A stretch of DNA of 64,000 bases from Pycnococcus provasolii (Eukaryota > Chlorophyta > Pseudoscourfieldiophyceae > Pseudoscourfieldiales > Pycnococcaceae): NCBI GenBank assembly GCA_938743325.2, contig OW568900.1, positions 248,001-312,000 of the forward strand, written 5' to 3'. The notes below the pieces were generated by a model that saw only the letters and a program-made list of their open reading frames with translations, was not told where the DNA came from and searched no databases. The position numbers were made by a program, and so were the translations under genes. Numbering within the stretch: position 1 is the stretch's first letter; each line of letters begins with the position of its first letter. Positions 1 through 64,000 of the stretch are shown here, piece by piece.

Positions 1-737
1 GGCGCGAACGGCGTCACTTCGTCGTCGACGAGCTCGAGTTCGATTTCGCGCTCCGCGTCGTTGTCGTCGTCGTCGTCGTGCGCCGCCTTTTCTCCGTCGG
101 GACTCTCCACGACACGTACGAGCGGTATGCTCGTATTTCTCAGCGCAGCATATATTCCCGCCATGAGCACGTCGGTCGTCGCGAGGTCGTCGCGCACGAC
201 GTGTACGTGAACGTACAGCCACCAGACGCGTTTATGCGGTACTACGCACAGCGCCTCCAGGTTGATACAGTCCTGCGCACCATTTTCGCCTCTGGGAAGG
301 AGGGCGGCTGCAAGACGTGCGGCAACGGCGTCCGTTCGCGACGTGGGCATGTCCGCCGACGACGGCAAGGCGTTTGCGTGCGCACCTCCTCCCGCGGCGG
401 CTGCTGGGTCGGCGTGCGCGCCCGTTTGCGGCGTCGCCGCGAGTGCAGCCGCCCCAAACTCGACAGAAATCTCAATCGCACCACTCTTAGGTCTGATAGG
501 TCTTGGTGGCGCGACGTCCGCACGTACGGTGACGATGGCAGCGACTGCGGACGATACTTTGAGAGCACATGATCCGTCCATAAGAGGAGCAGCCCCAAGA
601 CTCATGGAGTAGGGTCGGAATTCCAAACAAGATCGTCCATCCAGACGTATGCCGCCTGAAATTCTTCGAAAACTTCCAAGGCAGTCACTCGAAGCTATTG
701 CTAAACTTGCGCCATGAGACGCACCTAACGGCGGCAT
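1..737 (-). CDS. Exosome complex subunit RRP42 (EXOSC7)-like, 3' end outside window
   Basis: The reading frame is open from an ATG at 737, just downstream of an in-frame stop at 744-746, to the left edge, giving about 245 residues. It reads as an RNase PH-fold exosome ring subunit. An RLDGRSCLEFRP block near residue 30 matches the R.DGR...FR signature of the family. It is followed by a segment IEISVEFG and then by LCVVPHKRVWWLYVHVHVV, which resembles the RRP42 core strand LC..P....WVLYVD. AALRNTSIPLVRV then matches AALFNTRIPRVRV. These exosome ring subunits are catalytically inert in most eukaryotes and build the RNA-degradation barrel in nucleus and cytoplasm. An Ala/Gly-rich insert lies near residues 100-125 and an Asp-rich loop near 215. 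RRP43 or RRP45 are less likely alternatives. The gene is divergent from the gene at 1225. Confidence 0.8.
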   Translation of the reverse strand, partial: MPPLGASHGASLAIASSDCLGSFRRISGGIRLDGRSCLEFRPYSMSLGAAPLMDGSCALKVSSAVAAIVTVRADVAPPRPIRPKSGAIEISVEFGAAALAATPQTGAHADPAAAAGGGAHANALPSSADMPTSRTDAVAARLAAALLPRGENGAQDCINLEALCVVPHKRVWWLYVHVHVVRDDLATTDVLMAGIYAALRNTSIPLVRVVESPDGEKAAHDDDDDNDAEREIELELVDDEVTPFA

Positions 738-1224
738 CGCCACTTAAAGGGTTAGAAAAGAAAGAATTCGTGAAGAATTCTTACAAACAACGTTTCTTCT
801 GAAAAAAGATTAAAAAGGTGCACGCGGCGCGCGGCGGCGGCGGCAGCCTAACCCTAAACCCTAACCAGAAACCCAACCCCGAAAAGAAAAGAAAAGAATA
901 CCAAACCCCTAAACGAAAACCCGAAAACGAAACCCCACGCCTACTCTTATGATGATGATGTTAGGGTTACCCTAGGGTTACGTTAGGGGTTCCAAGGGGG
1001 GCACCCAAGCTTGCGAAGTGTTAGGGTTTCGGCATCTAGCTACCTTAGGGTTACGAAGGGGAGCCCATTAAAAAAGGAGGAGCCCATCAGCTTCAGCCCA
1101 AGCTTGCGAAGTGTTAGGGTTTACGCCACTGATCTAGGGTTACGAATGAGCGGCTGCGAACCTCCCTCCCCTGGGAGATATCATTCCCCTGGAGCCTCAA
1201 ACTCAAACTACATACGCTCGCTCA
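738..1224. repeat. Divergent intergenic region with degenerate telomere-like repeats
   Basis: Between two divergent genes. CCCTAA-type copies lie near 848-880 and TTAGGG-type copies near 961-1140, including three spaced repeats of a GTTAGGGTTT/TAGGGTTACG theme. No open frame looks coding. An ATG-rich run (GATGATGATG) lies near 950. Confidence 0.75.
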
Positions 1225-2988
1225 ATGTCCGTCGTCGCCAAACCCAAGTGTGCAATGAGTGCACGTGGCCTGCCCGCCTTGGGTTCCCAGCGTGCTCATA
1301 GACTTCGTGATCATCTTCCTGTGAAGTCTGTGAATCTAATTAGCAGGAGGAGCCTGAGTAACCAAAACACTCCCCAGAATGGGTCCTATTTGGGATTAGC
1401 AGCAGCAGCTTCTTCTCGTTCAACGCCTGATTATGCAACAGCCTGCAGAACAAGTCAGTCTTGTTCTTTTCCTTTGAAACCTTGCAGGACTTCTTCGTCT
1501 CAGAGGAAGAAGAAAGCGTCTTCTTCATCATCTTCTTCATCTCGTTCAAGGACGTTTCCAGTCGTAGCGGCGCTAAGCAGCCACCCGCTCGGCGACGACT
1601 CGTTGGAAGATAAAAAACCAACCTCGGAGGATATCCCGTCCGAAGTTCGTACAGCCGTGCTCGATGCCGCCGAGTCGCTCGGATCAAGGGTCACCGTAGG
1701 TGACGTCGCCGCACGATCAGGCGTCTCGCTGCCGCAGACGGAGCGCGCCCTGCAGGCGATCGCCATGGACGCGGGAGGAACGCTCGAGGTCACGGAGACG
1801 GGCGAACTGACGTACGTGCTCCCCCGCGACGTCGGAGCAAGACTCGCCGCAAAGAGCGCAAGGATACGCCTCGAGCCGGTGATTCAAAAGACACAGAAAG
1901 TCATGAGCTACGTCGTTCGCGTGTCTTTCGGGACGGCACTCCTTGCCAGTATCGCGCTCGTGTACACCGCGCTGTACCTCGTCATGAACAGCTCGAACCG
2001 CGAGGAGCGCAGCTCGTCGCGCAGCTCCTTCGGCGGCTATGGCGGATTCTACATGTACCCCACCGACTTCCTCTGGTATTGGGACCCGTACCACTACGAG
2101 AGGAGGCGCATGGCCCAGCTGTACGGCGAGCCGGAGCCGATGAACTTCTTCGAGGCTGTGTTCAGCTTCGTCTTCGGCGACGGCGATCCCAACCAGTTCT
2201 CCGAGCAGAGCCGATGGGAGCTCGTCGGACGCATGATACGCGCTCGCGGTGGCGTCGTGACCGCCGAACAGCTCGCGCCGTACCTGAACCTGATTGGGGA
2301 TGCGCGCAGCCCTGGCAGGAGCCCGCTTGTGCTCGAGCCAGCGAGCGGTGGCACGGTCGAGACGACGGTGATGGATGAGGGCTTTGTCCTCGAAGTTCTT
2401 CAGCGCTTCGACGGCACGCCCGAGGTGGACGACGACGGAAACATTTTCTACTCGTTCCCCGCACTGCGCACTACCGCGGGCGGAGGCGCCTTCTCGAGTG
2501 ATCTGCAGAACACGCCTCGTGCTTTCGTTATGCGCAACTGGAAGTTCTCCGAGGCACAGCCAGGCCAGCTCATGATGGCTGGCTTGCTTGGTGCCGCGAA
2601 CCTCGTTGGCGTCGTGCTCCTGGGCGGCGTGCTCAGCAACCCGACCACGATGGCAAAAATCATGTACGCCTACGGGAAAAACAGCGGCCCCGCGACGATC
2701 ATCTCCACGGCGGCTTTCCTTTACCCCGCACTCATCGCGTACGCGGTGGCCTTCTTCGCCGTGCCTTTCCTACGAATGATGTGGAATGCGCGTCGCAATG
2801 CGCAGCTCGACGCGGAGAACGAGGCGCGCCTGGAGGCGGCTGCCGCCATTGCGAATGCGGGACCCGCTACGTCCTCCAAGCTGCAGCGCGCCGAGCAGCG
2901 CTCGCGGTCCGCGGGCATGGATGTGCTCAGTCGCGACCGCGTGATTTTTTCGAGCGAGCAAAGCAGCTCCGAGTGGAGCAACAACTAA
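1225..2988 (+). CDS. Plastid membrane protein of the At5g03900 family
   Basis: 587 residues starting at the ATG at 1225. The first about 110 residues are Ser/Arg/Lys-rich with few acids, as in a chloroplast transit peptide. A helical region at about 139-203 (DVAARSGVSLPQTERALQ) looks like a winged-helix module. One membrane segment lies at about 236-256. The family signature FFEAVFSFVFGDGDPN is at about 308-323, and two further membrane segments lie at about 449-470 and 491-516. In plants this family is chloroplast-targeted and sometimes labelled 'iron-sulphur cluster biosynthesis family', but its biochemical function is not established. The transit peptide and family assignment are recalled knowledge; membrane segments are read from the sequence. 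Confidence 0.8.
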   Translation: MSVVAKPKCAMSARGLPALGSQRAHRLRDHLPVKSVNLISRRSLSNQNTPQNGSYLGLAAAASSRSTPDYATACRTSQSCSFPLKPCRTSSSQRKKKASSSSSSSSRSRTFPVVAALSSHPLGDDSLEDKKPTSEDIPSEVRTAVLDAAESLGSRVTVGDVAARSGVSLPQTERALQAIAMDAGGTLEVTETGELTYVLPRDVGARLAAKSARIRLEPVIQKTQKVMSYVVRVSFGTALLASIALVYTALYLVMNSSNREERSSSRSSFGGYGGFYMYPTDFLWYWDPYHYERRRMAQLYGEPEPMNFFEAVFSFVFGDGDPNQFSEQSRWELVGRMIRARGGVVTAEQLAPYLNLIGDARSPGRSPLVLEPASGGTVETTVMDEGFVLEVLQRFDGTPEVDDDGNIFYSFPALRTTAGGGAFSSDLQNTPRAFVMRNWKFSEAQPGQLMMAGLLGAANLVGVVLLGGVLSNPTTMAKIMYAYGKNSGPATIISTAAFLYPALIAYAVAFFAVPFLRMMWNARRNAQLDAENEARLEAAAAIANAGPATSSKLQRAEQRSRSAGMDVLSRDRVIFSSEQSSSEWSNN

Positions 2989-4773
2989 GCTAAGCTCATT
3001 CCACTCAGTAACGGAAAAAAACTACTTTTCATCAAGTGAAGTGAAGGATTCTAGCTTGTCCAACCTTCTCCTACGAGCCTTTTAATCGTCGTAAATATTG
3101 TCCAGATGAACACAAATGTCTTCAGGAGAAACTATGTGCGCATGAACCAAAGTGGACATACAACAACAAGCCAGCGTAACAACAAGCCACGGCCGGCGTA
3201 CTGTACGTCCCCAACGAGCTATAGGTAACACATAGAACTACCAGTGGTCGCGACGGGAGGACCACATGCACATGTCATGCCTGCCAAACCAAACCAAACC
3301 AAACCAACCTTTTCAAGAGATGCCCATCGAACTAACTACGGTACTTCACCGACCTACGAGGTACGTGTAATACCAAAAGTAAAAAGCACAGCAACACATA
3401 TCTCACTCACATGAAGGTCAACATCTCTCTCTTTATAGCTGGAGCCGCGGCCGCTAAGAGTAGCTAGCCCTGGACACACACACGTATTACCAACATATAC
3501 GCGCGTGTATTTGCGCCATCCTTCGGAGTTGGGCGCGATGGAGTTCACCGCCGCGGCCGGGGGGGGAGGAAAACACATCAAGGTGGTAACCCTAACGGTA
3601 ACCCTAACCCTAACTTCTTCCCCCTGAAACCCTATCCCGGGTAGCCCTTCCCTATCCCCCGGGCCCCCCCCCGCGGGGGTTCTTCCTCCCTCCTCCTCCA
3701 AGCTTTCTCTCTCCTCCTCCTCCCTGACTCCCTCACCTGAAGGTGGTGTGGTCTTTGTCCGCCATCTTTTCCTTTGCAGGGTGACCAAACTTGTTGTCAC
3801 AGTTGGTGTCACGGTTGTCCGTTGATCGATGGGGACATTCGAATTTTGCTCAGATATTACCTCAGGTGTCCACCGTGGAGCGTCCGCGTCCCCGTCGACA
3901 ATTTTTTCCCGTTCGTGCGATATTGGGAACGGAAAAGCTTGGCACTTTTCATCGGCACGACGGGTGACTTGTCGGATAAAAAGCCTCGCATTTTGCTCTG
4001 ATATTTGCTTTTCCGCAAGCGCGACCCTTTTTGTAAGGGCAGGTTTTCGTTTTTCCTTTGCATTTTCTTGTGATTCTTGCCACGGAGGCGAACGTGTTGG
4101 CATGGAAAACGGTGGCGAATGTGCGGTGAGGTGGACGCGATTGGATAGGCTTGCCGTTGGCTCTGTGACCCACAGCCGTACGCGTTCGTCTCGGTTGCGC
4201 TTTCGATGAGTTTTTGAGGATTTGGGTGAGCGGGTGGTCGTGGGATACCGCGATGGGCAGCCTGTAGATGTGGCGCATCCAGGATTCGAGGAAAAAGCTC
4301 TAGCAAGAGAAGGGAGAAAAGAAAACACAACAGAAGAAAATCACATAAGATAAGGCGTACTAAAGGGAGCAAACTTGCGAAACCAACGGGAAACCAAAGT
4401 GGAAAAAATGACAATAACGTGAAAACGAACGAGGGAAATTATAGGAGGAATTTGCGCCGATTTGCGCGTCGGGAACTTTCCCTAATAAATAATTAAAAAA
4501 ACGCATTTGCGCCGTTTCGCGCAGCGTGAGAAAAAGCCCCTAATGGGCGTCGCATTTCACAGGGGAATTTTGCGCGATTATTATTATTATTGGGAAAAAT
4601 GCAGATAACTTTAGGAAAAAGCGCAAACACACCCCTAAGGCCTTAGCTGTTGTTGGTGTATCCAGCGGCGCACGTGTGTTTCTTACCCTGTTGTTGCACG
4701 AGCCTGTGCGCGGCCGCTCCCGTCCTCTCGGCGTCCATCTCTCTCTCCTCCTCTTGTGGAGCTTGAGCGTCTG

Positions 4774-4821
<48 letters not shown>

Positions 4822-4981
4822 ACTTCACTGCTGTGTGTGTGTGTTCACTGCTGTGTGTGTTCACAGCTTACCTCGACTTCGCTTAACCGTATATATATAC
4901 CACTCATTGTTCTGGAGGCTCATCTCCATCTCGAGTTCATCTCTTGTTGTCTATAAATAGGCGTATCTATACGACTGGTAT
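2989..4981. other. Gene-poor 2-kb intergenic stretch
   Basis: No convincing gene. It contains an AAACC run at 3287-3306, a short CCCTAA array at 3586-3614, a CCCGGG/C-rich patch near 3650-3680, AT-rich sequence with TTATTATTATT near 4579, and a (TG)n microsatellite at about 4775-4820 with satellite TG runs to 4860. A 324-residue open frame on the minus strand (3354-4328) is low-complexity, matches nothing recognised and crosses the telomere-like array, so it is not called a gene. Confidence 0.6.
4775..4860. repeat. (TG)n dinucleotide microsatellite
   Basis: An almost pure TG run of about 45 bp followed by two shorter TG runs, about 120-200 bp upstream of the start of the Q/H-rich protein gene. 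Confidence 0.95.
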
Positions 4982-6901
4982 ATGGCATACGCGCAAACTC
5001 ACACATATCCATACGAGAACCAACAACAACAACAACAGCTCACACCTCCTCATTCTCATTCTCATTCTCATTCTCACCCTTCGTGTTTTCTTTCGCACTC
5101 GTACGCGATACAACAACAGCAACCACTTTCACCTTCCGCCGCGCCACTCCACTATTCGCACTCGCACTCGCAAATACACCACCTCACTCAAGCCAACCAC
5201 TTCACGGCACCCCTTCCAAAAGCTGCTGCTGCGATGATGATGTCGGGCACCGACGCGTCAGCGGCAAACTTGCAACAACATAACCGAGGCTCCCTCACTC
5301 AACTGCCAACCCCACAACAGGTGGTCCCGCAAATAGCGATGGACGCCGCAGCCTCGATGACGCAACACCTCACAGCCTCGCAGCCAGCCACCTTGCAGGC
5401 GCCACACATGCCGCCGTTCGATCCCGCGTTCCTCTCCAACAACATGGCCGCCATGTACTCCATGCCGTGGGCAGCAAACGCCGCGCAGTTCTGGGCACAC
5501 GCCGGGGCGTTCTGGGGACCTGCGGCGTCACAGCCACCGCCCGTCATGCCCGTCAGCTCGGAGGCACTCAAGAGTTTGCAGAGGGCCGCAGACCAGCAAC
5601 GCTTACCACAGCCACCAACACCGCCGTTCTTGCACGCCGCACATCCGTTACACACCAACCTCGCCTCACCTCGCGCTCACGCCCAGCACCAAAAGACGCT
5701 CCACACTCACCACGCTCCCGCTCTCGCTCACCAGTGCCACCATCCTGCGGGCAAGGACAACAAGCTTGCGATCCCAATGGCGCCGGCGGCGGCGTCGCCG
5801 CACCACTGTTCAGGCGACCCGTCCATTGGAGGAGGTATTGCCGCCATACCTGGGCCGCAGTTTCGGCGCTGTCCCGTGTGCAAGGTGCGCAAGAATGGTA
5901 AGTGCGGCACGCCCGTTGCCAGCCCAAAGTGCCTGCGCCGCATTGGCGTCTGGTGCCCTCGTGCGGCGGAGCCGGAGGATCTCGCCGTTTCCGCCGGCGC
6001 GCCTGGACTTGCTCACGCGCTCGTCGCAGCAGGATTGCCACCTGGTGCATTCGAGGCGGCAGCGATGGCGACGCAGGCTCGATTGCTCGGACCGCAGGCG
6101 GCTGCCGCCGCCGCTGCTGCCGCCGCCGCCGTAAGTCAAGGCACGGACGTGGGTGCGCATGCAACCTCTCCAGCAGCCGCAGCGGCCGCAGCTGTGGCCG
6201 CCGCCGCGGCGGCGGCAACGGGAGCCCATCCTCCGTGGATGCCACCGATGGCTGGTCTCGAGGAGGCGGCGGCCACGACGCTCGCGCTGCTGAAGCGTGA
6301 GCCTTCGCCAGAGCCAAGGCCACCTCCACCTCCCAATGCCGACATGCCAACAGCGAAGCGCGCTCGCCTCGACAGCTCCGTCGTGCCAGTGCCCGTTCGC
6401 CCGTCGGCGTCAATTGGCAGGACGCCGTCAATCGTGGCGCTTGCCAACTCGGCGAAGCCTCCACCGCCAGGCTTGATTCCGATCAAGGGAAGCAACGATT
6501 CCATCGCAATCGGCAAGGAGAGCACACCGCCTCTCACGTCGTCGGGCGCACCAAGCAACACCATCTTGAGCCTTCCGAGCATATCGCTTCTCAATCAGGG
6601 TGAGCAGACGAGCGCCGAGCCCGCAGTCACGAAGAAGGGCGGCATGGCCACGACGACAACGACGACGGCGACGACGACCAAGCCATTATCGCCAAAGACC
6701 ACGACGCCACCACTTGCAGAGAATGGCCCTCGTGCCATGACGCCGATTCGCGGTCCCGATGAATCGCGCGGCGCGGAGACAAAGAATGGCGGCGAGTGGT
6801 CGGCGGAGGAGGAAGGCGAAGGCGACCGTGGCGCGCGATGCGGATCTGAGGAGACAGACGGCTCTGGTGCAAGTGGAGCGGGCACTTACAACTCGTCGTG
6901 A
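4982..6901 (+). CDS. Q/H/Ala-rich low-complexity protein with a Cys-rich motif, putative nuclear regulator
   Basis: 639 residues, not recognised as a known family. The N-terminus is rich in His, Gln and Ser, including HSHSHSHSH and poly-Gln runs. The only ordered-looking part is at about residues 297-325: CPVC-x7-CGT-x6-CLRR-x4-C, preceded by FRR, a compact Cys cluster that could bind zinc. Long poly-Ala tracts follow (about 376-415), then a KREPSPEPRPPPPP segment, a basic KRARL patch that could be a nuclear localisation signal, and a Thr-rich tail. This composition is typical of transcriptional regulators in GC-rich algae, but function is inferred from composition only. The gene is convergent with the fatty acid hydroxylase gene 240 bp downstream. 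Confidence 0.7.
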   Translation: MAYAQTHTYPYENQQQQQQLTPPHSHSHSHSHPSCFLSHSYAIQQQQPLSPSAAPLHYSHSHSQIHHLTQANHFTAPLPKAAAAMMMSGTDASAANLQQHNRGSLTQLPTPQQVVPQIAMDAAASMTQHLTASQPATLQAPHMPPFDPAFLSNNMAAMYSMPWAANAAQFWAHAGAFWGPAASQPPPVMPVSSEALKSLQRAADQQRLPQPPTPPFLHAAHPLHTNLASPRAHAQHQKTLHTHHAPALAHQCHHPAGKDNKLAIPMAPAAASPHHCSGDPSIGGGIAAIPGPQFRRCPVCKVRKNGKCGTPVASPKCLRRIGVWCPRAAEPEDLAVSAGAPGLAHALVAAGLPPGAFEAAAMATQARLLGPQAAAAAAAAAAAVSQGTDVGAHATSPAAAAAAAVAAAAAAATGAHPPWMPPMAGLEEAAATTLALLKREPSPEPRPPPPPNADMPTAKRARLDSSVVPVPVRPSASIGRTPSIVALANSAKPPPPGLIPIKGSNDSIAIGKESTPPLTSSGAPSNTILSLPSISLLNQGEQTSAEPAVTKKGGMATTTTTTATTTKPLSPKTTTPPLAENGPRAMTPIRGPDESRGAETKNGGEWSAEEEGEGDRGARCGSEETDGSGASGAGTYNSS

Positions 6902-7141
6902 CACCCTGTTCATATTCGACGTGCGACGAGTGTATATATATATAGCACTACATCTTACGGGCTTTTGGGTGACATCGGATGAGGATTCATGGCTACCAGA
7001 GGGTTTTACTTTACTATATAGGGATAACTACAATTATTTTGTTATGTGTTTTTGTAACTTGGTACACAAACAATGTCCAAAAAAAAAAAGCGAACTGGAA
7101 TGAATGAGCAATCAATCTTAGTTACAACGATGACTATTTTG

Positions 7142-8221
7142 TCAACAATCGCTTGCCTTCGTGCCAAAGAGGCGGTCGACGTACCCATTCGAAATCCCGA
7201 AGTTGTGGTCGTGACTGTGGAAGTGATGCGCCATGTGAGACCGGCGCACGCTCGCGAGCCACCGGTGAGCCCACGAGACTGGCGACGCGATGTTGTTACG
7301 TGTCGTCGCTGTGGAGGAGCCACCCCCGTGGCGACGACTGTGCACGAGAAAGTGCAGGCAGTCGTACGCGACGTATCCGAGAAGCGAGCCCGCGAAGCAC
7401 GCGTCGGCGACGGCGTCTGGGGCGGCAGTTACGCGCGCGACGGCGCGGTATGCGGTGAAGAACGCGTAGACGACAGGTGCTGCGGGCAGAGGTGGGAAGA
7501 CAAGCCTTCGCGTGTCCATGGGAAACTTGTGGTGGCAGCCGTGCAGGAGGAAGTGTGTTTTGATGGCGAGTTGTGAGCTGACGTCGACGTGGAAAGCGAA
7601 GCGGTGTATGATGTACTCCGCGACCCACCAGACGGCGACACCGAGCATGAGGCTAACGATTGCGATGGGCGGTCCAAGAACACCAAAGTTCGTGGCTAGC
7701 GCGGATACGGACGAGCCGAGCGTCACGAGTGCGATGGGTGTCCATAGTGCTGGCACGACGTACCACGGCGTTTGCGTGATGGACTCAAGCAGTGCCGATG
7801 TGAAAAATTTCGGAAGTTGTTGTTTTATGTTTTTGTTGGAAGATGATGATGTTGACGACGACGACGACGACGACGTCATGACGGGGCTGTGCACCCACTT
7901 TCTGTACTGCGTTCCCGATAAAGAAGAGAGCTGCGGCACGATAGGAAGGCGCATGTCCACGAGTGCGTTTATGTTATGCATACTGTTGTTTTGTTGATGC
8001 GTGCGTGCAGCGCGTTCTACGAGGTGATCACCCGCACCACTACCACCCCCACTACCACTCCTCTTCGTTTGAGCGATCCCTCTCGCTTTCAGAGGCTGTT
8101 CTGAAAGAAACACCCCGGCGGATTTGTAAAAAGAACCAGAGCCGTCCAGAGCTTGTTGTTTTTCTTCTATGAGAGGAGCAGCTGGAAGTGTATAGCTACT
8201 ATGTTCATCCTTTGAGACCAT
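7142..8221 (-). CDS. Fatty acid 2-hydroxylase (FAH1/Scs7-type), sphingolipid acyl-chain hydroxylase
   Basis: 359 residues from the first in-frame ATG at 8221; the frame is open further upstream only through non-ATG codons. Membrane segments surround the histidine clusters of di-iron membrane hydroxylases: HRFAFH (about 206-211), HFLLHGCHH (about 223-231), HFLVH (about 290-294) and HMAHHFHSHDHNFGISN (about 329-345). The HGCHHKFPMD spacing is that of ceramide fatty acyl 2-hydroxylases of the endoplasmic reticulum. As in land-plant FAH proteins there is no N-terminal cytochrome b5 domain; instead about 150 poorly ordered, Ser-rich residues precede the catalytic part. The 2-hydroxylation of very-long-chain acyl groups of sphingolipids is the expected reaction. 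Confidence 0.85.
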   Translation of the reverse strand: MVSKDEHSSYTLPAAPLIEEKQQALDGSGSFYKSAGVFLSEQPLKARGIAQTKRSGSGGGSGAGDHLVERAARTHQQNNSMHNINALVDMRLPIVPQLSSLSGTQYRKWVHSPVMTSSSSSSSTSSSSNKNIKQQLPKFFTSALLESITQTPWYVVPALWTPIALVTLGSSVSALATNFGVLGPPIAIVSLMLGVAVWWVAEYIIHRFAFHVDVSSQLAIKTHFLLHGCHHKFPMDTRRLVFPPLPAAPVVYAFFTAYRAVARVTAAPDAVADACFAGSLLGYVAYDCLHFLVHSRRHGGGSSTATTRNNIASPVSWAHRWLASVRRSHMAHHFHSHDHNFGISNGYVDRLFGTKASDC

Positions 8222-8885
8222 GATATGCTTGCCTGCTTGCGTGATTCTATATATTGATCGACTCCAAGTAGGCTCACAAATCACAAGAGCGACCACAAAC
8301 AAGACCAAGAGCGACCACAAACAAGAAACACCAGTTTGTAGTTTGAGATGAGTGCACGAGATCTCCTGAGATACAAGAAACACTCACGAGCTCAACAAGC
8401 TCACTCACCTATAAGCACCACTGGTCAAGGCAAGATCAAAGACACAGGAGCTGATCCACCAACAGGGAGCAGATCCAGCGCTGGGATCCAGCCGTAGGGT
8501 AGGATGAAGATGAAGATGAAGTTGGGACCACCAAGATGAAGATGGCCACGAGCTCCGAAGCCACACACCACAGAGAAAATAATAAAAATACGAGTTGGAA
8601 AAACCTGAAAACGGGTTTTCTTAAACGGGGAGGGACGCGTGGTCCATGAATTTACTCTAGTGGATGGACAACGACGGATCCCCGAAGAGAAACACCGTCC
8701 AGGAGGGACTCCAGGGGGCCAGGCCTGCCAGGGGGGAGGAGTCTCGAGGACACCTCCGAAACCCTACGATAACCCTAGTGGCCCCTAACCAACTGTAACC
8801 CTAACCCTAACCCTAGGAAGTAGCCCTAACCAAACCCTAACCCCAAAAGGAAGTAGCCCTGACCAAACCCTAACCTAACGGCGAG
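8222..8885. repeat. 5' intergenic region with CCCTAA-type array, left flank of transposon
   Basis: Upstream region of the hydroxylase gene. The distal part (about 8790-8878) is a degenerate CCCTAACC array containing two copies of a GGAAGTAGCCCTRACC unit. The last seven bases, CGGCGAG at 8879-8885, are repeated after the right end of the adjoining transposon. Confidence 0.8.
8879..8885. repeat. Target site duplication, left copy (CGGCGAG)
   Basis: Identical to 16408-16414 immediately beyond the opposite terminal inverted repeat. Length 7 bp. Confidence 0.85.
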
Positions 8886-8973
8886 CAAGGGCATATTAAT
8901 CCGTGGGCAGGTCACTCACGACTTCCCCGTTGAAGCCTCACTTGACAACAGGGGTTTGGCGATTTCTGTTTTT
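8886..8973 (+). repeat. Left terminal inverted repeat of P-like transposon
   Basis: 88 bp, perfect reverse complement of 16320-16407. Identity ends at the inner T run, where the left copy continues CGGG and the right copy does not. Confidence 0.95.
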
Positions 8974-9272
8974 CGGGTTTATTGTTTCTCTGGCTCGGAC
9001 ATTCTCCTCCGACAATGGCGGGTCAACAGGTGCGTTGCTCTTACATTTCTCAGGGTTGTGAACAATCTGTTCAGTGAAAGAGCAATTCCGTCTAACAGAA
9101 ATGTCTGTACCTGTGTGTTGAACACGCGTGCAAAGTTTGGGCGAGGGTTTATTGACAGTTTTTTTTTTTTTTTATCTAACATAAACTCATCCACACACGA
9201 CAACTTACACATAGAACCTTGATAAAGCTGCGAAGGAAAAAAAATGTGTAAAACGTACAAGGGTTGTGGCGA

Positions 9273-9433
9273 ACATGGCAAAAGCGAGGGCAGCCTTAGG
9301 AAGCGGCCGTTCGAATGAAGCGGCCGCAGTTGACCGTTCCGTAAAGAAGTCGTGCTCTGGGTTCACGGAGGCAGACTTTAAAACGGATGTGTCGTGGCGC
9401 ATGATGGTGGGTGGCGTGGCGGTGTTGAGGTGA
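9273..9433 (+). other. Candidate first exon of the transposase
   Basis: A short ATG frame of 52 residues beginning MAKARAALGSG and containing SGFTEADFKTDVSWRMM. It lies inside the left arm of the transposon and ends at an AG/GTGAGG that could act as a splice donor. P-type transposases are commonly spliced and the transposase frame at 12030 lacks an obvious DNA-binding N-terminus, so this may be its first exon. No acceptor is demonstrated. Confidence 0.25.
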
Positions 9434-9629
9434 GGAGAAGAGATGTGTTTGGGGTTTAAGGAGAGGAGAGGAGGCGATAGGAGATGGTGTTTTGGTTTCC
9501 CCCAACCCCAAGGGCTTTTGCCTGGCGAAGGTTGGTTGAGGTTTGGGACCCTCCCCCAAGGTGTCGGGAGTTTGTTAGCAAAGGGACCGTTAGGTGGGGG
9601 GTTGGGTGTTGCCCTCCCCTTGGAGTGGG

Positions 9630-9881
9630 ACGACCGACTTTAGTTGTCGACGCGTTTTTTGTGTACGTCTGTGGCGTACGCTGACGACAAGGTGTGGTGT
9701 GGTGTTGGTGTTTACTTGTTACAGAACTTCTTGACTCTACTTGGCTTGGTGAACACACACGTGGTACAGGTGGTGCCTTAAGTTGTGGTGTGGCTGACGG
9801 AGAAAACAAAGGAGATCTAAGGCGAGTTGAGGTGCGGTGGTGGAGGTGGCGTGGTGCCGTGGCGAGGTTTTAGAAGTAAGT
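9630..9881 (+). repeat. Direct repeat, 5' copy (LTR-like)
   Basis: 252 bp, identical to 11778-12029, offset 2,148 bp. Ends TAGAAGTAAGT. Does not show canonical TG...CA ends. Confidence 0.9.
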
Positions 9882-9954
9882 TACACAAAAAACGAGACGG
9901 TGAGGAGTTTGGAGTGGTGACGTGAGGTGAAGGTGAAAACAGGTGAGTGAGGGA

Positions 9955-10420
9955 GTCCAACGTCAGCGTGAGATTCCAAACATCAGGGTGAGATTCCAAA
10001 CATCAGTGAGCGTGGGATTCCAAACATCAGCAGCGAACGTGGGATTCCAAAGGCGTGGATCGCAAGCAGCAGGTGAGCACGGATCGCAAGCACTAGGTGA
10101 ACGTGGATCGCGGCTTAAGGCGAGGGAAGTAGCGTAGCAGTTGAGGGTGAACCCAGCAAGCAAGCGGGAGATTCCAAACATCAGTGAGCTTGGGATTCCA
10201 AACATCAGCAGTGAGGGTGGGATTCCAAAGGCGTGGATCGCAAGCAGCAGGTGAGCACGGTTCGCGAGCACTGGGTGAACGTGGATCGCGGCTTAAGGCG
10301 AGCGAAGCAGAACAACACGTGAGTGTGGGATTCCAACATCAGGGTGAGATTCCAAACGCGTGGATCCCAAGCAGCAGGTGAGCACGGATCCCAAGCAGCA
10401 GACAACGCGGATCGCAGGCA
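9955..10420 (+). repeat. Tandem repeats with a 178-bp period
   Basis: About two and a half diverged copies with a 178-bp period (compare 9991 with 10169). Each copy contains GATTCCAAACATCAG two or three times, then GGCGTGGATCGCAAGCAGCAGGTGAGCACGG and GTGAACGTGGATCGCGGCTTAAGGCGAG-type segments. The repeats run into the gag-like coding part of the nested element. Confidence 0.85.
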
Positions 10421-11777
10421 TCAGCGGACGAGAAGCCCAGCGTCAGCAAGCGCAGGCGGACACGATTCAGCGGTTGCGCGCCCTACGTAGGGCAGCGGCA
10501 GTAGTCACACGGAGTGCAGCGAACGTGCCAACAAGCGCAAACGGAGACGAGGAGCAGCAGACGGCTGAGGCAACGGAGGGCGAACGAGACGTCATGCAAG
10601 CGGTCGAGAGCGAAATGGCGGGCGAAGGGTCGGCGTCAGGAGGGCGACTACAACCGCTCACAGGAGTGGAGCCAGCGGTGGACGTCGTACGCTGGCTGGC
10701 CCACTTTCAGCAGATGTACCAGGGCAAGGTATACAACGCTACATACCACACGGTGACAGCGTTGTGGCGGGCTGCGCAGTAGCCCAACTCACTTCACCTT
10801 AAGGCCGCCAGGCTTAAGGGAAGGTAAGGATAAGTAGAGAATGGTTACAGGATAGGAAAAATATTAAAAGCCTTATCCTGGTCCCCTCTAGGGGTTATCT
10901 GTTCCCAGGGGAGCGTATTAGGGGTTATCCCCACACACCACCCACGCGTCGTGGGAACAGCGCAAAAAGTCGTCAAAAGGACGTGAGGGACGCGTTCGCG
11001 AAACATCAGGAGCTGCACAAATACCTCAAGGAGTGGATGGCGAGCGACTCAACGTACATGGACACGGTGAATACCTACGACGAGGCGTACCTGAACCTGA
11101 ACAAGGCGGCGTTACGGCCGCAGAAGGTAAAGGATATCCTCACGCTGAATGCGACACGGGTTCAAGACGAGGCAGACCACCCAGAGTTATTTCCGGTGGC
11201 GGCGTTAACCAAGATCCTGTCAGTACGGCAAGCGCTCGCCATTGGGCTGGTAAGGGAGATCATTGATCAAGCCCAGAAGAAGTGGAACCGTCTGAAGCGC
11301 AGCACGTCGGCGACAGCATCAGTGACTGGTCAATCCTCAGCGGGCGAAGGCACACCGTACCAGATGGTGAAGCAGCTGCAAAGCGCGGTGAAGACACGGT
11401 TCGGAGATGCCACATGGGAGGCGGCACCATGCGTGCTACACCCGGGAGGACGCCATACAAATGGCCATTGCACGGTGCACAAGCAGGTGCACGCACTAAA
11501 CACCGTCGGCAGAGGCGTCACCACATCGACAGCCAGGGTTGTGGCGACAGGAAGCGTAGAACCATTCGTGGCGGCGGCGGGAGCGCCGGCAGCAGGTGGT
11601 AGGTGGCAACCGCCAGGCGACGGGAAGCCAGGTGCTGGAACTGGCGACCGCTACGAGCGGATTACGGGGTCCGTACCCAAGCCGGGCGATTGGGAGTGCG
11701 CTGTGCCAGGATGCAGGGCGAAGGGGCAACGCGCCAACTTTGCAAGCAAAACGTCTTGCTACGCATGTGGCACAGCC

Positions 11778-12029
11778 ACGACCGACTTTAGTTGTCGACG
11801 CGTTTTTTGTGTACGTCTGTGGCGTACGCTGACGACAAGGTGTGGTGTGGTGTTGGTGTTTACTTGTTACAGAACTTCTTGACTCTACTTGGCTTGGTGA
11901 ACACACACGTGGTACAGGTGGTGCCTTAAGTTGTGGTGTGGCTGACGGAGAAAACAAAGGAGATCTAAGGCGAGTTGAGGTGCGGTGGTGGAGGTGGCGT
12001 GGTGCCGTGGCGAGGTTTTAGAAGTAAGT
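11778..12029 (+). repeat. Direct repeat, 3' copy (LTR-like)
   Basis: 252 bp, identical to 9630-9881. The first ATG of the transposase frame follows directly at 12030. Confidence 0.9.
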
Positions 12030-14189
12030 ATGCAGGTGGCACAGTGCCGTGCCCAGGGCAGCGTGACAGATGACATGAAAAAGGCGTTTCGACATCACTG
12101 CGTTGCTATTGTCAGCGACCACATTTGGGCATTTGCAGAGGGCGGAGGGCTTTGGGGAACGCAGAGTGGAGATTGGATCGTCGGGCGAACGGACGAAGGT
12201 GCTATTAAGTTGTCCACGTGTACAGCGGGCACGCTTTGCGCGTCCGGTGGGACACGTTGTATGGCATGCTCATCTAAAAGAGCCACCTTGCACAACTCGG
12301 TGACGCGCTTGGCTGGCCATTTGACAAATGGGCCGCCTGCAAATATGGCGCACAACGCCATACTTAGGAATAAAATCTTGAGTGGGTCACTACTTGACAC
12401 GCTAAGAAGACGGCGGAGAACTTCACAGCAACGTTTGAGACGAGAGAATTGCAGGAGATACAGAACCTCCACCGGCGTTCCAATTACCATGACACACGAG
12501 CTATACGACATGGCGACGTCTTGCACACCATTCTTCAAAGAATATTTCAAGGGAGAACCAGATATATTATCGGTCTGGACAGAGTTCATGTTAAATATGG
12601 GTAAACCTGGACAATCCATAAGGTGGAGCGAGGAGCTTATGGACGTAATTCTCTTGCTGTCGGGCGACAAGCACTACAACGTCTGGAGGAAACTTATGCC
12701 GTGGCTACCATCTCCAGAAACTAACAAACGTCGCAAAAGAGCTCGGGTCGGCGGGATGGAACAACATAGAACTGGCGTCCTTCAAAATGTCGTTGACAAT
12801 ATGAAGAGCTTAGCTGATGGATTGCATGGTCGGTATCGCAAATTTGGTTTGGCGTTCGACGATATGGTGATCAGAGGTAGCTTTTGCTTCCATAGTGGAA
12901 CTGGTAAGTTCGTTGGCTTAGCGAACGAAAAATCCCCCGGCTGCATTATGAGCGCGTTTCGCTCGTATTGCAGCCGGGCGGTTGAGCCGGCGGACACGGC
13001 TTCTAACCTGGGTGACGACAACCTTCCCGAGTTAGCTACGAGACACATGGTTGTGTACGCTACACAAACATGTGCGCGAGTGGGTGAGAAGCCGATGTCA
13101 TTTCTGGTTGCAAAGATCAATGTAGCGACATTGACTGCGAACGACGTCTATGAGATGTGTCATGGAGTTGTCCTTCAGATGGCGATGAGAGGATTCGACT
13201 GTGTATCTATTGTTTGCGATGGGGCAGCTGAAAATAGGGCGGCGTTTAATGCGCTTGCGACTATGGCATGTGGAGACTTCATTCCGCACGACGAGTTGAA
13301 GAAAAGAGGACTTGATAAACTAATATCCTTCAAAATTGCCATGCAGCACCCAGTATTCGATACGCCAATATTTCTGCTCGGCGATATGCCTCATATCGTC
13401 AAGAAAATTAGAGGAGCCATGGACTCTTCAACGAGGTGTCTCAAATACAAGAATTGTGGGATCTCTCTTCAATTGGTACGCCAGGTATGGATGGAACATG
13501 ACCCTACTGCAAATGATTTGACATCCATTCGACAAACAAGACTAAGTCACGATTGCTTCGATTTAAATAATGCAAGTCGCATGCGTGTTGGACCAGCTAT
13601 GCGAGTTTTATCGAACACTGTGGTTACTATGTGCGATGGCTTAATCAACAAAGATCCTGCGAAGTGGAAATTTCTTTGGGGACTACGTCATTTGAGCTTT
13701 CAGGTCAATCGGCTTGTAGATATATGCAATTCGAAAAACGGCGTCATGAACTCCAGCAACGACGCACGACTTGGCAATCTGTTAGACGTCCAAAAGTTTT
13801 TTCACGATTGGAAAGAGAGTGCAAAATTTGTGGAGTTCATCACCCCTGAGTGCTTCACCGATTTGACCTACTTAATTCTTGGTATGGTTTGTATAGGTAA
13901 GTTTCATCTACCCGTACATGGCTCAGATGGTATGCATGCTATTTGCTTTAGAAGAATCACAAACCAAGACAGAGTAGAGAACCATTTCAATAATGGAAGA
14001 TATGGAAGCTCCTCAGGAGGAGGTAGTGCCCCAAGAGCGGATCAAATGAACATGGCAGCTGCACGAGCAAACACCGTACGTCTGTCAATGTATAAGTTGG
14101 CGAGACGCGGAAACTGCGAGAAAGAGTCGCAAGCGAGCTGTGACGCCGTACTTCACTTGACTCCACCACCGCCGCCGCCACCTCGCTGA
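12030..14189 (+). CDS. P-element/THAP9-type transposase
   Basis: 719 residues from the ATG at 12030; the frame is also open upstream into the direct repeat but without ATG, so the natural N-terminus may be missing. An RWSEELMDVILLLSGDKHYNVWRK segment corresponds to the helix preceding the catalytic core in THAP9-like proteins. Core blocks in order: LAFDDMVIRG (first catalytic Asp), IVCDGAAENRAAF (second Asp), LLGDMPHIVKKIRGAM (the characteristic D-x-PH-x-hK block), and RITNQDRVENHFNNGR (QD..E, candidate third acid). These match P/THAP9 RNase-H-like transposases in order and spacing. No C2CH THAP zinc finger is visible. The frame ends in poly-Pro. The core shows no internal stop, so it may still be functional. 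Confidence 0.82.
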   Translation: MQVAQCRAQGSVTDDMKKAFRHHCVAIVSDHIWAFAEGGGLWGTQSGDWIVGRTDEGAIKLSTCTAGTLCASGGTRCMACSSKRATLHNSVTRLAGHLTNGPPANMAHNAILRNKILSGSLLDTLRRRRRTSQQRLRRENCRRYRTSTGVPITMTHELYDMATSCTPFFKEYFKGEPDILSVWTEFMLNMGKPGQSIRWSEELMDVILLLSGDKHYNVWRKLMPWLPSPETNKRRKRARVGGMEQHRTGVLQNVVDNMKSLADGLHGRYRKFGLAFDDMVIRGSFCFHSGTGKFVGLANEKSPGCIMSAFRSYCSRAVEPADTASNLGDDNLPELATRHMVVYATQTCARVGEKPMSFLVAKINVATLTANDVYEMCHGVVLQMAMRGFDCVSIVCDGAAENRAAFNALATMACGDFIPHDELKKRGLDKLISFKIAMQHPVFDTPIFLLGDMPHIVKKIRGAMDSSTRCLKYKNCGISLQLVRQVWMEHDPTANDLTSIRQTRLSHDCFDLNNASRMRVGPAMRVLSNTVVTMCDGLINKDPAKWKFLWGLRHLSFQVNRLVDICNSKNGVMNSSNDARLGNLLDVQKFFHDWKESAKFVEFITPECFTDLTYLILGMVCIGKFHLPVHGSDGMHAICFRRITNQDRVENHFNNGRYGSSSGGGSAPRADQMNMAAARANTVRLSMYKLARRGNCEKESQASCDAVLHLTPPPPPPPR

Positions 14190-14260
14190 CGGACCGGGGT
14201 TTAGTCACAGTAACGCAACAATGCGTTCTTTACAATCCTCTTTACAATTCTTTTCTCCTA

Positions 14261-15814
14261 TCAAGCATCAGGCGGAACGTCCTCTTCTGAATCGTCGTGC
14301 TCGCTATCGGAATCGCTTATCGCGTCGTCGTCCACTTGCTCACAGAGCGCATCGATCGCATCTTCGTTCACTTTCACGGTGGGATCGTCGACACCTGTTA
14401 TGGTCCGTGTTTCATCTGGGCGTCGTCCTTCTTTGTCACGAGCACTGTCAGAGCGCGCGCGTTGTGACGCTCCTGCCACCTTTTGCCGCGTTGCGCACGA
14501 CTCATCGTGGTCGGCAGATCTGCGGTAATGTGCGCGCAATTGCTGAGTGAAGTCGTTCCCTCTCAAGTTCATGAAACGGTTCACAGTCCGGGCGAGCATT
14601 GCTGAGCCTTGCGACTTGCACTCCTCCTCAGATAATTTGTCGTCATCTTCGAGTTCTTTCAGTTCACTCTCTAGTTCGTGTGGGTCCGGAACTGGCGGAA
14701 CATCCTTATATGGTTCCCGTGCAAGTTTGCTTGTCTCAATGAATGTCGCGTCGAAAAGTGCGCAGCACTCCTCATCCTCGCAGATCTGTTTTTTGAGCAT
14801 GAGGAACGCGTCACCGCCACCAAACAAGAGTCTGCGCGAACGCAACGCGCGCATGATAATCACCTCCAGTCTCCGAACAAAATCGAAAAGAGCTGACGAC
14901 GCGAAGACCAAGCCGTTCACATTGCGAGCGCGTTGGAGTGTTGCCTGAATTGGCAAACGCAAGTGACGAGCTTCCGTAGCAGTGAACCAATTCTTCACCG
15001 TCCAAACAAACGAGAAAGTGTTCTTATTCCTGGTCCCGTATTTCCGCTCTTTCGAGACAAGCCAACCACAGATATAGTACAGGACACTGTCGTTAGCTAA
15101 GTGTGCATTCAGAGTTTCGTCATCGGACATGTTGAATGTGTCCATCGTCGTCCACATAGCCGAACTCCACGCAGCGTAGAGCTCGTCATCCAGGACGACA
15201 GCAAATAATGCACCTTGTGGCAGTTTGACCGCGTGTGATATCTCTTCCTTGAAGACAATTCGCGAAGCTTGTAGAGACACGGACAACTTCAACGCGTTCT
15301 CGGGAATTTCTTTAAGCGTTGTTGCAGCATGTTTTGCGAGAAGGGTTGCGAACTCACCGAGCCGAGCAGCACACTGATCTCGAACACGAGTTTGCGCAAG
15401 CTCACCGAGTAGTCCGAAATTTTCACTGATGATCTTAGGCACGCTCTTACCAGGCAGAGTCACGCTGAAAAAGGTTGATAGAACATGTCTCTCGTCACTT
15501 CTTTCAATCAGTGTTGTCTTGAAGGAGTCCCTGTCAAGATCAACACGCTCATTCACACTCCGCACCGGGAGCGATTTCGAGATTCTCCATAACCTCAACT
15601 GGTTAGAGACTTGAGGTGTAGACAACTTGTATCTGTCTACTATGTCGTCCAGTGCCTTGTTTTTACGCATGTTGCCGGAGATCCAACCCGGACTACTGGC
15701 GAACAGTGCGTGTAAGTCGGCGATAGCTGCTTGAGTTATTCGCGAACGTCTAGTTCTTGTGAACATAAGAGAAGGTTTTGACGAGCTTGCTCCACATTCT
15801 TCAGCGTGAACCAT
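14261..15814 (-). CDS. Second gene of the P-like transposon, accessory protein
   Basis: 517 residues from the first in-frame ATG at 15814. It converges with the transposase, whose stop is 71 bp away. Residues about 25-70 (LHALFASSPGWISGN ... LSTPQVSNQLRLWR) look like a homeodomain-like helix-turn-helix. A central block LYYICGWLVSK followed by GLVFASSALFDFVRRLEVI resembles the C-terminal Y-x-x-G-(Y/F)-(V/I) and GL..PS..L...V..LE motifs found downstream of the catalytic core in many P/THAP9-type transposases. The C-terminus is acidic (DDDAISDSDSEHDDSEED). The reading is that DNA-binding and C-terminal transposase functions are carried by a separate protein; this is inference. Confidence 0.65.
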   Translation of the reverse strand: MVHAEECGASSSKPSLMFTRTRRSRITQAAIADLHALFASSPGWISGNMRKNKALDDIVDRYKLSTPQVSNQLRLWRISKSLPVRSVNERVDLDRDSFKTTLIERSDERHVLSTFFSVTLPGKSVPKIISENFGLLGELAQTRVRDQCAARLGEFATLLAKHAATTLKEIPENALKLSVSLQASRIVFKEEISHAVKLPQGALFAVVLDDELYAAWSSAMWTTMDTFNMSDDETLNAHLANDSVLYYICGWLVSKERKYGTRNKNTFSFVWTVKNWFTATEARHLRLPIQATLQRARNVNGLVFASSALFDFVRRLEVIIMRALRSRRLLFGGGDAFLMLKKQICEDEECCALFDATFIETSKLAREPYKDVPPVPDPHELESELKELEDDDKLSEEECKSQGSAMLARTVNRFMNLRGNDFTQQLRAHYRRSADHDESCATRQKVAGASQRARSDSARDKEGRRPDETRTITGVDDPTVKVNEDAIDALCEQVDDDAISDSDSEHDDSEEDVPPDA

Positions 15815-16319
15815 CTTGCCACGACGCTGCTGTGAAGGATGCAACCGTCAACGACGTGAAACAGCAACGACGTGAAACGTGAAGTGCTTGCTACCAATGA
15901 CCAGTGATGGCTGGCACAGGTCTCCTGGTGAGTGCAAGCTTACGCACAAGAGTGAGGGAGGCTCACAGCTCACACGCACGAAACGAGAGCAAGAGCAAGA
16001 GAGCAAGCACCGCAAAGAGCGAAGCGAGCGAGGCACCAAGACACAGAGTTGCGACAAGGCCCAGGAAGGTGAATGACGAATTTCTGTGCATGTCCCGGGG
16101 AATCGAGGTGGCACGCGCCAACTGAGCCGATCCGAACCGACTGCTCCTGCCATAGCTATGGACGGAGTTCAGCGCAAGATAAGGTTGTGTTCAAAAACTA
16201 TCCACAGCGATCTTATCTGTCCTATTTGAAACGCACAAGTTCCACAGAGTCCCTTTACTCTCCAGATCCAGCCGAAACCCCTAACTAAAACTCCTAACCC
16301 CGAAAAAGGACGAAAATAA
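15815..16319. other. Right subterminal region of the transposon
   Basis: About 500 bp between the accessory gene start and the right inverted repeat. No gene seen. It contains purine-rich sequence with repeated GAGCAAG/GAGCGA motifs and, near 16275-16300, CCCCTAACTAAAACTCCTAACCCC, a telomere-like stretch. Confidence 0.6.
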
Positions 16320-16407
16320 AAAAACAGAAATCGCCAAACCCCTGTTGTCAAGTGAGGCTTCAACGGGGAAGTCGTGAGTGACCTGCCCACGGATTAATAT
16401 GCCCTTG
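16320..16407 (-). repeat. Right terminal inverted repeat of P-like transposon
   Basis: 88 bp, perfect reverse complement of 8886-8973, ending GGATTAATATGCCCTTG. Followed by the target duplication CGGCGAG at 16408-16414. Confidence 0.95.
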
Positions 16408-16414
16408 CGGCGAG
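16408..16414. repeat. Target site duplication, right copy (CGGCGAG)
   Basis: Identical to 8879-8885. Confidence 0.85.
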
Positions 16415-16686
16415 TTCTCATAGATCTCACTGGTGGTGAGACACAACCAAGGGGGTTTCGCCTCCTCCTCAACCCCTGTTATGTCTTCATAAAATAAATA
16501 TCGCCTGTTCCAACTCCCTTTTGGCTGGTTCTTGCCACTGGAGGAGGAGGCGGAAAAGCCCTAGCCCTTTCGTGGGGCGCTTTTGCCACGGCAGACCCCA
16601 CCGTTGCAACCCTTGTTTGTACAAACAAAAGCTGACAAGCGAACGTGTTCTCGTGAACGCGTCGTCGTCCACGCACGCACACGGTC

Positions 16687-18009
16687 ATGGCTTCGTCCTC
16701 TCTCATGGTGTCGTTTTGTACGAAAACACGCGCTGTCACGAAATGGGCTTTTCCTGCTAACCTTGTCGTGAGAACGTTCATGGTTCATGGAGCTTCGTCT
16801 TCGTCGGCAGCTTCTTCGTCTTCTTCTTCTGCAGTGTGTGCATCTTTACGAGGGCTCATGGCTTCCGCGAGGACGAGCAGCTCTTTTAACAACATGGTCG
16901 TCGCTCGAACGTTCGCAACGCGCATCGAGGTGCCCGCCATGGGGGACAGCATCACCGAAGGAAGCATAGCAACCATCGACAAGCCGGCGGGCTCGCAGGT
17001 GGCGGCGGACGACATCATCGCCCAAATCGAAACGGACAAGGTGACCATCGACGTGCGCGCACCTGAAAGTGGAACCGTCACCGAAATCATGGTCGAGGAG
17101 GGGGACACCGTCACCGTGGGACAGCACGTCGCGACGCTCGAGCCGGGCGACGCGCCGGCGGGCGCAGCCGCGGCACCAGCCACACCCGCCGCATCAGCAC
17201 CTTCCACGCCAGCACCTGCCGCACCGAAGGCGGCGGCGGCGGCGGCGCCCACACCCGCCGCACCTGCCGCACCCGCCGCACCCGCCGCCGCCGATGCCGG
17301 AGCACGCACGGAAACGCGCGTTCCCATGACACGCCTGCGCAAGCGGATAGCGGAGCGGCTCAAGGCGAGCCAGAACACGAACGCTCTGCTCACGACGTAC
17401 AACGAGGTGGACATGAGCAACCTCATGGACCTGCGTAACCAGTTCAAGGACGCCTTCCTCGAAAAGCACGGCGCGAAGCTCGGATTCATGTCAGCATTCG
17501 TGAAGGCGAGCGCCACGGCGCTGAAGGACATCCCGAGCGTCAACGCGACGATCTTCGACAACGAGGAGACGGTGTACTACGACTACGTTGACATCTCCGT
17601 TGCGGTGGGAACTCCCAAGGGACTCGTCACGCCCGTGCTGCGTGACGTGCAAACTATGAACTTTGCGGACATCGAGAAGGAGATTGCTTCGCTGGGAAAG
17701 CAGGCGCGAGACGGCACGCTCGCGATTGACCAGCTCGCGGGAGGCACGTTCACCATCTCGAACGGCGGCGTGTACGGCAGCCTTCTGTCGAGTCCCATCG
17801 TGAATCCTCCTCAGAGCGCGATTTTGGGCATGCACGGCATTCAGAAGCGCCCGGTGGTTGGTCCGAACGACAGCATCGTCGTGCGTCCGATGATGTACAT
17901 CGCGCTGACGTACGACCACCGGCTGATTGACGGCCGTGAGGCGGTGACATTCTTGCGTCGCATCAAGGACATCGTCGAGAACCCGGTGCGTTTGGTGCTT
18001 GACCTGTGA
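16687..18009 (+). CDS. DLST: Dihydrolipoamide succinyltransferase, E2 of 2-oxoglutarate dehydrogenase (mitochondrial)
   Basis: 440 residues. The first about 75 are Ser/Arg/Ala-rich with no acids, typical of a mitochondrial presequence. A single lipoyl domain follows ([13 protein letters not shown]; lipoylated Lys 118 in ETDKV). Next is an Ala/Pro linker (about 150-210) and the acyltransferase domain from [15 protein letters not shown] to the end. Catalytic residues His411 and Asp415 are in [11 protein letters not shown]. There is no peripheral-subunit-binding domain between linker and catalytic domain, as is usual for eukaryotic DLST, which favours the succinyltransferase over pyruvate dehydrogenase E2. 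It transfers the succinyl group from lipoate to CoA in the TCA cycle. The upstream region was split by the transposon insertion. It is convergent with the RCC1-like gene, 88 bp apart. Confidence 0.93.
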
Positions 18010-18097
18010 CGGATGACGTGACAGTGACAGTGACAGTGGGTAGAATGACACCTTGAATATGAAGAGGTGTTACAAGTTGAGTAAACAAAAATCCTTT

Positions 18098-19168
18098 TTA
18101 CAAATTCGCATGCGTAACCCTGAATGGACCAGAGACGCCAGCGGGAGGTGCTTGGCCGTGGTTGTTGCCTCCCCAGCACGCAACACTGCCGTCGCGCCGA
18201 AGCGCCAAAGAGTGCGATAAACCCGCAGCGATTGCGACGAAGTCACCCGGAACGCCGGCGGGAGGCGCTTCGCCGTTCTCGTTGCAGCCCCAACATGCAA
18301 CATTGCCGTCGACTCGTATCGCCAAAGAGTGCGCAGCACCCGCAGCGATTGCGACGAAGTTGCCCGGAACGCCAGCGGGAGGCGCCCGGCCGTCGCCGTT
18401 GTCTCCCCAGCACGCGATACTGCCGTCGACTCGCAGTGCCAAAGAGTGACACGCACCCGCAGCGATTGCGACAAAGTTGCCCGGAACGCCGGCGGGAGGG
18501 GCTTGGCCAAGCCTGTTGTCTCCCCAGCACGCGATACTGCCGTCGATTCGTAGTGCCAACGAGTGACGCGCACCCGCAGCGATTGCGACGAAGTTGCCCG
18601 GAATGCCGTCGGGAGGTGCCTGGCCGTTGCCGTTGTTGTATCCCCAACACGCGACACTGCCGTCGACTCGTATCGCCAAGGAGTGCGCAGCACCCGCAGC
18701 GATTGCGACGAAGTTGCCCGGAACGCCGTCGGGAGGCGCCTGGCCGAAGGTGTTGTCTCCCCAGCACGCAACGCTGCCGTCGACTCGTATCGCCAAAGAG
18801 TGACGCGCACCCGCAGCGACTGCGACGAAGTTGCCCGGAACGCCAGCGGGAGGCGCCCGGCCGTCGCCGTTGTCTCCCCAGCACGCGATACTGCCGTCGA
18901 CTCGTAGCGCTAACGATTGACCTATTGCGAGCCCATTGTCGCCACCTGCTGCGAGCAGTTCGGTAGACGTTCGCGCGGCTTGTTTCCGCTCCCTCACCTT
19001 GTTTAACCTCCGTTCACGCTGCCAGTTGACGAAGACGCGCATCGCATCGTACGCGAGAGACTCCGACATGATTTGGCCAGGGGGAATGGACAGACCACCT
19101 AGGCGAAGTGACCAGAAGTGACCTGCCAAACCGAAACCAGCGAAATGATTCGCATCCTCAAACTCCAT
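18098..19168 (-). CDS. RCC1-like tandem-repeat protein (seven WG blades)
   Basis: 356 residues from the first in-frame ATG at 19168. After an N-terminal region of about 90 residues (WSLRLGGLSIPPGQIMSESLAYDAM, then a basic helix RRLNKVRERKQAAR) come seven repeats of 38-39 residues of the form SLALRVDGSIACWGDN..G.APP.GVPGNFVAIAAGA.H. These are single-blade RCC1/BNR-type motifs (WGxN, AxGxxHSLAL) and seven would close a beta-propeller. The repeats are almost identical, also at the DNA level, so the array was recently amplified or is being homogenised. Function cannot be assigned; a chromatin role of true RCC1 should not be transferred. Confidence 0.8.
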   Translation of the reverse strand: MEFEDANHFAGFGLAGHFWSLRLGGLSIPPGQIMSESLAYDAMRVFVNWQRERRLNKVRERKQAARTSTELLAAGGDNGLAIGQSLALRVDGSIACWGDNGDGRAPPAGVPGNFVAVAAGARHSLAIRVDGSVACWGDNTFGQAPPDGVPGNFVAIAAGAAHSLAIRVDGSVACWGYNNGNGQAPPDGIPGNFVAIAAGARHSLALRIDGSIACWGDNRLGQAPPAGVPGNFVAIAAGACHSLALRVDGSIACWGDNGDGRAPPAGVPGNFVAIAAGAAHSLAIRVDGNVACWGCNENGEAPPAGVPGDFVAIAAGLSHSLALRRDGSVACWGGNNHGQAPPAGVSGPFRVTHANL

Positions 19169-19207
19169 GGGCCATAACACTACGATAGACTGAGCCACTA
19201 GTTAAGT

Positions 19208-19262
19208 AGGGGTTAGGGTTAGGGCATTAGCGTTAGGGTTAGGGTTGTAGGGCATTAGGGTT
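19208..19262 (+). repeat. TTAGGG-type telomere-like array in divergent promoter
   Basis: GGGGTTAGGGTTAGGGCATTAG-type repeats lie in the 165-bp gap between the divergent RCC1-like and FAD synthetase genes. Confidence 0.85.
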
Positions 19263-19333
19263 CGGCGTTGTTTTGTCGTGCTCCCTCCATCCAGCCCCTC
19301 CTTCATTCCCTCGAGGCTCCCTGTTGTCCATCC

Positions 19334-20572
19334 ATGTCGTCGCCTTGGAAGACGCGTCTGTCAAGCCAGGGAGGTGTGTGCCTGCGCAAATGTCTTTCAA
19401 GGCGTGGTGCTCATAAGAAAAACACCTTCAGTGGTCACTGTCACTGTACACGTGGTGGTGGTGGTGGTGCCACTTCTTCCGATTCTTTCAGGAGGTTTCT
19501 TCGGCTCGGTTTCGTTCGGGGTGCACCTGGGGGTGCTCGTGGTGCTCGTGCTGGTGGTCCTCCCTTGTTCCATGGGATCCATGGGTGTGTCGTTGGTGGT
19601 TCCATCACGTGTGGTGCGTCGTCCTCCTCCTCCTCCTCCTCCTCCTCCTCCTATGTGTCGTCGGCATCTTTCGGGTCACAAGATGAGCCCGGAGGAAACA
19701 CTCGTGATGATGATAATGCTCACGATGACGATTTGGCGTTCGTTCGTCTCGAATCCACGTCGGCGGCGCCTTCGCCTGCTCCTGGTAACCGTCAGGCTGT
19801 GGCGCTCGGGAAATTTGACGCCATGCACACAGGACACAGGCAACTCGTGCGCCGCGCAGCGTCACTCGGCATGCCGTGGCTGATTTCCTTCCACGGAATG
19901 GCGGAGGTGCTCGGATGGCCAGAGCGCCTTCCCGTCGTCGCGAACTCCGACAGAGAACGCGTGCTGCGCATGTGGGCGGAAGACGTGGGCGTGCCCGTTC
20001 GCGAACGCTCGCTGCCCTTCTCAGCCGTGCGCGCCCTCTCACCCGAGGCGTTCGTGCGAGACATACTCGCGGATAAGCTTGGGGCAAGTGCCGCCGTGTG
20101 CGGCGCCAACTACAGGTTTGGCCACCGTGCCGCGGGCGACGCAGATACGCTTGTCACGCTCGGGACGGAAAGGGGTGTCGACGTTGCCGTCGAGGATCTC
20201 GTCGAAGACGACGCGGCGGTCGACGCAGACGTGGTTTCCAGCTCGCGCGTTCGCAGTTGCCTCGACGAAGGGGACGTCGAGCTGGTGCACAAATTACTCG
20301 CCAGGCCGCACAGAGGAGTCGTGCACGTGCAGCACGTTGATAACGCGCGATGGCGCGTATGCAAGCGCGCGAACATTCTTCCCGCAGACGGCGCATACCA
20401 CGTGCGCGTCGCGACCGCGCACGACGAGGAGCAGGTCGCGCATCACGACGGCGACAGTGCCGTCGTGCGACTGAGTGGCGACGAGTTGGAAGTCGAGGGC
20501 GCGGCGGCTTTGCTGGAAGAGTGTGGTGACAACTGTGTTGTGTTCGCAGTGGACTTTCTCACACGCATGTAA
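19334..20572 (+). CDS. FAD synthetase (FMN adenylyltransferase), plastid RibF type
   Basis: 412 residues from the ATG at 19334; the frame is open further upstream through non-ATG codons only. The first about 155 residues are an Arg/Ser/Gly-rich plastid-targeting extension with poly-Ser and an acidic patch. The RibF nucleotidyltransferase domain starts at about 155: GKFDAMHTGHRQL carries the (H/T)xGH nucleotide-binding motif. Then come SFHGMAEVLGWPERLPVV, almost diagnostic of plant RibF1/RibF2, GANYRFGHRAAGD and SSSRVRSCLDEGD. It adenylates FMN to FAD. Like plant plastid RibF it has no clear C-terminal riboflavin kinase domain. Confidence 0.9.
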   Translation: MSSPWKTRLSSQGGVCLRKCLSRRGAHKKNTFSGHCHCTRGGGGGATSSDSFRRFLRLGFVRGAPGGARGARAGGPPLFHGIHGCVVGGSITCGASSSSSSSSSSSYVSSASFGSQDEPGGNTRDDDNAHDDDLAFVRLESTSAAPSPAPGNRQAVALGKFDAMHTGHRQLVRRAASLGMPWLISFHGMAEVLGWPERLPVVANSDRERVLRMWAEDVGVPVRERSLPFSAVRALSPEAFVRDILADKLGASAAVCGANYRFGHRAAGDADTLVTLGTERGVDVAVEDLVEDDAAVDADVVSSSRVRSCLDEGDVELVHKLLARPHRGVVHVQHVDNARWRVCKRANILPADGAYHVRVATAHDEEQVAHHDGDSAVVRLSGDELEVEGAAALLEECGDNCVVFAVDFLTRM

Positions 20573-20649
20573 GATTCTTTCGTAACTACTTATCCACATT
20601 TAAAAAGAAGAAAAAAAAAATGAAAATTCTGTATAGTTTAAGGATACTT

Positions 20650-21777
20650 TCACAGGTCAACTTCAAACGTCATGTGCTCAGGCAAGTCGCACTGCGCCGC
20701 GGATATCTTCCAGAGCAGCTTGGCATCCTCCTCGCGTCTTGCTTGCCTTGCCGGACGCTCCGGATCACCACCCGAGCCGAGGTAGCCCAGCGTCCCGTCC
20801 TCCTTCGAGCGATGCGAGACGTTCGGACACGTGAGCGCGGCTATGCTAGCACGCGCGCCCTCCGCCGCGGTGAGCAGAAAGGGCACCATCATGATCTCCT
20901 TGAGCCGAATGAGCCATGCCGGCAGTGATCGCGTGACATTCGTCATCACCTCGCCAGGGTGCACGGCGAGAGCTTCCACGCCGCACTTGTCGTCTTCGAG
21001 CTTTCGGCGCAGCTCCGCGATGAAGAGAACTTGGCACAGCTTCGAACGGCTGTACGCGGCTGCAGGTGCATACCCGCGGTCAAACTGCAGATCGGCGAGC
21101 TTGCCCACGTATCCCACCTGGTGCATCTTCGACGACACGCACACGATGCGGCTCGACATGTTGTAGTCCCCTCCGTGTGCATCCCAGTGAACCTGCGAGG
21201 CGTCGAAGAGCTCCTGGAAGAGCAAGCGCGTGAGCAGGTAGTTGGAGAGGTAGTTGGTGACGTAGTGTGCCTCGTACCCTTCACTAGTTTTTTTCCTCCC
21301 GAGCGAAAAGTCGAAGATGCCCGCGTTGTGTATGAGTCCGTGTATGTACGGTCCAACGGGCGATCCGTCTTTGTTCCTGCGGCTTCCCTCGCCCTCTCTC
21401 GCCTTCCACTTCTTTGCAAAATCGCGGCAGCTTTTCAGCGAGGAGACGTCGAGGATCATGACTTCAACGTCCGCCTCCACGCCACTTCCGTGTTTGCACC
21501 TGTGTCTGATATCCTCCGCGAGCCTATTCCCTCGCGTGGCGTCTCGGCACGCGAGAATGGTCTTCGCACCTCGTCGCGCGATCTCGTGTGCTGTGTACGT
21601 CCCGATTCCCGACGTGGGTCCTGTGACGATGAACGTTCGTCCTGTGAGGGAGGGGGGTCCGGTCCGCTCCAGAGAGAGGCATTTTCTGAGGAACATCCTC
21701 TGGAAGAAGACGTCGATCACGACGTCGACATAGTTAATAACGTAGTAGAAACAGCACTGCACTTTCTCGAGCAGCAT
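20650..21777 (-). CDS. Short-chain dehydrogenase/reductase (retinol dehydrogenase/TIC32-like)
   Basis: 375 residues from the ATG at 21777. Residues 1-30 are hydrophobic and could be a membrane anchor. The cofactor-binding TGPTSGIG is at 52-59. NAG (HNAGI) lies near 155, the active-site Ser at VCVSSKMH and the YSRSK (YxxxK) pair near 245-249. This is the classical arrangement of atypical-length SDRs that use NADP(H); ACRDATRG after the second strand favours NADP. The substrate is unknown. Related plant/algal proteins include retinol dehydrogenase-like, TIC32-like and protochlorophyllide reductase-like enzymes. Confidence 0.85.
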   Translation of the reverse strand: MLLEKVQCCFYYVINYVDVVIDVFFQRMFLRKCLSLERTGPPSLTGRTFIVTGPTSGIGTYTAHEIARRGAKTILACRDATRGNRLAEDIRHRCKHGSGVEADVEVMILDVSSLKSCRDFAKKWKAREGEGSRRNKDGSPVGPYIHGLIHNAGIFDFSLGRKKTSEGYEAHYVTNYLSNYLLTRLLFQELFDASQVHWDAHGGDYNMSSRIVCVSSKMHQVGYVGKLADLQFDRGYAPAAAYSRSKLCQVLFIAELRRKLEDDKCGVEALAVHPGEVMTNVTRSLPAWLIRLKEIMMVPFLLTAAEGARASIAALTCPNVSHRSKEDGTLGYLGSGGDPERPARQARREEDAKLLWKISAAQCDLPEHMTFEVDL

Positions 21778-22099
21778 CTTGGAGATGTTTCCACTTGGCG
21801 AATGAGAATTGATAAGCGGGATGACGGACCAGAGTGTGTGTGTGTGAGGAGGAGGGGGAGGAGGAGGGTTAGGGTTAGGGTTAGGGTTAGGGTTAGGGGT
21901 CAGGGTTAGGGCATTCGGGTTAGGGTTATGATTAGGGGTTATGATTAGGGCATTAGGGTTACGAACTCCTTTTTCAGGGAGAACTGGTGTTGGGAACTGA
22001 AACGGAAACTGAAACGGAAACGGAACTGGTGTTGATGAGTTTCATCATTTTGTTCAAACATGTCTAACTAAACTTAAGTGTGCTCCATCCTCCTCGATA
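21778..22099 (+). repeat. Intergenic region with TTAGGG array
   Basis: Upstream of the SDR gene. 21868-21896 holds five head-to-tail TTAGGG copies, followed to about 21965 by degenerate copies with GGTTATGATTAGGG variants. A GAAACGGAAACTGAAACGGAAACGGAAC run follows near 22000. Confidence 0.9.
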
Positions 22100-23632
22100 T
22101 CAACCAACCTGGGTAAGCGTGTTGTGCCTCGCTCGCCTCACACGTGCAAGCTGCATGCCCAGTCCACCGACGCCCTTCCTTGACGAACCGACGTCCTCAA
22201 GACCGCCACCCCACAGGTAGCTCAAGGCCGCACTCCGACCACCATCATTGGCGGTGCCCCTCCCGCCATGTCCGTGCGCCCTTACAGTGGCCAACAAGAT
22301 CTCAAGCAGCGCGGCGCTCTGCTCCAAAAACGGTGGAGGAGGCTTCGCGGGAGGTAACCTGCTGCCACAGTCAGCTGCAAACGGCAAGTAGATAAAGCAG
22401 TGCGTGCCCCCGCGAAGTGACACGTCAAGCACAGGACCTTGCGTGCCACGAAACAGCCCTTCGACCGACTCCGAGTCCGTCAACTTGTCCGACGTGCCGC
22501 TGATTATAATAAGAGGGGCCTTGATATTCTGTGCTGACGCAAGCAGATTTTCTTTCCCTCCGTTGCCACCATCGTCGCGCGAGACGCCAATCGTCGGTGC
22601 TATGGATACCACCGCGCGTATCGTAAAGGCGTCGTCGTTTGCCTTGGATGCGGAAACGACAGCGGCAAGCGCCGCGCCGACGGACCACCCAGCAAGAATC
22701 ACGCGCGATGGGTCTGGCTTGCACAGCAACTTCCAATCAGAAGATCCAGTTGATGTCGGATATCCCCCAGACGCGACCACCTCGATCGCCTCCTTCATGT
22801 GTTCCGCAATATTCAGGTACCACTCGAGCGGGTAGCCTTTCTTAGGAGCGAGGCCGTCATTCTCGAGCTTCTGGCTGACAACGACAATGACGCCTTGCGA
22901 CGCCACAGCTCGGAGCATCTGTTCGTTTAGGCGCACCCAGTCATCCGTCTCGATGCCAAATGCAGGGTGGATGAAGCCAAGCATGGGGCACGACGACTCG
23001 GATGTTGCTGTTGCTGTTGATGATGATGGCGGTGTCATCATCATCGTCGCAGCATTCGTCGCCTTTTGCTGTCGTTGCCCCTCTTCAAGCTCGTCGTTGT
23101 TATCGTCTGGTGCTAGCATCATCTGCTCCGCAATCCAGCTGAGTCGCCGCCGCCGCCGCCGCCGCCGTCCAGATCGTGTCCACCACTGAGTCGTCGGTCT
23201 CTCACTCGCACTTCTCGGATTGAATCTCGACACGGCAGCGTCGACACGTGCTGTGACAGCACGTGATATCGGTCCTCCTTGATAGACCGCCGATGGTGGT
23301 GATGATTGGCCAGTGCCACTGCTGCTGCCACCGGCGCCGAACGGCACATCATCCTTTTCAGACTCACGCTTGCTGACCTTTCTCGTGACTGGTGCATAGA
23401 TGGCGGCATCGTCTTTCTTGCGCACGTGTATGAGAAATTTTTCCACATCATATCGCTTATCCGCATCACCGTCATCAGAACGCGCATCTGCTACACAACA
23501 AGTAACACAACTGACGCACGCACGGCCATCTGGCGCATCATGGAAGGGCAAGAGCACGCCGACGAGCACGATGAGCATGATAAGAAGAATTCGAACACGC
23601 ATGTATGGCATCCTGAACATCGTCATCATCAT
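22100..23632 (-). CDS. Alpha/beta hydrolase (chlorophyllase/PAF-acetylhydrolase-like), membrane-anchored or secreted
   Basis: 510 residues from the first in-frame ATG at 23632. An N-terminal hydrophobic stretch (RILLIMLIVLVGVLLPF) after positive residues is a signal peptide or anchor. A long disordered region with an Arg run (about residue 160) precedes the fold. Hydrolase landmarks in order: HPAFGIETDDW and a strand GVIVVVSQK; the nucleophile elbow GWSVGAALA (GxSxG); IIISGTSDKLTDSESV with the acid; and GGTHCFI with the likely catalytic His. The order and the chlorophyllase-like HPxFG start suggest a lipase/esterase of the chlorophyllase-cutinase group; substrate unknown. Confidence 0.75.
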   Translation of the reverse strand: MMMTMFRMPYMRVRILLIMLIVLVGVLLPFHDAPDGRACVSCVTCCVADARSDDGDADKRYDVEKFLIHVRKKDDAAIYAPVTRKVSKRESEKDDVPFGAGGSSSGTGQSSPPSAVYQGGPISRAVTARVDAAVSRFNPRSASERPTTQWWTRSGRRRRRRRRLSWIAEQMMLAPDDNNDELEEGQRQQKATNAATMMMTPPSSSTATATSESSCPMLGFIHPAFGIETDDWVRLNEQMLRAVASQGVIVVVSQKLENDGLAPKKGYPLEWYLNIAEHMKEAIEVVASGGYPTSTGSSDWKLLCKPDPSRVILAGWSVGAALAAVVSASKANDDAFTIRAVVSIAPTIGVSRDDGGNGGKENLLASAQNIKAPLIIISGTSDKLTDSESVEGLFRGTQGPVLDVSLRGGTHCFIYLPFAADCGSRLPPAKPPPPFLEQSAALLEILLATVRAHGHGGRGTANDGGRSAALSYLWGGGLEDVGSSRKGVGGLGMQLARVRRARHNTLTQVG

Positions 23633-24131
23633 CCTCGTAAAATCACGCACGCACGCACGCACACGCAGCAGACACGCACACAATAATGGCGGATAACCAC
23701 AAAATTCGACGTGTGTGTGACCAACCTATTATAGGTACGAAACCTTAGGTGGAAAATTGGGAATGCGGAAATGTGACATCACAGGACCACCTTCCCACGT
23801 GCCCTCCCCTACTTACAGTACCGCTCGTTTCGGTTGAAAAAACTAATTAAAAACTGAAAATCGGAGTCCCCAAAACATATTTAAAAAAATGTTTTGGGTG
23901 GAATGTTCGGGGTTTCAGTTAGGGGTTTCAGTTCGGGGTTTCAGTTCGGGTTAGGGCTAGGAAAATCTCGGGGTTTGGGTTTTTTTTTTCTTCATCCATT
24001 TTTTTTTTTTTTTTTTTTTTCCATGTCTGTCGTAACAAGCCTGCGTCACCGACGTGTCGTCACTTCACGAAAGAAGTGACGCTTTGAACACGTATGTCGT
24101 CGGGTAGGCTCACAGATAGGCGTAACTAATC
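23633..24131. other. Intergenic region with weak telomere-like motif and poly-T
   Basis: Upstream of the hydrolase gene and beyond the 3' end of the epimerase gene. Contains three GGGTTTCAGTT(A/C)GGG repeats at about 23909-23950 ending GGGTTAGGGCTAGG, and a poly-T run of about 22 at 23999-24020. No gene seen. Confidence 0.65.
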
Positions 24132-25178
24132 TTAGGCGGTGTATACGGCGAAGCGCGTCGTCGCATTCCACGTGTCGTTCGGGTCGAGCGTCACCGGCTT
24201 CACCGCCTTGGCGTTCTCGACGCAGCAGAACGACTCGTAGCAGTCTGGCATATCTTCCCAAGGCGTCCAGACGATTGTGTCCGTGAATCCCGTCTGCTGA
24301 AGCGCGATGCCCGCGCCATTGCCGACGAGAAGAGAAACCTCGCTCGGCGAGTTTTCGAACACGCTGTCCACCGGCCCGGCGAACGTGAGCGTGCCGTTTG
24401 GCATCTCCTTCGTCGGCGGGTTTTCCGCATCCGCAACCTTGTCGAGGTACTTCATTCCGCCGAGTCCCTCAACCGCCGCGAGCTTGATGTTCACAACCTC
24501 AAAGTACGAGTGAAGCGCCGCCTGGAACGAAAATGGCTTGTCGCCCGTGTTGATGACGCGGTACTCCGTCTGCAGCTCCTCGCCGTGCAGCGTGATGGAG
24601 TAGTGCAGCTCGAACGCGTGGTCCCACATAGCGCGCGTGTACTCGTTGTCGCGCAGCGTGATCTCGACGCACGGGTCCTTGTCGTCCGGGTTCACGTCCG
24701 CGGATGTGGAGGAGACTTCCCAGTCGAGGTTTCGCGCGAAGCCGTGCTGCTGCATCTCCCCCGGCCCAAACTGCGGGAAGCAGTGCGGCATGCCTCCGCT
24801 GATGGGCTTGCTCTTGTCGAACTTCGCATCCGGTCTCACGTAGAGCACCTCGTCACCTGTCGCCTGCTTCCACGACATGACGCACCCTCCAAACAGATAA
24901 ACTTCGGCAGATGCCCCGCAAGCGTGCGTAAGTTTAACCGCAGGCAAACCTTCCCGTCCTTCGACGAACTCGACCGATCCGGGGATCGCGTACTTGATAT
25001 TAAGTGCGGCTAAGGAGTCATCAGTCACCGTCTCACTAGAGGCATAGACACGACTCCTACCTAGAGAGAGAGGAGAGCACCTAGAAGACTGACGAGTAGA
25101 TACACGACCAGCAGAGGCACCACGAGCACCTGAAAGACGAGCAGAGGCCACACGAGAACTCACAGACATCGCAGGCAT
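24132..25178 (-). CDS. Glucose-6-phosphate 1-epimerase (YeaD/aldose-1-epimerase family), plastid-targeted
   Basis: 348 residues. The first about 48 residues (SSRVASARLSGARGAS ... RSRVYAS) are a typical chloroplast transit peptide. The galactose mutarotase-like fold follows: GGCVMSW, then ISGGMPHCFPQFG, then QQHGFARNLDW (substrate-binding His and Arg), ALHSYF (catalytic His region), DTIVWTPW and ESFCCVENA with the catalytic Glu of the family. The protein is expected to interconvert alpha and beta anomers of glucose 6-phosphate. It lies in tandem with the OTC gene on the same strand. Confidence 0.88.
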   Translation of the reverse strand: MPAMSVSSRVASARLSGARGASAGRVSTRQSSRCSPLSLGRSRVYASSETVTDDSLAALNIKYAIPGSVEFVEGREGLPAVKLTHACGASAEVYLFGGCVMSWKQATGDEVLYVRPDAKFDKSKPISGGMPHCFPQFGPGEMQQHGFARNLDWEVSSTSADVNPDDKDPCVEITLRDNEYTRAMWDHAFELHYSITLHGEELQTEYRVINTGDKPFSFQAALHSYFEVVNIKLAAVEGLGGMKYLDKVADAENPPTKEMPNGTLTFAGPVDSVFENSPSEVSLLVGNGAGIALQQTGFTDTIVWTPWEDMPDCYESFCCVENAKAVKPVTLDPNDTWNATTRFAVYTA

Positions 25179-25487
25179 GACGGGGATTGATCAACAGGGC
25201 GTGAACGGGATGCCCCCGGGGGGGAGAAGTTGTTCAGTTCCCCTTGGAGATAAGATACCTGAGATCAATCCATGGTGCGGCTCAGATTCCCCTAGAGGAA
25301 AGAAACCCTAACATGCCATGCTACAAAAACCAAACCCCGAATCAGAATCAGCATTGGCGTACTGGAATTCCTCTTTAGGGTTACGGGGTACGAGAGGGTT
25401 AGGGTTTTAGGTAGGGGAGCAAACTACTTTCTTTTTTTAGCAATCAGTACGCCTGTTGTGAAAGGTTGTGATTGTTGCGATTTGTCA
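25179..25487 (+). repeat. Intergenic region with short TTAGGG-like motifs
   Basis: Upstream of the epimerase gene. TTTAGGGTTACGGGG and GAGGGTTAGGGTTTTAGG lie at about 25374-25411. Nothing else recognised. Confidence 0.7.
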
Positions 25488-27198
<1,711 letters not shown>

Positions 27199-28368
27199 AT
27201 GGCGGCTGCCGACGATGGGCGTCGCGTCATGAGCAGTGTCGTTACTGACAGTAATCCGTACAGTCGTCTCATGGCGCTCCAGCGTATGGGTATCGTTTCC
27301 AACTACACACATATTAGGCAATGCTGTGTTGCCGTCGTTGGTGTCGGGGGTGTGGGATCCGTCGCTTCGGAAATGCTCACGCGATGTGGAATCGGACGAC
27401 TTCTTCTCTACGACTATGATACCGTGGAGTTGGCGAATATGAATCGGCTTTTCTATAAACCGGAACATGCAGGCTTGTTTAAAACGGAAGCGGCATCGCG
27501 AACACTGACGGAAATTAACCCGGATGTTGCGATTGAACAGTTTAACCTGAATGTCACGACGACGTCGGGATTCGAGGCGTTCCTCGACAGCCTCTGCGAA
27601 CCTCGCGACGTTAATGACGCGTCGTCGTCAGTACCACGTCGAAGCCGCGTCGACCTCGTGCTCAGCTGCGTTGACAACTACGAGGCGCGAATCACCGTCA
27701 ACCAGGCGTGCCTCGAACTTAACCAGACGTGGTTCGAGTCTGGCGTTTCCGAGGACGCAGTCAGCGGACACATACAAAAACTCGTTCCGGGAGAAAACGC
27801 GTGCTTCGAGTGCGTTCCACCACTCGTCGTCGCAAGTGGAATCGACGAACGCACGCTCAAACGCGAAGGGGTGTGCGCCGCGTCTCTGCCGACGACCATG
27901 GGACTCGTCGCCGCCATGCTTGTGCAGAACGCGCTCAAGTACATGCTCGGATTTGGAGAGGTGGCGAGCTACGTTGGATACAACGCGCTCAAAGACTTCT
28001 TCCCGACGATGGCGGTTGGCGCTAACCTCGAGTGCAGAAATAGCATATGCAGACGAAGGCAGCAGGAATACAAGGCATTCATGGTGTCACCCGAGCAAGT
28101 GGCCAAGCTAAAGGCGGCTGAGGAGGCGGCGGCGGCGGCAGCTGCTGCCGAGGCGGCAAAACCCGTGCACGAGGAGAACGAGTGGAAGATTGAGTGCGTT
28201 GCCGACGACGACGACGTCGACGAATCCGCGGCGGCACCGAACGTTTCCGAAGGCATCACGTTTGCGATGCCTCAGCGCGAATCGCCAAAGGAGAGTGGCG
28301 ATGCCAACGTTGCGGAAACGGATGCGAGTGTTGACGACCTAGTCGCACAGCTCAAGGGATTGTCGTAA
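27199..28368 (+). CDS. UBA5: UFM1-activating enzyme E1, UBA5
   Basis: 389 residues. The family opening NPYSRLMALQRMG is followed by the adenylation-site glycine loop VAVVGVGGVGS (about 46-56), and by DYDTVELANMNRLF, the ATP/Mg-binding segment. The catalytic cysteine is Cys226 in EGVCAASLPTTMG. Zinc-binding pairs are CFEC and CRNSIC. A short C-terminal GITFAMP in an acidic tail is in the place of the UFM1/LIR-interacting sequence of animal UBA5. UBA5 adenylates UFM1 and carries it as a thioester before transfer to UFC1; UFMylation acts mainly at ER-bound ribosomes. Convergent with TFB4, with only 45 bp between stops. Confidence 0.95.
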   Translation: MAAADDGRRVMSSVVTDSNPYSRLMALQRMGIVSNYTHIRQCCVAVVGVGGVGSVASEMLTRCGIGRLLLYDYDTVELANMNRLFYKPEHAGLFKTEAASRTLTEINPDVAIEQFNLNVTTTSGFEAFLDSLCEPRDVNDASSSVPRRSRVDLVLSCVDNYEARITVNQACLELNQTWFESGVSEDAVSGHIQKLVPGENACFECVPPLVVASGIDERTLKREGVCAASLPTTMGLVAAMLVQNALKYMLGFGEVASYVGYNALKDFFPTMAVGANLECRNSICRRRQQEYKAFMVSPEQVAKLKAAEEAAAAAAAAEAAKPVHEENEWKIECVADDDDVDESAAAPNVSEGITFAMPQRESPKESGDANVAETDASVDDLVAQLKGLS

Positions 28369-28413
28369 TACGATCCATGTTACACGTAAGAAAATTACTT
28401 TGTTGTTCAAGCG

Positions 28414-29469
28414 TCACGCCGGCGCAGTTCCACCGTTGGCGTTCGACTGAGGTTCAAATGAGCTGTCGCACGCGATACACTTCGTACGTTTGTCGCGGTA
28501 CACGGCTAAGCAAATCGAGCACACGTATCCTAGTTCCACAGGCGAGTTTGTGGCAAAGCACGATGCGCGGAAGTCCACGCCGGACGTCGCCCCTTCCTCG
28601 AGATTCGCTCGTAGGTGCGGTGGAGGCAGGTACGTGTTGATCATGCATGTGAGTAGCTCCGCGCTCAGCGCGCTTGGTAGTGTCGTGCACTTCCCTCTTG
28701 TCAGGTGTGCAGCCTGCTGCAGATATGGCGAGTCGCGACCGCCAACAGCAATCGTGTCAATCGCGATGCCGTGTCTTTCTGCCGCAAAAATCGCATTCAT
28801 CGTCGGCTTGAATGCGCTCGTATCGTCGGGTGAGCCGAATAGGCAAAGCACGCGTGGCACGAGCGGCGTGCGTGCTGCACTGGCGTCGCGCATGCCTGGC
28901 GCAGCTTCCGCGGAGTCGCTCTTCAGCAGGTTCGTTGCGTTGCCGTCCGCCGCCGCCGCGGCGGCAGCACGCATGAGACACCTCTGTCTTTGTGAGTGCA
29001 CATAGCTGACGGCGCGTGCGAGTGCCCCCGCAAGGCTCGGCGTTCGCGGCTCGTCGAGCGCGCCACTGCGTTCCAGCTGCGCGAGCCGCCTCGTGACGAT
29101 CTCAGCAAGTGAGACACCCTCACCCAGACCACAAACGGGCACCTCCTCAGGAAACAGTGGCGTTGTCGTCTCACTCGCATCACTCCCGTCCTCTCCACCG
29201 TGCGTGCCTGTAGGCTCGAACACCCACTCGCATCCTCTTGGTGTGCATGCGAGCAGTGCGACCCGATTCGCCGGCTCGACGAGCAGGAATGCTTCCGTGA
29301 ATGCCAGGAGCGCGTGCACGTAGGATGCTAAGTGATCGGAAGATGATGCTAGGGGTTGCGTAGCAGAGGCCAGGAGCGCGTGCGAGACTTCGAAGCACAC
29401 GCACAGGCACGAGGAAGCGCTAGAGGCAGCGCCGTGGGTGGCAACGCCGACGACGCCGCGACCCGCCAT
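28414..29469 (-). CDS. TFIIH core subunit TFB4 (p34/GTF2H3)
   Basis: 351 residues. A von Willebrand A-like domain occupies most of the protein (CLCVCFEVSHALL at the start, VPRVLCLFGSPDD in the middle, and GIAIDTIAVGG as a later strand). The C-terminal GVDFRASCFATNSPVELGYVCS is diagnostic of TFB4, followed by a C4 zinc site (CSIC ... CIAC). TFB4 pairs with p44/SSL1 in the TFIIH core that serves RNA polymerase II initiation and nucleotide-excision repair. The Ala-rich insertion around residues 165-185 is unusual but fits the Ala bias of this genome. Confidence 0.9.
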   Translation of the reverse strand: MAGRGVVGVATHGAASSASSCLCVCFEVSHALLASATQPLASSSDHLASYVHALLAFTEAFLLVEPANRVALLACTPRGCEWVFEPTGTHGGEDGSDASETTTPLFPEEVPVCGLGEGVSLAEIVTRRLAQLERSGALDEPRTPSLAGALARAVSYVHSQRQRCLMRAAAAAAADGNATNLLKSDSAEAAPGMRDASAARTPLVPRVLCLFGSPDDTSAFKPTMNAIFAAERHGIAIDTIAVGGRDSPYLQQAAHLTRGKCTTLPSALSAELLTCMINTYLPPPHLRANLEEGATSGVDFRASCFATNSPVELGYVCSICLAVYRDKRTKCIACDSSFEPQSNANGGTAPA

Positions 29470-29865
29470 GGGGAGAAACTGAAAAAAATTTTCAACCCCG
29501 AAATCGATTCATCCGAATTGAAACCACAGGCAACAGACGGATCCCCAAGCAATCAAAAATTTGTCCATCTAAAGTAACCTGGTTTTGACTTTTTTTTTTC
29601 ACCTCAGCACGCACAGCACGCGTCGCTCACTCCTCCTGCGTGCTGTGCGTGCTTGCGAGACTTCATGAGCGACTAGGGTACCTTAGGATCATTATTGTCA
29701 GGAATATGTATGGATAGGGAAATCATTCACCTATTTGGGGAGGGATCCAGGGGAGTTAACGGTCTGCTTATTATGCATGCATGTATGCATGTATGCAGTT
29801 TTTTTTTGTGAATTTTTTAGGAACTGTGAAACTTTACCCTGGAAAGTACATACAAGTATGTACGC
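29470..29865. other. Intergenic region between tandem minus-strand genes
   Basis: No gene and no telomere-like array. An inverted pair GCACGCACAGCACGC (about 29609) and GCGTGCTGTGCGTGC (about 29638) can form a hairpin with the loop GTCGCTCACTCCTC. TGCATGCATGTATGCATGTATGCA lies at about 29774. Confidence 0.55.
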
Positions 29866-32486
29866 TCATTTTGCCGACCCTGTTACGAGCACCGTCGCCA
29901 GGAAGCGGTCGTGGGCACCCGTAAACGCAGGAGGAGGACGCTCGAGCACCGCGCCATTCTCGATCGCGACGCCAGCCGTGTACGACAGGCCGGACCAACC
30001 CTTGCCCGCGGAAGGAACGACGGGCAGGTCCTCCTCTGCAGGAGGAGGGGGAGGCTCCTCGCCCTCAGGGACGGGCTCCGGAGACGCCGGCCGAGGTGGC
30101 GCTCCGGCGTATGCGCCGCCATTTGCACTGAGCGTCACATCCTTGTGGATGAACGCGCGGCACGACGGGTACTTCGGCTTGCCCAAGTTCAAGTCGCAGC
30201 GGAACGTCGCCGCGGTGTCCGGGCAATCCTGCGTGTACGTGCCCTCGTACGTGTAGCCTGTCGCGTCGAACTTGCCCGGACCCTCGAGCTGGCCCTTGTA
30301 CCAAAGACCCTGCAGAATCGCGCCGCCGGGGTACTTGATGACGCCCTCGCCGTGCTTCAAGCCCTCCTTGTACATGCCCGCGTACACCGTTCCATCAGCA
30401 TAGTAGTACACTCCCTTTCCATCAGACTTGTCGCGCTTGAAGTCGCCCTGGTACACGTCGCCGTTGGGGAACGACATCAGGCCCGCGCCGTGACGAAGGC
30501 TGTTCATGTAGTACCCGCAGTAGATGGCCGAGTTAATGCAAACGTACACGCCGAGGCCCTGGCGGAGGTCGCGGTAGTACTCGCCAAAGAAGGAGTCGCC
30601 GTTGGGGAACGTGCACTTGGCGCGCTTGTCGTGGCGGCGTCCCTGCGCGTCGTGGCGCCCTTCGTAGAGACCGGCGTTGATCATGTCGTTCGCCGTGTCC
30701 TCCATGGTCTGCCCTTGGCAGTAAATCTGAAGGCTGCGGAAGCGCCACTGGAACTTGGAATCCAACTCCGCCTTCGCAAGCGCGGCTGCCGTGTCCTCGC
30801 CAGTCGCCTCCGCCGCAGCCTCGACCGCGTCGTCCTTCTTCGCATCAGCCTCAAGCGCCTTGGCGTAGTCGTCGGCGGACTTGAGCGTGTTGGCAAACTC
30901 CATCGCCCCCTTGAGGTTGCCGTCTCCCACCATGCTCGAGAGGTCGGTGTAGCCGCTCCTGCGCCACTTCCAGTACGCGCTGTCCTTGAACTCCTTGTAG
31001 AGCTTTGCGACGATCAGCGCCGTGCTGTCCTTCATCGGGTTGTGAGGCTCCTCCACCTCCTCGCCCTCCGCCGGCGCCGGCGCAGCCTCCTCGGTCGCCG
31101 CCTCGCCCTCCTCGCCCTCCGGTGCCGGCGGCGGCGGAAGCTTCACCTCGAGGTCCGTCTCGATGTTCATGATGCAGAGGTCCTTCTCGTTCTCCTCGTC
31201 CGTGATGTCGACGAAGCGCGCGTGGCAGTTCTCGAGCGTCGAGAATCCCGTGTCGGTGTAGTTGGTGATGCAGAAGACGATGCTCTTCGTCTCGTCGGGA
31301 ACGTTCTCAAAGTCGATCTCGATCGACTCGTTCACGTTGAATCCCTTGCTCATTCCGTGGTCGGCGGCGCTTCCCTTGCGATCGTCGCCGAGCAGCGTGC
31401 CTCCGGGAACCTCCTTGGACTTGTAGCTGACGCGCGCCGTCTCCTCTCCGGACGGGTTGTAGAAGATGGCGCCGAGGTCGAGATCCACCTTGGCCGTTTC
31501 GTCCTCCGCGAGTCGCCATCCGATGTCGACGCGAACTTTGCGCACGCGGCGCTTCTCGTCTGCGGGCGGAGCTCCCACAGCCTGGTTGTTCGCGAGGTCG
31601 TCGAGGACGTTGTCCTCGAACTTGCGCGCGATGGAGATGCGCTCGAAGATGTCGATTTCGACGTCGTCCATCTTCATCATGGGCAGGTCCTTGATTGCGA
31701 ACTTCATGTCGGGTATGATGTCGCCCCACGTCGTCCCCTCGTGCTCGGTGAGCAGAGTGTGCACGTTCCACCCGTTGAGCGTGCGGTGCAGCGCCAGCGT
31801 CTGCATGAGGCAGCTCTGGGAAGAGTCCTCCTTGAGCCACTTCTTGAGGTCGATGCCACCCTTGATGACAACCTCGTGCTCGTCGCCAATTTTTTCGCCG
31901 TATCCGTAGAGGCTGATGCCGAGCTTGTCCGGCGTCGAGAGCGTCACAGGGTTTGTATCTTCTGGCGATGCGCACACGACGAATACGATGGTGGTGATAT
32001 CTGCGGGCACCTTGGCGAGGTAGACGTTGATGACCTCGTCGTCCTCCTCCGCCGCGCCGAATCCGCTCTTGTCGTCACCCATGTGTCGAATCGCGCCACC
32101 GAACGAGGACATGGAGCCGAAGTACGCGGCATCTTTGAGCGTACCATCTTCCGCGAACATGCAGCACGCGAAGTCGAAGTCAAGCTCCGCACCGGACTAC
32201 AAAATATGTAATATATTATACATGCATGCATGCATGCAGAGGTATGTGAAAAAGGGAAGATGTGTATACGTGTGAGTACAAGTTTGCCCACAAAAAAACA
32301 TCCATTTATGAACATGCAAAAACAAAAGGAGGTAAAAAGACGTACGTCCGAGTGCCAGAGTGCACCAAAGGAGAGTTTTTCGTAGTTCATGCGCACGCCG
32401 AACACCTGCCCGCGCTCCACCTCAACGGGAACCGAAGTCGGCTCTTCAAGAGGTTCCCCCCCCTCTCCAGGAGCATCGTCCGCCAT
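29866..32486 (-). CDS. TerD-TerD-MORN fusion protein, one intron
   Basis: Two exons: 32346-32486 (47 codons) and 29866-32196, joined in phase 0 across a 149-nt GT-AG intron (32197-32345), giving 823 residues. The join restores a TerD start: VEVERGQVFGVRM, then AELDFDFACCMFAEDG and INVYLAKVPADITTIVFVV. A second TerD-like unit follows (VRVDIGWRL, KVDLDLGAIFYN, IEIDFENVPDETKSIVFCITNYTD). After a Pro/Glu-rich linker and an alpha-helical stretch come about five MORN repeats (YQGDFKRDKSDGKGVYYYADG, YAGMYKEGLKHGEGVIKYPGG). TerD domains bind calcium in bacterial stress proteins; MORN repeats bind membranes or act as scaffolds in radial spokes. Function unknown; an axonemal or membrane-linked role is inference. 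Confidence 0.82.
32197..32345 (-). other. Intron in the TerD-MORN gene
   Basis: 149 nt, donor GAC/GTACGTC, acceptor TTTTGTAG/TCC. It is AT-rich compared with the exons and includes an (ATGC)n stretch. Splicing keeps the frame and completes the first TerD domain. Confidence 0.85.
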
Positions 32487-33936
32487 ACTATTAATAGTTC
32501 GAGATATAGACTGATGGAAATGTAAATGTAAATGTGGATGTAGATGTGGAAGAACGACTTAAGCGACGCTCAGTACCGACTTAAGCCTATGATAGTACTA
32601 CTACTACTTAAGGCCACCTGAGGCCGCGAAAAGCAAGTTGAAACGAAGAACGGTACTTACGCTACCTTTGAAGGCCGACCCCTCCTGAGGTGATGGCCAC
32701 CTGGGCTGGGAGACTCCCCCTTAAGGGGTGCGCCCTTCAAGGCCCGCCGACGCCGACGCCTCGGAGAAGTCGCTGTTGTCTGTGTGCGAGAAGAGAAGCT
32801 CCGAACTGCGGGACCGTCGTCTTAACAAACAACAAACAACAAACAACGGCGATTTTGGAGAGTTCCACCTCAAACCCGTTTTCGCAGCCTCGCAGATTAG
32901 TCGTTGATGGTCGCGGCTGGTCACCCACCGCCTTGCAGCCGGCCGATTCCTCACGAGAACAGGAACAACACCAGTTCAGGAAGTCTCCACGACCAGTTTC
33001 ACGACCAGGCCGTCGGCTCCGAGGAGTAGGCTCGGCCATCCCACGGGCGGGTCCCCTTCCCCTTCCGATGCATCCCACAGCCCACAGAAGAACAGTCGGC
33101 TGGTCTCCCTACCTAGAATAAAATGCATTTAGCGAGATGCCCTCCCAGTCCCTGACTCCCTGTTTCTTGCCAAGCCAAAGAGTGCATAGACTATCGTAGT
33201 TCATGCACACATCACAACCCTCGGCCCTAAGGTCCATGGTCTGCACTCTGCAGGATTCTTCTCACGTCTCACCCCACACCGCCCACAACACCCTCATCCG
33301 AGCCTTCAGAAGCCATTCAGAGAACAAGCTCATCAGGTTGCCTTTAACGGCGAGCTCAATAGACTATGGAGGAGGGCCAGAGCCTCGAGGGCAGAGGAGG
33401 AGACACGTTTCCCCCAAACCCCTAGAAACTCCTTGGGAAACCTATTCCCGAGAACTTGATCCAACCCCAACTGCCCCAACTGCTCGCATACAACCCTAAC
33501 TTACCCCTGAGGTAACCCTAGCGAATCCCCCCCGGGGGATCGGATGCTCCCCCAGGCTGCCCCCTCAGGCTCCCCCGGGGGGCCAAGGCAAAACCTGATG
33601 CTACTCGACCAATGCCCTCGACGTGGATCCGCCCCCTTCTCTCCCTCTACGATAGTCTAGGTAGGCTGACGTCGCCGGGTCCCTAGACTATGGAATTGGC
33701 TGGGGAGATAAATATCTCAATCTGCCCCGAAGAGTCGGAGAGGGATTAGTGGCCGTAGATTCGTTTTGCTCCCTCCGGGTCCCGGGGGAGAGAGAGTGGG
33801 AAGGCCGCACATACCCTTTGTGTATAAAACCAGCACACTGTCCCGAGGGCACCCGGGAGGGAGGGGGAGAACAAAGGCGACGTCTTCCCCCCCCCGCCAC
33901 TGCCCCTCCCTTGTAGTGCGCTATTGTCTTCTGGCC
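32487..33936. other. Long divergent intergenic region upstream of the PRR gene
   Basis: No supported gene. Contains TGTAAATGTAAATGTGGATGTAGATGTGG near 32521, weak CCCTAACTTACCCCTGAGGTAACCCTAG near 33498-33528, and a CCCCCGGGG-rich palindromic patch at about 33528-33580. Open frames here (for example 32690-33121) have no recognisable content. An in-frame extension upstream of 33937 has noncoding character. Confidence 0.6.
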
Positions 33937-36081
33937 ATGGCTGACACCTCGTCTGTGTTGCCTCCTGCTGTTTCAGGGGGTGTTGGTGTGGCTCCTGCCC
34001 CTGCTCCTGCCTCCATGGAGTTGGCTCCTGCACCGGAGGCTTCCAGGGGGGCTTCCTTGGGGGCTTCCTTGGGGGGGTCATTTCAGGGGCTTGTGAAAGA
34101 AGTGCCTCCTGCTGAAGAAACCGTCGCGATGATGATGGCTGGTTCTTCAGGAGACTGTGTTGTTTTGGAGGAGTCTCAAGAGAAGCAGCAGCAGGTCATG
34201 GCGACGAATAACACGGTGCAGCAGGTGCAGTCTGGTGTGCGTGCATCCGCGCGTGTCGCTTTGAAGGCGGCACGTTCGTCTCGTGAGAACCTTTTAAGTG
34301 CTGTAGACGGCAACGACAACAACCCGAATCCTCCTAGTGCTAGTGGTGGTGGCTCTGGGCGCAATAAGAATCACAATAATAACACCAACAACAATAAGCA
34401 GCAGCGCTCGGATCCCGGGTCTTTTTCCGCAGATGAGGAAGATGATGACGCTGACGACGGCGACGACCTGGAAGAAGACATGGATGAAGATGATGATGAT
34501 GATGACCACCACCTTCAGGAGGACCTCGACGAAGAACCTTTCAGTGATCCTGACATGGAAGACCGGCGGATGCGATCCGCCAAGACGACCCAGTCGACGG
34601 CAAAGTCCCAGTCAAAACAACTCCTCGACAACTCGAAAAAGATGCGCGTTCTCCTCGCCGAGGACGAACCAACGACGCGCATGATCGTTACCAAACTCCT
34701 CGAGGCGTGCGAGTACGAGGTGGTCAGCGTCGAAAATGGAAGAGATGCGCTCGCAATGCTCAGGACGTCGAGGTTCGACCTCGTGCTCTCCGACGTGCTC
34801 ATGCCCGAAGTGTCCGGTGTTGATCTCCTGCAAGAACTCAAAAACCAGCCGTCGACGGCGGTGGGAGGAGACCACAACCACGACGACGACAACAAAAACA
34901 ACAAAAAACAACCCGCACACAGCAGCACATGGAGGCAAGTTCCCGTGATTGTCATGTCAAGCCAGGAAAGCAAGGATACAGTCATGCAGTGCTTCAAGCT
35001 AGGTGCAGCAGACTTCCTCGTTAAGCCCGTTCGAAAGAACGAGCTGAAAAATCTCTGGCAGCACGTCTGGCGACAGACACGGCATAGCGAACAGCACCGC
35101 GAACGCGAAGACGACGGCGCGGACGGATCAAGGGATGTGGTGCACGCGGCAGGTGACAAAAACGACCATCGCAATAAAGGAGCAGCAGCAGCAGTGGCAG
35201 GTGCGGCGGCTCCGCCCGCCTCGACATCGGGAGAGGATGGAAGCAACACCGCCGCGGCAACCGTGATGACGGCACCGGTGGACGAACTCGTGCCTGCGCA
35301 TAACAAGAAGAAGATTATGAGAACTTCGTCGAAAGGAGGCAAACCCTCGAAAGGTGCATTAGATGGATCGCGCACGCCAAGCGCGGGAAACTCGACGGAC
35401 AGTACCGCTGAGCTGCTACTGTCCATGTCGGCGGACAGGAAGAGGAAACGTGGCAAGGCACCGGCGGCTGAGGAGCCTGAACAGGGCGAAGAACAGCCTG
35501 CCCACGACGACGACCATATGGATGCAGAGGCGGTGCACTACGCACTGCCACTGGCACTTCGGCAAATCATCGAGGGAACCATCAACTCCAACAAGGGCTT
35601 CGCACATGGACTCAGCAGGAGCAGGACGCAGAGCGCGTTCTCCGTGTTCAACGCGTTCGTACCACCCACACTTCCCATGCTGAATGCCAGCCACGCCGGC
35701 AACGACGCAGGCGCAATGAACGGCGCAGTTTCCGCCTTCAACGCACCCTTCGCAGCTGCACTGTCGTCGTTCGGCCAGCACGATGCCGACGGCGCGGTGG
35801 TGGGCGTCGTGCCGCACGCATGGACGAAGGAGCGCGAGACGCGCCGACGCGCGGCGGTGACAAAGTACCTGGAGAAGCGAAAGAACAGAACGTACACGAA
35901 GACAGTGCGCTACGAGAGCCGCAAGCGCCTTGCGGAGACAAGACCACGGATACGCGGCCAATTTGTCAAGGCGAGCGACCTCGCCGCGCTCAAGGAGGCT
36001 GAGAAGATGGGATGGAAATTTGAGGATGGGAAGTGGAGGAAGGTTGACACGCCTCCAGATGGCGAACAAGTTGCCAGTTGA
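33937..36081 (+). CDS. Pseudo-response regulator with CCT domain (TOC1/PRR-like clock protein)
   Basis: 714 residues from ATG 33937, in a strong context (GCCATGG); an in-frame extension upstream is not protein-like. The N-terminal 230 residues are disordered with Asn and Asp/Glu runs. The receiver domain is at about 236-380: acidic pair EDE (Asp243), FDLVLSDVLMPEVSG with Asp286 at the phospho-acceptor position, and Lys363 in FLVKPVRK. A hydrophilic insert splits the domain before VPVIVMSSQ. A CCT domain lies at about 635-680 (RRAAVTKYLEKRKNRTYTKTVRYESRKRLAETRPR), a plant DNA-binding module with an NLS. Land-plant PRRs have lost the acceptor Asp; here the D-D-K set is present, as reported for the Ostreococcus TOC1 receiver. 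Likely a circadian clock repressor in a phosphorelay-capable form. Confidence 0.9.
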   Translation: MADTSSVLPPAVSGGVGVAPAPAPASMELAPAPEASRGASLGASLGGSFQGLVKEVPPAEETVAMMMAGSSGDCVVLEESQEKQQQVMATNNTVQQVQSGVRASARVALKAARSSRENLLSAVDGNDNNPNPPSASGGGSGRNKNHNNNTNNNKQQRSDPGSFSADEEDDDADDGDDLEEDMDEDDDDDDHHLQEDLDEEPFSDPDMEDRRMRSAKTTQSTAKSQSKQLLDNSKKMRVLLAEDEPTTRMIVTKLLEACEYEVVSVENGRDALAMLRTSRFDLVLSDVLMPEVSGVDLLQELKNQPSTAVGGDHNHDDDNKNNKKQPAHSSTWRQVPVIVMSSQESKDTVMQCFKLGAADFLVKPVRKNELKNLWQHVWRQTRHSEQHREREDDGADGSRDVVHAAGDKNDHRNKGAAAAVAGAAAPPASTSGEDGSNTAAATVMTAPVDELVPAHNKKKIMRTSSKGGKPSKGALDGSRTPSAGNSTDSTAELLLSMSADRKRKRGKAPAAEEPEQGEEQPAHDDDHMDAEAVHYALPLALRQIIEGTINSNKGFAHGLSRSRTQSAFSVFNAFVPPTLPMLNASHAGNDAGAMNGAVSAFNAPFAAALSSFGQHDADGAVVGVVPHAWTKERETRRRAAVTKYLEKRKNRTYTKTVRYESRKRLAETRPRIRGQFVKASDLAALKEAEKMGWKFEDGKWRKVDTPPDGEQVAS

Positions 36082-36340
36082 AGTCGACGACGACGAAGAT
36101 GAAGATAAAGAGGGAAACACGAAAAGAAAAAAAAACAAACCAAAACAAAACAAAAGCACTGTTGCTTTTGTGTGTTGATAGATTTTTTGCCGTAAGAAAA
36201 AGGAGAATTTTGTTAACGTAATAAATTCCTTTTTCTTTTTTTTCAAATGAGCTTTGTAGGTTGGAAGAAAGACAACGTCCCGTGTGCCCACCAATGCACG
36301 CCGCCAAATGCATTTTGAAGATTTCTACCCAATGTTCTGT

Positions 36341-37261
36341 CTATCCAATGAGCACGTTCGTGTCGGTGAGGAACTTGTAGTCCGGTACCTCGAGGTTGTA
36401 CGGCGCCGGGCCCTTGCGAATGCGGCCAGAGACGTCGTAGTGCGACCCGTGGCAGGGGCAGAACCATCCGCCGTACTCGCCGGCGTTCGCAAGAGGCACG
36501 CAGCCCAGGTGCGTGCACACGCCAATCACAATGAGCCACTCCGGGTTCACGACGCGCTCCGAGTCGAGCTGAGCGTCACGCAGCTCAGCCTTCGTCACCT
36601 CGTTGGAGTTCTCAATCTCCTTCGCGGTACGGTGTCGGATGAACACTGGCTTACCACGCCACTTCACGGTGACGGTGTTACCCTCGTCGATAGCGCTCAG
36701 GTCCACCTCGAGGCTTGCGAGTGCGAGGACATCCTTCGAAGCGGACATGGACAGGACGAACTTCAGAATGGCGAGGCGGATCGCGGATGCGTAGATGAAG
36801 CGTCCTCCGGTGAGCACGAAGTACGTGAATGCGCGCTTGTTGTGATCACCCGGCGGGAACCTCTCGTGGTTGCTGTCGTCGTAGTCGATGATGTTGGATG
36901 GGTTTTTCAGTGCAGCGTCAACGTTCACGGGAACGGTTGGCGGGTACGAGGCGAGTTCGCCGTAGCTCCGGCGTGTTTGTGCTTGTGCAGCGAAAGGAAT
37001 ATTCACGAGCTGAGGTGATTGTTGAGACACCGGTGCAATCGATGACTCTTGAGACGAGTCATGGCGCCTCCCAAGAAAATGTGTATGTGCGCCATGATTG
37101 AAGCCGGAGAAGGCCGAAGAAGAGAACCCCGCCCCTGAGGATGCCGATGCTGATGAAGCACGCACAAAAAAGGGAGTAGTGGTATACAGTGGTGTCACAC
37201 CTCGCAAGAAAGATGCTTGGAAGCCTTTTCCCAACGCGAGCATGTTCATGTGCGCTGCCAT
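36341..37261 (-). CDS. Rieske iron-sulphur protein of cytochrome bc1 (complex III)
   Basis: 306 residues. The long N-terminus (about 95 residues, Ser/Arg/Ala-rich) is a mitochondrial presequence. [43 protein letters not shown] supplies the membrane helix and hinge. The 2Fe-2S ligands are in CTHLGC (249-254) and CPCHGSHYD (268-276), and [10 protein letters not shown] is the conserved Pro loop. RHRTAKEIE is typical of mitochondrial rather than plastid Rieske proteins, which lack that segment. Convergent with the PRR gene. Confidence 0.95.
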
Positions 37262-37714
37262 GACAGTCTTGGAGAATGAAATACGGCAGAGATTGACGTC
37301 GTCGTCGCCGGACCCTCGCGAGCTGCTTCAAGTTTATGGGGACTTTCAAGAAAAACCCTTCGCTTGCTTCAAGGTATAATAACAAAACCCTAAGAGAGGG
37401 GGGGAAATACCGGGTAGGAAGGAGGGGGAAATCGTCACCCTAACCCTAATGTACGAACCCTAACCCTAACCCAAACCCTAACCCTAACCCTAACCCTAAC
37501 CCTAACTGCTTCTTCCTCTTCTCCTTCTCCTTCTTCTTCTTCTTCTTTCTCTCTCTCTCTCATTCATTTAAGAAAGATTATTCCAAAGATTCAAACACTT
37601 GTTTCAAACACGCGTGTTCCTGGAAAACTGTTGACGTGTATCACTAGTGCACAGTTGACATTGCTGTCTTCAAGACGAGGCTCACTCTTCAAGACCTCAC
37701 CTGATAGATCTATC
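37262..37714 (-). repeat. Divergent intergenic region with CCCTAA array
   Basis: 37437-37506 has CCCTAA copies, including an uninterrupted run of about five near 37476-37506. A CT-rich tract (TTCTTCTTC, CTCTCTCTCTC) lies at 37508-37560. It separates the Rieske and WDR31-like genes. Confidence 0.9.
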
Positions 37715-38854
37715 ATGGGTGCGTTGTACAGTCGGTGCACTCCATCTTCTGCTTCCAGGGGGACATCATCTAACGCAGGTGGTGGTGGGAATGGTGGTGG
37801 TGGTAATGGCTTAAAAACTTCTTCAAGCTCTCGTTATGCGTCAGCGTCTGGGATAATTCCCGACTCGTCGTCCATCTCTTGTCTTCCTCTTCTTCACAGA
37901 GACGCAGTACTCGGTGTGTGCTGCGTCGAGTCCAATGATGGGTCCACATTCGTTACGGCATCCGAGGATAAGACGGCCTGCTTATGGAGTCTCTCGAGTG
38001 GAATCTTGCAGAGATTTAAGGGACACGAAAGGCCGGTCAACCGCGTGGCATACTCTCGGCGATCATCTCTATTCGTCACCGGGTCGAGAGATACCACCGT
38101 TAAGGTTTGGCGTGCAGAGTCAAGCGACGCGAAAGCGACGCTGACGGGACACACGCTCACGGTGAACGGTGTCGCGGCCAGTGATTCCCACGACTGGATC
38201 GCGAGTGGAAGCCGTGACTACACCGTGCGATTCTGGGATCCGGAGGCGGGACGTCAGACGGCTGGGAAGAAGATCTCGCGCAACCTCGTCACGTTTCTGC
38301 GCGCCATTCCGAGTGAGAACGCCGTCTTGCAGTCTTCTGAAGATCTACAGCTGCGCGTGTGGGACGTGCGCACGTGCTCCGTCACGCAGAGTCTTACCGG
38401 CCACGCGAACATCCCGAGGTGCTGCGACGTCTCCCCCGACGGCAACTACTTCCTCAGCAGCGCGAACGGTTTCGAGGGTGCTGGATGCGAGGGCCGCGTC
38501 TGGGACCGGCGCACGGGCAAGCAGATTGCGACGCTTACGGGGCACATGTTCTCTTCCGACGGGTGCTGCTTCCTGTCTCCGCCTGGCATACAGCAGCTTC
38601 TCGCGGCGACCGTTTCCGCAGACAAGTCCGTCAAGCTGTGGGACGCCATGTCTGGCGCATGCCTTGACACGGCGAGCTTTACGGGCGACGACTCGAACGA
38701 CACGCCCGTCGTGTGCGTATCGTCGTGCGACGACGACGGCACTGGTGGTGCACGTTTGGTGGCTGGCAATTTCGAGGGATCTGTAAAGGCGTGGTCTGTG
38801 CGACCTGGATCCGGCGGTCTCAGCTTGAGTGCGACGCACGCGACGGCTACATAA
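37715..38854 (+). CDS. WD40 protein, WDR31-like (ciliary)
   Basis: 379 residues from the ATG at 37715; an upstream in-frame ATG is possible but the MGALYSRC start matches the N-myristoylation rule (Gly2, Ser6) with a palmitoylatable Cys8. Seven WD40 blades follow. Blade 4 ISRNLVTFLRAIPSENAVLQSS and blade 5 SPDGNYFLSSANGFEGAGCEGRVWD resemble segments recalled from animal WDR31 (SRNLVT...VLQTSED; SCSNGF.G.GCE..LWD). WDR31 takes part with ELMOD proteins in regulating cilia and intraflagellar transport. Orthology is judged from these motifs only. Lipidation is predicted from sequence, not shown. Confidence 0.72.
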   Translation: MGALYSRCTPSSASRGTSSNAGGGGNGGGGNGLKTSSSSRYASASGIIPDSSSISCLPLLHRDAVLGVCCVESNDGSTFVTASEDKTACLWSLSSGILQRFKGHERPVNRVAYSRRSSLFVTGSRDTTVKVWRAESSDAKATLTGHTLTVNGVAASDSHDWIASGSRDYTVRFWDPEAGRQTAGKKISRNLVTFLRAIPSENAVLQSSEDLQLRVWDVRTCSVTQSLTGHANIPRCCDVSPDGNYFLSSANGFEGAGCEGRVWDRRTGKQIATLTGHMFSSDGCCFLSPPGIQQLLAATVSADKSVKLWDAMSGACLDTASFTGDDSNDTPVVCVSSCDDDGTGGARLVAGNFEGSVKAWSVRPGSGGLSLSATHATAT

Positions 38855-39236
38855 GAATGGTACTGTGGCAATGGCAGAGATTTGCAAGGCTCTGCTGATC
38901 GCGAGGCGGCGCGGGAGATCCAAGACAGATCGCGCTCACCACCAGCTCCTCGTGGTCGCTCTTCTCCTCCGCCACGAGGCCACGAGGCCGGTCGCCGCCG
39001 CCACGAGGCCGGTGCTGGTGGAGGTGGTCGATCCCTTTCGGGGTCGCGCTCACCGCCACCTCGTGTGCCGTCGTCGCGAGGTGCTGGTCGCATTTCCCCT
39101 CCACCGCGAGACAGGTCGCCGCCGCGAGGTGGTGGGCGGACGCTACTCTCCCTCCTCCTCCTCAGCACAGGTACTGTGGTGGTGTAAATTGATTTCTTTT
39201 GTTACATGCACGTATGTGTGTGTGCGTGTGCTGTCA
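38855..39236. other. RS/RGG-rich open region downstream of the WDR31-like gene
   Basis: The plus strand encodes DRSRSPPAPRGRSSPPPRG and SLSGSRSPPPRVPSSRG-like sequence up to 39187, like the tail of an SR splicing factor, but there is no ATG or RNA-recognition motif before it. The minus strand is also open and Arg/Gly-rich. It may be 3' UTR of the WDR31-like gene, an alternative terminal exon or GC-driven chance; not called a gene. Confidence 0.35.
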
Positions 39237-39596
39237 TGAGTCCGTGACTTTCGCAGGCGTGACGTCCGACCACGGCGCGCGTCTGACGTGTGTGGTTCCG
39301 TCGTCTTTCGACGCGCACTGCTTGGTGACTTCGTCGCATATTGGCAGGTTCGCGGGGCAGCAGTGCCTGTGGTCGGGACAGCACGTCGCGTCTGGGAGTG
39401 GGCAGCATCCCCAGCTCACGCATATGTCTACGCCTATGGGCATGACGCAGCAGCACGTCGTATCCGCGGGACACGAGTGCGTGGCGTCGCACTGCTTCTC
39501 GGCCGCCACGCAATTTTGTACACACTGTGAAGTTAAGGCAAGCAGAGCGAGAAGTATGTGAACCGCCTTGACTGCAATCCAAGCCTTAAAAGCCAT
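39237..39596 (-). CDS. Small secreted granulin-domain protein
   Basis: The coding region runs from the ATG at 39596 (start MAFKAWIAVKAVHILLALLALTS, a clear signal peptide) to a stop codon ending at about 39234, giving about 120 residues. The mature part has the granulin cysteine ladder: CDATHSCPADTTCCC, then GCCPLPDATCCPDHRHCCP and C..VTKQC, that is, paired CC motifs at regular spacing. In plants and algae granulin domains are usually C-terminal parts of RD21-type cysteine proteases; here no protease domain is present. The protein is probably secreted or vacuolar. Function unknown. Confidence 0.8.
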
Positions 39597-40912
39597 CACG
39601 GTGGTGGTGGTGGTGTACACACACACACACACACGCCTCTCAGGCTTCTTGAGATGTGCACTTAACTACCCCCCTTGACTGATCTGATGTGATGTTATTT
39701 CTTACAAGTGAGTGTTTGACTCACACACAGTGAGAGCCTTAAGAAAAACACACAGCTTACAGAGCTCTTCACTTCACACGAATGTAAATGTGTCTTGCAC
39801 TTATAAAAAAAATGAGCCGAGAATGTGCAAGCTCGTTGAATAAACACACACACAAAGACGACACGAAATCAATATAAATGTCGGCTTACATACCCTTAAA
39901 CCGGTCGGATTTCGCGTACATGTGTATGTCATATTATAAATACGAGTAACGCAAACCACTCGCACACATTTTTAAGGTACTGAGACGGATCCCGAAAACA
40001 CGTTTGTTTCTGGTATCGTAGTATGGAACAAGTTCACCCTTGTGGGACTTGGAACAAGAACAAGCAGGCTTCTACAACGGAATTCTCTCATTGTTCTCTC
40101 CTCTTCTCCCCCCCATATTATAATATTCCACTCGCCCCTCGGCATCTCGCTCCTCCGGCCTCCGCCTGACTCCTGACAGCATGACGGCATGGTTTCGCCT
40201 CCTCGGGAAGGAATCCCTGGCAGCCTGGGGAAATCACTACCCGCGGGGGTGGTCATGGCCGATTAGTGATTACAACGCGAATGGCTCGAAAGGGGGAAAC
40301 AAGCCTCGAAAGTCGAAAGGAGAGTCCCTTCGTGCCAGTCAGTACCAGGGACTCAGGGAGGAGGTCCAGGCCTCCAGGGAGGAGGCAACCTGGGAGAAGA
40401 GACAAGCTGTTCCCTGGTTGTGTTTTTGTTCATCCAGGCAGCCCCTGGGGGGGGAGGTTGGTTGTCCAGGGGAGCGACCCAGGGCCCGAGTTCTCAGGTC
40501 GAGGGGATACACACGTTGAGCCGGAGGCAACTGGTTGTGTTTTTCTTCCCGAGCCTCGAGGATTCCACCTGGAGGAGGGGAGGAGGGGAGGCCCGTCGAG
40601 GGCGATGGGACCCAGGGGTCGAGGGGATACACACGTTGCCCAACCAAAAACCCCACTTGAGGGGATCCACACGTTGCCCAACCAAAACCCCCACTTACTT
40701 GAGGTGAGGCTAAAAAAAACCAAAACGCCTAAATTCCCCCTGAGCAACCGGTATCCCCAGCCGCCCTTCTTGTTGGTCCTATTTGTCCCCTTGTGGTTGT
40801 TGTCCCGACGCCTCGGAAGTCTATCCACGGAAAGGACAAGCTTTTATGGACCACAATTCCATCCACCCGGGTCGTCGTTTTCAGTCTCGAGACCCTTTTT
40901 TTTTTGTCAGCC
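39597..40912. repeat. Divergent intergenic region with short tandem repeats, no telomere-like array
   Basis: Contains a (CA)n run at about 39617-39634 and, at 40497-40690, imperfect copies of GAGGGGATMCACACGTTGCCCAACCAAAAMCCCCACTT with about 40-bp period, the last two adjacent. Open frames crossing this stretch are low-complexity. No gene recognised. Confidence 0.6.
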
Positions 40913-41458
40913 ATGGCGTTTTGTGTGAAAGGAATGTCTACCCGTCCCTCTGTGGTGGCTGCTCGTCCCTCTGTGGTGGCTGCTCGTCCATCGGGTCTTC
41001 GTGCAGCTCGTGCTTCTGTTGGTCGTCCTGCCTCGGTTGTGGCGTCAGCGTCTGCCTCTGCCTCCGCGGATGCTCGTGCGATGACGGTCGAGCAAATCGA
41101 CGACGCGGTGCTCAGTGAACGTAAGCTGCTGCTCGACTTGCGTGTGAAAGCGTCACGTAAGCAGGAATTCAAACCACACGAATTTAAAGTTCACAAAAAG
41201 AATATCGCGCGTATGCTCACCATCAAACGTGAGAAAGAAATCGCAGACGGCATTTCGAAAAAGGAATCCAGGTTCAACGAACGTATGGAGAACGTTCAGC
41301 AGTTCTACGAAAACTTGCCTGCGGGAACGCAGCCGAGGTACACGCAACGCAAGAACGACGAGCTGAAGGAACTCGCGAAGTCGTCGACGTCAAGTGGAAA
41401 GCGCATGCAGGCACTTGAGGCGGCGGCGGCGGAAAGGAAGGCGAACGAGGAGGAGTAA
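40913..41458 (+). CDS. Plastid ribosomal protein uL29c
   Basis: 181 residues from the ATG at 40913 (CAGCCATGG, preceded in frame by non-protein-like codons). The first about 55 residues (SVVAARPSVVAARPS, an exact internal duplication, then ASASASAS) form a transit peptide. The uL29 two-helix hairpin follows: MTVEQIDDAVLSERKLLLDLRVKASRKQEFKPHEFKVHKKNIARMLTIKREKE has the family's spacing, with KN-I-AR-xLT-xKRE at the end. A C-terminal extension rich in Lys/Glu is longer than in bacteria. In the green lineage rpl29 is nuclear, which fits. Confidence 0.88.
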   Translation: MAFCVKGMSTRPSVVAARPSVVAARPSGLRAARASVGRPASVVASASASASADARAMTVEQIDDAVLSERKLLLDLRVKASRKQEFKPHEFKVHKKNIARMLTIKREKEIADGISKKESRFNERMENVQQFYENLPAGTQPRYTQRKNDELKELAKSSTSSGKRMQALEAAAAERKANEEE

Positions 41459-41684
41459 AAACTGGGAATGCATGCTCTTGTTATGTAATAACTCACACAT
41501 CCGTCATGCCTTGCCTTCACCTTCGTTGTGTGTAGTTCACACGTCATACAACGGCTTCTCCCAAATCATACGCACAATAAAGGCACTCTTCTTTAGTTTG
41601 GTCAACTCCTTCCTTTGCTTGTGACAGGGATGTACAACTTCATAAACACAAAAATATGTAGTAGTAGTTAACAATTCATTTTTT

Positions 41685-44600
41685 TCATGGACGAACGAAG
41701 TATCCTCCTCCTCCTCCTGTGCCTTCGCCGTTCGCATCTCCTCCGCTGGAAGAAGGCGTAACCAGCAACGCACGACGACGGCCGCTAGTACCAGGTAAAG
41801 GGGGAGGTGCCGTACTCGCACCACCACCACCAAAAGTATTAGCAGATGACGAAGATGTGAGCCATGGCGTAGCAACTGACGTCGCATCCGTATTCGAGTC
41901 CACCAAACTCTTGCGAATCTCGCCCACAAGGCCGAGTACCTTGCTTTGCGCAGCAAGCGATCGGCCTCTCGTGCGTCCAACCGTCGCCGTCGTCGGCGCC
42001 AAGGGCAATGCACTGGAACGACCTGGACCCGGTGGAGCTGTCGCGGGTGTCGCTGCCAACTCCGACGCAACGCCGACAGAGCCAGGAGGTGCTCCGAGGT
42101 GAAGTCTTGGCGTTCCCGCCACCACTGCTGCTGTCGTCCATGGAGTTGGCGCTGAATCCAAAGATGCTCGCACAGATGCCGCCGCCGCGGCGACGGTGGC
42201 GACACCTAATCCTTCCCTACGAAGCCTTTCATTCTCCTCCTGCAGCTTACGTCCGGCATCGATAGCTGCGCGCGCACTGTCCTCCTCACGCCGTGCGACT
42301 GAACTCACATTCACCAAGCGCTCCTCCAAAATGCGCTTCTCAGCCTTCCAACGCTCCTCGGCAGCACGCCACGCATTCTCCTGATGCGTGTGCCTTGCCC
42401 GAGCCTCCAAATCAGGGAGAAGCACGTCTGCGCTCAGCTCAGCTTCACGTTCAAGCTGCTTCTGAAGGTCGACACACTGCACTTCCATCCTCGCGCGTGC
42501 CGCCTCTAGCTCGTCCGCATAGACGGAAAGGCGTTTCACCTCTGACTCCGCCGCACGAAGCTGCACCTCGATGTCATCGCGAGCGGCGCCGCACTTCTCC
42601 GCCTCCGCACGAGCAGCAGATAGCTCATCCGTCAGTTCCGCAATGCGCTCTCTCAGCGGCTTCACGTGCGCCTCGATGTCCACGGTCGCGGGACGATGCG
42701 CCATCACACCAACCTCGCCATTTGCGTCGACACCCTTTGTCGCAACGTACGTGCCGTGATCCTCTCCTTCCGCCTCATCTTCATCTTCATCCTCATCCTC
42801 ATCAGCGGCGGCACTCGCTTCAATCAGTTTTTCCACGCGAGTTCTCCAAATCGCTTCGAGCTCTCGAACAGCCGCATGGCAAAGCACACCCTCCTGCACC
42901 GCTAAGCCAGCGATTCGCTCGCTCGCTTCGGCGATGCGTGAGCTAATGGAAGATGCCAGATGCCTTGCATGAACAGGAGGATCGCTCTGAACCAACTTGG
43001 ATTCGCTGGCAAATTCCGCGAGCATCTTGCGAGCATCTCGCATCGCATTAATTGCACCCGCCTCCAGATCTGCCAGACGCATCTTCAGTTGCTCATTCAC
43101 AGCCTGGGCCGTGCTCGCCTGTTCGCGAGCCTTCAGGAGTGAGCGACGAAGGCGCACCACATCGCCGCCATCTGCTGCGCGAGGTTCACCGAATCGTACA
43201 GCCAGTGGACTGGGGGGTGCAAGCACGAGCTGCGGTGCTGACATCGAGGGCGCTGTGTACGCGGGTTCCTCGGATCTCCCGAGTTTAGCCTCAAGCTGCT
43301 TCGTTAAGCTATCTAAACCAGAGGCTATGCCCAAAATACTTCCCGGATCCACAGCACTGCCGTCACCTCCATTGTTTGTGTCTGTTGTGCTTTTGCGGGT
43401 ACCTTGCACTTCCTGCTGTATATTCGCCATCTCGCGATCATTCTCCTTGTCAAGCAGAGAGTCGGCGATCAGCTCGCACGAAACACCATCCAGGCTGTTC
43501 AGCTCCAAGTGCAAGTGCAACGCAGCCACAAGGGCAACAGAATCTGTGCGAGGGCAAAGCAGGGAAATCTCACCTCTCTGTCTTGTGGCCAGGGTCACAT
43601 GTCCCGCGTGCAGATTGTATCGCACAATGTCTTCTACCGGCGCGCGGAATATCGGGTCCTCACTCGACTTGGCGCCCTCGTGGTACACCTCAATGCCACC
43701 TGCGTCGAAGGAGACGGCGATTTTCGATCCCTCGGCATTCGTGCAAGCAAACACGCGCTTCTCTCCACACACAGACGCCTCGCCTCTCAGCTCGTGCTCC
43801 TTCAGACGCAAAAGAGCCTTTCGGCAGCTTGCTTTCACCTCCTCGACCTCAATCTTGGCCGCCTCACGCTCCGCCGCGGCGCTTGCCGCATCCCTGCGAG
43901 CCTTGAAAAGCTCAGCCATCGCCTCCTTAGTCTCCTTCGACTTTTCAGAAGCCTCGTCCTCCGCGCGTTCTAGGCGATGCTGCGCCTGATCAAAGGTGGT
44001 GCGTAGAACTCGACACTCCTCGCGCGCCGCGTCGCGTTCGGCAAGTAAGACGGATGCATTCATTCGTTCCCGCTCGGCATCTAGCAACTGCTCCCGCTCG
44101 GCACGCGACGAGTCAATCTCTCGAAGGTAAGCAGCATTCTTCTCTTCAAGCTCTTCAATCAGCCTCGCGTTTCGACCCGTCGCCTCGTCTGCAACACGGC
44201 GTGCCGCCGCCTCTGCAGATGCTGCATCTTCCGCACGCTGCTCCGCAGCTGTCAATTTCCACTGCAGCGTGGTATGCTCGTCCTCCGCCCTCTCGACTCG
44301 CTCCTGTGCATTCGCGAGAACATCGAGTGTGCGAACCAGGCGTGACGCAAGCGCTTCAGCATCAGAAGCAAACGACGATTCGTCAAATTCATCTCCGAGA
44401 ACCTTATTTGCCCGATTCAGCAGCTGACGGAACTCTGCCGAGTCTGCTCGCGCCCATCGGGGTAACGTGCTTATGGGAGTAGCATCGGACACCGCAAGGC
44501 TCACAGATGGAGAAGCTGGAGGCTCTGGTGACGGCGCAGCCGCAAACGCGTCGTCAGAGTTTTGCTTTGACTGCCCATCAAAAAAGAGATCTTGCTCGTC

Positions 44601-47600
44601 TTTTCCATCAGAATTCGCACGCAGTCTTTCCACGGCTTCCTCCGCTCGACCGGCACGAATTTCCGCACTTTCTAACTCTGACTCGCGTTCTGCCAGACGT
44701 TCGGTCAGGCTAGCATTATGTGCCCTCTCAGCGACTAGTGCAGATTCTAAGTGAGAGCGTGCCTTCTCCATGGCCACGAGCTGCGTCGTTACCTCGTCGA
44801 GTGACGTCGATGTCTCTCCTGATGCCGCGGCATGTGCGTGAGCTGATTCCAAAGCCTCCGCGAGTGACGCTTCAAGCTCCTTCACGCGCACTTCACTGGC
44901 ACCGTCGGCACCACCCGCAAGCAGCGCAGCAAGCGCGCAGTAAGCACGTCGCAGTGAGCTGCCATCAGTGCACACGCGAAGACTGGTCGGAGTATCAGTT
45001 TCGTCGGAACTAACTGCACGAAGATCTGACAGATATCGTTGATGTGACGAGTCGGAGAAATGTGCGCACATAGCATCGATGTCAATTGCGTATACCTCCG
45101 CTTCGTCACCTTGCACGCGAAGAGTGCACGAGGCGGGAACTCGTCGCACGGCGGCTTCGACTAGCACACTCTCGCCTGCTGACAGTGGGACACCCGAAGT
45201 CGAGACATCGTCGTAAACTTTGTGCACGTCACCAGCCCTGACAAAAAATGCGGCGTCGAACGGTCGGTTCCGTGGGTGAATCACAGCACTGGGATTGAAA
45301 GTCTGCACCGTTGCACATGCAGAAACCATGGAAGATAGTTCCTCACTTGGGACCACGGAAAATGCTCGGTCGTTTGCCATTATCAAAACGAGACGCGAAA
45401 CGTCATCCTGGTCCAGTCGTCGAGTTTTTGAAGGTCTATCTGAGCGTTGCCACGACGAGTCGAATGGCACAACACCATCTTTGAGTACACCAGCATCTGC
45501 CTGTAGTCGCAGACTGATGCTGCACTCTGCTGTGAGCTGCTCCACCTGCGCTATGGAACGTGCGATATCTGGTTTGGAAGGAGGATTCGATTGACGGGAG
45601 ACTGCGGCAGGTTCATCCTCTAGAAGCTTCACACGGTCTTCAGCAGCCGTGCGGTGATTCAGCGCACCATCGCGCTCTCTTTCAAGCTCTCCGACCTGGG
45701 CGCGCAGTCGCGCTAACTCGCCCACCGTAACATCCTCGTTTGCTAAAGCCTCCGCCCCAACTTCGTCAAGATCGGCGCGTACAGACGCCAGCTCTTTCTC
45801 GGAATTTGCGAGCTTTGCATTTGCCTGCTCGAGCGCGTATCTCGTGGCATTTAGATCAGCGTCTGATTGAGCAGCCATTGCCATTTGCTCGCCAAGCTGA
45901 GTCTCCGCGATCTCTTTCTCGCCACGAAGCTTTGCAAGGGCCGCTTCGTGCTCCTGCTCCTTCTGAAGGAGTATTTCTTCAGAGGGTCCCGAGTTAGCAT
46001 TTGCTTGCGCATCCACCAAATCGCGCTCAAGCTTTGTCTTTTCTCTTTTCAGCGTCGCAATCTCGTCCGATGCTCTAGTCTTTGCAGCCTCGAAATCTAC
46101 CTTCGTCCGCTCCAACATTATAACGCGGTCTCGCGCAGTATCACGCTCTCGTGCTCGAGCTGCAGCCGCTGATTTAGTTTCGGCAACCTCCGTTTGCATG
46201 ACTTTATTCGCAGCCTCCGAATCAGCGAGTTGCTTGCTCAGTCGTGCAACTTCCTCCGTGAGTTTCCGAACTTCGGATGAGTCGTCTGTCGGAGGGGTTG
46301 GCGGCGGAGGTTTGGCAGACGCTGCCGCGCGGAGATCATCCATTTCCTGCTGTGCTGCTCTTAATGCACTTTCAAGGTCCTCAATACGTGGATCTGGGGC
46401 GCTTGGAGTCGCAATTGGTGGCGGTGGCGGCGTATCCACAGTTGTTGGGGTGGGAGCATTTTCTGCCATGGCAGCCTGGCTTGCACGTCTAAGCCTCGTT
46501 AAGCCACTCACTGGCTGTGGCGACGGCGAAGCCTCTTGTGATGGCTGCGACGGACTGTTCTGCAACCACTTCGACCCAGCTGACGACGAAGGTCCAGCGG
46601 GCACCGGCGAGCCCGCCTCACTGGAGACGGAAGGCCAGAGCGGCGTGCGTGGCTCGGGATTCGGCGGCGACGTTTCGTCGCCACCCGCGGACATCTTCTT
46701 TTTCGCATGCAGGCGCGCCTTGCCCCGCGCGGTCGCCACCTTGAGCTTCGCCACCATGTCCGGCTCGAGCCTCTGCCGGTCTTCGTTCGCCGAAATCTGC
46801 CTCGCGTTGAGCGCGCTTTCATTCCGCCGTCGACTCGCCTGCGTGTTGATGTTGTCGAGGTGCGCTTGGTACAGTTCATTTTGCGTGGCGACCTCCGCGT
46901 TGTACTTGAGCTGCTGATAGCTGAAATCTTCGGATCCTTGCGGCGATGCAGAATCGGATTTTGCCGTCGTGCTTTCGCGCCTGAATATGCTCTTCACGCG
47001 CTCGAGCGTGCTTAGCCGTTTTACCGCAGCAGGCATTTGGTTCGTTGGAGTTGTTGCACCGGTGGCTGGTGGAGACGTTGTTCGTTGCGGTGGCACAGGC
47101 GGTGTCGGTGCAGCTGCGTGCTGTGGTGGTGGTGGTGGTTGCGGCGGCGGTTGCATGGGATGCTGTTGCGTCGTCATTTGCTGTTCAGCTATCACAGAAG
47201 AGCTCGACGTCTTGTTGCTCGACATTCTCCTTTGAGTTGCATTTTCGTCGAGGTCATCGCTGCCTGCATCGTTGGCCGTCCTGGCGACGGACGCTCTTTT
47301 GGTGACAAGGTTCTGCACGACGTTTTGCAGCGCATCGACCGCCGCCTTGACGGTCGCTCCTCCGTCTGGCCTCGTCGGTTCGAACTTGAGGTGTCCCGAC
47401 GCGTTGCCGAGTGAGACTTGCAGTTGCAGGTCGCGTCCGTCCTTAGATGCGGACCATCTTTTGACTTGCGAGTACTGGAATCGGAAGAGTTGCACACCGT
47501 TCGCGCGCACGAGTCGAAGCGTTTCTCCGACTTCAAGAATACACTCGACACCAGGTTGGTTCGGCTTTAATAGAACGAGCGGGAACGAGACTTTCTGGAA

Positions 47601-47696
47601 CGGCGCAGGCGGCGGAGGCGGCGGAGGCGAAGAAGCTGGAGCTGGGAAGAAGCCACCTGCACCTGCGCCACCTAACCCGGACGACGACGACGACAT
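41685..47696 (-). CDS. Giant coiled-coil protein with two PH-like and one cyclic-nucleotide-binding-like module
   Basis: 2,003 residues from ATG 47696, a single exon. Residues about 34-135 look like a PH fold (SFPLVLLKPNQPGVECILEVG, then LFRFQYSQVKRWSASKDGRDLQLQVS, then a final helix VDALQNVVQNLV). Pro/Ser-rich linkers follow, then coiled coil. At about 770-890 lies a cNBD-like unit (MVSACATVQTFNPSAVIHPRN, FFVRAGDVHKVYDD, GVPLSAGESVLVEAAVRRVPASCTLRV). Long coiled coil follows, then a second PH-like unit at about 1300-1405 (AVSFDAGGIEVYHEG, DIVRYNLHAGHVTLAT), then more coiled coil and a low-complexity tail. No family recognised. A scaffold at a membrane or cytoskeleton with ligand regulation is inferred from domains. 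The cNBD lacks the canonical phosphate-binding FGE-(L)-ALL...R-AT signature, so nucleotide binding is doubtful. Confidence 0.78.
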   Translation of the reverse strand: MSSSSSGLGGAGAGGFFPAPASSPPPPPPPAPFQKVSFPLVLLKPNQPGVECILEVGETLRLVRANGVQLFRFQYSQVKRWSASKDGRDLQLQVSLGNASGHLKFEPTRPDGGATVKAAVDALQNVVQNLVTKRASVARTANDAGSDDLDENATQRRMSSNKTSSSSVIAEQQMTTQQHPMQPPPQPPPPPQHAAAPTPPVPPQRTTSPPATGATTPTNQMPAAVKRLSTLERVKSIFRRESTTAKSDSASPQGSEDFSYQQLKYNAEVATQNELYQAHLDNINTQASRRRNESALNARQISANEDRQRLEPDMVAKLKVATARGKARLHAKKKMSAGGDETSPPNPEPRTPLWPSVSSEAGSPVPAGPSSSAGSKWLQNSPSQPSQEASPSPQPVSGLTRLRRASQAAMAENAPTPTTVDTPPPPPIATPSAPDPRIEDLESALRAAQQEMDDLRAAASAKPPPPTPPTDDSSEVRKLTEEVARLSKQLADSEAANKVMQTEVAETKSAAAARARERDTARDRVIMLERTKVDFEAAKTRASDEIATLKREKTKLERDLVDAQANANSGPSEEILLQKEQEHEAALAKLRGEKEIAETQLGEQMAMAAQSDADLNATRYALEQANAKLANSEKELASVRADLDEVGAEALANEDVTVGELARLRAQVGELERERDGALNHRTAAEDRVKLLEDEPAAVSRQSNPPSKPDIARSIAQVEQLTAECSISLRLQADAGVLKDGVVPFDSSWQRSDRPSKTRRLDQDDVSRLVLIMANDRAFSVVPSEELSSMVSACATVQTFNPSAVIHPRNRPFDAAFFVRAGDVHKVYDDVSTSGVPLSAGESVLVEAAVRRVPASCTLRVQGDEAEVYAIDIDAMCAHFSDSSHQRYLSDLRAVSSDETDTPTSLRVCTDGSSLRRAYCALAALLAGGADGASEVRVKELEASLAEALESAHAHAAASGETSTSLDEVTTQLVAMEKARSHLESALVAERAHNASLTERLAERESELESAEIRAGRAEEAVERLRANSDGKDEQDLFFDGQSKQNSDDAFAAAPSPEPPASPSVSLAVSDATPISTLPRWARADSAEFRQLLNRANKVLGDEFDESSFASDAEALASRLVRTLDVLANAQERVERAEDEHTTLQWKLTAAEQRAEDAASAEAAARRVADEATGRNARLIEELEEKNAAYLREIDSSRAEREQLLDAERERMNASVLLAERDAAREECRVLRTTFDQAQHRLERAEDEASEKSKETKEAMAELFKARRDAASAAAEREAAKIEVEEVKASCRKALLRLKEHELRGEASVCGEKRVFACTNAEGSKIAVSFDAGGIEVYHEGAKSSEDPIFRAPVEDIVRYNLHAGHVTLATRQRGEISLLCPRTDSVALVAALHLHLELNSLDGVSCELIADSLLDKENDREMANIQQEVQGTRKSTTDTNNGGDGSAVDPGSILGIASGLDSLTKQLEAKLGRSEEPAYTAPSMSAPQLVLAPPSPLAVRFGEPRAADGGDVVRLRRSLLKAREQASTAQAVNEQLKMRLADLEAGAINAMRDARKMLAEFASESKLVQSDPPVHARHLASSISSRIAEASERIAGLAVQEGVLCHAAVRELEAIWRTRVEKLIEASAAADEDEDEDEDEAEGEDHGTYVATKGVDANGEVGVMAHRPATVDIEAHVKPLRERIAELTDELSAARAEAEKCGAARDDIEVQLRAAESEVKRLSVYADELEAARARMEVQCVDLQKQLEREAELSADVLLPDLEARARHTHQENAWRAAEERWKAEKRILEERLVNVSSVARREEDSARAAIDAGRKLQEENERLRREGLGVATVAAAAASVRASLDSAPTPWTTAAVVAGTPRLHLGAPPGSVGVASELAATPATAPPGPGRSSALPLAPTTATVGRTRGRSLAAQSKVLGLVGEIRKSLVDSNTDATSVATPWLTSSSSANTFGGGGASTAPPPLPGTSGRRRALLVTPSSSGGDANGEGTGGGGGYFVRP

Positions 47697-49286
47697 AACC
47701 TTACCTGAACAACGTGCGCCTTGAAAAGTGAGCTCTCTCTCTCTCTCAAGCTCAAGAAACAGTGAGGCTCACTTGAGGAAGGCCTGGTCACTTAAGCTTA
47801 GTGAAGGTGTGCTCAAAGACAACAAGTCGTGTCGTTCCTTGAGCACCAAGTACTTCTCAAGCACGACGACGACGACAGTGTGACGCCGACGACGACGTGG
47901 TTGGTGAGGCCGAACGACAAGTGTATCAGCCGAGTGTATCTGTTGTCAAATCTCACCAATACGCACCAGTGGTGTTAACAACGAACGAAGGCGTTAGGGC
48001 TTTAGGGCGTTAGGGTTAGGGTTACGGGGAGGAGGGCGTTAGGGCGTTAGGGTTACGGGGAGGAGGGCGTTAGGGTTACGGGGAGGAGGGCTTTAGGGCG
48101 TTAGGGTTACGGGGAGGAGGGCGTTAGGGTTACGGGGAGGAGGGCGTTAGGGTTACGGGGAGGAGGGCTTTAGGGCGTTAGGGTTACGGGGAGGAGGGCG
48201 TTAGGGTTACGGGGAGGAGGGCGTTAGGGTTACGGGGAGGAGGGCTTTAGGGCGTTAGGGTTACGGGGAGGAGGGCGTTAGGGTTACGGGGAGGAGGGCG
48301 TTAGGGCGTTAGGGTTAGGATTAGGGTTAGGGTTAGGTTGGCCTCCCCTCCCAGTCCCGGAGCTCCTCGCTCTCGAGGTTTCTCTCGAGGTGCTCTCGAG
48401 GTCGAGGTGTGGAAATAATGGGACGGGCTCCCCTGGGAGAAAGGAACCCCCCCCAGGGGGAAAGCTGCCTTGGGAAAGGAAAACGAGGGAACAAACAACA
48501 GCTCAACGGTACCGGTACGGTATGATGAACTTCTTTCAACAAGGCTCATGAGGAGGCACCGACGACAGGCAGGAGGAACTCCGCGACCTGGCAGCAGGCA
48601 GCTGGGTTGGGAAAGGCTTCTCCATGCTCCAATCGTCTGTCCACCGAAGCCTACAGGTATGAGAGAGCACCGCTGCACCGGCAGACCGGTGGGATGAATT
48701 GCACGAACAAGGGCCCAAGGGACCTGCCCAAGGGCCAAGGGCCAAGGCCAAGGCGTGGTTCTCGCTCCAAGGCTCCAAGCAAGGGGAGAGGAGAAGGAAT
48801 ACTGCCTGAGCTGAGCTCGTCGTCGAAGCCCTCGTCGTCCCAGCCCTCGTCGTCGTCAAAGCGACTCGTCAAGGCCAAAGCAAACAACCAACAAGCTCGC
48901 CACAGAGGACAGACGATCTTGCAACAGCCTCTCTCCACCAAGTGGAACTGAACTGAACTGAACTGAACTGTCAACCTTTCGTTGAATGAGTTGAGGTGAA
49001 TTGAGGCCTTGAGAGGAGGGCAGTGCACTCACGTTAAGTTAAGGGACCCAAGGGCAAATGTTGTTCTCTTCTTCTCGAGGCGAGGGAGGGTTGGTCTCAC
49101 GCATCAATCAGGCGACGGCCGACGGGTTGACGGGTTCGAGCAAACGTCGTTGGTCTCACGAGCTCGTTTTCCCAGAAGAGCTTCCCAGAAGAGCTTGCAG
49201 AGTTGCAGGCCGGCCCTTATTTCTGTAAGACGACCTCGGCCGGCTCCGGAGGATTCCCCTCAGGAGGAACCAAATTCCCGGTCGCC
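47697..49286. repeat. Divergent intergenic region with a higher-order telomere-derived minisatellite
   Basis: 47990-48334 is a tandem array of GTTAGGGTTACGGGGAGGAGGGC (23 bp) units with a longer 31-bp variant that adds CTTTAGGG. The pattern 31+23+23 forms a 77-bp higher-order unit, with CTTTAGGGCG at 48091, 48168 and 48245. It ends in plain TTAGGG copies. A (GAACT)n run is at about 48946-48968. Other parts hold no recognisable gene. It lies between the giant coiled-coil gene and CFAP100. Confidence 0.9.
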
Positions 49287-51274
49287 ATGGCGTCAGGCCC
49301 AACGGTGATGCCTCATTTGAGTAGTAGTCGTCCGACGTCACACGCGAGTTTCTCTCAGCTCCCTGGGGGTGCTTCTGGAGTTGGTGGTGCTCATGGACCT
49401 GGAGGAGGGTCATCTTCGCGGGGAAATATGCATGGGGACAGGGGGGACCATGGTAACTACACGCCATCTCTCATGGGGGGTGCTCAGGGAAACGCTCCGA
49501 ACGAATATGCGGGTGGTGGTGGAGGTAACGGCATGATGGGTGCGTTTGGGAACGCCGACAGTCATGCGGGCGCGGGTATGTCCGCTCTGGCGTCAAGGCC
49601 GTTCCACGTGCCGACGGACGAAGAGGTGGTACGTGCCTTTTTTGCTCTTTTTGCTCTTTTTGCTTTTTGTTAAAGCCTCAGCGAGCGCATACACACTCAC
49701 TCACCTTACCTTGTTCACAGTTTCATTTGCGCGAGGAGGAGAAGCGGCGGCGTGTCGTCGACCGTGAACGACTCAAGAGAATGCAAGTCGCGGATAAGTC
49801 GACGTTCAGCAGCCGCATGGGACTCAGCAGCGTGCGCCTGAAGAGCGCGGTAGGTGCCGACGAAGACGGGGAAGGAGCGACGGAAGGACGGATGCGAGGA
49901 CGTGACCTCGCAGCCGCGGCAACACTTCCCACCGACCACCGACGCCGGGAGAAGGAGAACATGAGCGACTTCATCGCCAAAAAGCGTGAAATCTTTCTCG
50001 TGCAGATGTCACTCGACACCAAGCGCGCCGAAATTCGAAAGCTCGAGGAACGCGCGCTCCAGCGCGAGGAGGCGCTGCGTAAGTCGGAGCAGATGCTCGA
50101 CGAGGATGCACAGCGCTTCGACGACTTTCTCAAGGAGAACGACGAGCGCGTGCAGGAGGCGATCAAGCGCGCCGAGGTGGAGGCGAAGGCGAAGCAGGAC
50201 CGCGTCAACGACATCAAGCGCTTGAACGGGCAGATTGCAGCCATCCGGTCGGAACTTGGCAAGTACGAGGAGCAGCTGGAAGACTGCCAGAAGTACAGGG
50301 AGTTCCTCGACCAGCTCACTCCCATCGAGTTTTTCGAGGAGCAGGAGGAGGCGAAGGAGGCTGCTCACCAGGTGAAGGTGAAGGCGCGCGCGGACGCCAT
50401 CGCCAAGACGCGCGGGGAGGTGGACGCGGCGCGCGTCGCGGAGATTAAGAAGATTCGCGACGAGGAGGAGTGGGAGGACCGCGCAGATGCGCGCATCGCC
50501 GCGCTGCCTCCGGTGGTGTACCCGCCGGAGCCGCCGGAGGTGGAGCGGCCGACGGAGGAGACGGGCGAGGAGCCGATGTACTTCCAGCACCCGCAGCAGC
50601 TTCTCAGCATCTTCAACCAGCTTGAGGAGCAGAACCTCTTCCTGATCCAGAACAGCCAGGAGACGGAGGAGGCGCTCGAGGAGCTCAAGTCGAAGTACCG
50701 CGACGTGAAGACGCGCATGGACGCGGAGACGTCGAGCTTGGAGGTGCAGATTGAGACGCTCAGGTCGGCGATCGCCGCGGAGGAGGACAAAGCGCGCGCG
50801 CTGGAGGAAAAGACGGGAAGTGGGTTCGGCATGGGTGTCGGCAGCAAGGAGCACGACAAGATGCTCGACGAGCTGCACCGCAAGGTGACGGAGGTGTACG
50901 TCGCGTCGGGCTTCGAGCAGGATGCGTCCATGGGCATCCTGCAGATGCTCAAGCAGGTGGAGTCGAAGCTGGAGGAGCACCTGTCCGTCGTCGAGACGAT
51001 GCCGGTGGAGGAGCTCGAGAGAATGGAGAAGGAGAAGGAGAAGGAGCGCCGCACAAGGCTCCGCGAGGAGAAGATGGCTGTCTTCCGGAAGCAGCAGGAG
51101 CTGCGAATCCAGAAGAGCTTGGAGCGAAGTCAGGCGCCGGTGAAAAAGAAGCTCGGCAAACCGATGATGTACCGGAGCGACCCACCGGATCGCAAGAAGA
51201 AGGTGGACACGGGCCCGAAGCTCGACGTCGAGGACGTGAGGCTCGCGGCGTACCTGTCGCGGCAGTTCTACTAA
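49287..51274 (+). CDS. CFAP100: Cilia- and flagella-associated protein 100 (CFAP100/CCDC37/MIA1), one intron
   Basis: Two exons, 49287-49628 and 49721-51274, joined in phase 0 across a 92-nt GT-AG intron, giving 631 residues. The start at 49287 has a strong GCCATGG context. Exon 1 is Gly/Ser-rich and ends PFHVPTDEEV; exon 2 continues FHLREEEKRRRVVDRERLKRM. The core FIAKKREIFLVQMSLDTKRAEIRKLE ... RFDDFLKENDERVQEAIKRAE is characteristic of CFAP100, followed by long coiled coil with a FQHPQQLLSIFNQLEEQNLFLIQ segment. In Chlamydomonas the CFAP100-CFAP73 pair is the modifier of inner arms (MIA) complex that tunes the I1/f inner-arm dynein on the doublet. Confidence 0.88.
49629..49720 (+). other. 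Intron in CFAP100
   Basis: 92 nt, donor GTG/GTACGTGCC, acceptor TTGTTCACAG/TTT. T-rich with a CTCACTCACCTTAC region before the acceptor. The donor is almost the same as in the TerD-MORN intron. Confidence 0.85.
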
Positions 51275-52466
51275 ACAAGCATTCTTGTCCTTGTCGAACG
51301 AAGAGTTATCATATTTTGCGTATTCCAAAAAATTCCTAACGCTGAGATCCTAGACCTACGGTAGCCTTGGTTGACCCATCAAGAAGAACGTTGTCAACTG
51401 CCAACCCCGAACGAACAACCACCTCTTGCTTGAACTCCTTTCAATCATCATCATGGAGCTCTTCTTCAGATAATTTTTGGTTCAAACATTCCGTTTGCTT
51501 TGACGCTCGCGTCAACTATAGATGGCAACGTCAATATACTATACTTTGGTATTAATGAGGGGAGAGAATATTTTGCCAGGTATTAGCCGGCAGCGATAGC
51601 TGTGACGACGTTTGGACTAGTCGGCGTCGTGCGGCGTCCACGAGCCACGACGCCACTAGCGGAGAGAAGAAGTAAGGTAGAAGTGTCGTTGGTTACATTC
51701 CCGAATCCTGAAGCAGTCTACACGTAGGTACGATGGATAATGAAACCCATCAGCGCAGCAAGGTCGAGCGTCACGTCATTGACGAGCAATGTCGTGATGG
51801 ACAGTTGGACACCGGGCGACTGGCCGTCAAGAACATCACCGCACATCCCAACAGGCAACAGGCCGCGGAGACGTTGAAGCACAGCAATGTTCGAGGCCAG
51901 TGGCCAGTGCAAGGCTTATCATCAGGAAATGCGCGAAGGAATGCCTCAAAGGAAGCAAGTAAACATGAAACAAAGCGCCCGTGTAGTTTGCAGCTCCGTC
52001 CGTTTGAAGAGATACACGAATATCCTTGCCACGGAGCTCCATCAGCTTGACGACTGACGAGAGTTGCCTCCATCACCGCGAGCGTCATCATCGCTACGTC
52101 AAGCATGCTCGTTATGGCGTGGGCCGACGAGCACCGAGTACTTAGGACAAAAAACTAAAGAAAGCAAAGCACAACAACAAGGTGCTTGCGGACAACTTAG
52201 CTAACTTATTAATAATAGGCGCGGACATAGTCCTAGCCTTCGCCACCGCGCGGTCGACTTCCTTCTGCGAGTCTGCGAGAGACTGTGGAATTGCTTGTTG
52301 CACGACCGGGATCCCGCACGGGCCCAATCCCTCAAATAGATTCGGGGTCGGGCAAGGACGTATCCCCATTTGAACGGCGAATTCAACCGAGGGCGAGTTG
52401 TCGGGTGCGCGTTTTGTCTGGGAAATGGCGGCGAATAGTTGTGAAATAGGATAGGATAATGTCGTG
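51275..52466. other. Convergent 1.2-kb region of unclear content
   Basis: Between the converging CFAP100 and bL19 genes, unusually large for a convergent gap here. Between 51.7 and 52.1 kb both strands have open frames of about 65-110 residues; a minus-strand one contains LMELRGKDIRVSLQTDGAANYTGALF, which looks protein-like but matches no family I recognise. It may be a relic gene or chance. No telomere-like repeat. Confidence 0.4.
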
Positions 52467-53186
52467 TTACCTTTTTTTGCCGCGCGTGTCGGTTTTGTGC
52501 CACAGGTACCACATCTTCGAGTCCGGACGCGACTTGCTCTGCTTGCGTCCCACCACCTTGACGTCGCGCACGGTGGGCGAGTACAGCGGAAAGCTGCGTT
52601 CGACGTTCACGCCCCCGACGGATCCTCGCACGTTGAACGTGCTTCCTGAGCGTCTATTTCTCCGGCTAATACACATGCCTCTGAATATTTGTACGCGGTT
52701 TCTGTTTTCCGGCGTGAGCACGTGCACTTCTACGATATCCCCCGTCCTGAAGTCCGGCAGCGGTCTTTCCGTTTGCATGCGGTTTTGGTATTCGTCGTCA
52801 ATGGTTTTTAGCATCCGTTCCGTGCGAACCTTGAGGTTTCTCGATCGCGGCATGAGCCGTGTGGGTGTGAATGCGGGAGACGCGGGGTACCGCAGTCGCG
52901 ACGGGTGCGTAGGTTGATATGAGGAGGCTTGGATGGACGCGTCCTGTGAAGTGGACGCCAAAGACAAAACCCCAGGAGCAGGAGCAGGAGATGTTGACGA
53001 CGACATGAAAGAGACGGCTGAACCCAAGAAACCCGAAGAAAGAAGACTACTGCTACCCCCCTCCGGACGAATCCCGAGGTAAGAAGAAGAAGGAGAAGCC
53101 GCCTTAATGAAAGAAGCACTCTTCACCAAGGTAACTTCTCTCTTCAAGGTAAGTAAGAGCCTGGATGATCTGAGCAGCTGCGCCAT
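52467..53186 (-). CDS. Organellar ribosomal protein bL19 (probably mitochondrial)
   Basis: 239 residues from the ATG at 53186; codons upstream are in frame but unlike protein. MAQLLRSSRLLLTLKREVTLVKSASF is an Arg/Leu/Ser amphipathic presequence favouring mitochondria over plastid. The bL19 domain is at about residues 145-235: TGDIVEVHVLTPENRNRVQIFRG, then ISRRNRRSGSTFNVRG and NVERSFPLYSPTVRDVKVV match the family order. A basic C-terminus (SRPDSKMWYLWHKTDTRGKKR) ends it. Plastid bL19 is the alternative. Confidence 0.82.
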   Translation of the reverse strand: MAQLLRSSRLLLTLKREVTLVKSASFIKAASPSSSYLGIRPEGGSSSLLSSGFLGSAVSFMSSSTSPAPAPGVLSLASTSQDASIQASSYQPTHPSRLRYPASPAFTPTRLMPRSRNLKVRTERMLKTIDDEYQNRMQTERPLPDFRTGDIVEVHVLTPENRNRVQIFRGMCISRRNRRSGSTFNVRGSVGGVNVERSFPLYSPTVRDVKVVGRKQSKSRPDSKMWYLWHKTDTRGKKR

Positions 53187-53558
53187 TGGAATATGTATGG
53201 ACACCTCTATGATAGTAGGGAATTCCCTAAGAGGAAGTTTAGAATGACCGGATGAGGAGGCCGATGAGAATGAGGAGGAGGAGGGGGGGGGGGGCAAACA
53301 CAACAACCAGGGAGGGACCCAGGGTTAGGGTTAGGGCATTAGGGTGTTAGGGCATTAGGGTTAGGGCATTAGGGTTAGGGCATTAGGGTGTTAGGGCATT
53401 AGGGTTAGGTTTAGGGTTAGGGTTAGGTTATTAGGGTTAGGGTGATCGGGATGTTAGGGTTACGAGTCGTGCGACTGACGCGTTTTCCTTTCCGGGGAAG
53501 TGACGTTCCATTTTCCTTTCCGGAATCCTTCTCTCTCGCCCCAACGTTGAGACGAGGT
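53187..53558 (+). repeat. Divergent intergenic region with TTAGGG-type array
   Basis: 53322-53446 is a run of TTAGGG and GCATTAGGG, GTGTTAGGG units, for example TTAGGGCATTAGGGTTAGGGCATTAGGG. It separates the bL19 and N-acetylglutamate synthase genes. A G-rich run (GGGGGGGGGG) sits at about 53284. Confidence 0.9.
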
Positions 53559-53741
53559 ATGGCGGCATGGACGTCAGCAGCCTTAGGGCACTTTTGTTTC
53601 GTGAAGAAGCAAGCGCCTGGTTTTGTTCCTGGTTTTGGGAGTCCTCTCTCGCGGAGGAGTCCATCTTCATCTTCACGGGGACTTCGTGTTGTTGTTGCAT
53701 ATAAACAACGTGGGGTTCGTCCGTCACGTTGCATGGCCTCT

Positions 53742-53774
<33 letters not shown>

Positions 53775-55562
53775 GTGGAATCAAGTGCACCTCTACCTAT
53801 GGATCTACCCGTGGATAGCAGCAGCAGCAGCAGTGGTGGTGGTGGTGGTAGCAGTAGTGTGGACCAGTCGTCTCGTTCTCGTTCCTCTGGACGTCCTGCT
53901 GGTGCTGGTGCCGCTGGTTCAGAAGCGATGACAAACGGCTCTCAAAGCTCGGAGTCGTCGTCGCCAACATCATCATCCACGAAGCAGCAGCAGCAGCAGC
54001 AGCAGGATCTTGAAGATGTCACTCCCAGCTTCGTGCACGACTTACGTGCAGCGGCGCCGTACATCAAAGGACACAGAGGATCCACCATGGTCGTCGCGCT
54101 CTCGCCCGATCCCGAACAACTCTCTGGAACGCTTGGTGACGTCGCCATGCTCGTTGACATGGGAATCAACATCGTGCTTGTCGTCGGAGCGTATCTCACG
54201 TCCGCGGACGACTTGCCACCAGCGTGCGCGAAACCGGTGTGCGACGAAAGCCTGCGCGAGACCGCGGGCACGTGCGGTGTCCTAAGGGAAGAAGTCATGA
54301 GACGACTCTCGCTCGGACAATCCGTGGGGGCGATGAGAAGGCACGTGTCGGCGTCCAACTCCAACCCAACGTTCGGCGCGCCGCTGCGTGTCGTCGAGGG
54401 AAACTTCCTTTTCGCGCGCGCTCTGGGAGTCGTCGCGGGCGTCGACTACGGAAACGCGGGCGTCGTCAGCTCCATCGATACGAGCGGAATTAAGCACCAG
54501 CTCAAGCAGGGAAATGTCGTGCTCGTCACGAACATTGCGTACAGCGTGATGGGCGAAGCGCTCCTGTGCCATCCTCTCGACGTTGGTGTGACGCTCGCAG
54601 CGAAACTTCAAGCTGACAAGTTGTTCCTGCTGCTGAACGGCGATCGCAAACCGAAAACCACGCACGCACTGCCGCAGTGGATACCACTAGAGCGAGTGCT
54701 CAAGGAGACGGCGACGAAAAATCAAGAGAGCCCAGATGACGTCGAAAGCACGAAAGGTGCCATAGAACAAGTCGGCGGCGCATTGGCAAGTCGGTACGAC
54801 GGCCCTGACCTTGACACCGGTGCACCGATTGCTTGGCTCAGCCGCACGTCTCCTCCCGAATTGTCGGCGGCACTTGAGGCGTGCAGTCGAGGTGTCACGC
54901 GTTGCCACATTCTCTCGGCGGCAAGGTGTGGAACGCACGGCGACCTACTCACGGAACTATTCACGCGAACTGGAATTGGATGTATGGTATCGCGCAATCT
55001 GTACGAGGGCATCCGCGTCGCGGCTGCGAAGGACTTTGTGGCTGTGCGAGAGATGCTCCTCGACGGGGAGAAAGAGGGAAGGCTGCGCGCAAGAAGCGAC
55101 GACGAGTTGCGGGCGTCGATTGCCAGTGGCACGTTCTACGTACTCGAGCTCGACGGAAGTATCGTCGGGTGCGGCGCTTTGCTGTTCGATGACGGGGTGG
55201 ACGCTGATTTGAACGGCTCTCAGTGCGAGGGGAGTGCCATACGACCCGTCGAACTTGCGGCGATGTACGTATCAAAAAAGTTTCGTGGCTCGTTCCGCGG
55301 TGATGCTATTCTCGACTACCTCGAGCAGGAGGCACGCTTTAGGAGTGCGAGCCATGTCTACATTCTCACGACACGAACTGCCGGCTGGTTCGTCGCTCGC
55401 GGCTTCGAGAAACTCGGACCGGGCCACGTTGCGGGGGTGAACTTCCTTCCTTCCGCCCGCGTGGAGCGCATCGAGCCAAGTCGTAACGCACTTCTCTACG
55501 CCAAGGCGCTCCTGGAGTGGGATGAGACGGACACCTGCCCGGGCGAACGAATTGGTTTTTAA
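53559..55562 (+). CDS. NAGS: N-acetylglutamate synthase (plant type), plastid-targeted
   Basis: 667 residues from ATG 53559; in-frame ATG codons upstream lie in the telomere-like array. A long N-terminus (transit peptide, then poly-Ser, Gly and Gln) covers about 160 residues. An amino acid kinase-like domain follows: YIKGHRGSTMVVALS and VAMLVDMGINIVLVVGA are typical; SAARCGTHGDLLTELFTRTGIGCMV closes it. A GNAT acetyltransferase domain follows (VAAAKDFVAVREML, TFYVLELDGSIVGCGALL, VELAAMYVSKKFRGSFRGDAILDYLE), with the RGxGxG-like acetyl-CoA loop as RGSFRG. Acetyl-CoA plus glutamate gives N-acetylglutamate, the first step of arginine synthesis. GNAT plus kinase-like architecture separates it from NAG kinase. 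Confidence 0.93.
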
Positions 55563-55682
55563 CACCGAAAGGAGCATTGTCTTATTTCACACATTTGTAA
55601 AGTTATAAAATATTTGTTTGACTATGTTAAAATATATGAATCACCACATGCACACGGTCCTGGTATAACCACACTTCTTTAT

Positions 55683-56321
55683 TCATTGGAAGAATCGCGT
55701 GGACTCGTCAAGCAGACGAGTGCGCTCCGCGATGTGGTCACGCAAGTCCACACGACGCGCGTCGTCTGACATGCCGAGTTCCATTTCCTCCGCGCGAATC
55801 GCTAATACGTCAGATTCGGACATCCCAAGCTCCGCGCCAAGTCGCAACGCCGCCTGCAGGTGTTCCTCCGCAGCATTGCCGTAGTGCATGACACGACTCT
55901 GCACGTTGACAGCGACTAATCCGCCCGCGAGTTTGACGCACGTATCAAGCACCGCCGCTGACGGCTCGAATGACGCGTCGCTGAGATGAACGCGAGGCAC
56001 GAGGACGAGAGCGCCACCGCCGCCTAGCCCAGCCTTAAGGATACGCGTCCACTTGCTGTCGCGCCACGCGACGTGCCGTTGGCTTCCTGGCGCGGAGAGA
56101 TTGTCGAAAACGCGCCATAGCGCCTTCAAAACTGGGTCTTCCGCAGCCTTGCGAGGCTGCTGCTTTCCACCATTCGACTCGGGAAGAGTCGGGTCAGCGA
56201 TCGCCACCTCAGCCCACGATTCTGCACCGTCGGACAGACACAAACGCACGCTGATGATGAGCGCAGCATGACTGCGTATCGGAGCAAGTGCCTTGCCAGC
56301 GTTCCCGTTCGAAGGGGGCTT

Positions 56322-56352
<31 letters not shown>

Positions 56353-57350
56353 GCGCCGGCACACGTGCTCGCAGCCTCCTTTCGCCGTGTCCAGAATGTA
56401 TCAAGGACGTGTCGCAGCTCCTGCGTGTCTGATACGGGCACCGCGCTGGCATGTTCCGCGTAGAAGCCTTCGCGACGGTGTTCGCGCACGGCGAGTCCCG
56501 CCGTCGCATTTCCAGAGGCGATACGCGAGACTGCGTTCGCGTCGTCGCCAAGCAGGTCGAGTAGCACCTCGCGGCTTATGCTTCGGCCAGTCACAGGCGC
56601 CTTCGCGGGAGCAAGCACGGCGGACAGCAGTCCAGCGACGTGAACGGAAGCACGCGCAACTCTGCCGTCGTCGAGCGCTTGCTGTATATGCTCGAAGATG
56701 TCGTTCGCGACGCACGACGCCACAGCCGCCGCGGCGTCGGTCGTTCCCGTGGATGGCGGGCCGTGCATAAGCACGGTGATATGCTCGCCGTTGGCGAGGG
56801 CGCGTTGAACGCGCGCGTTGACGTGTTTTGCGTACATTTCCTCGCACGCTCCCGTGTGCACGCCGTCCCAGCCTTCGACGCGTCTCTCGACGGCCGTCTT
56901 TGGCCTTTTCAGCTTGACAAGGTTCTGTGCAGGCAAGGCGACGATCGACTCGCACGGCGTCGTTCCTGGCACGCCTGTCGCCACGACGGCGACGCGATCC
57001 TTGCGTGCGCTGGTCGGCCAGGTGTATTCCGTCACAGAGCGCGGCGCCGTCGTCGTCGTTGCGCCAGCACCTATCGCTGCTGCGTCGTGCCAAGCGCGAG
57101 CGTCGTCGCCCGTTACCTTATCTTCGTTCGCCGAGGCGTCGTGCGTTTCCGCCCGTCGTGTCTGACTTGGGTATCGAGCTCCCATAGTACAAACTGCCGC
57201 AGCCTTAGCCGCGCCTTGATTTCTCCGCATCGACGACGACATCTTGAGCTTGGATAAGGAGGCTGCGCGAGCTGAGCCTGAGCCATTGTTACTATGCTGA
57301 GACAACTGCGCGAGAGGCGGGTCCTCCGACGGCGACGCCAATGGCGGCAT
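55683..57350 (-). CDS. Divergent kinesin-like motor-domain protein with degenerate P-loop
   Basis: 555 residues. The region from about residue 130 to 500 aligns in outline with a kinesin motor domain: DRVAVVATGVPGTTP opening, YAKHVNARVQRALANGEHITVLMHGPPSTGTT at the P-loop position, VRLCLSDGAESWAEVAIADPT at the switch II (DLAGSE) position, and HVAWRDSKWTRILKAGLGGG, a near match to YRNSKLTRLLQDSLGGN. The P-loop lacks the essential Lys of GxxxxGK(S/T) (it reads GPPSTGTT) and the DLAGSE motif is IADPT, so ATP hydrolysis is unlikely. An Ala-rich insertion near 330 interrupts the fold. No extended coiled-coil tail is visible. It may be a pseudo-motor or a decaying gene; the frame is intact. Confidence 0.65.
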
Positions 57351-57662
57351 GGACGCCGCTGACGAGACGGAGGTGGAGAGCGCCTAAAGCGTAATCTTGG
57401 TCAAACTCGCTAATAAGGGCACGAACGGGACGGGACGGGACGGAACGCGCGAAAGCCAAGGCCTCTCCTGCTGCACGTGTTTCGTCGTTTAGAAGCGGAC
57501 GGACTTGCGCGCACGTGTCAGAAGGTGGTCAAGATGAAGATACGCACGGATGGACTTGCGCGCACGTGGTATGGAGCGGTCCATCCCTCGTGGTCTTGTG
57601 CGCCTGTTGCGGAGGGTGGTACAAGAATACGCCTGCTCCGCGCGCCATTTCACGCATTCCCC
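57351..57662. promoter_or_regulatory. Divergent promoter region with a direct repeat
   Basis: 312 bp between divergent starts. GGACTTGCGCGCACGTG occurs at about 57498 and 57552 (54-bp spacing), inside a longer repeated block beginning ACGGA(T)GGACTTG. CACGTG is an E-box-like core. No telomere-like array. Confidence 0.5.
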
Positions 57663-59504
57663 ATGTGGCTGTCGCGTCGCTCGGGATCGACGAGGCGTGG
57701 TGGTGCCAGTGGTGGTGGTGGTGGTGGTGGTGGCGTTGGTGGCGGTGGTGGTGGTGATAGTGTTAATGGCGGTGCAGGTGGCTCGTCTTCGTCCGTCTTC
57801 ATGACGGCGTTTTTAGGATTCATCTTTGGACTTTGTTTCATAGCGGCCATCGTCTTAATGAAGTCGAAAGGATCGAGAGAACACTTATTCGGAATTTCTC
57901 TCAACACGGATGTCGCGCCACAGCCACAAATGCCTTCCGCAGCAGCAGCAGCAGCAACAACAAAGCAGCAGCGCGCGGTCGCCTCATCCGTGGCGGTGGT
58001 CTCCACAACGATCGCGCCGATCGATGTGACACATGCAGACAACTTCGACAGAAAGGAGGTTGACGAACAACTTGAGGTTGTGCAGACAACTTCAAGCGCG
58101 CCGGTGGTCGTTCAGATCGAGAAGGAGGAGGAGGAGGCGGCGACGGCGACGGCGATTGAAGGGCAGCAGCCCAGCAGTGCACACGAGGCGACGGTGAATG
58201 CCGAAGATGAAGGCGTCTCACCAACCTTAGACACACCGGCTGAAACAGCAACCACGACGTCCAGGAGAAGAGCACCGCCGCAGAGTATGGCCAACTCTGC
58301 GGCGAACGAGCGCATAAACAAGGAGTACGCGCACTTCCAGCACCAGCTTCGCTGGACGCCGAGCTCGACGGGCGGGGTAATGCACGTTGACGGTAACCTA
58401 CGGATCGTCGAGCGTGCCGTTCTTGTGGCCAGGCAGTATCGCGCGTACAGCTCGAACACCATGCCCATTACGCTCTTTACGGACGCGGCGACGTACGCGT
58501 CGTGGCAAGAGCGTTGGCGTGACGCAGGCCACCCCACTGGTGGGCCGAAGACCGTCGACAAGATTCCGCGCCAGTCGGTCGCATCTTCCGCGAAGGCGGG
58601 TGACAAGAGCGTTCGCGCGACGGACACGCTGTACTTGTTCAGCCTCGAGAGCAACGACAGCCCGTTTGCGCGCGTCGTTCTCTTCGAGAACCTGACGATG
58701 CCCGAGCTGCCGAAGCGGATACGCGACAAGGCGTCGTCGACGTACCGTCTGAGCGCGCACCTCTGGCTGAAGAAGATCGTCTCGTACCTCAACAGCCCGT
58801 ACGAAAAGAGCGTGTTTCTTGACGCTGACACGTGCCCGTGCTCGTCGCTCGACGAGTATTTCAAGCTGCTCGACGATGCCGACGTCGTCAACACGATCGA
58901 GCACAAGTACGACGAGTTCCTGCGCGGCTTCAAGGGCGTCACGGCCGACAGCATAGGCATGCTAGGTGCGAAGCCGCCGATGACGTTCGCGGAGCGCAAC
59001 TGCGGCTTCATCGGGTTCCGCAAGTCGGCACGCGCGGACGCCATGCTGCTGACGTGGTTGCGTGCCTACCTCGCCTACCTGGAGTCTGGGCCGTCAGCTG
59101 GTCCTGCCGGCGGATTTCGCGGCCGAGAGGGCGTGCGTGGTGGCGATCAGCCTGCGTACAGGGAGGCGATGTATATTAACTTAAAGCATGGGCTGCGTGA
59201 ACACCTCGTCGCGCGCGCGGGTTCCGGCGGCATTTGCCGCGGCCTTCCTCAGGCGTGGCGCAAGAGCTGCAGCGAACCCAAGGTGCGCGACGCATCGCGC
59301 GGCGTTGCGTGCAGCCGTGGCTGTTTGGCCGTGCACGAAAAGTGCGAGTGTTGGAGCCACCGCCCAGCACCCAAGGCTAACTCGCGTCCGATACGCCCGG
59401 CGGACGGCTTACCCAGCTACGCGAACATCGTGCGCATGTACGCGCGACGCCACCGCGGCAGTTCGGCTGCCGAAGGCCTGGCCGGCCACGACGAATCCGA
59501 CTAA
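57663..59504 (+). CDS. Type II membrane glycosyltransferase, family not assigned
   Basis: 613 residues from ATG 57663 (upstream in-frame codons look noncoding). A Gly-rich cytosolic N-terminus is followed by one membrane segment (FMTAFLGFIFGLCFIAAIVLM, about residues 42-62) and then a low-complexity stem. The catalytic domain begins near 255 with RAVLVARQYRAYSSNTMPITLFTDA. It contains KSVFLDADTCPCSSLDEYF with the DxD motif (Asp387-Ala-Asp389), and later RNCGFIGFRKS and GGDQPAYREAMY. These are the hallmarks of GT-A fold sugar-nucleotide transferases in the Golgi. Ends with a Cys-rich segment (CSEP ... CSRGCLAVHEKCECW). Convergent with ODAD3 gene. Confidence 0.72.
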   Translation: MWLSRRSGSTRRGGASGGGGGGGGVGGGGGGDSVNGGAGGSSSSVFMTAFLGFIFGLCFIAAIVLMKSKGSREHLFGISLNTDVAPQPQMPSAAAAAATTKQQRAVASSVAVVSTTIAPIDVTHADNFDRKEVDEQLEVVQTTSSAPVVVQIEKEEEEAATATAIEGQQPSSAHEATVNAEDEGVSPTLDTPAETATTTSRRRAPPQSMANSAANERINKEYAHFQHQLRWTPSSTGGVMHVDGNLRIVERAVLVARQYRAYSSNTMPITLFTDAATYASWQERWRDAGHPTGGPKTVDKIPRQSVASSAKAGDKSVRATDTLYLFSLESNDSPFARVVLFENLTMPELPKRIRDKASSTYRLSAHLWLKKIVSYLNSPYEKSVFLDADTCPCSSLDEYFKLLDDADVVNTIEHKYDEFLRGFKGVTADSIGMLGAKPPMTFAERNCGFIGFRKSARADAMLLTWLRAYLAYLESGPSAGPAGGFRGREGVRGGDQPAYREAMYINLKHGLREHLVARAGSGGICRGLPQAWRKSCSEPKVRDASRGVACSRGCLAVHEKCECWSHRPAPKANSRPIRPADGLPSYANIVRMYARRHRGSSAAEGLAGHDESD

Positions 59505-59606
59505 AACTTGTAACTTATCGGAATCTTAGTGTGTGTACGTGTGTGCGTGTGTGTTGGCTGACGTTGTTGTCGTTATTTCGTCCAACCAAAAGGAATAAAG
59601 AACAGT

Positions 59607-61289
59607 TTACGCGATCGACGGCTTGGCGCGTGTGCCGCCGCCTTTGACGCTTGCCCTCCTTCCAGTCTTCTGCTTGTCGAAGCCGGCTTGTCCTGCCGCC
59701 ATCACGCCGCGCTTCTTCTTCTTGCCGCTCGTTTTATCTTCCGAGCTTCGCTTAAGATCCTCGCGGTCGGGCACGTCGCCCTCGTCGCCGTCGTCTGCGT
59801 CGTCGTCGTCGTCGTCGTCGCTTCCGTACGGATTGTACATCGTGTTGATGCGCATATTTGTCGTCGGCATGTCTGTCCTCTGCTTCTCCTCGTTCGCCTC
59901 CGCCTCCTGGGCGAGCTTCGAAGGCTCCTCGTCGGCGATGGCGTCGATGACGCGGAGCAGCTTCGTCTCGCACTGCCCCAGAACGTCGATGACTGTGTCG
60001 TCCTGCAGCGGGATGTTCGGCTGGTCGAGCTTGACGTCCGTCAGCTTCTCCGACAGGTGCTCCGTTCCAGCCTTCATCTCGATCATCACGAGCGCCTCCT
60101 TCTCGTACCGCTGCCTCGCGCGCTCCATGAGCGTGGCGAACTCGTTGAGCTTCGACTCCGACTCGTCCACCATGCGCCGGGATCCCGAGACGCCGCCGCC
60201 CGCGTACTTGATCTCCTCCATGCTTGCCTTGAGGCTCGCGCTCTCCTCGACGAGCTTGTCGATCTTCTGCTGGCTGTCCTTGGAGATGTGCTTCAGGTTC
60301 TCCATCGTCTCCGACTGTGTCGCGAACTTCGCGATGACGTCGTTCACGTCGCTCACTCCCGTCGCCTCCTTGATCTTGCGGAACGCCTCCTCGAACGTCG
60401 TAATGCGCGTCTCCTCGCGCTGCAGAATTGCCTGGTTCGCCTCGCTGTTCAGCTGGTTTGTCACAGCCGTCTGCCGGAGAGCCTGCTCCTGCGCTTCGCT
60501 GAGGTCGCCCTTCGCCTCCTGCTGGATGTCCAAGCGCGTTCGCTCTCGCTTTTCCATCTTCGCCGCCATGTCCTGCCGCGCGCGCACCTGCACGCGCCTC
60601 TCCGTGAGCTCTCGCTCTCGCTTCTGGCGCTCCGCCTGTAGCATGGCGTCAACGCGAACGAGCTCCGCCTTGGCCACCTCCTTGGCGTGCGTCGCGTCGT
60701 GGCTCATGAGCATGAGTTCCTCGAGGTCCGCCTCCTTGGCGTGCAGCGTTCGCTCGAGCGCACCGAGCTGGTTGTCGAACCCGATGCGCTCCTCTCGGAG
60801 TCGCTTGACGATTTGCTCGTACGTTTTTCGGATGCTCTGCGCCTCGTTGTATTTGATGAGAGCCTTGTCGAGCCTGTTCTCGAGCAGCCGAATGTGCCTC
60901 GTCACCGGGCTGTCGTCGTCCGTCGCTCGCAGCGAGTCTTTCTCGAGGTCCTTGATGTTGTCCGTGACTTTCGAGAGCCTGTCCTGCAGCCGAGTTCCCA
61001 CCTGGCAGATGTCGTCGTGGTCCTTTCGCAGCGCCCTAACGTACGCGCCCGTCTTCTCGAGCTCGTCCCCCTGTCCCTTGAGCCCAGCCTCGTGCTTCGA
61101 GCTGTGTATCTGCTGTATGCGGTTGCGCAGCTCCTTGTTTTCGTTCTTGACGACGGCGATCGTCTCCCGGTTCTGCTTGATGGTCCACTGGCTCGTCTCG
61201 TAGTACGCCTTGCGGTCACCCTCGAGCAGCAGGTACTTCTTCTGCAAATCCGCGAGCTCCTCGTCGGGGTTCATGCGCGGCGGCCTCAT
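59607..61289 (-). CDS. ODAD3: Outer dynein arm docking protein ODAD3 (CCDC151/ODA10-like)
   Basis: 560 residues, nearly all alpha-helical coiled coil up to about 430. The N-terminal LQKKYLLLEGDRKAYYETSQWTIKQNRETI matches the opening signature of CCDC151 (LLEGDRKA.YE.SQW.I..N). ENRLDKALIKYNEA and later KAEADLEEL-like segments fit too. An acidic run DDDDDDDADDGDEGD and a basic tail follow. In Chlamydomonas ODA10 and in animals CCDC151 are needed for outer-arm dynein assembly and docking on axonemal doublets. ODAD1/CCDC114 and CCDC63 are related but lack this N-terminal signature. A second ATG five codons in (MNPDEEL) is also possible. Confidence 0.85.
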   Translation of the reverse strand: MRPPRMNPDEELADLQKKYLLLEGDRKAYYETSQWTIKQNRETIAVVKNENKELRNRIQQIHSSKHEAGLKGQGDELEKTGAYVRALRKDHDDICQVGTRLQDRLSKVTDNIKDLEKDSLRATDDDSPVTRHIRLLENRLDKALIKYNEAQSIRKTYEQIVKRLREERIGFDNQLGALERTLHAKEADLEELMLMSHDATHAKEVAKAELVRVDAMLQAERQKRERELTERRVQVRARQDMAAKMEKRERTRLDIQQEAKGDLSEAQEQALRQTAVTNQLNSEANQAILQREETRITTFEEAFRKIKEATGVSDVNDVIAKFATQSETMENLKHISKDSQQKIDKLVEESASLKASMEEIKYAGGGVSGSRRMVDESESKLNEFATLMERARQRYEKEALVMIEMKAGTEHLSEKLTDVKLDQPNIPLQDDTVIDVLGQCETKLLRVIDAIADEEPSKLAQEAEANEEKQRTDMPTTNMRINTMYNPYGSDDDDDDDADDGDEGDVPDREDLKRSSEDKTSGKKKKRGVMAAGQAGFDKQKTGRRASVKGGGTRAKPSIA

Positions 61290-62525
61290 GGTTAACCGTG
61301 GTTGGGTTGCAAGAGGCCTCTTTCTGTTACTATTAATAGCGCTGCGCTGTACACGAACTTACTTAGACTATCTATCAAATATGAGCCCCCACACTATATA
61401 GCCTTAAGCAGTAAGCAGTGCAGTGGCCTTACTAAGCCTTAAGCAGATAGATAGCACACGCAAAGCACACACACACACTTGGAGCTTTAACAGCAGCACA
61501 CACTAAGGCCCTTAAGGCTTAAGCGCTTATACACGCCTTACCTTATACACACCCCCAGGACAGCGAGTTGTGCTTCAAGGGTGCCGCGTACGTCCTGTAA
61601 GACTTACCCGTGTAGTATTCTCTCACCTCTCAAGGCCAAGGAGTGGAGTGCGTTGGCTTTCCTTGCCGGTTGGAACTTGGACGGAGTGCTCCCCTACCCG
61701 AGTTCGTGCTCTGTGTGGCAGTCTGTGTGGGTGGGTGTTGGCTCCAGGCAGCCAGGTGCCTTTCTTTCGTCGTACGACGGTCGGGCCTCCTCGTGGGTTG
61801 ACGTTGAGCCTCTCAGCCTCGTTCTCACTTCTCGGAACTGTCGGAAGTCGGAACTGTCGGAAGTCGGAGCCCATGGAAGGAAGACGGAGTTTTCCAAAAG
61901 GAGTCCAAGCCACCGTCGCCGGCCTCTTCAACGTTGAATGGAATAGTCTAAGGAGCCTCAGATGCCAGAAGAAACAGGCGCTCGACCACGTGCGTCGCCC
62001 AACGTTCCTCTCCAACGACCTACCTAAGTTTACCCGTCTGCACTCTGCAGGAATCCGTACAGTACCGCGGAATCCCCCCCCCAGGGGCCCCTGAGAAGAG
62101 CACCTGAGAAGTGCTCAAGAAGGAGTCGAGCAAGCCTCACGCCTCCCTGCAGGCCTCCCTGCCAGACCACGAACTTGCACGAACTTGCATGGGCCATGGG
62201 ACGCACATGGGACGAGGTGGTGTTGGCAGTTCAAGAACCCCGAATCCCAAGGCAGACCCACCTGGGGCCCTCCTTTTCCGAGGAGGAGAGGTACGGGAGA
62301 ACCTCACCTCACGGCTCACCTTTTGAAGTCGACCAAGAACGGGTCCCAAACTCCATCCCTGCCCCTTCCCTCCTCCTCCCTCCGCGTTTCCTCCCCCCCC
62401 CCCCCCGAGTCCCGAGAACGCCCTTTCATCCCCCTGCTCTCCGCGTCATTCTTCATTCTGCCGAGCACCTGCTTCTGCTTCGTCGTTAACGGGTTGGCTG
62501 CCCTTCATAGTTCATAGTACTAGTC
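61290..62525. other. Divergent intergenic region, no gene seen
   Basis: AT-rich first third with repeated CCTTAAGC/GCTTAAGG motifs (61400-61560), then pyrimidine- and CAAGG-rich sequence and a C-run at about 62390-62406. Open frames of 70-170 residues occur but lack coding character. No telomere-like repeats. Confidence 0.55.
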
Positions 62526-63923
62526 ATGGGCGCGCTCATGTCCGCCCCGATAGGTGTGTGTGGGTCGTGCGCAGCCTCCATGGCGGGGTACCTCGCGTGC
62601 TCCGGATGCTCCTCGCTCGCCCGGGGAATCGCGTCTTCGTCAGCGAGGTTCGCGTACTGTGCATACTTCACGCTCTCCATGCTCATCGCGTGGCTTCTGC
62701 GCGACTTTGGGGACTCGCTGTTAAAGAAGATTCCTTGGATTGAGAACGTCTTACCAGCGACGGCATCAGCTGATGTCGAACACGCGTACTTTGGAACGCA
62801 GGCGGTGTACCGTGTCTCGCTTGGTACCACGGCGTTTTTCATGCTTCTCAGCATAGGAACCGTCAACATCAAGTACAGGAGCGATACCAGGGACAGGCTC
62901 GTACACCACGGAAGCTGGGCTGTCAAGACGCTCGTGTACCTGCTCTTAATTGTGCTCGCATTCTGCTTGCCGCACGGATTCTCCGCGCCGTACGCGTGGC
63001 TCGCGAGGCTCGGAAGCGTATTCTTCCTACTCGTGCAAGTCGTCATCCTCATCGACTTTGCGCACGCGTGGAACGATAGCTGGGTCGCGAGAAGCGAGGA
63101 GTCGCAGACGTGGATTGGGGCACTGCTCACGTGCACCGCCATCTCGTACGGCTCCGCCATCGCGTTCAACGCGGTCGGATGGGCGTGGTTTCACCCCTCC
63201 GTCGAGTGCCGGCTCAACGCCCTCTTCCTCGTGACGGGCATACTCGCGGCACTCACCGTGGGTGTTTCCGCGATGCACCCGTCCGTTTCCGGAAGCATCT
63301 TCCCCGCAAGCCTCATGGCCGTGTACGCCAACTTCATGATCTGGTCCGCGCTCGTCAGCGAGCCTCACAGCTACGAGTGCAACGGCATGGGAGAGCAGCT
63401 CGACGCCGCGAGCGGGTCGGCGCTGGCAACCGGCGTCGCTGCAACGCTCGGCTCGGTCGTTTGGGCGGCGCTCAGGGCGGGAAGTCGCTCAGATGACAAC
63501 GCAGGTGGCAGCGACTACGACGCAGGGGAACGCCAGCGTCTACTGGCGAGTGTCGTGGACGACGACACGACGCACACGAGCGCGGGACTGGATGGGGCGC
63601 CCGATGCGCCCGATGCCGAGACGGCGATGGAACGAAGCAGCGGCGACGCCGAAGGCACCAACGGCGCCGCCGGCTCCGCGGCGGACGACTTCGATCCTCC
63701 GAGCTACAACTACAGCTGGTTCCACCTCGTGTTCGCGTGTGCTTCGCTGTACGTGGGCATGCTGTTCACGGGCTGGGGAGAGGAGGGTGCCGAGGGTGAG
63801 GGAGGTTTCGTGGACGTCGGCTGGGTCAGCGTGTGGGTTAAGGTGGTCACCGCGTGGGTGGGTAGCTTGCTTTACGTGTGGACGCTCGTGGCACCCATGG
63901 TGCTCACGGAACGCGAGTTTTAA
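62526..63923 (+). CDS. SERINC (serine incorporator/TMS1) family membrane protein
   Basis: 465 residues with about ten membrane helices. The family opening CGSCAASMAGYLACSGC is followed by ARFAYCAYFTLSMLIAWLLRD, then VYRVSLGTTAFFMLLSIG. Central motifs RLGSVFFLLVQVVILIDFAHAWNDSWV and the C-terminal YNYSWFHLVFACASLYVGMLFTGW are diagnostic (FHLIF..AS.Y..M..T.W). A hydrophilic acidic loop at about 325-400 is longer than in animal SERINCs. The family is an ER/plasma membrane carrier and scramblase-like protein; its original role as serine incorporator is disputed. The gene ends 77 bp before the window edge. Confidence 0.93.
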   Translation: MGALMSAPIGVCGSCAASMAGYLACSGCSSLARGIASSSARFAYCAYFTLSMLIAWLLRDFGDSLLKKIPWIENVLPATASADVEHAYFGTQAVYRVSLGTTAFFMLLSIGTVNIKYRSDTRDRLVHHGSWAVKTLVYLLLIVLAFCLPHGFSAPYAWLARLGSVFFLLVQVVILIDFAHAWNDSWVARSEESQTWIGALLTCTAISYGSAIAFNAVGWAWFHPSVECRLNALFLVTGILAALTVGVSAMHPSVSGSIFPASLMAVYANFMIWSALVSEPHSYECNGMGEQLDAASGSALATGVAATLGSVVWAALRAGSRSDDNAGGSDYDAGERQRLLASVVDDDTTHTSAGLDGAPDAPDAETAMERSSGDAEGTNGAAGSAADDFDPPSYNYSWFHLVFACASLYVGMLFTGWGEEGAEGEGGFVDVGWVSVWVKVVTAWVGSLLYVWTLVAPMVLTEREF

Positions 63924-64000
63924 GTTGTGACCTTGTGAGAAAAACGAAAGAAAGTGTAAGAAAAATCCCGAGGAAATGTGAAATACTACTTGACTTCGTC

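Follow-up and report, generated by a model that had tools for sequence, protein, structure and literature searches.

A probable two-gene, split transposase in a P-superfamily transposon of Pycnococcus provasolii

The transposase of the Drosophila P element works by an unusual GTP-dependent mechanism in which, as described in PMC7776569, the CTD is placed between two subunits, touching both the target and the looped strand of the transposon. This 87-kDa protein (structure 6p5a) is one chain produced by the splicing of four ORFs, carries a THAP domain and generates 8-bp target-site duplications (TSDs), and a 66-kDa form in which the C-terminal third is missing acts as a repressor (PMC7776569). 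Galileo and 1360, P-superfamily elements of Drosophila, have a P-type transposase with DDE and D(2)H motifs; according to the account in PMC4168063, Galileo has mostly 7-bp TSDs and a single transposase with a THAP domain, the catalytic E of the described copy being residue 642 and its THAP9-like region extending to residue 884. THAP9 and zebrafish Pdre2 combine, as set out in PMC10983969, the order HTH, RNase H with a GBD insertion, and CTD with the DDE motif in a single THAP-containing protein, with 13-bp terminal inverted repeats (TIRs) and 8-bp TSDs. Titles and abstract openings yielded no description of a two-gene or split P transposase, an absence that is weak given that most subscription journals and probably Repbase Reports lay outside the search. 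In another superfamily, the DNA transposon MuDR (mudrA/mudrB) pairs its transposase gene with a second gene convergent to it, but mudrB is not known to be a split-off transposase domain.

The window analysed here, a 64,000-nucleotide stretch of Pycnococcus provasolii DNA, contains an element (Table 1) that we consider probably to be a P-superfamily cut-and-paste transposon with its transposase split over two convergent genes. It resembles the Drosophila P element in its TIRs and short TSDs, in the homology of gene 1 over the HTH, RNase H and GTP-binding regions, and in the core of gene 2, which in a model of its family C counterpart matches the Drosophila CTD. Unlike that element it has two convergent genes, 7-bp TSDs, a plausible homeodomain-like HTH on the CTD-like protein, and no match to a THAP domain. 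The catalytic motifs are shared with Galileo and 1360, the TSD length with Galileo, and the domain order with THAP9 and Pdre2, whereas the single THAP-bearing chains of Galileo, THAP9 and Pdre2 set these apart. The element belongs to the P superfamily, and it is the two-gene form that departs from the canonical single-chain THAP/CTD form.

Table 1. Features of the element and of the repeat nested within it (window coordinates)
Feature	Position	Strand	Basis or remark
Left TSD, CGGCGAG, 7 bp	8879..8885	.	Read from sequence
Left TIR, 88 bp, starts CAAGGG	8886..8973	+	Repeat search; alignment of ends
Native 5' end of transposase CDS: starts at ATG 9275, about 38 codons up to the insert	9275..9389	+	In-frame continuous version in C27 copy L009
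High-copy repeat, 2,679 bp, TG...CA, flanked by GATG	9390..12068	+	Foreign to the P-type transposon proper
Remainder of transposase gene: P-type HTH region, RNase H domain, GTP-binding insertion domain	12069..14189	+	Profiles, alignment
Second gene, 517 aa: putative homeodomain-like HTH, helical middle, P-CTD-like core, acidic tail	14261..15814	-	Convergent with transposase
Putative CTD-like core of second protein, residues 201-451; YYICGWL, LP, R-x-E and RGND motifs	14462..15214	-	Fold match made with family C counterpart
Putative HTH segment of second protein, residues 17-89	15548..15766	-	
Right TIR, 88 bp	16320..16407	-	Repeat search; alignment of ends
Right TSD, CGGCGAG, 7 bp	16408..16414	.	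Read from sequence

Searching the genome (32.3 Mb in 46 contigs, the single source of all the element families) with both window proteins gave, besides fragments, seven long transposase loci that fall into four families: A (the window), B (contigs C3, C31 and C42), C (C20 and C27) and D (C3). The ends proposed for the window copy in the initial annotation, 88-bp identical TIRs and a 7-bp TSD, were confirmed by repeat search and by the same seven bases on both sides; G8885 and C16408 also pair, giving an 89-nt match whose outermost base lies outside the 88-nt TIR. Across the whole genome the TIR gave seven matches at four loci, the window and three others: two in the window, two at C27:221159-222171, two at C37:208535-209193 and one, a lone end, at C23:631351-631443. 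The C27 element (1,013 bp) and the C37 element (about 0.66 kb) are internally deleted and have their own 7-bp TSDs, GGGAATC and CCGAATG, respectively. In the former, a family A element (L009 4160-5172), the right end repeats the left end in inverted orientation, with window 8886-9084 matching both sides, which makes it a fold-back derivative. All nine two-ended elements examined have 7-bp TSDs (seven by script, the window and C37 elements by eye) and all eight aligned ends, two from each family, start with CAAGGG, in keeping with the CA start and 7-8 bp TSDs that mark the P superfamily. The window ORFs strike us as eukaryotic and poor in introns. Some 250 bp beyond the right end of the element starts a frame (16657-18009) that probably resembles the E2 subunit of 2-oxoglutarate dehydrogenase.

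The plus-strand frame is open over 12030-14189 (719 aa) and carries the D, D, D(2)H, E catalytic signature of the superfamily. Numbered from ATG 12030, D277, D397 and D452-M-P-H455 are invariant in all four families' transposases, and E650, within VENHF, aligns in families A, B and C, with CVENHF lying beyond the stop in family D. The Pfam profile TNP-like_RNaseH_N (PF21787) matches all four families at E<=1, the window protein at 28.2 bits against a curated cut-off of 24.6 and a longer family B protein below it at 21.9. The GTP-binding insertion profile, PF21788, matches two of the four at E<=1 (best 2.9e-5), and its curated cut-off of 24.8 bits is reached neither by the window protein (15.2) nor by that of family B (24.5); at family level this domain is nevertheless present, the gene-1 profile aligning to 6p5a across the region. 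The P-type HTH profile matches one family in four at E<=1. When all four families are combined in a profile, the Drosophila P transposase structure 6p5a is found at E=2e-18, the only other listed chain having an E of 1, which establishes homology to the P-element catalytic region. The initial description of this gene as P/THAP9-like thus stands as regards the superfamily but not as regards a THAP domain, for which Pfam gave no match at E<=1 in the four family transposases, the native C27 family A N-terminus or the longer family B protein; a conserved Cys pattern lies near the N-terminus instead. Five Pfam families in all are matched by the four gene-1 proteins at E<=1, with no KDZ-type family among them, although such an absence is not proof. 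A Pfam family search of the genome listed the B, C and D loci and left the window copy off its list. One of the four transposases also has a weak Tudor-like match (PF21743, E 0.025) in what we take from the sequence to be the family C N-terminus, which starts in L056 from 7300 downwards; pieces 94-95% identical to this N-terminus lie at C8:306846 and C12:819053, with weaker matches inside larger ORFs on C40 and C25.

The copy in the window is not intact, its transposase gene being interrupted after about 38 codons by the nested repeat. The C27 relative L009 is continuous across the insertion site, where GATG stands on either side of the window insert, and its native transposase start reads MAKARAALGSGRS...KKSCSGFTEADFKTDDMKKAF; the counterpart in family B contains AKARAAL and KSSCSGFTEND. 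The native start is ATG 9275 and the apparent one, ATG 12030, lies inside the insert, so that the first 13 residues of the 719-aa frame derive from it. The left 492 bp of the insert are repeated complete at seven other genomic places, and a further three places hold them from base 6 onwards (96-100% identity). At several other places the ~36 terminal bases of the insert are found just ahead of this left segment, a few bases away from it. Unlike those of an ordinary LTR element, its 252-bp direct repeats (9630-9881 and 11778-12029) are internal, and the insert is possibly a retroelement of split-repeat or DIRS/Ngaro-like type, or derived from one. A RanBP-type zinc-finger ORF at 10818-11882 (weak Pfam match, E 0.29) shares about 55% identity with a portion of an ORF that reaches up to 852 aa and that scores almost equally at 18 places (C5, C40, C41 and others); the zinc-finger ORF was rejected as a part of the transposon because it sits inside the inserted repeat. 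The element had earlier been called young, a view that the identical TIRs favor but that overlooked the interruption of its transposase gene.

At its other end, gene 1 stops 69 (A), 64 (B) or 74 (C) residues after the catalytic Glu. In Drosophila we take the catalytic Glu to be Glu 531, ahead of the CTD, and in 6p5a the modelled CTD alone covers residues 617-734 (chain range). The polypeptide that holds the RNase H domain therefore contains no CTD in families A, B and C, and a complete single-chain transposase was rejected for want of room after E. In domain content gene 1 resembles the Drosophila 66-kDa repressor, with its missing C-terminal third, so that activity would need gene 2 in trans.

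The CTD-like part appears to be supplied by the second gene. When the core of the family C second protein was modelled, with moderate confidence, its best match out of 350,542 PDB chains was the CTD of the P transposase, the whole domain being covered and the score standing well above the next-ranked row for that model. This fold match supports the earlier proposal that the minus-strand protein corresponds to the C-terminal part of P/THAP9 transposases, a likeness that sequence methods did not detect. Neither did an unrelated host family emerge, as no Pfam match to the second protein exceeded its curated cut-off: the only matches were weak ones, RT_RNaseH in one of the four second proteins (the whole protein at E 0.028 and 15 bits, below the cut-off of 24.8, and the core piece at E 0.0099) and SOG2 at E 1.9. 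Towards the N-terminus, the modelled protein has helices at 28-40, 53-62 and 66-79. Here a homeodomain-like HTH, as first proposed, is plausible but marginal by sequence, POU homeodomains making up three of the six PDB chains listed at E<=10 (best E 0.017) and Pfam giving no match to this N-terminus in the four family members.

An accessory or regulatory factor that acts outside the catalytic complex, and is CTD-like in its helical fold by coincidence, would have parallels in mudrB beside mudrA and in the Myb-like ORF of PIF/Harbinger elements. We consider this unlikely, given that the domain recovered in full is the CTD of gene 1's own family and that gene 1 ends just where a CTD should follow. 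A second possibility is that gene 1 suffices for transposition and that gene 2 encodes a CTD-derived repressor or competitor, which occupies the CTD site or the ends and so limits it. Drosophila P elements do produce truncated transposases that repress, the 66-kDa form and KP (PMC7776569), and convergent overlap of the two genes might itself silence. Such a role is nonetheless quite improbable, since no long copy recovered here has a gene 1 with a CTD of its own and the second gene has been kept at all seven long loci.

All seven long loci carry the second gene downstream of the transposase on the opposite strand, the convergent stop codons being 71 (A), 39 (B), 64 (C) and 12 (D) nt apart, and no full transposase without it was found in this genome. 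Fragments at C16, C30, C9, C12 and C37 are short or decayed pieces and were not taken for transposase-only elements; searches with the B and C proteins added only short fragments, and as only the best candidates were scored, these counts are lower bounds. Both genes are open in families B and C, whereas family D has one stop in the transposase and a second gene without an ATG upstream of the HTH. On C3 the family D element (L052 1303-5474) has inserted into a family B element, within the left TIR of the latter, and is flanked by a 7-bp TSD of its own, GTTGAAG. Transposases of the other families are 25-39% identical to that of the window, and copies within a family are nearly identical (B 99.6-99.8%, the two C copies 99.6%). 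In-frame tandem repeats occur in both family B genes (L054, L055 and L052), and frame lengths differ among these near-identical copies (885 or 925 aa; 681-688 aa). Synonymous/nonsynonymous codon differences number 1-3/0-2 between B pairs and 2/0 in C for the transposase, and 1-2/1-3 and 5/4 for gene 2, too few to measure selection, and purifying selection on gene 2 is not shown by such counts alone. Blastp yields identical nearest pairings whichever gene is compared (transposase A-B 37% and C-D 37%; second protein A-B 31% and C-D 31%; cross pairs scoring lower), which suggests that the two genes share a history. Although the window copy does hold a foreign insert, the idea that the ends have trapped an unrelated gene of the host or of another element is scarcely credible and was rejected, as the same gene keeps the same convergent position in four divergent families and a passenger would not be expected to track the transposase in this way.

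The split transposase that we favor could work as follows. Gene 1 would provide the catalytic subunit, with its P-type HTH, its RNase H domain bearing the DDE residues and its GTP-binding insertion domain, and gene 2 the CTD, a same-chain tail in other P transposases that would here be fused to a homeodomain-like HTH of its own. The CAAGGG ends would be paired by two or more catalytic subunits, while the HTH of the gene-2 protein may bind transposon DNA and so let the CTD subunit grip the ends independently. The CTD would then dock at the position that the Drosophila CTD takes, with the RNase H domain of one subunit on one side and the GTP-binding domain of a second subunit on the other, and from there would guide both the target DNA and the single-stranded end. 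Cleavage would follow, and staggered joining would leave the 7-bp duplications. Given the way in which it is attached, the CTD could be detached from the chain with its fold unbroken.

We lean towards the view that these four families represent a lineage with an obligate two-subunit transposase. One chain, HTH/RNase H/GBD, would be catalytic, and the other, transcribed separately from the convergent gene, would bring the CTD and a DNA-binding domain of its own; the arrangement would be stably inherited across the divergent families, and the supply of CTD may serve as an on/off switch. If this is true, a separate CTD protein could be added, withheld or swapped in trans, and the role of the CTD in pairing, cleavage and target capture would become directly testable; the pair would also offer a natural two-component switch for a transposon tool. 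The system would further illustrate how a DDE transposase can come apart and be reassembled as a hetero-oligomer, in which a new DNA-binding domain stands in for the THAP finger or is added to it.
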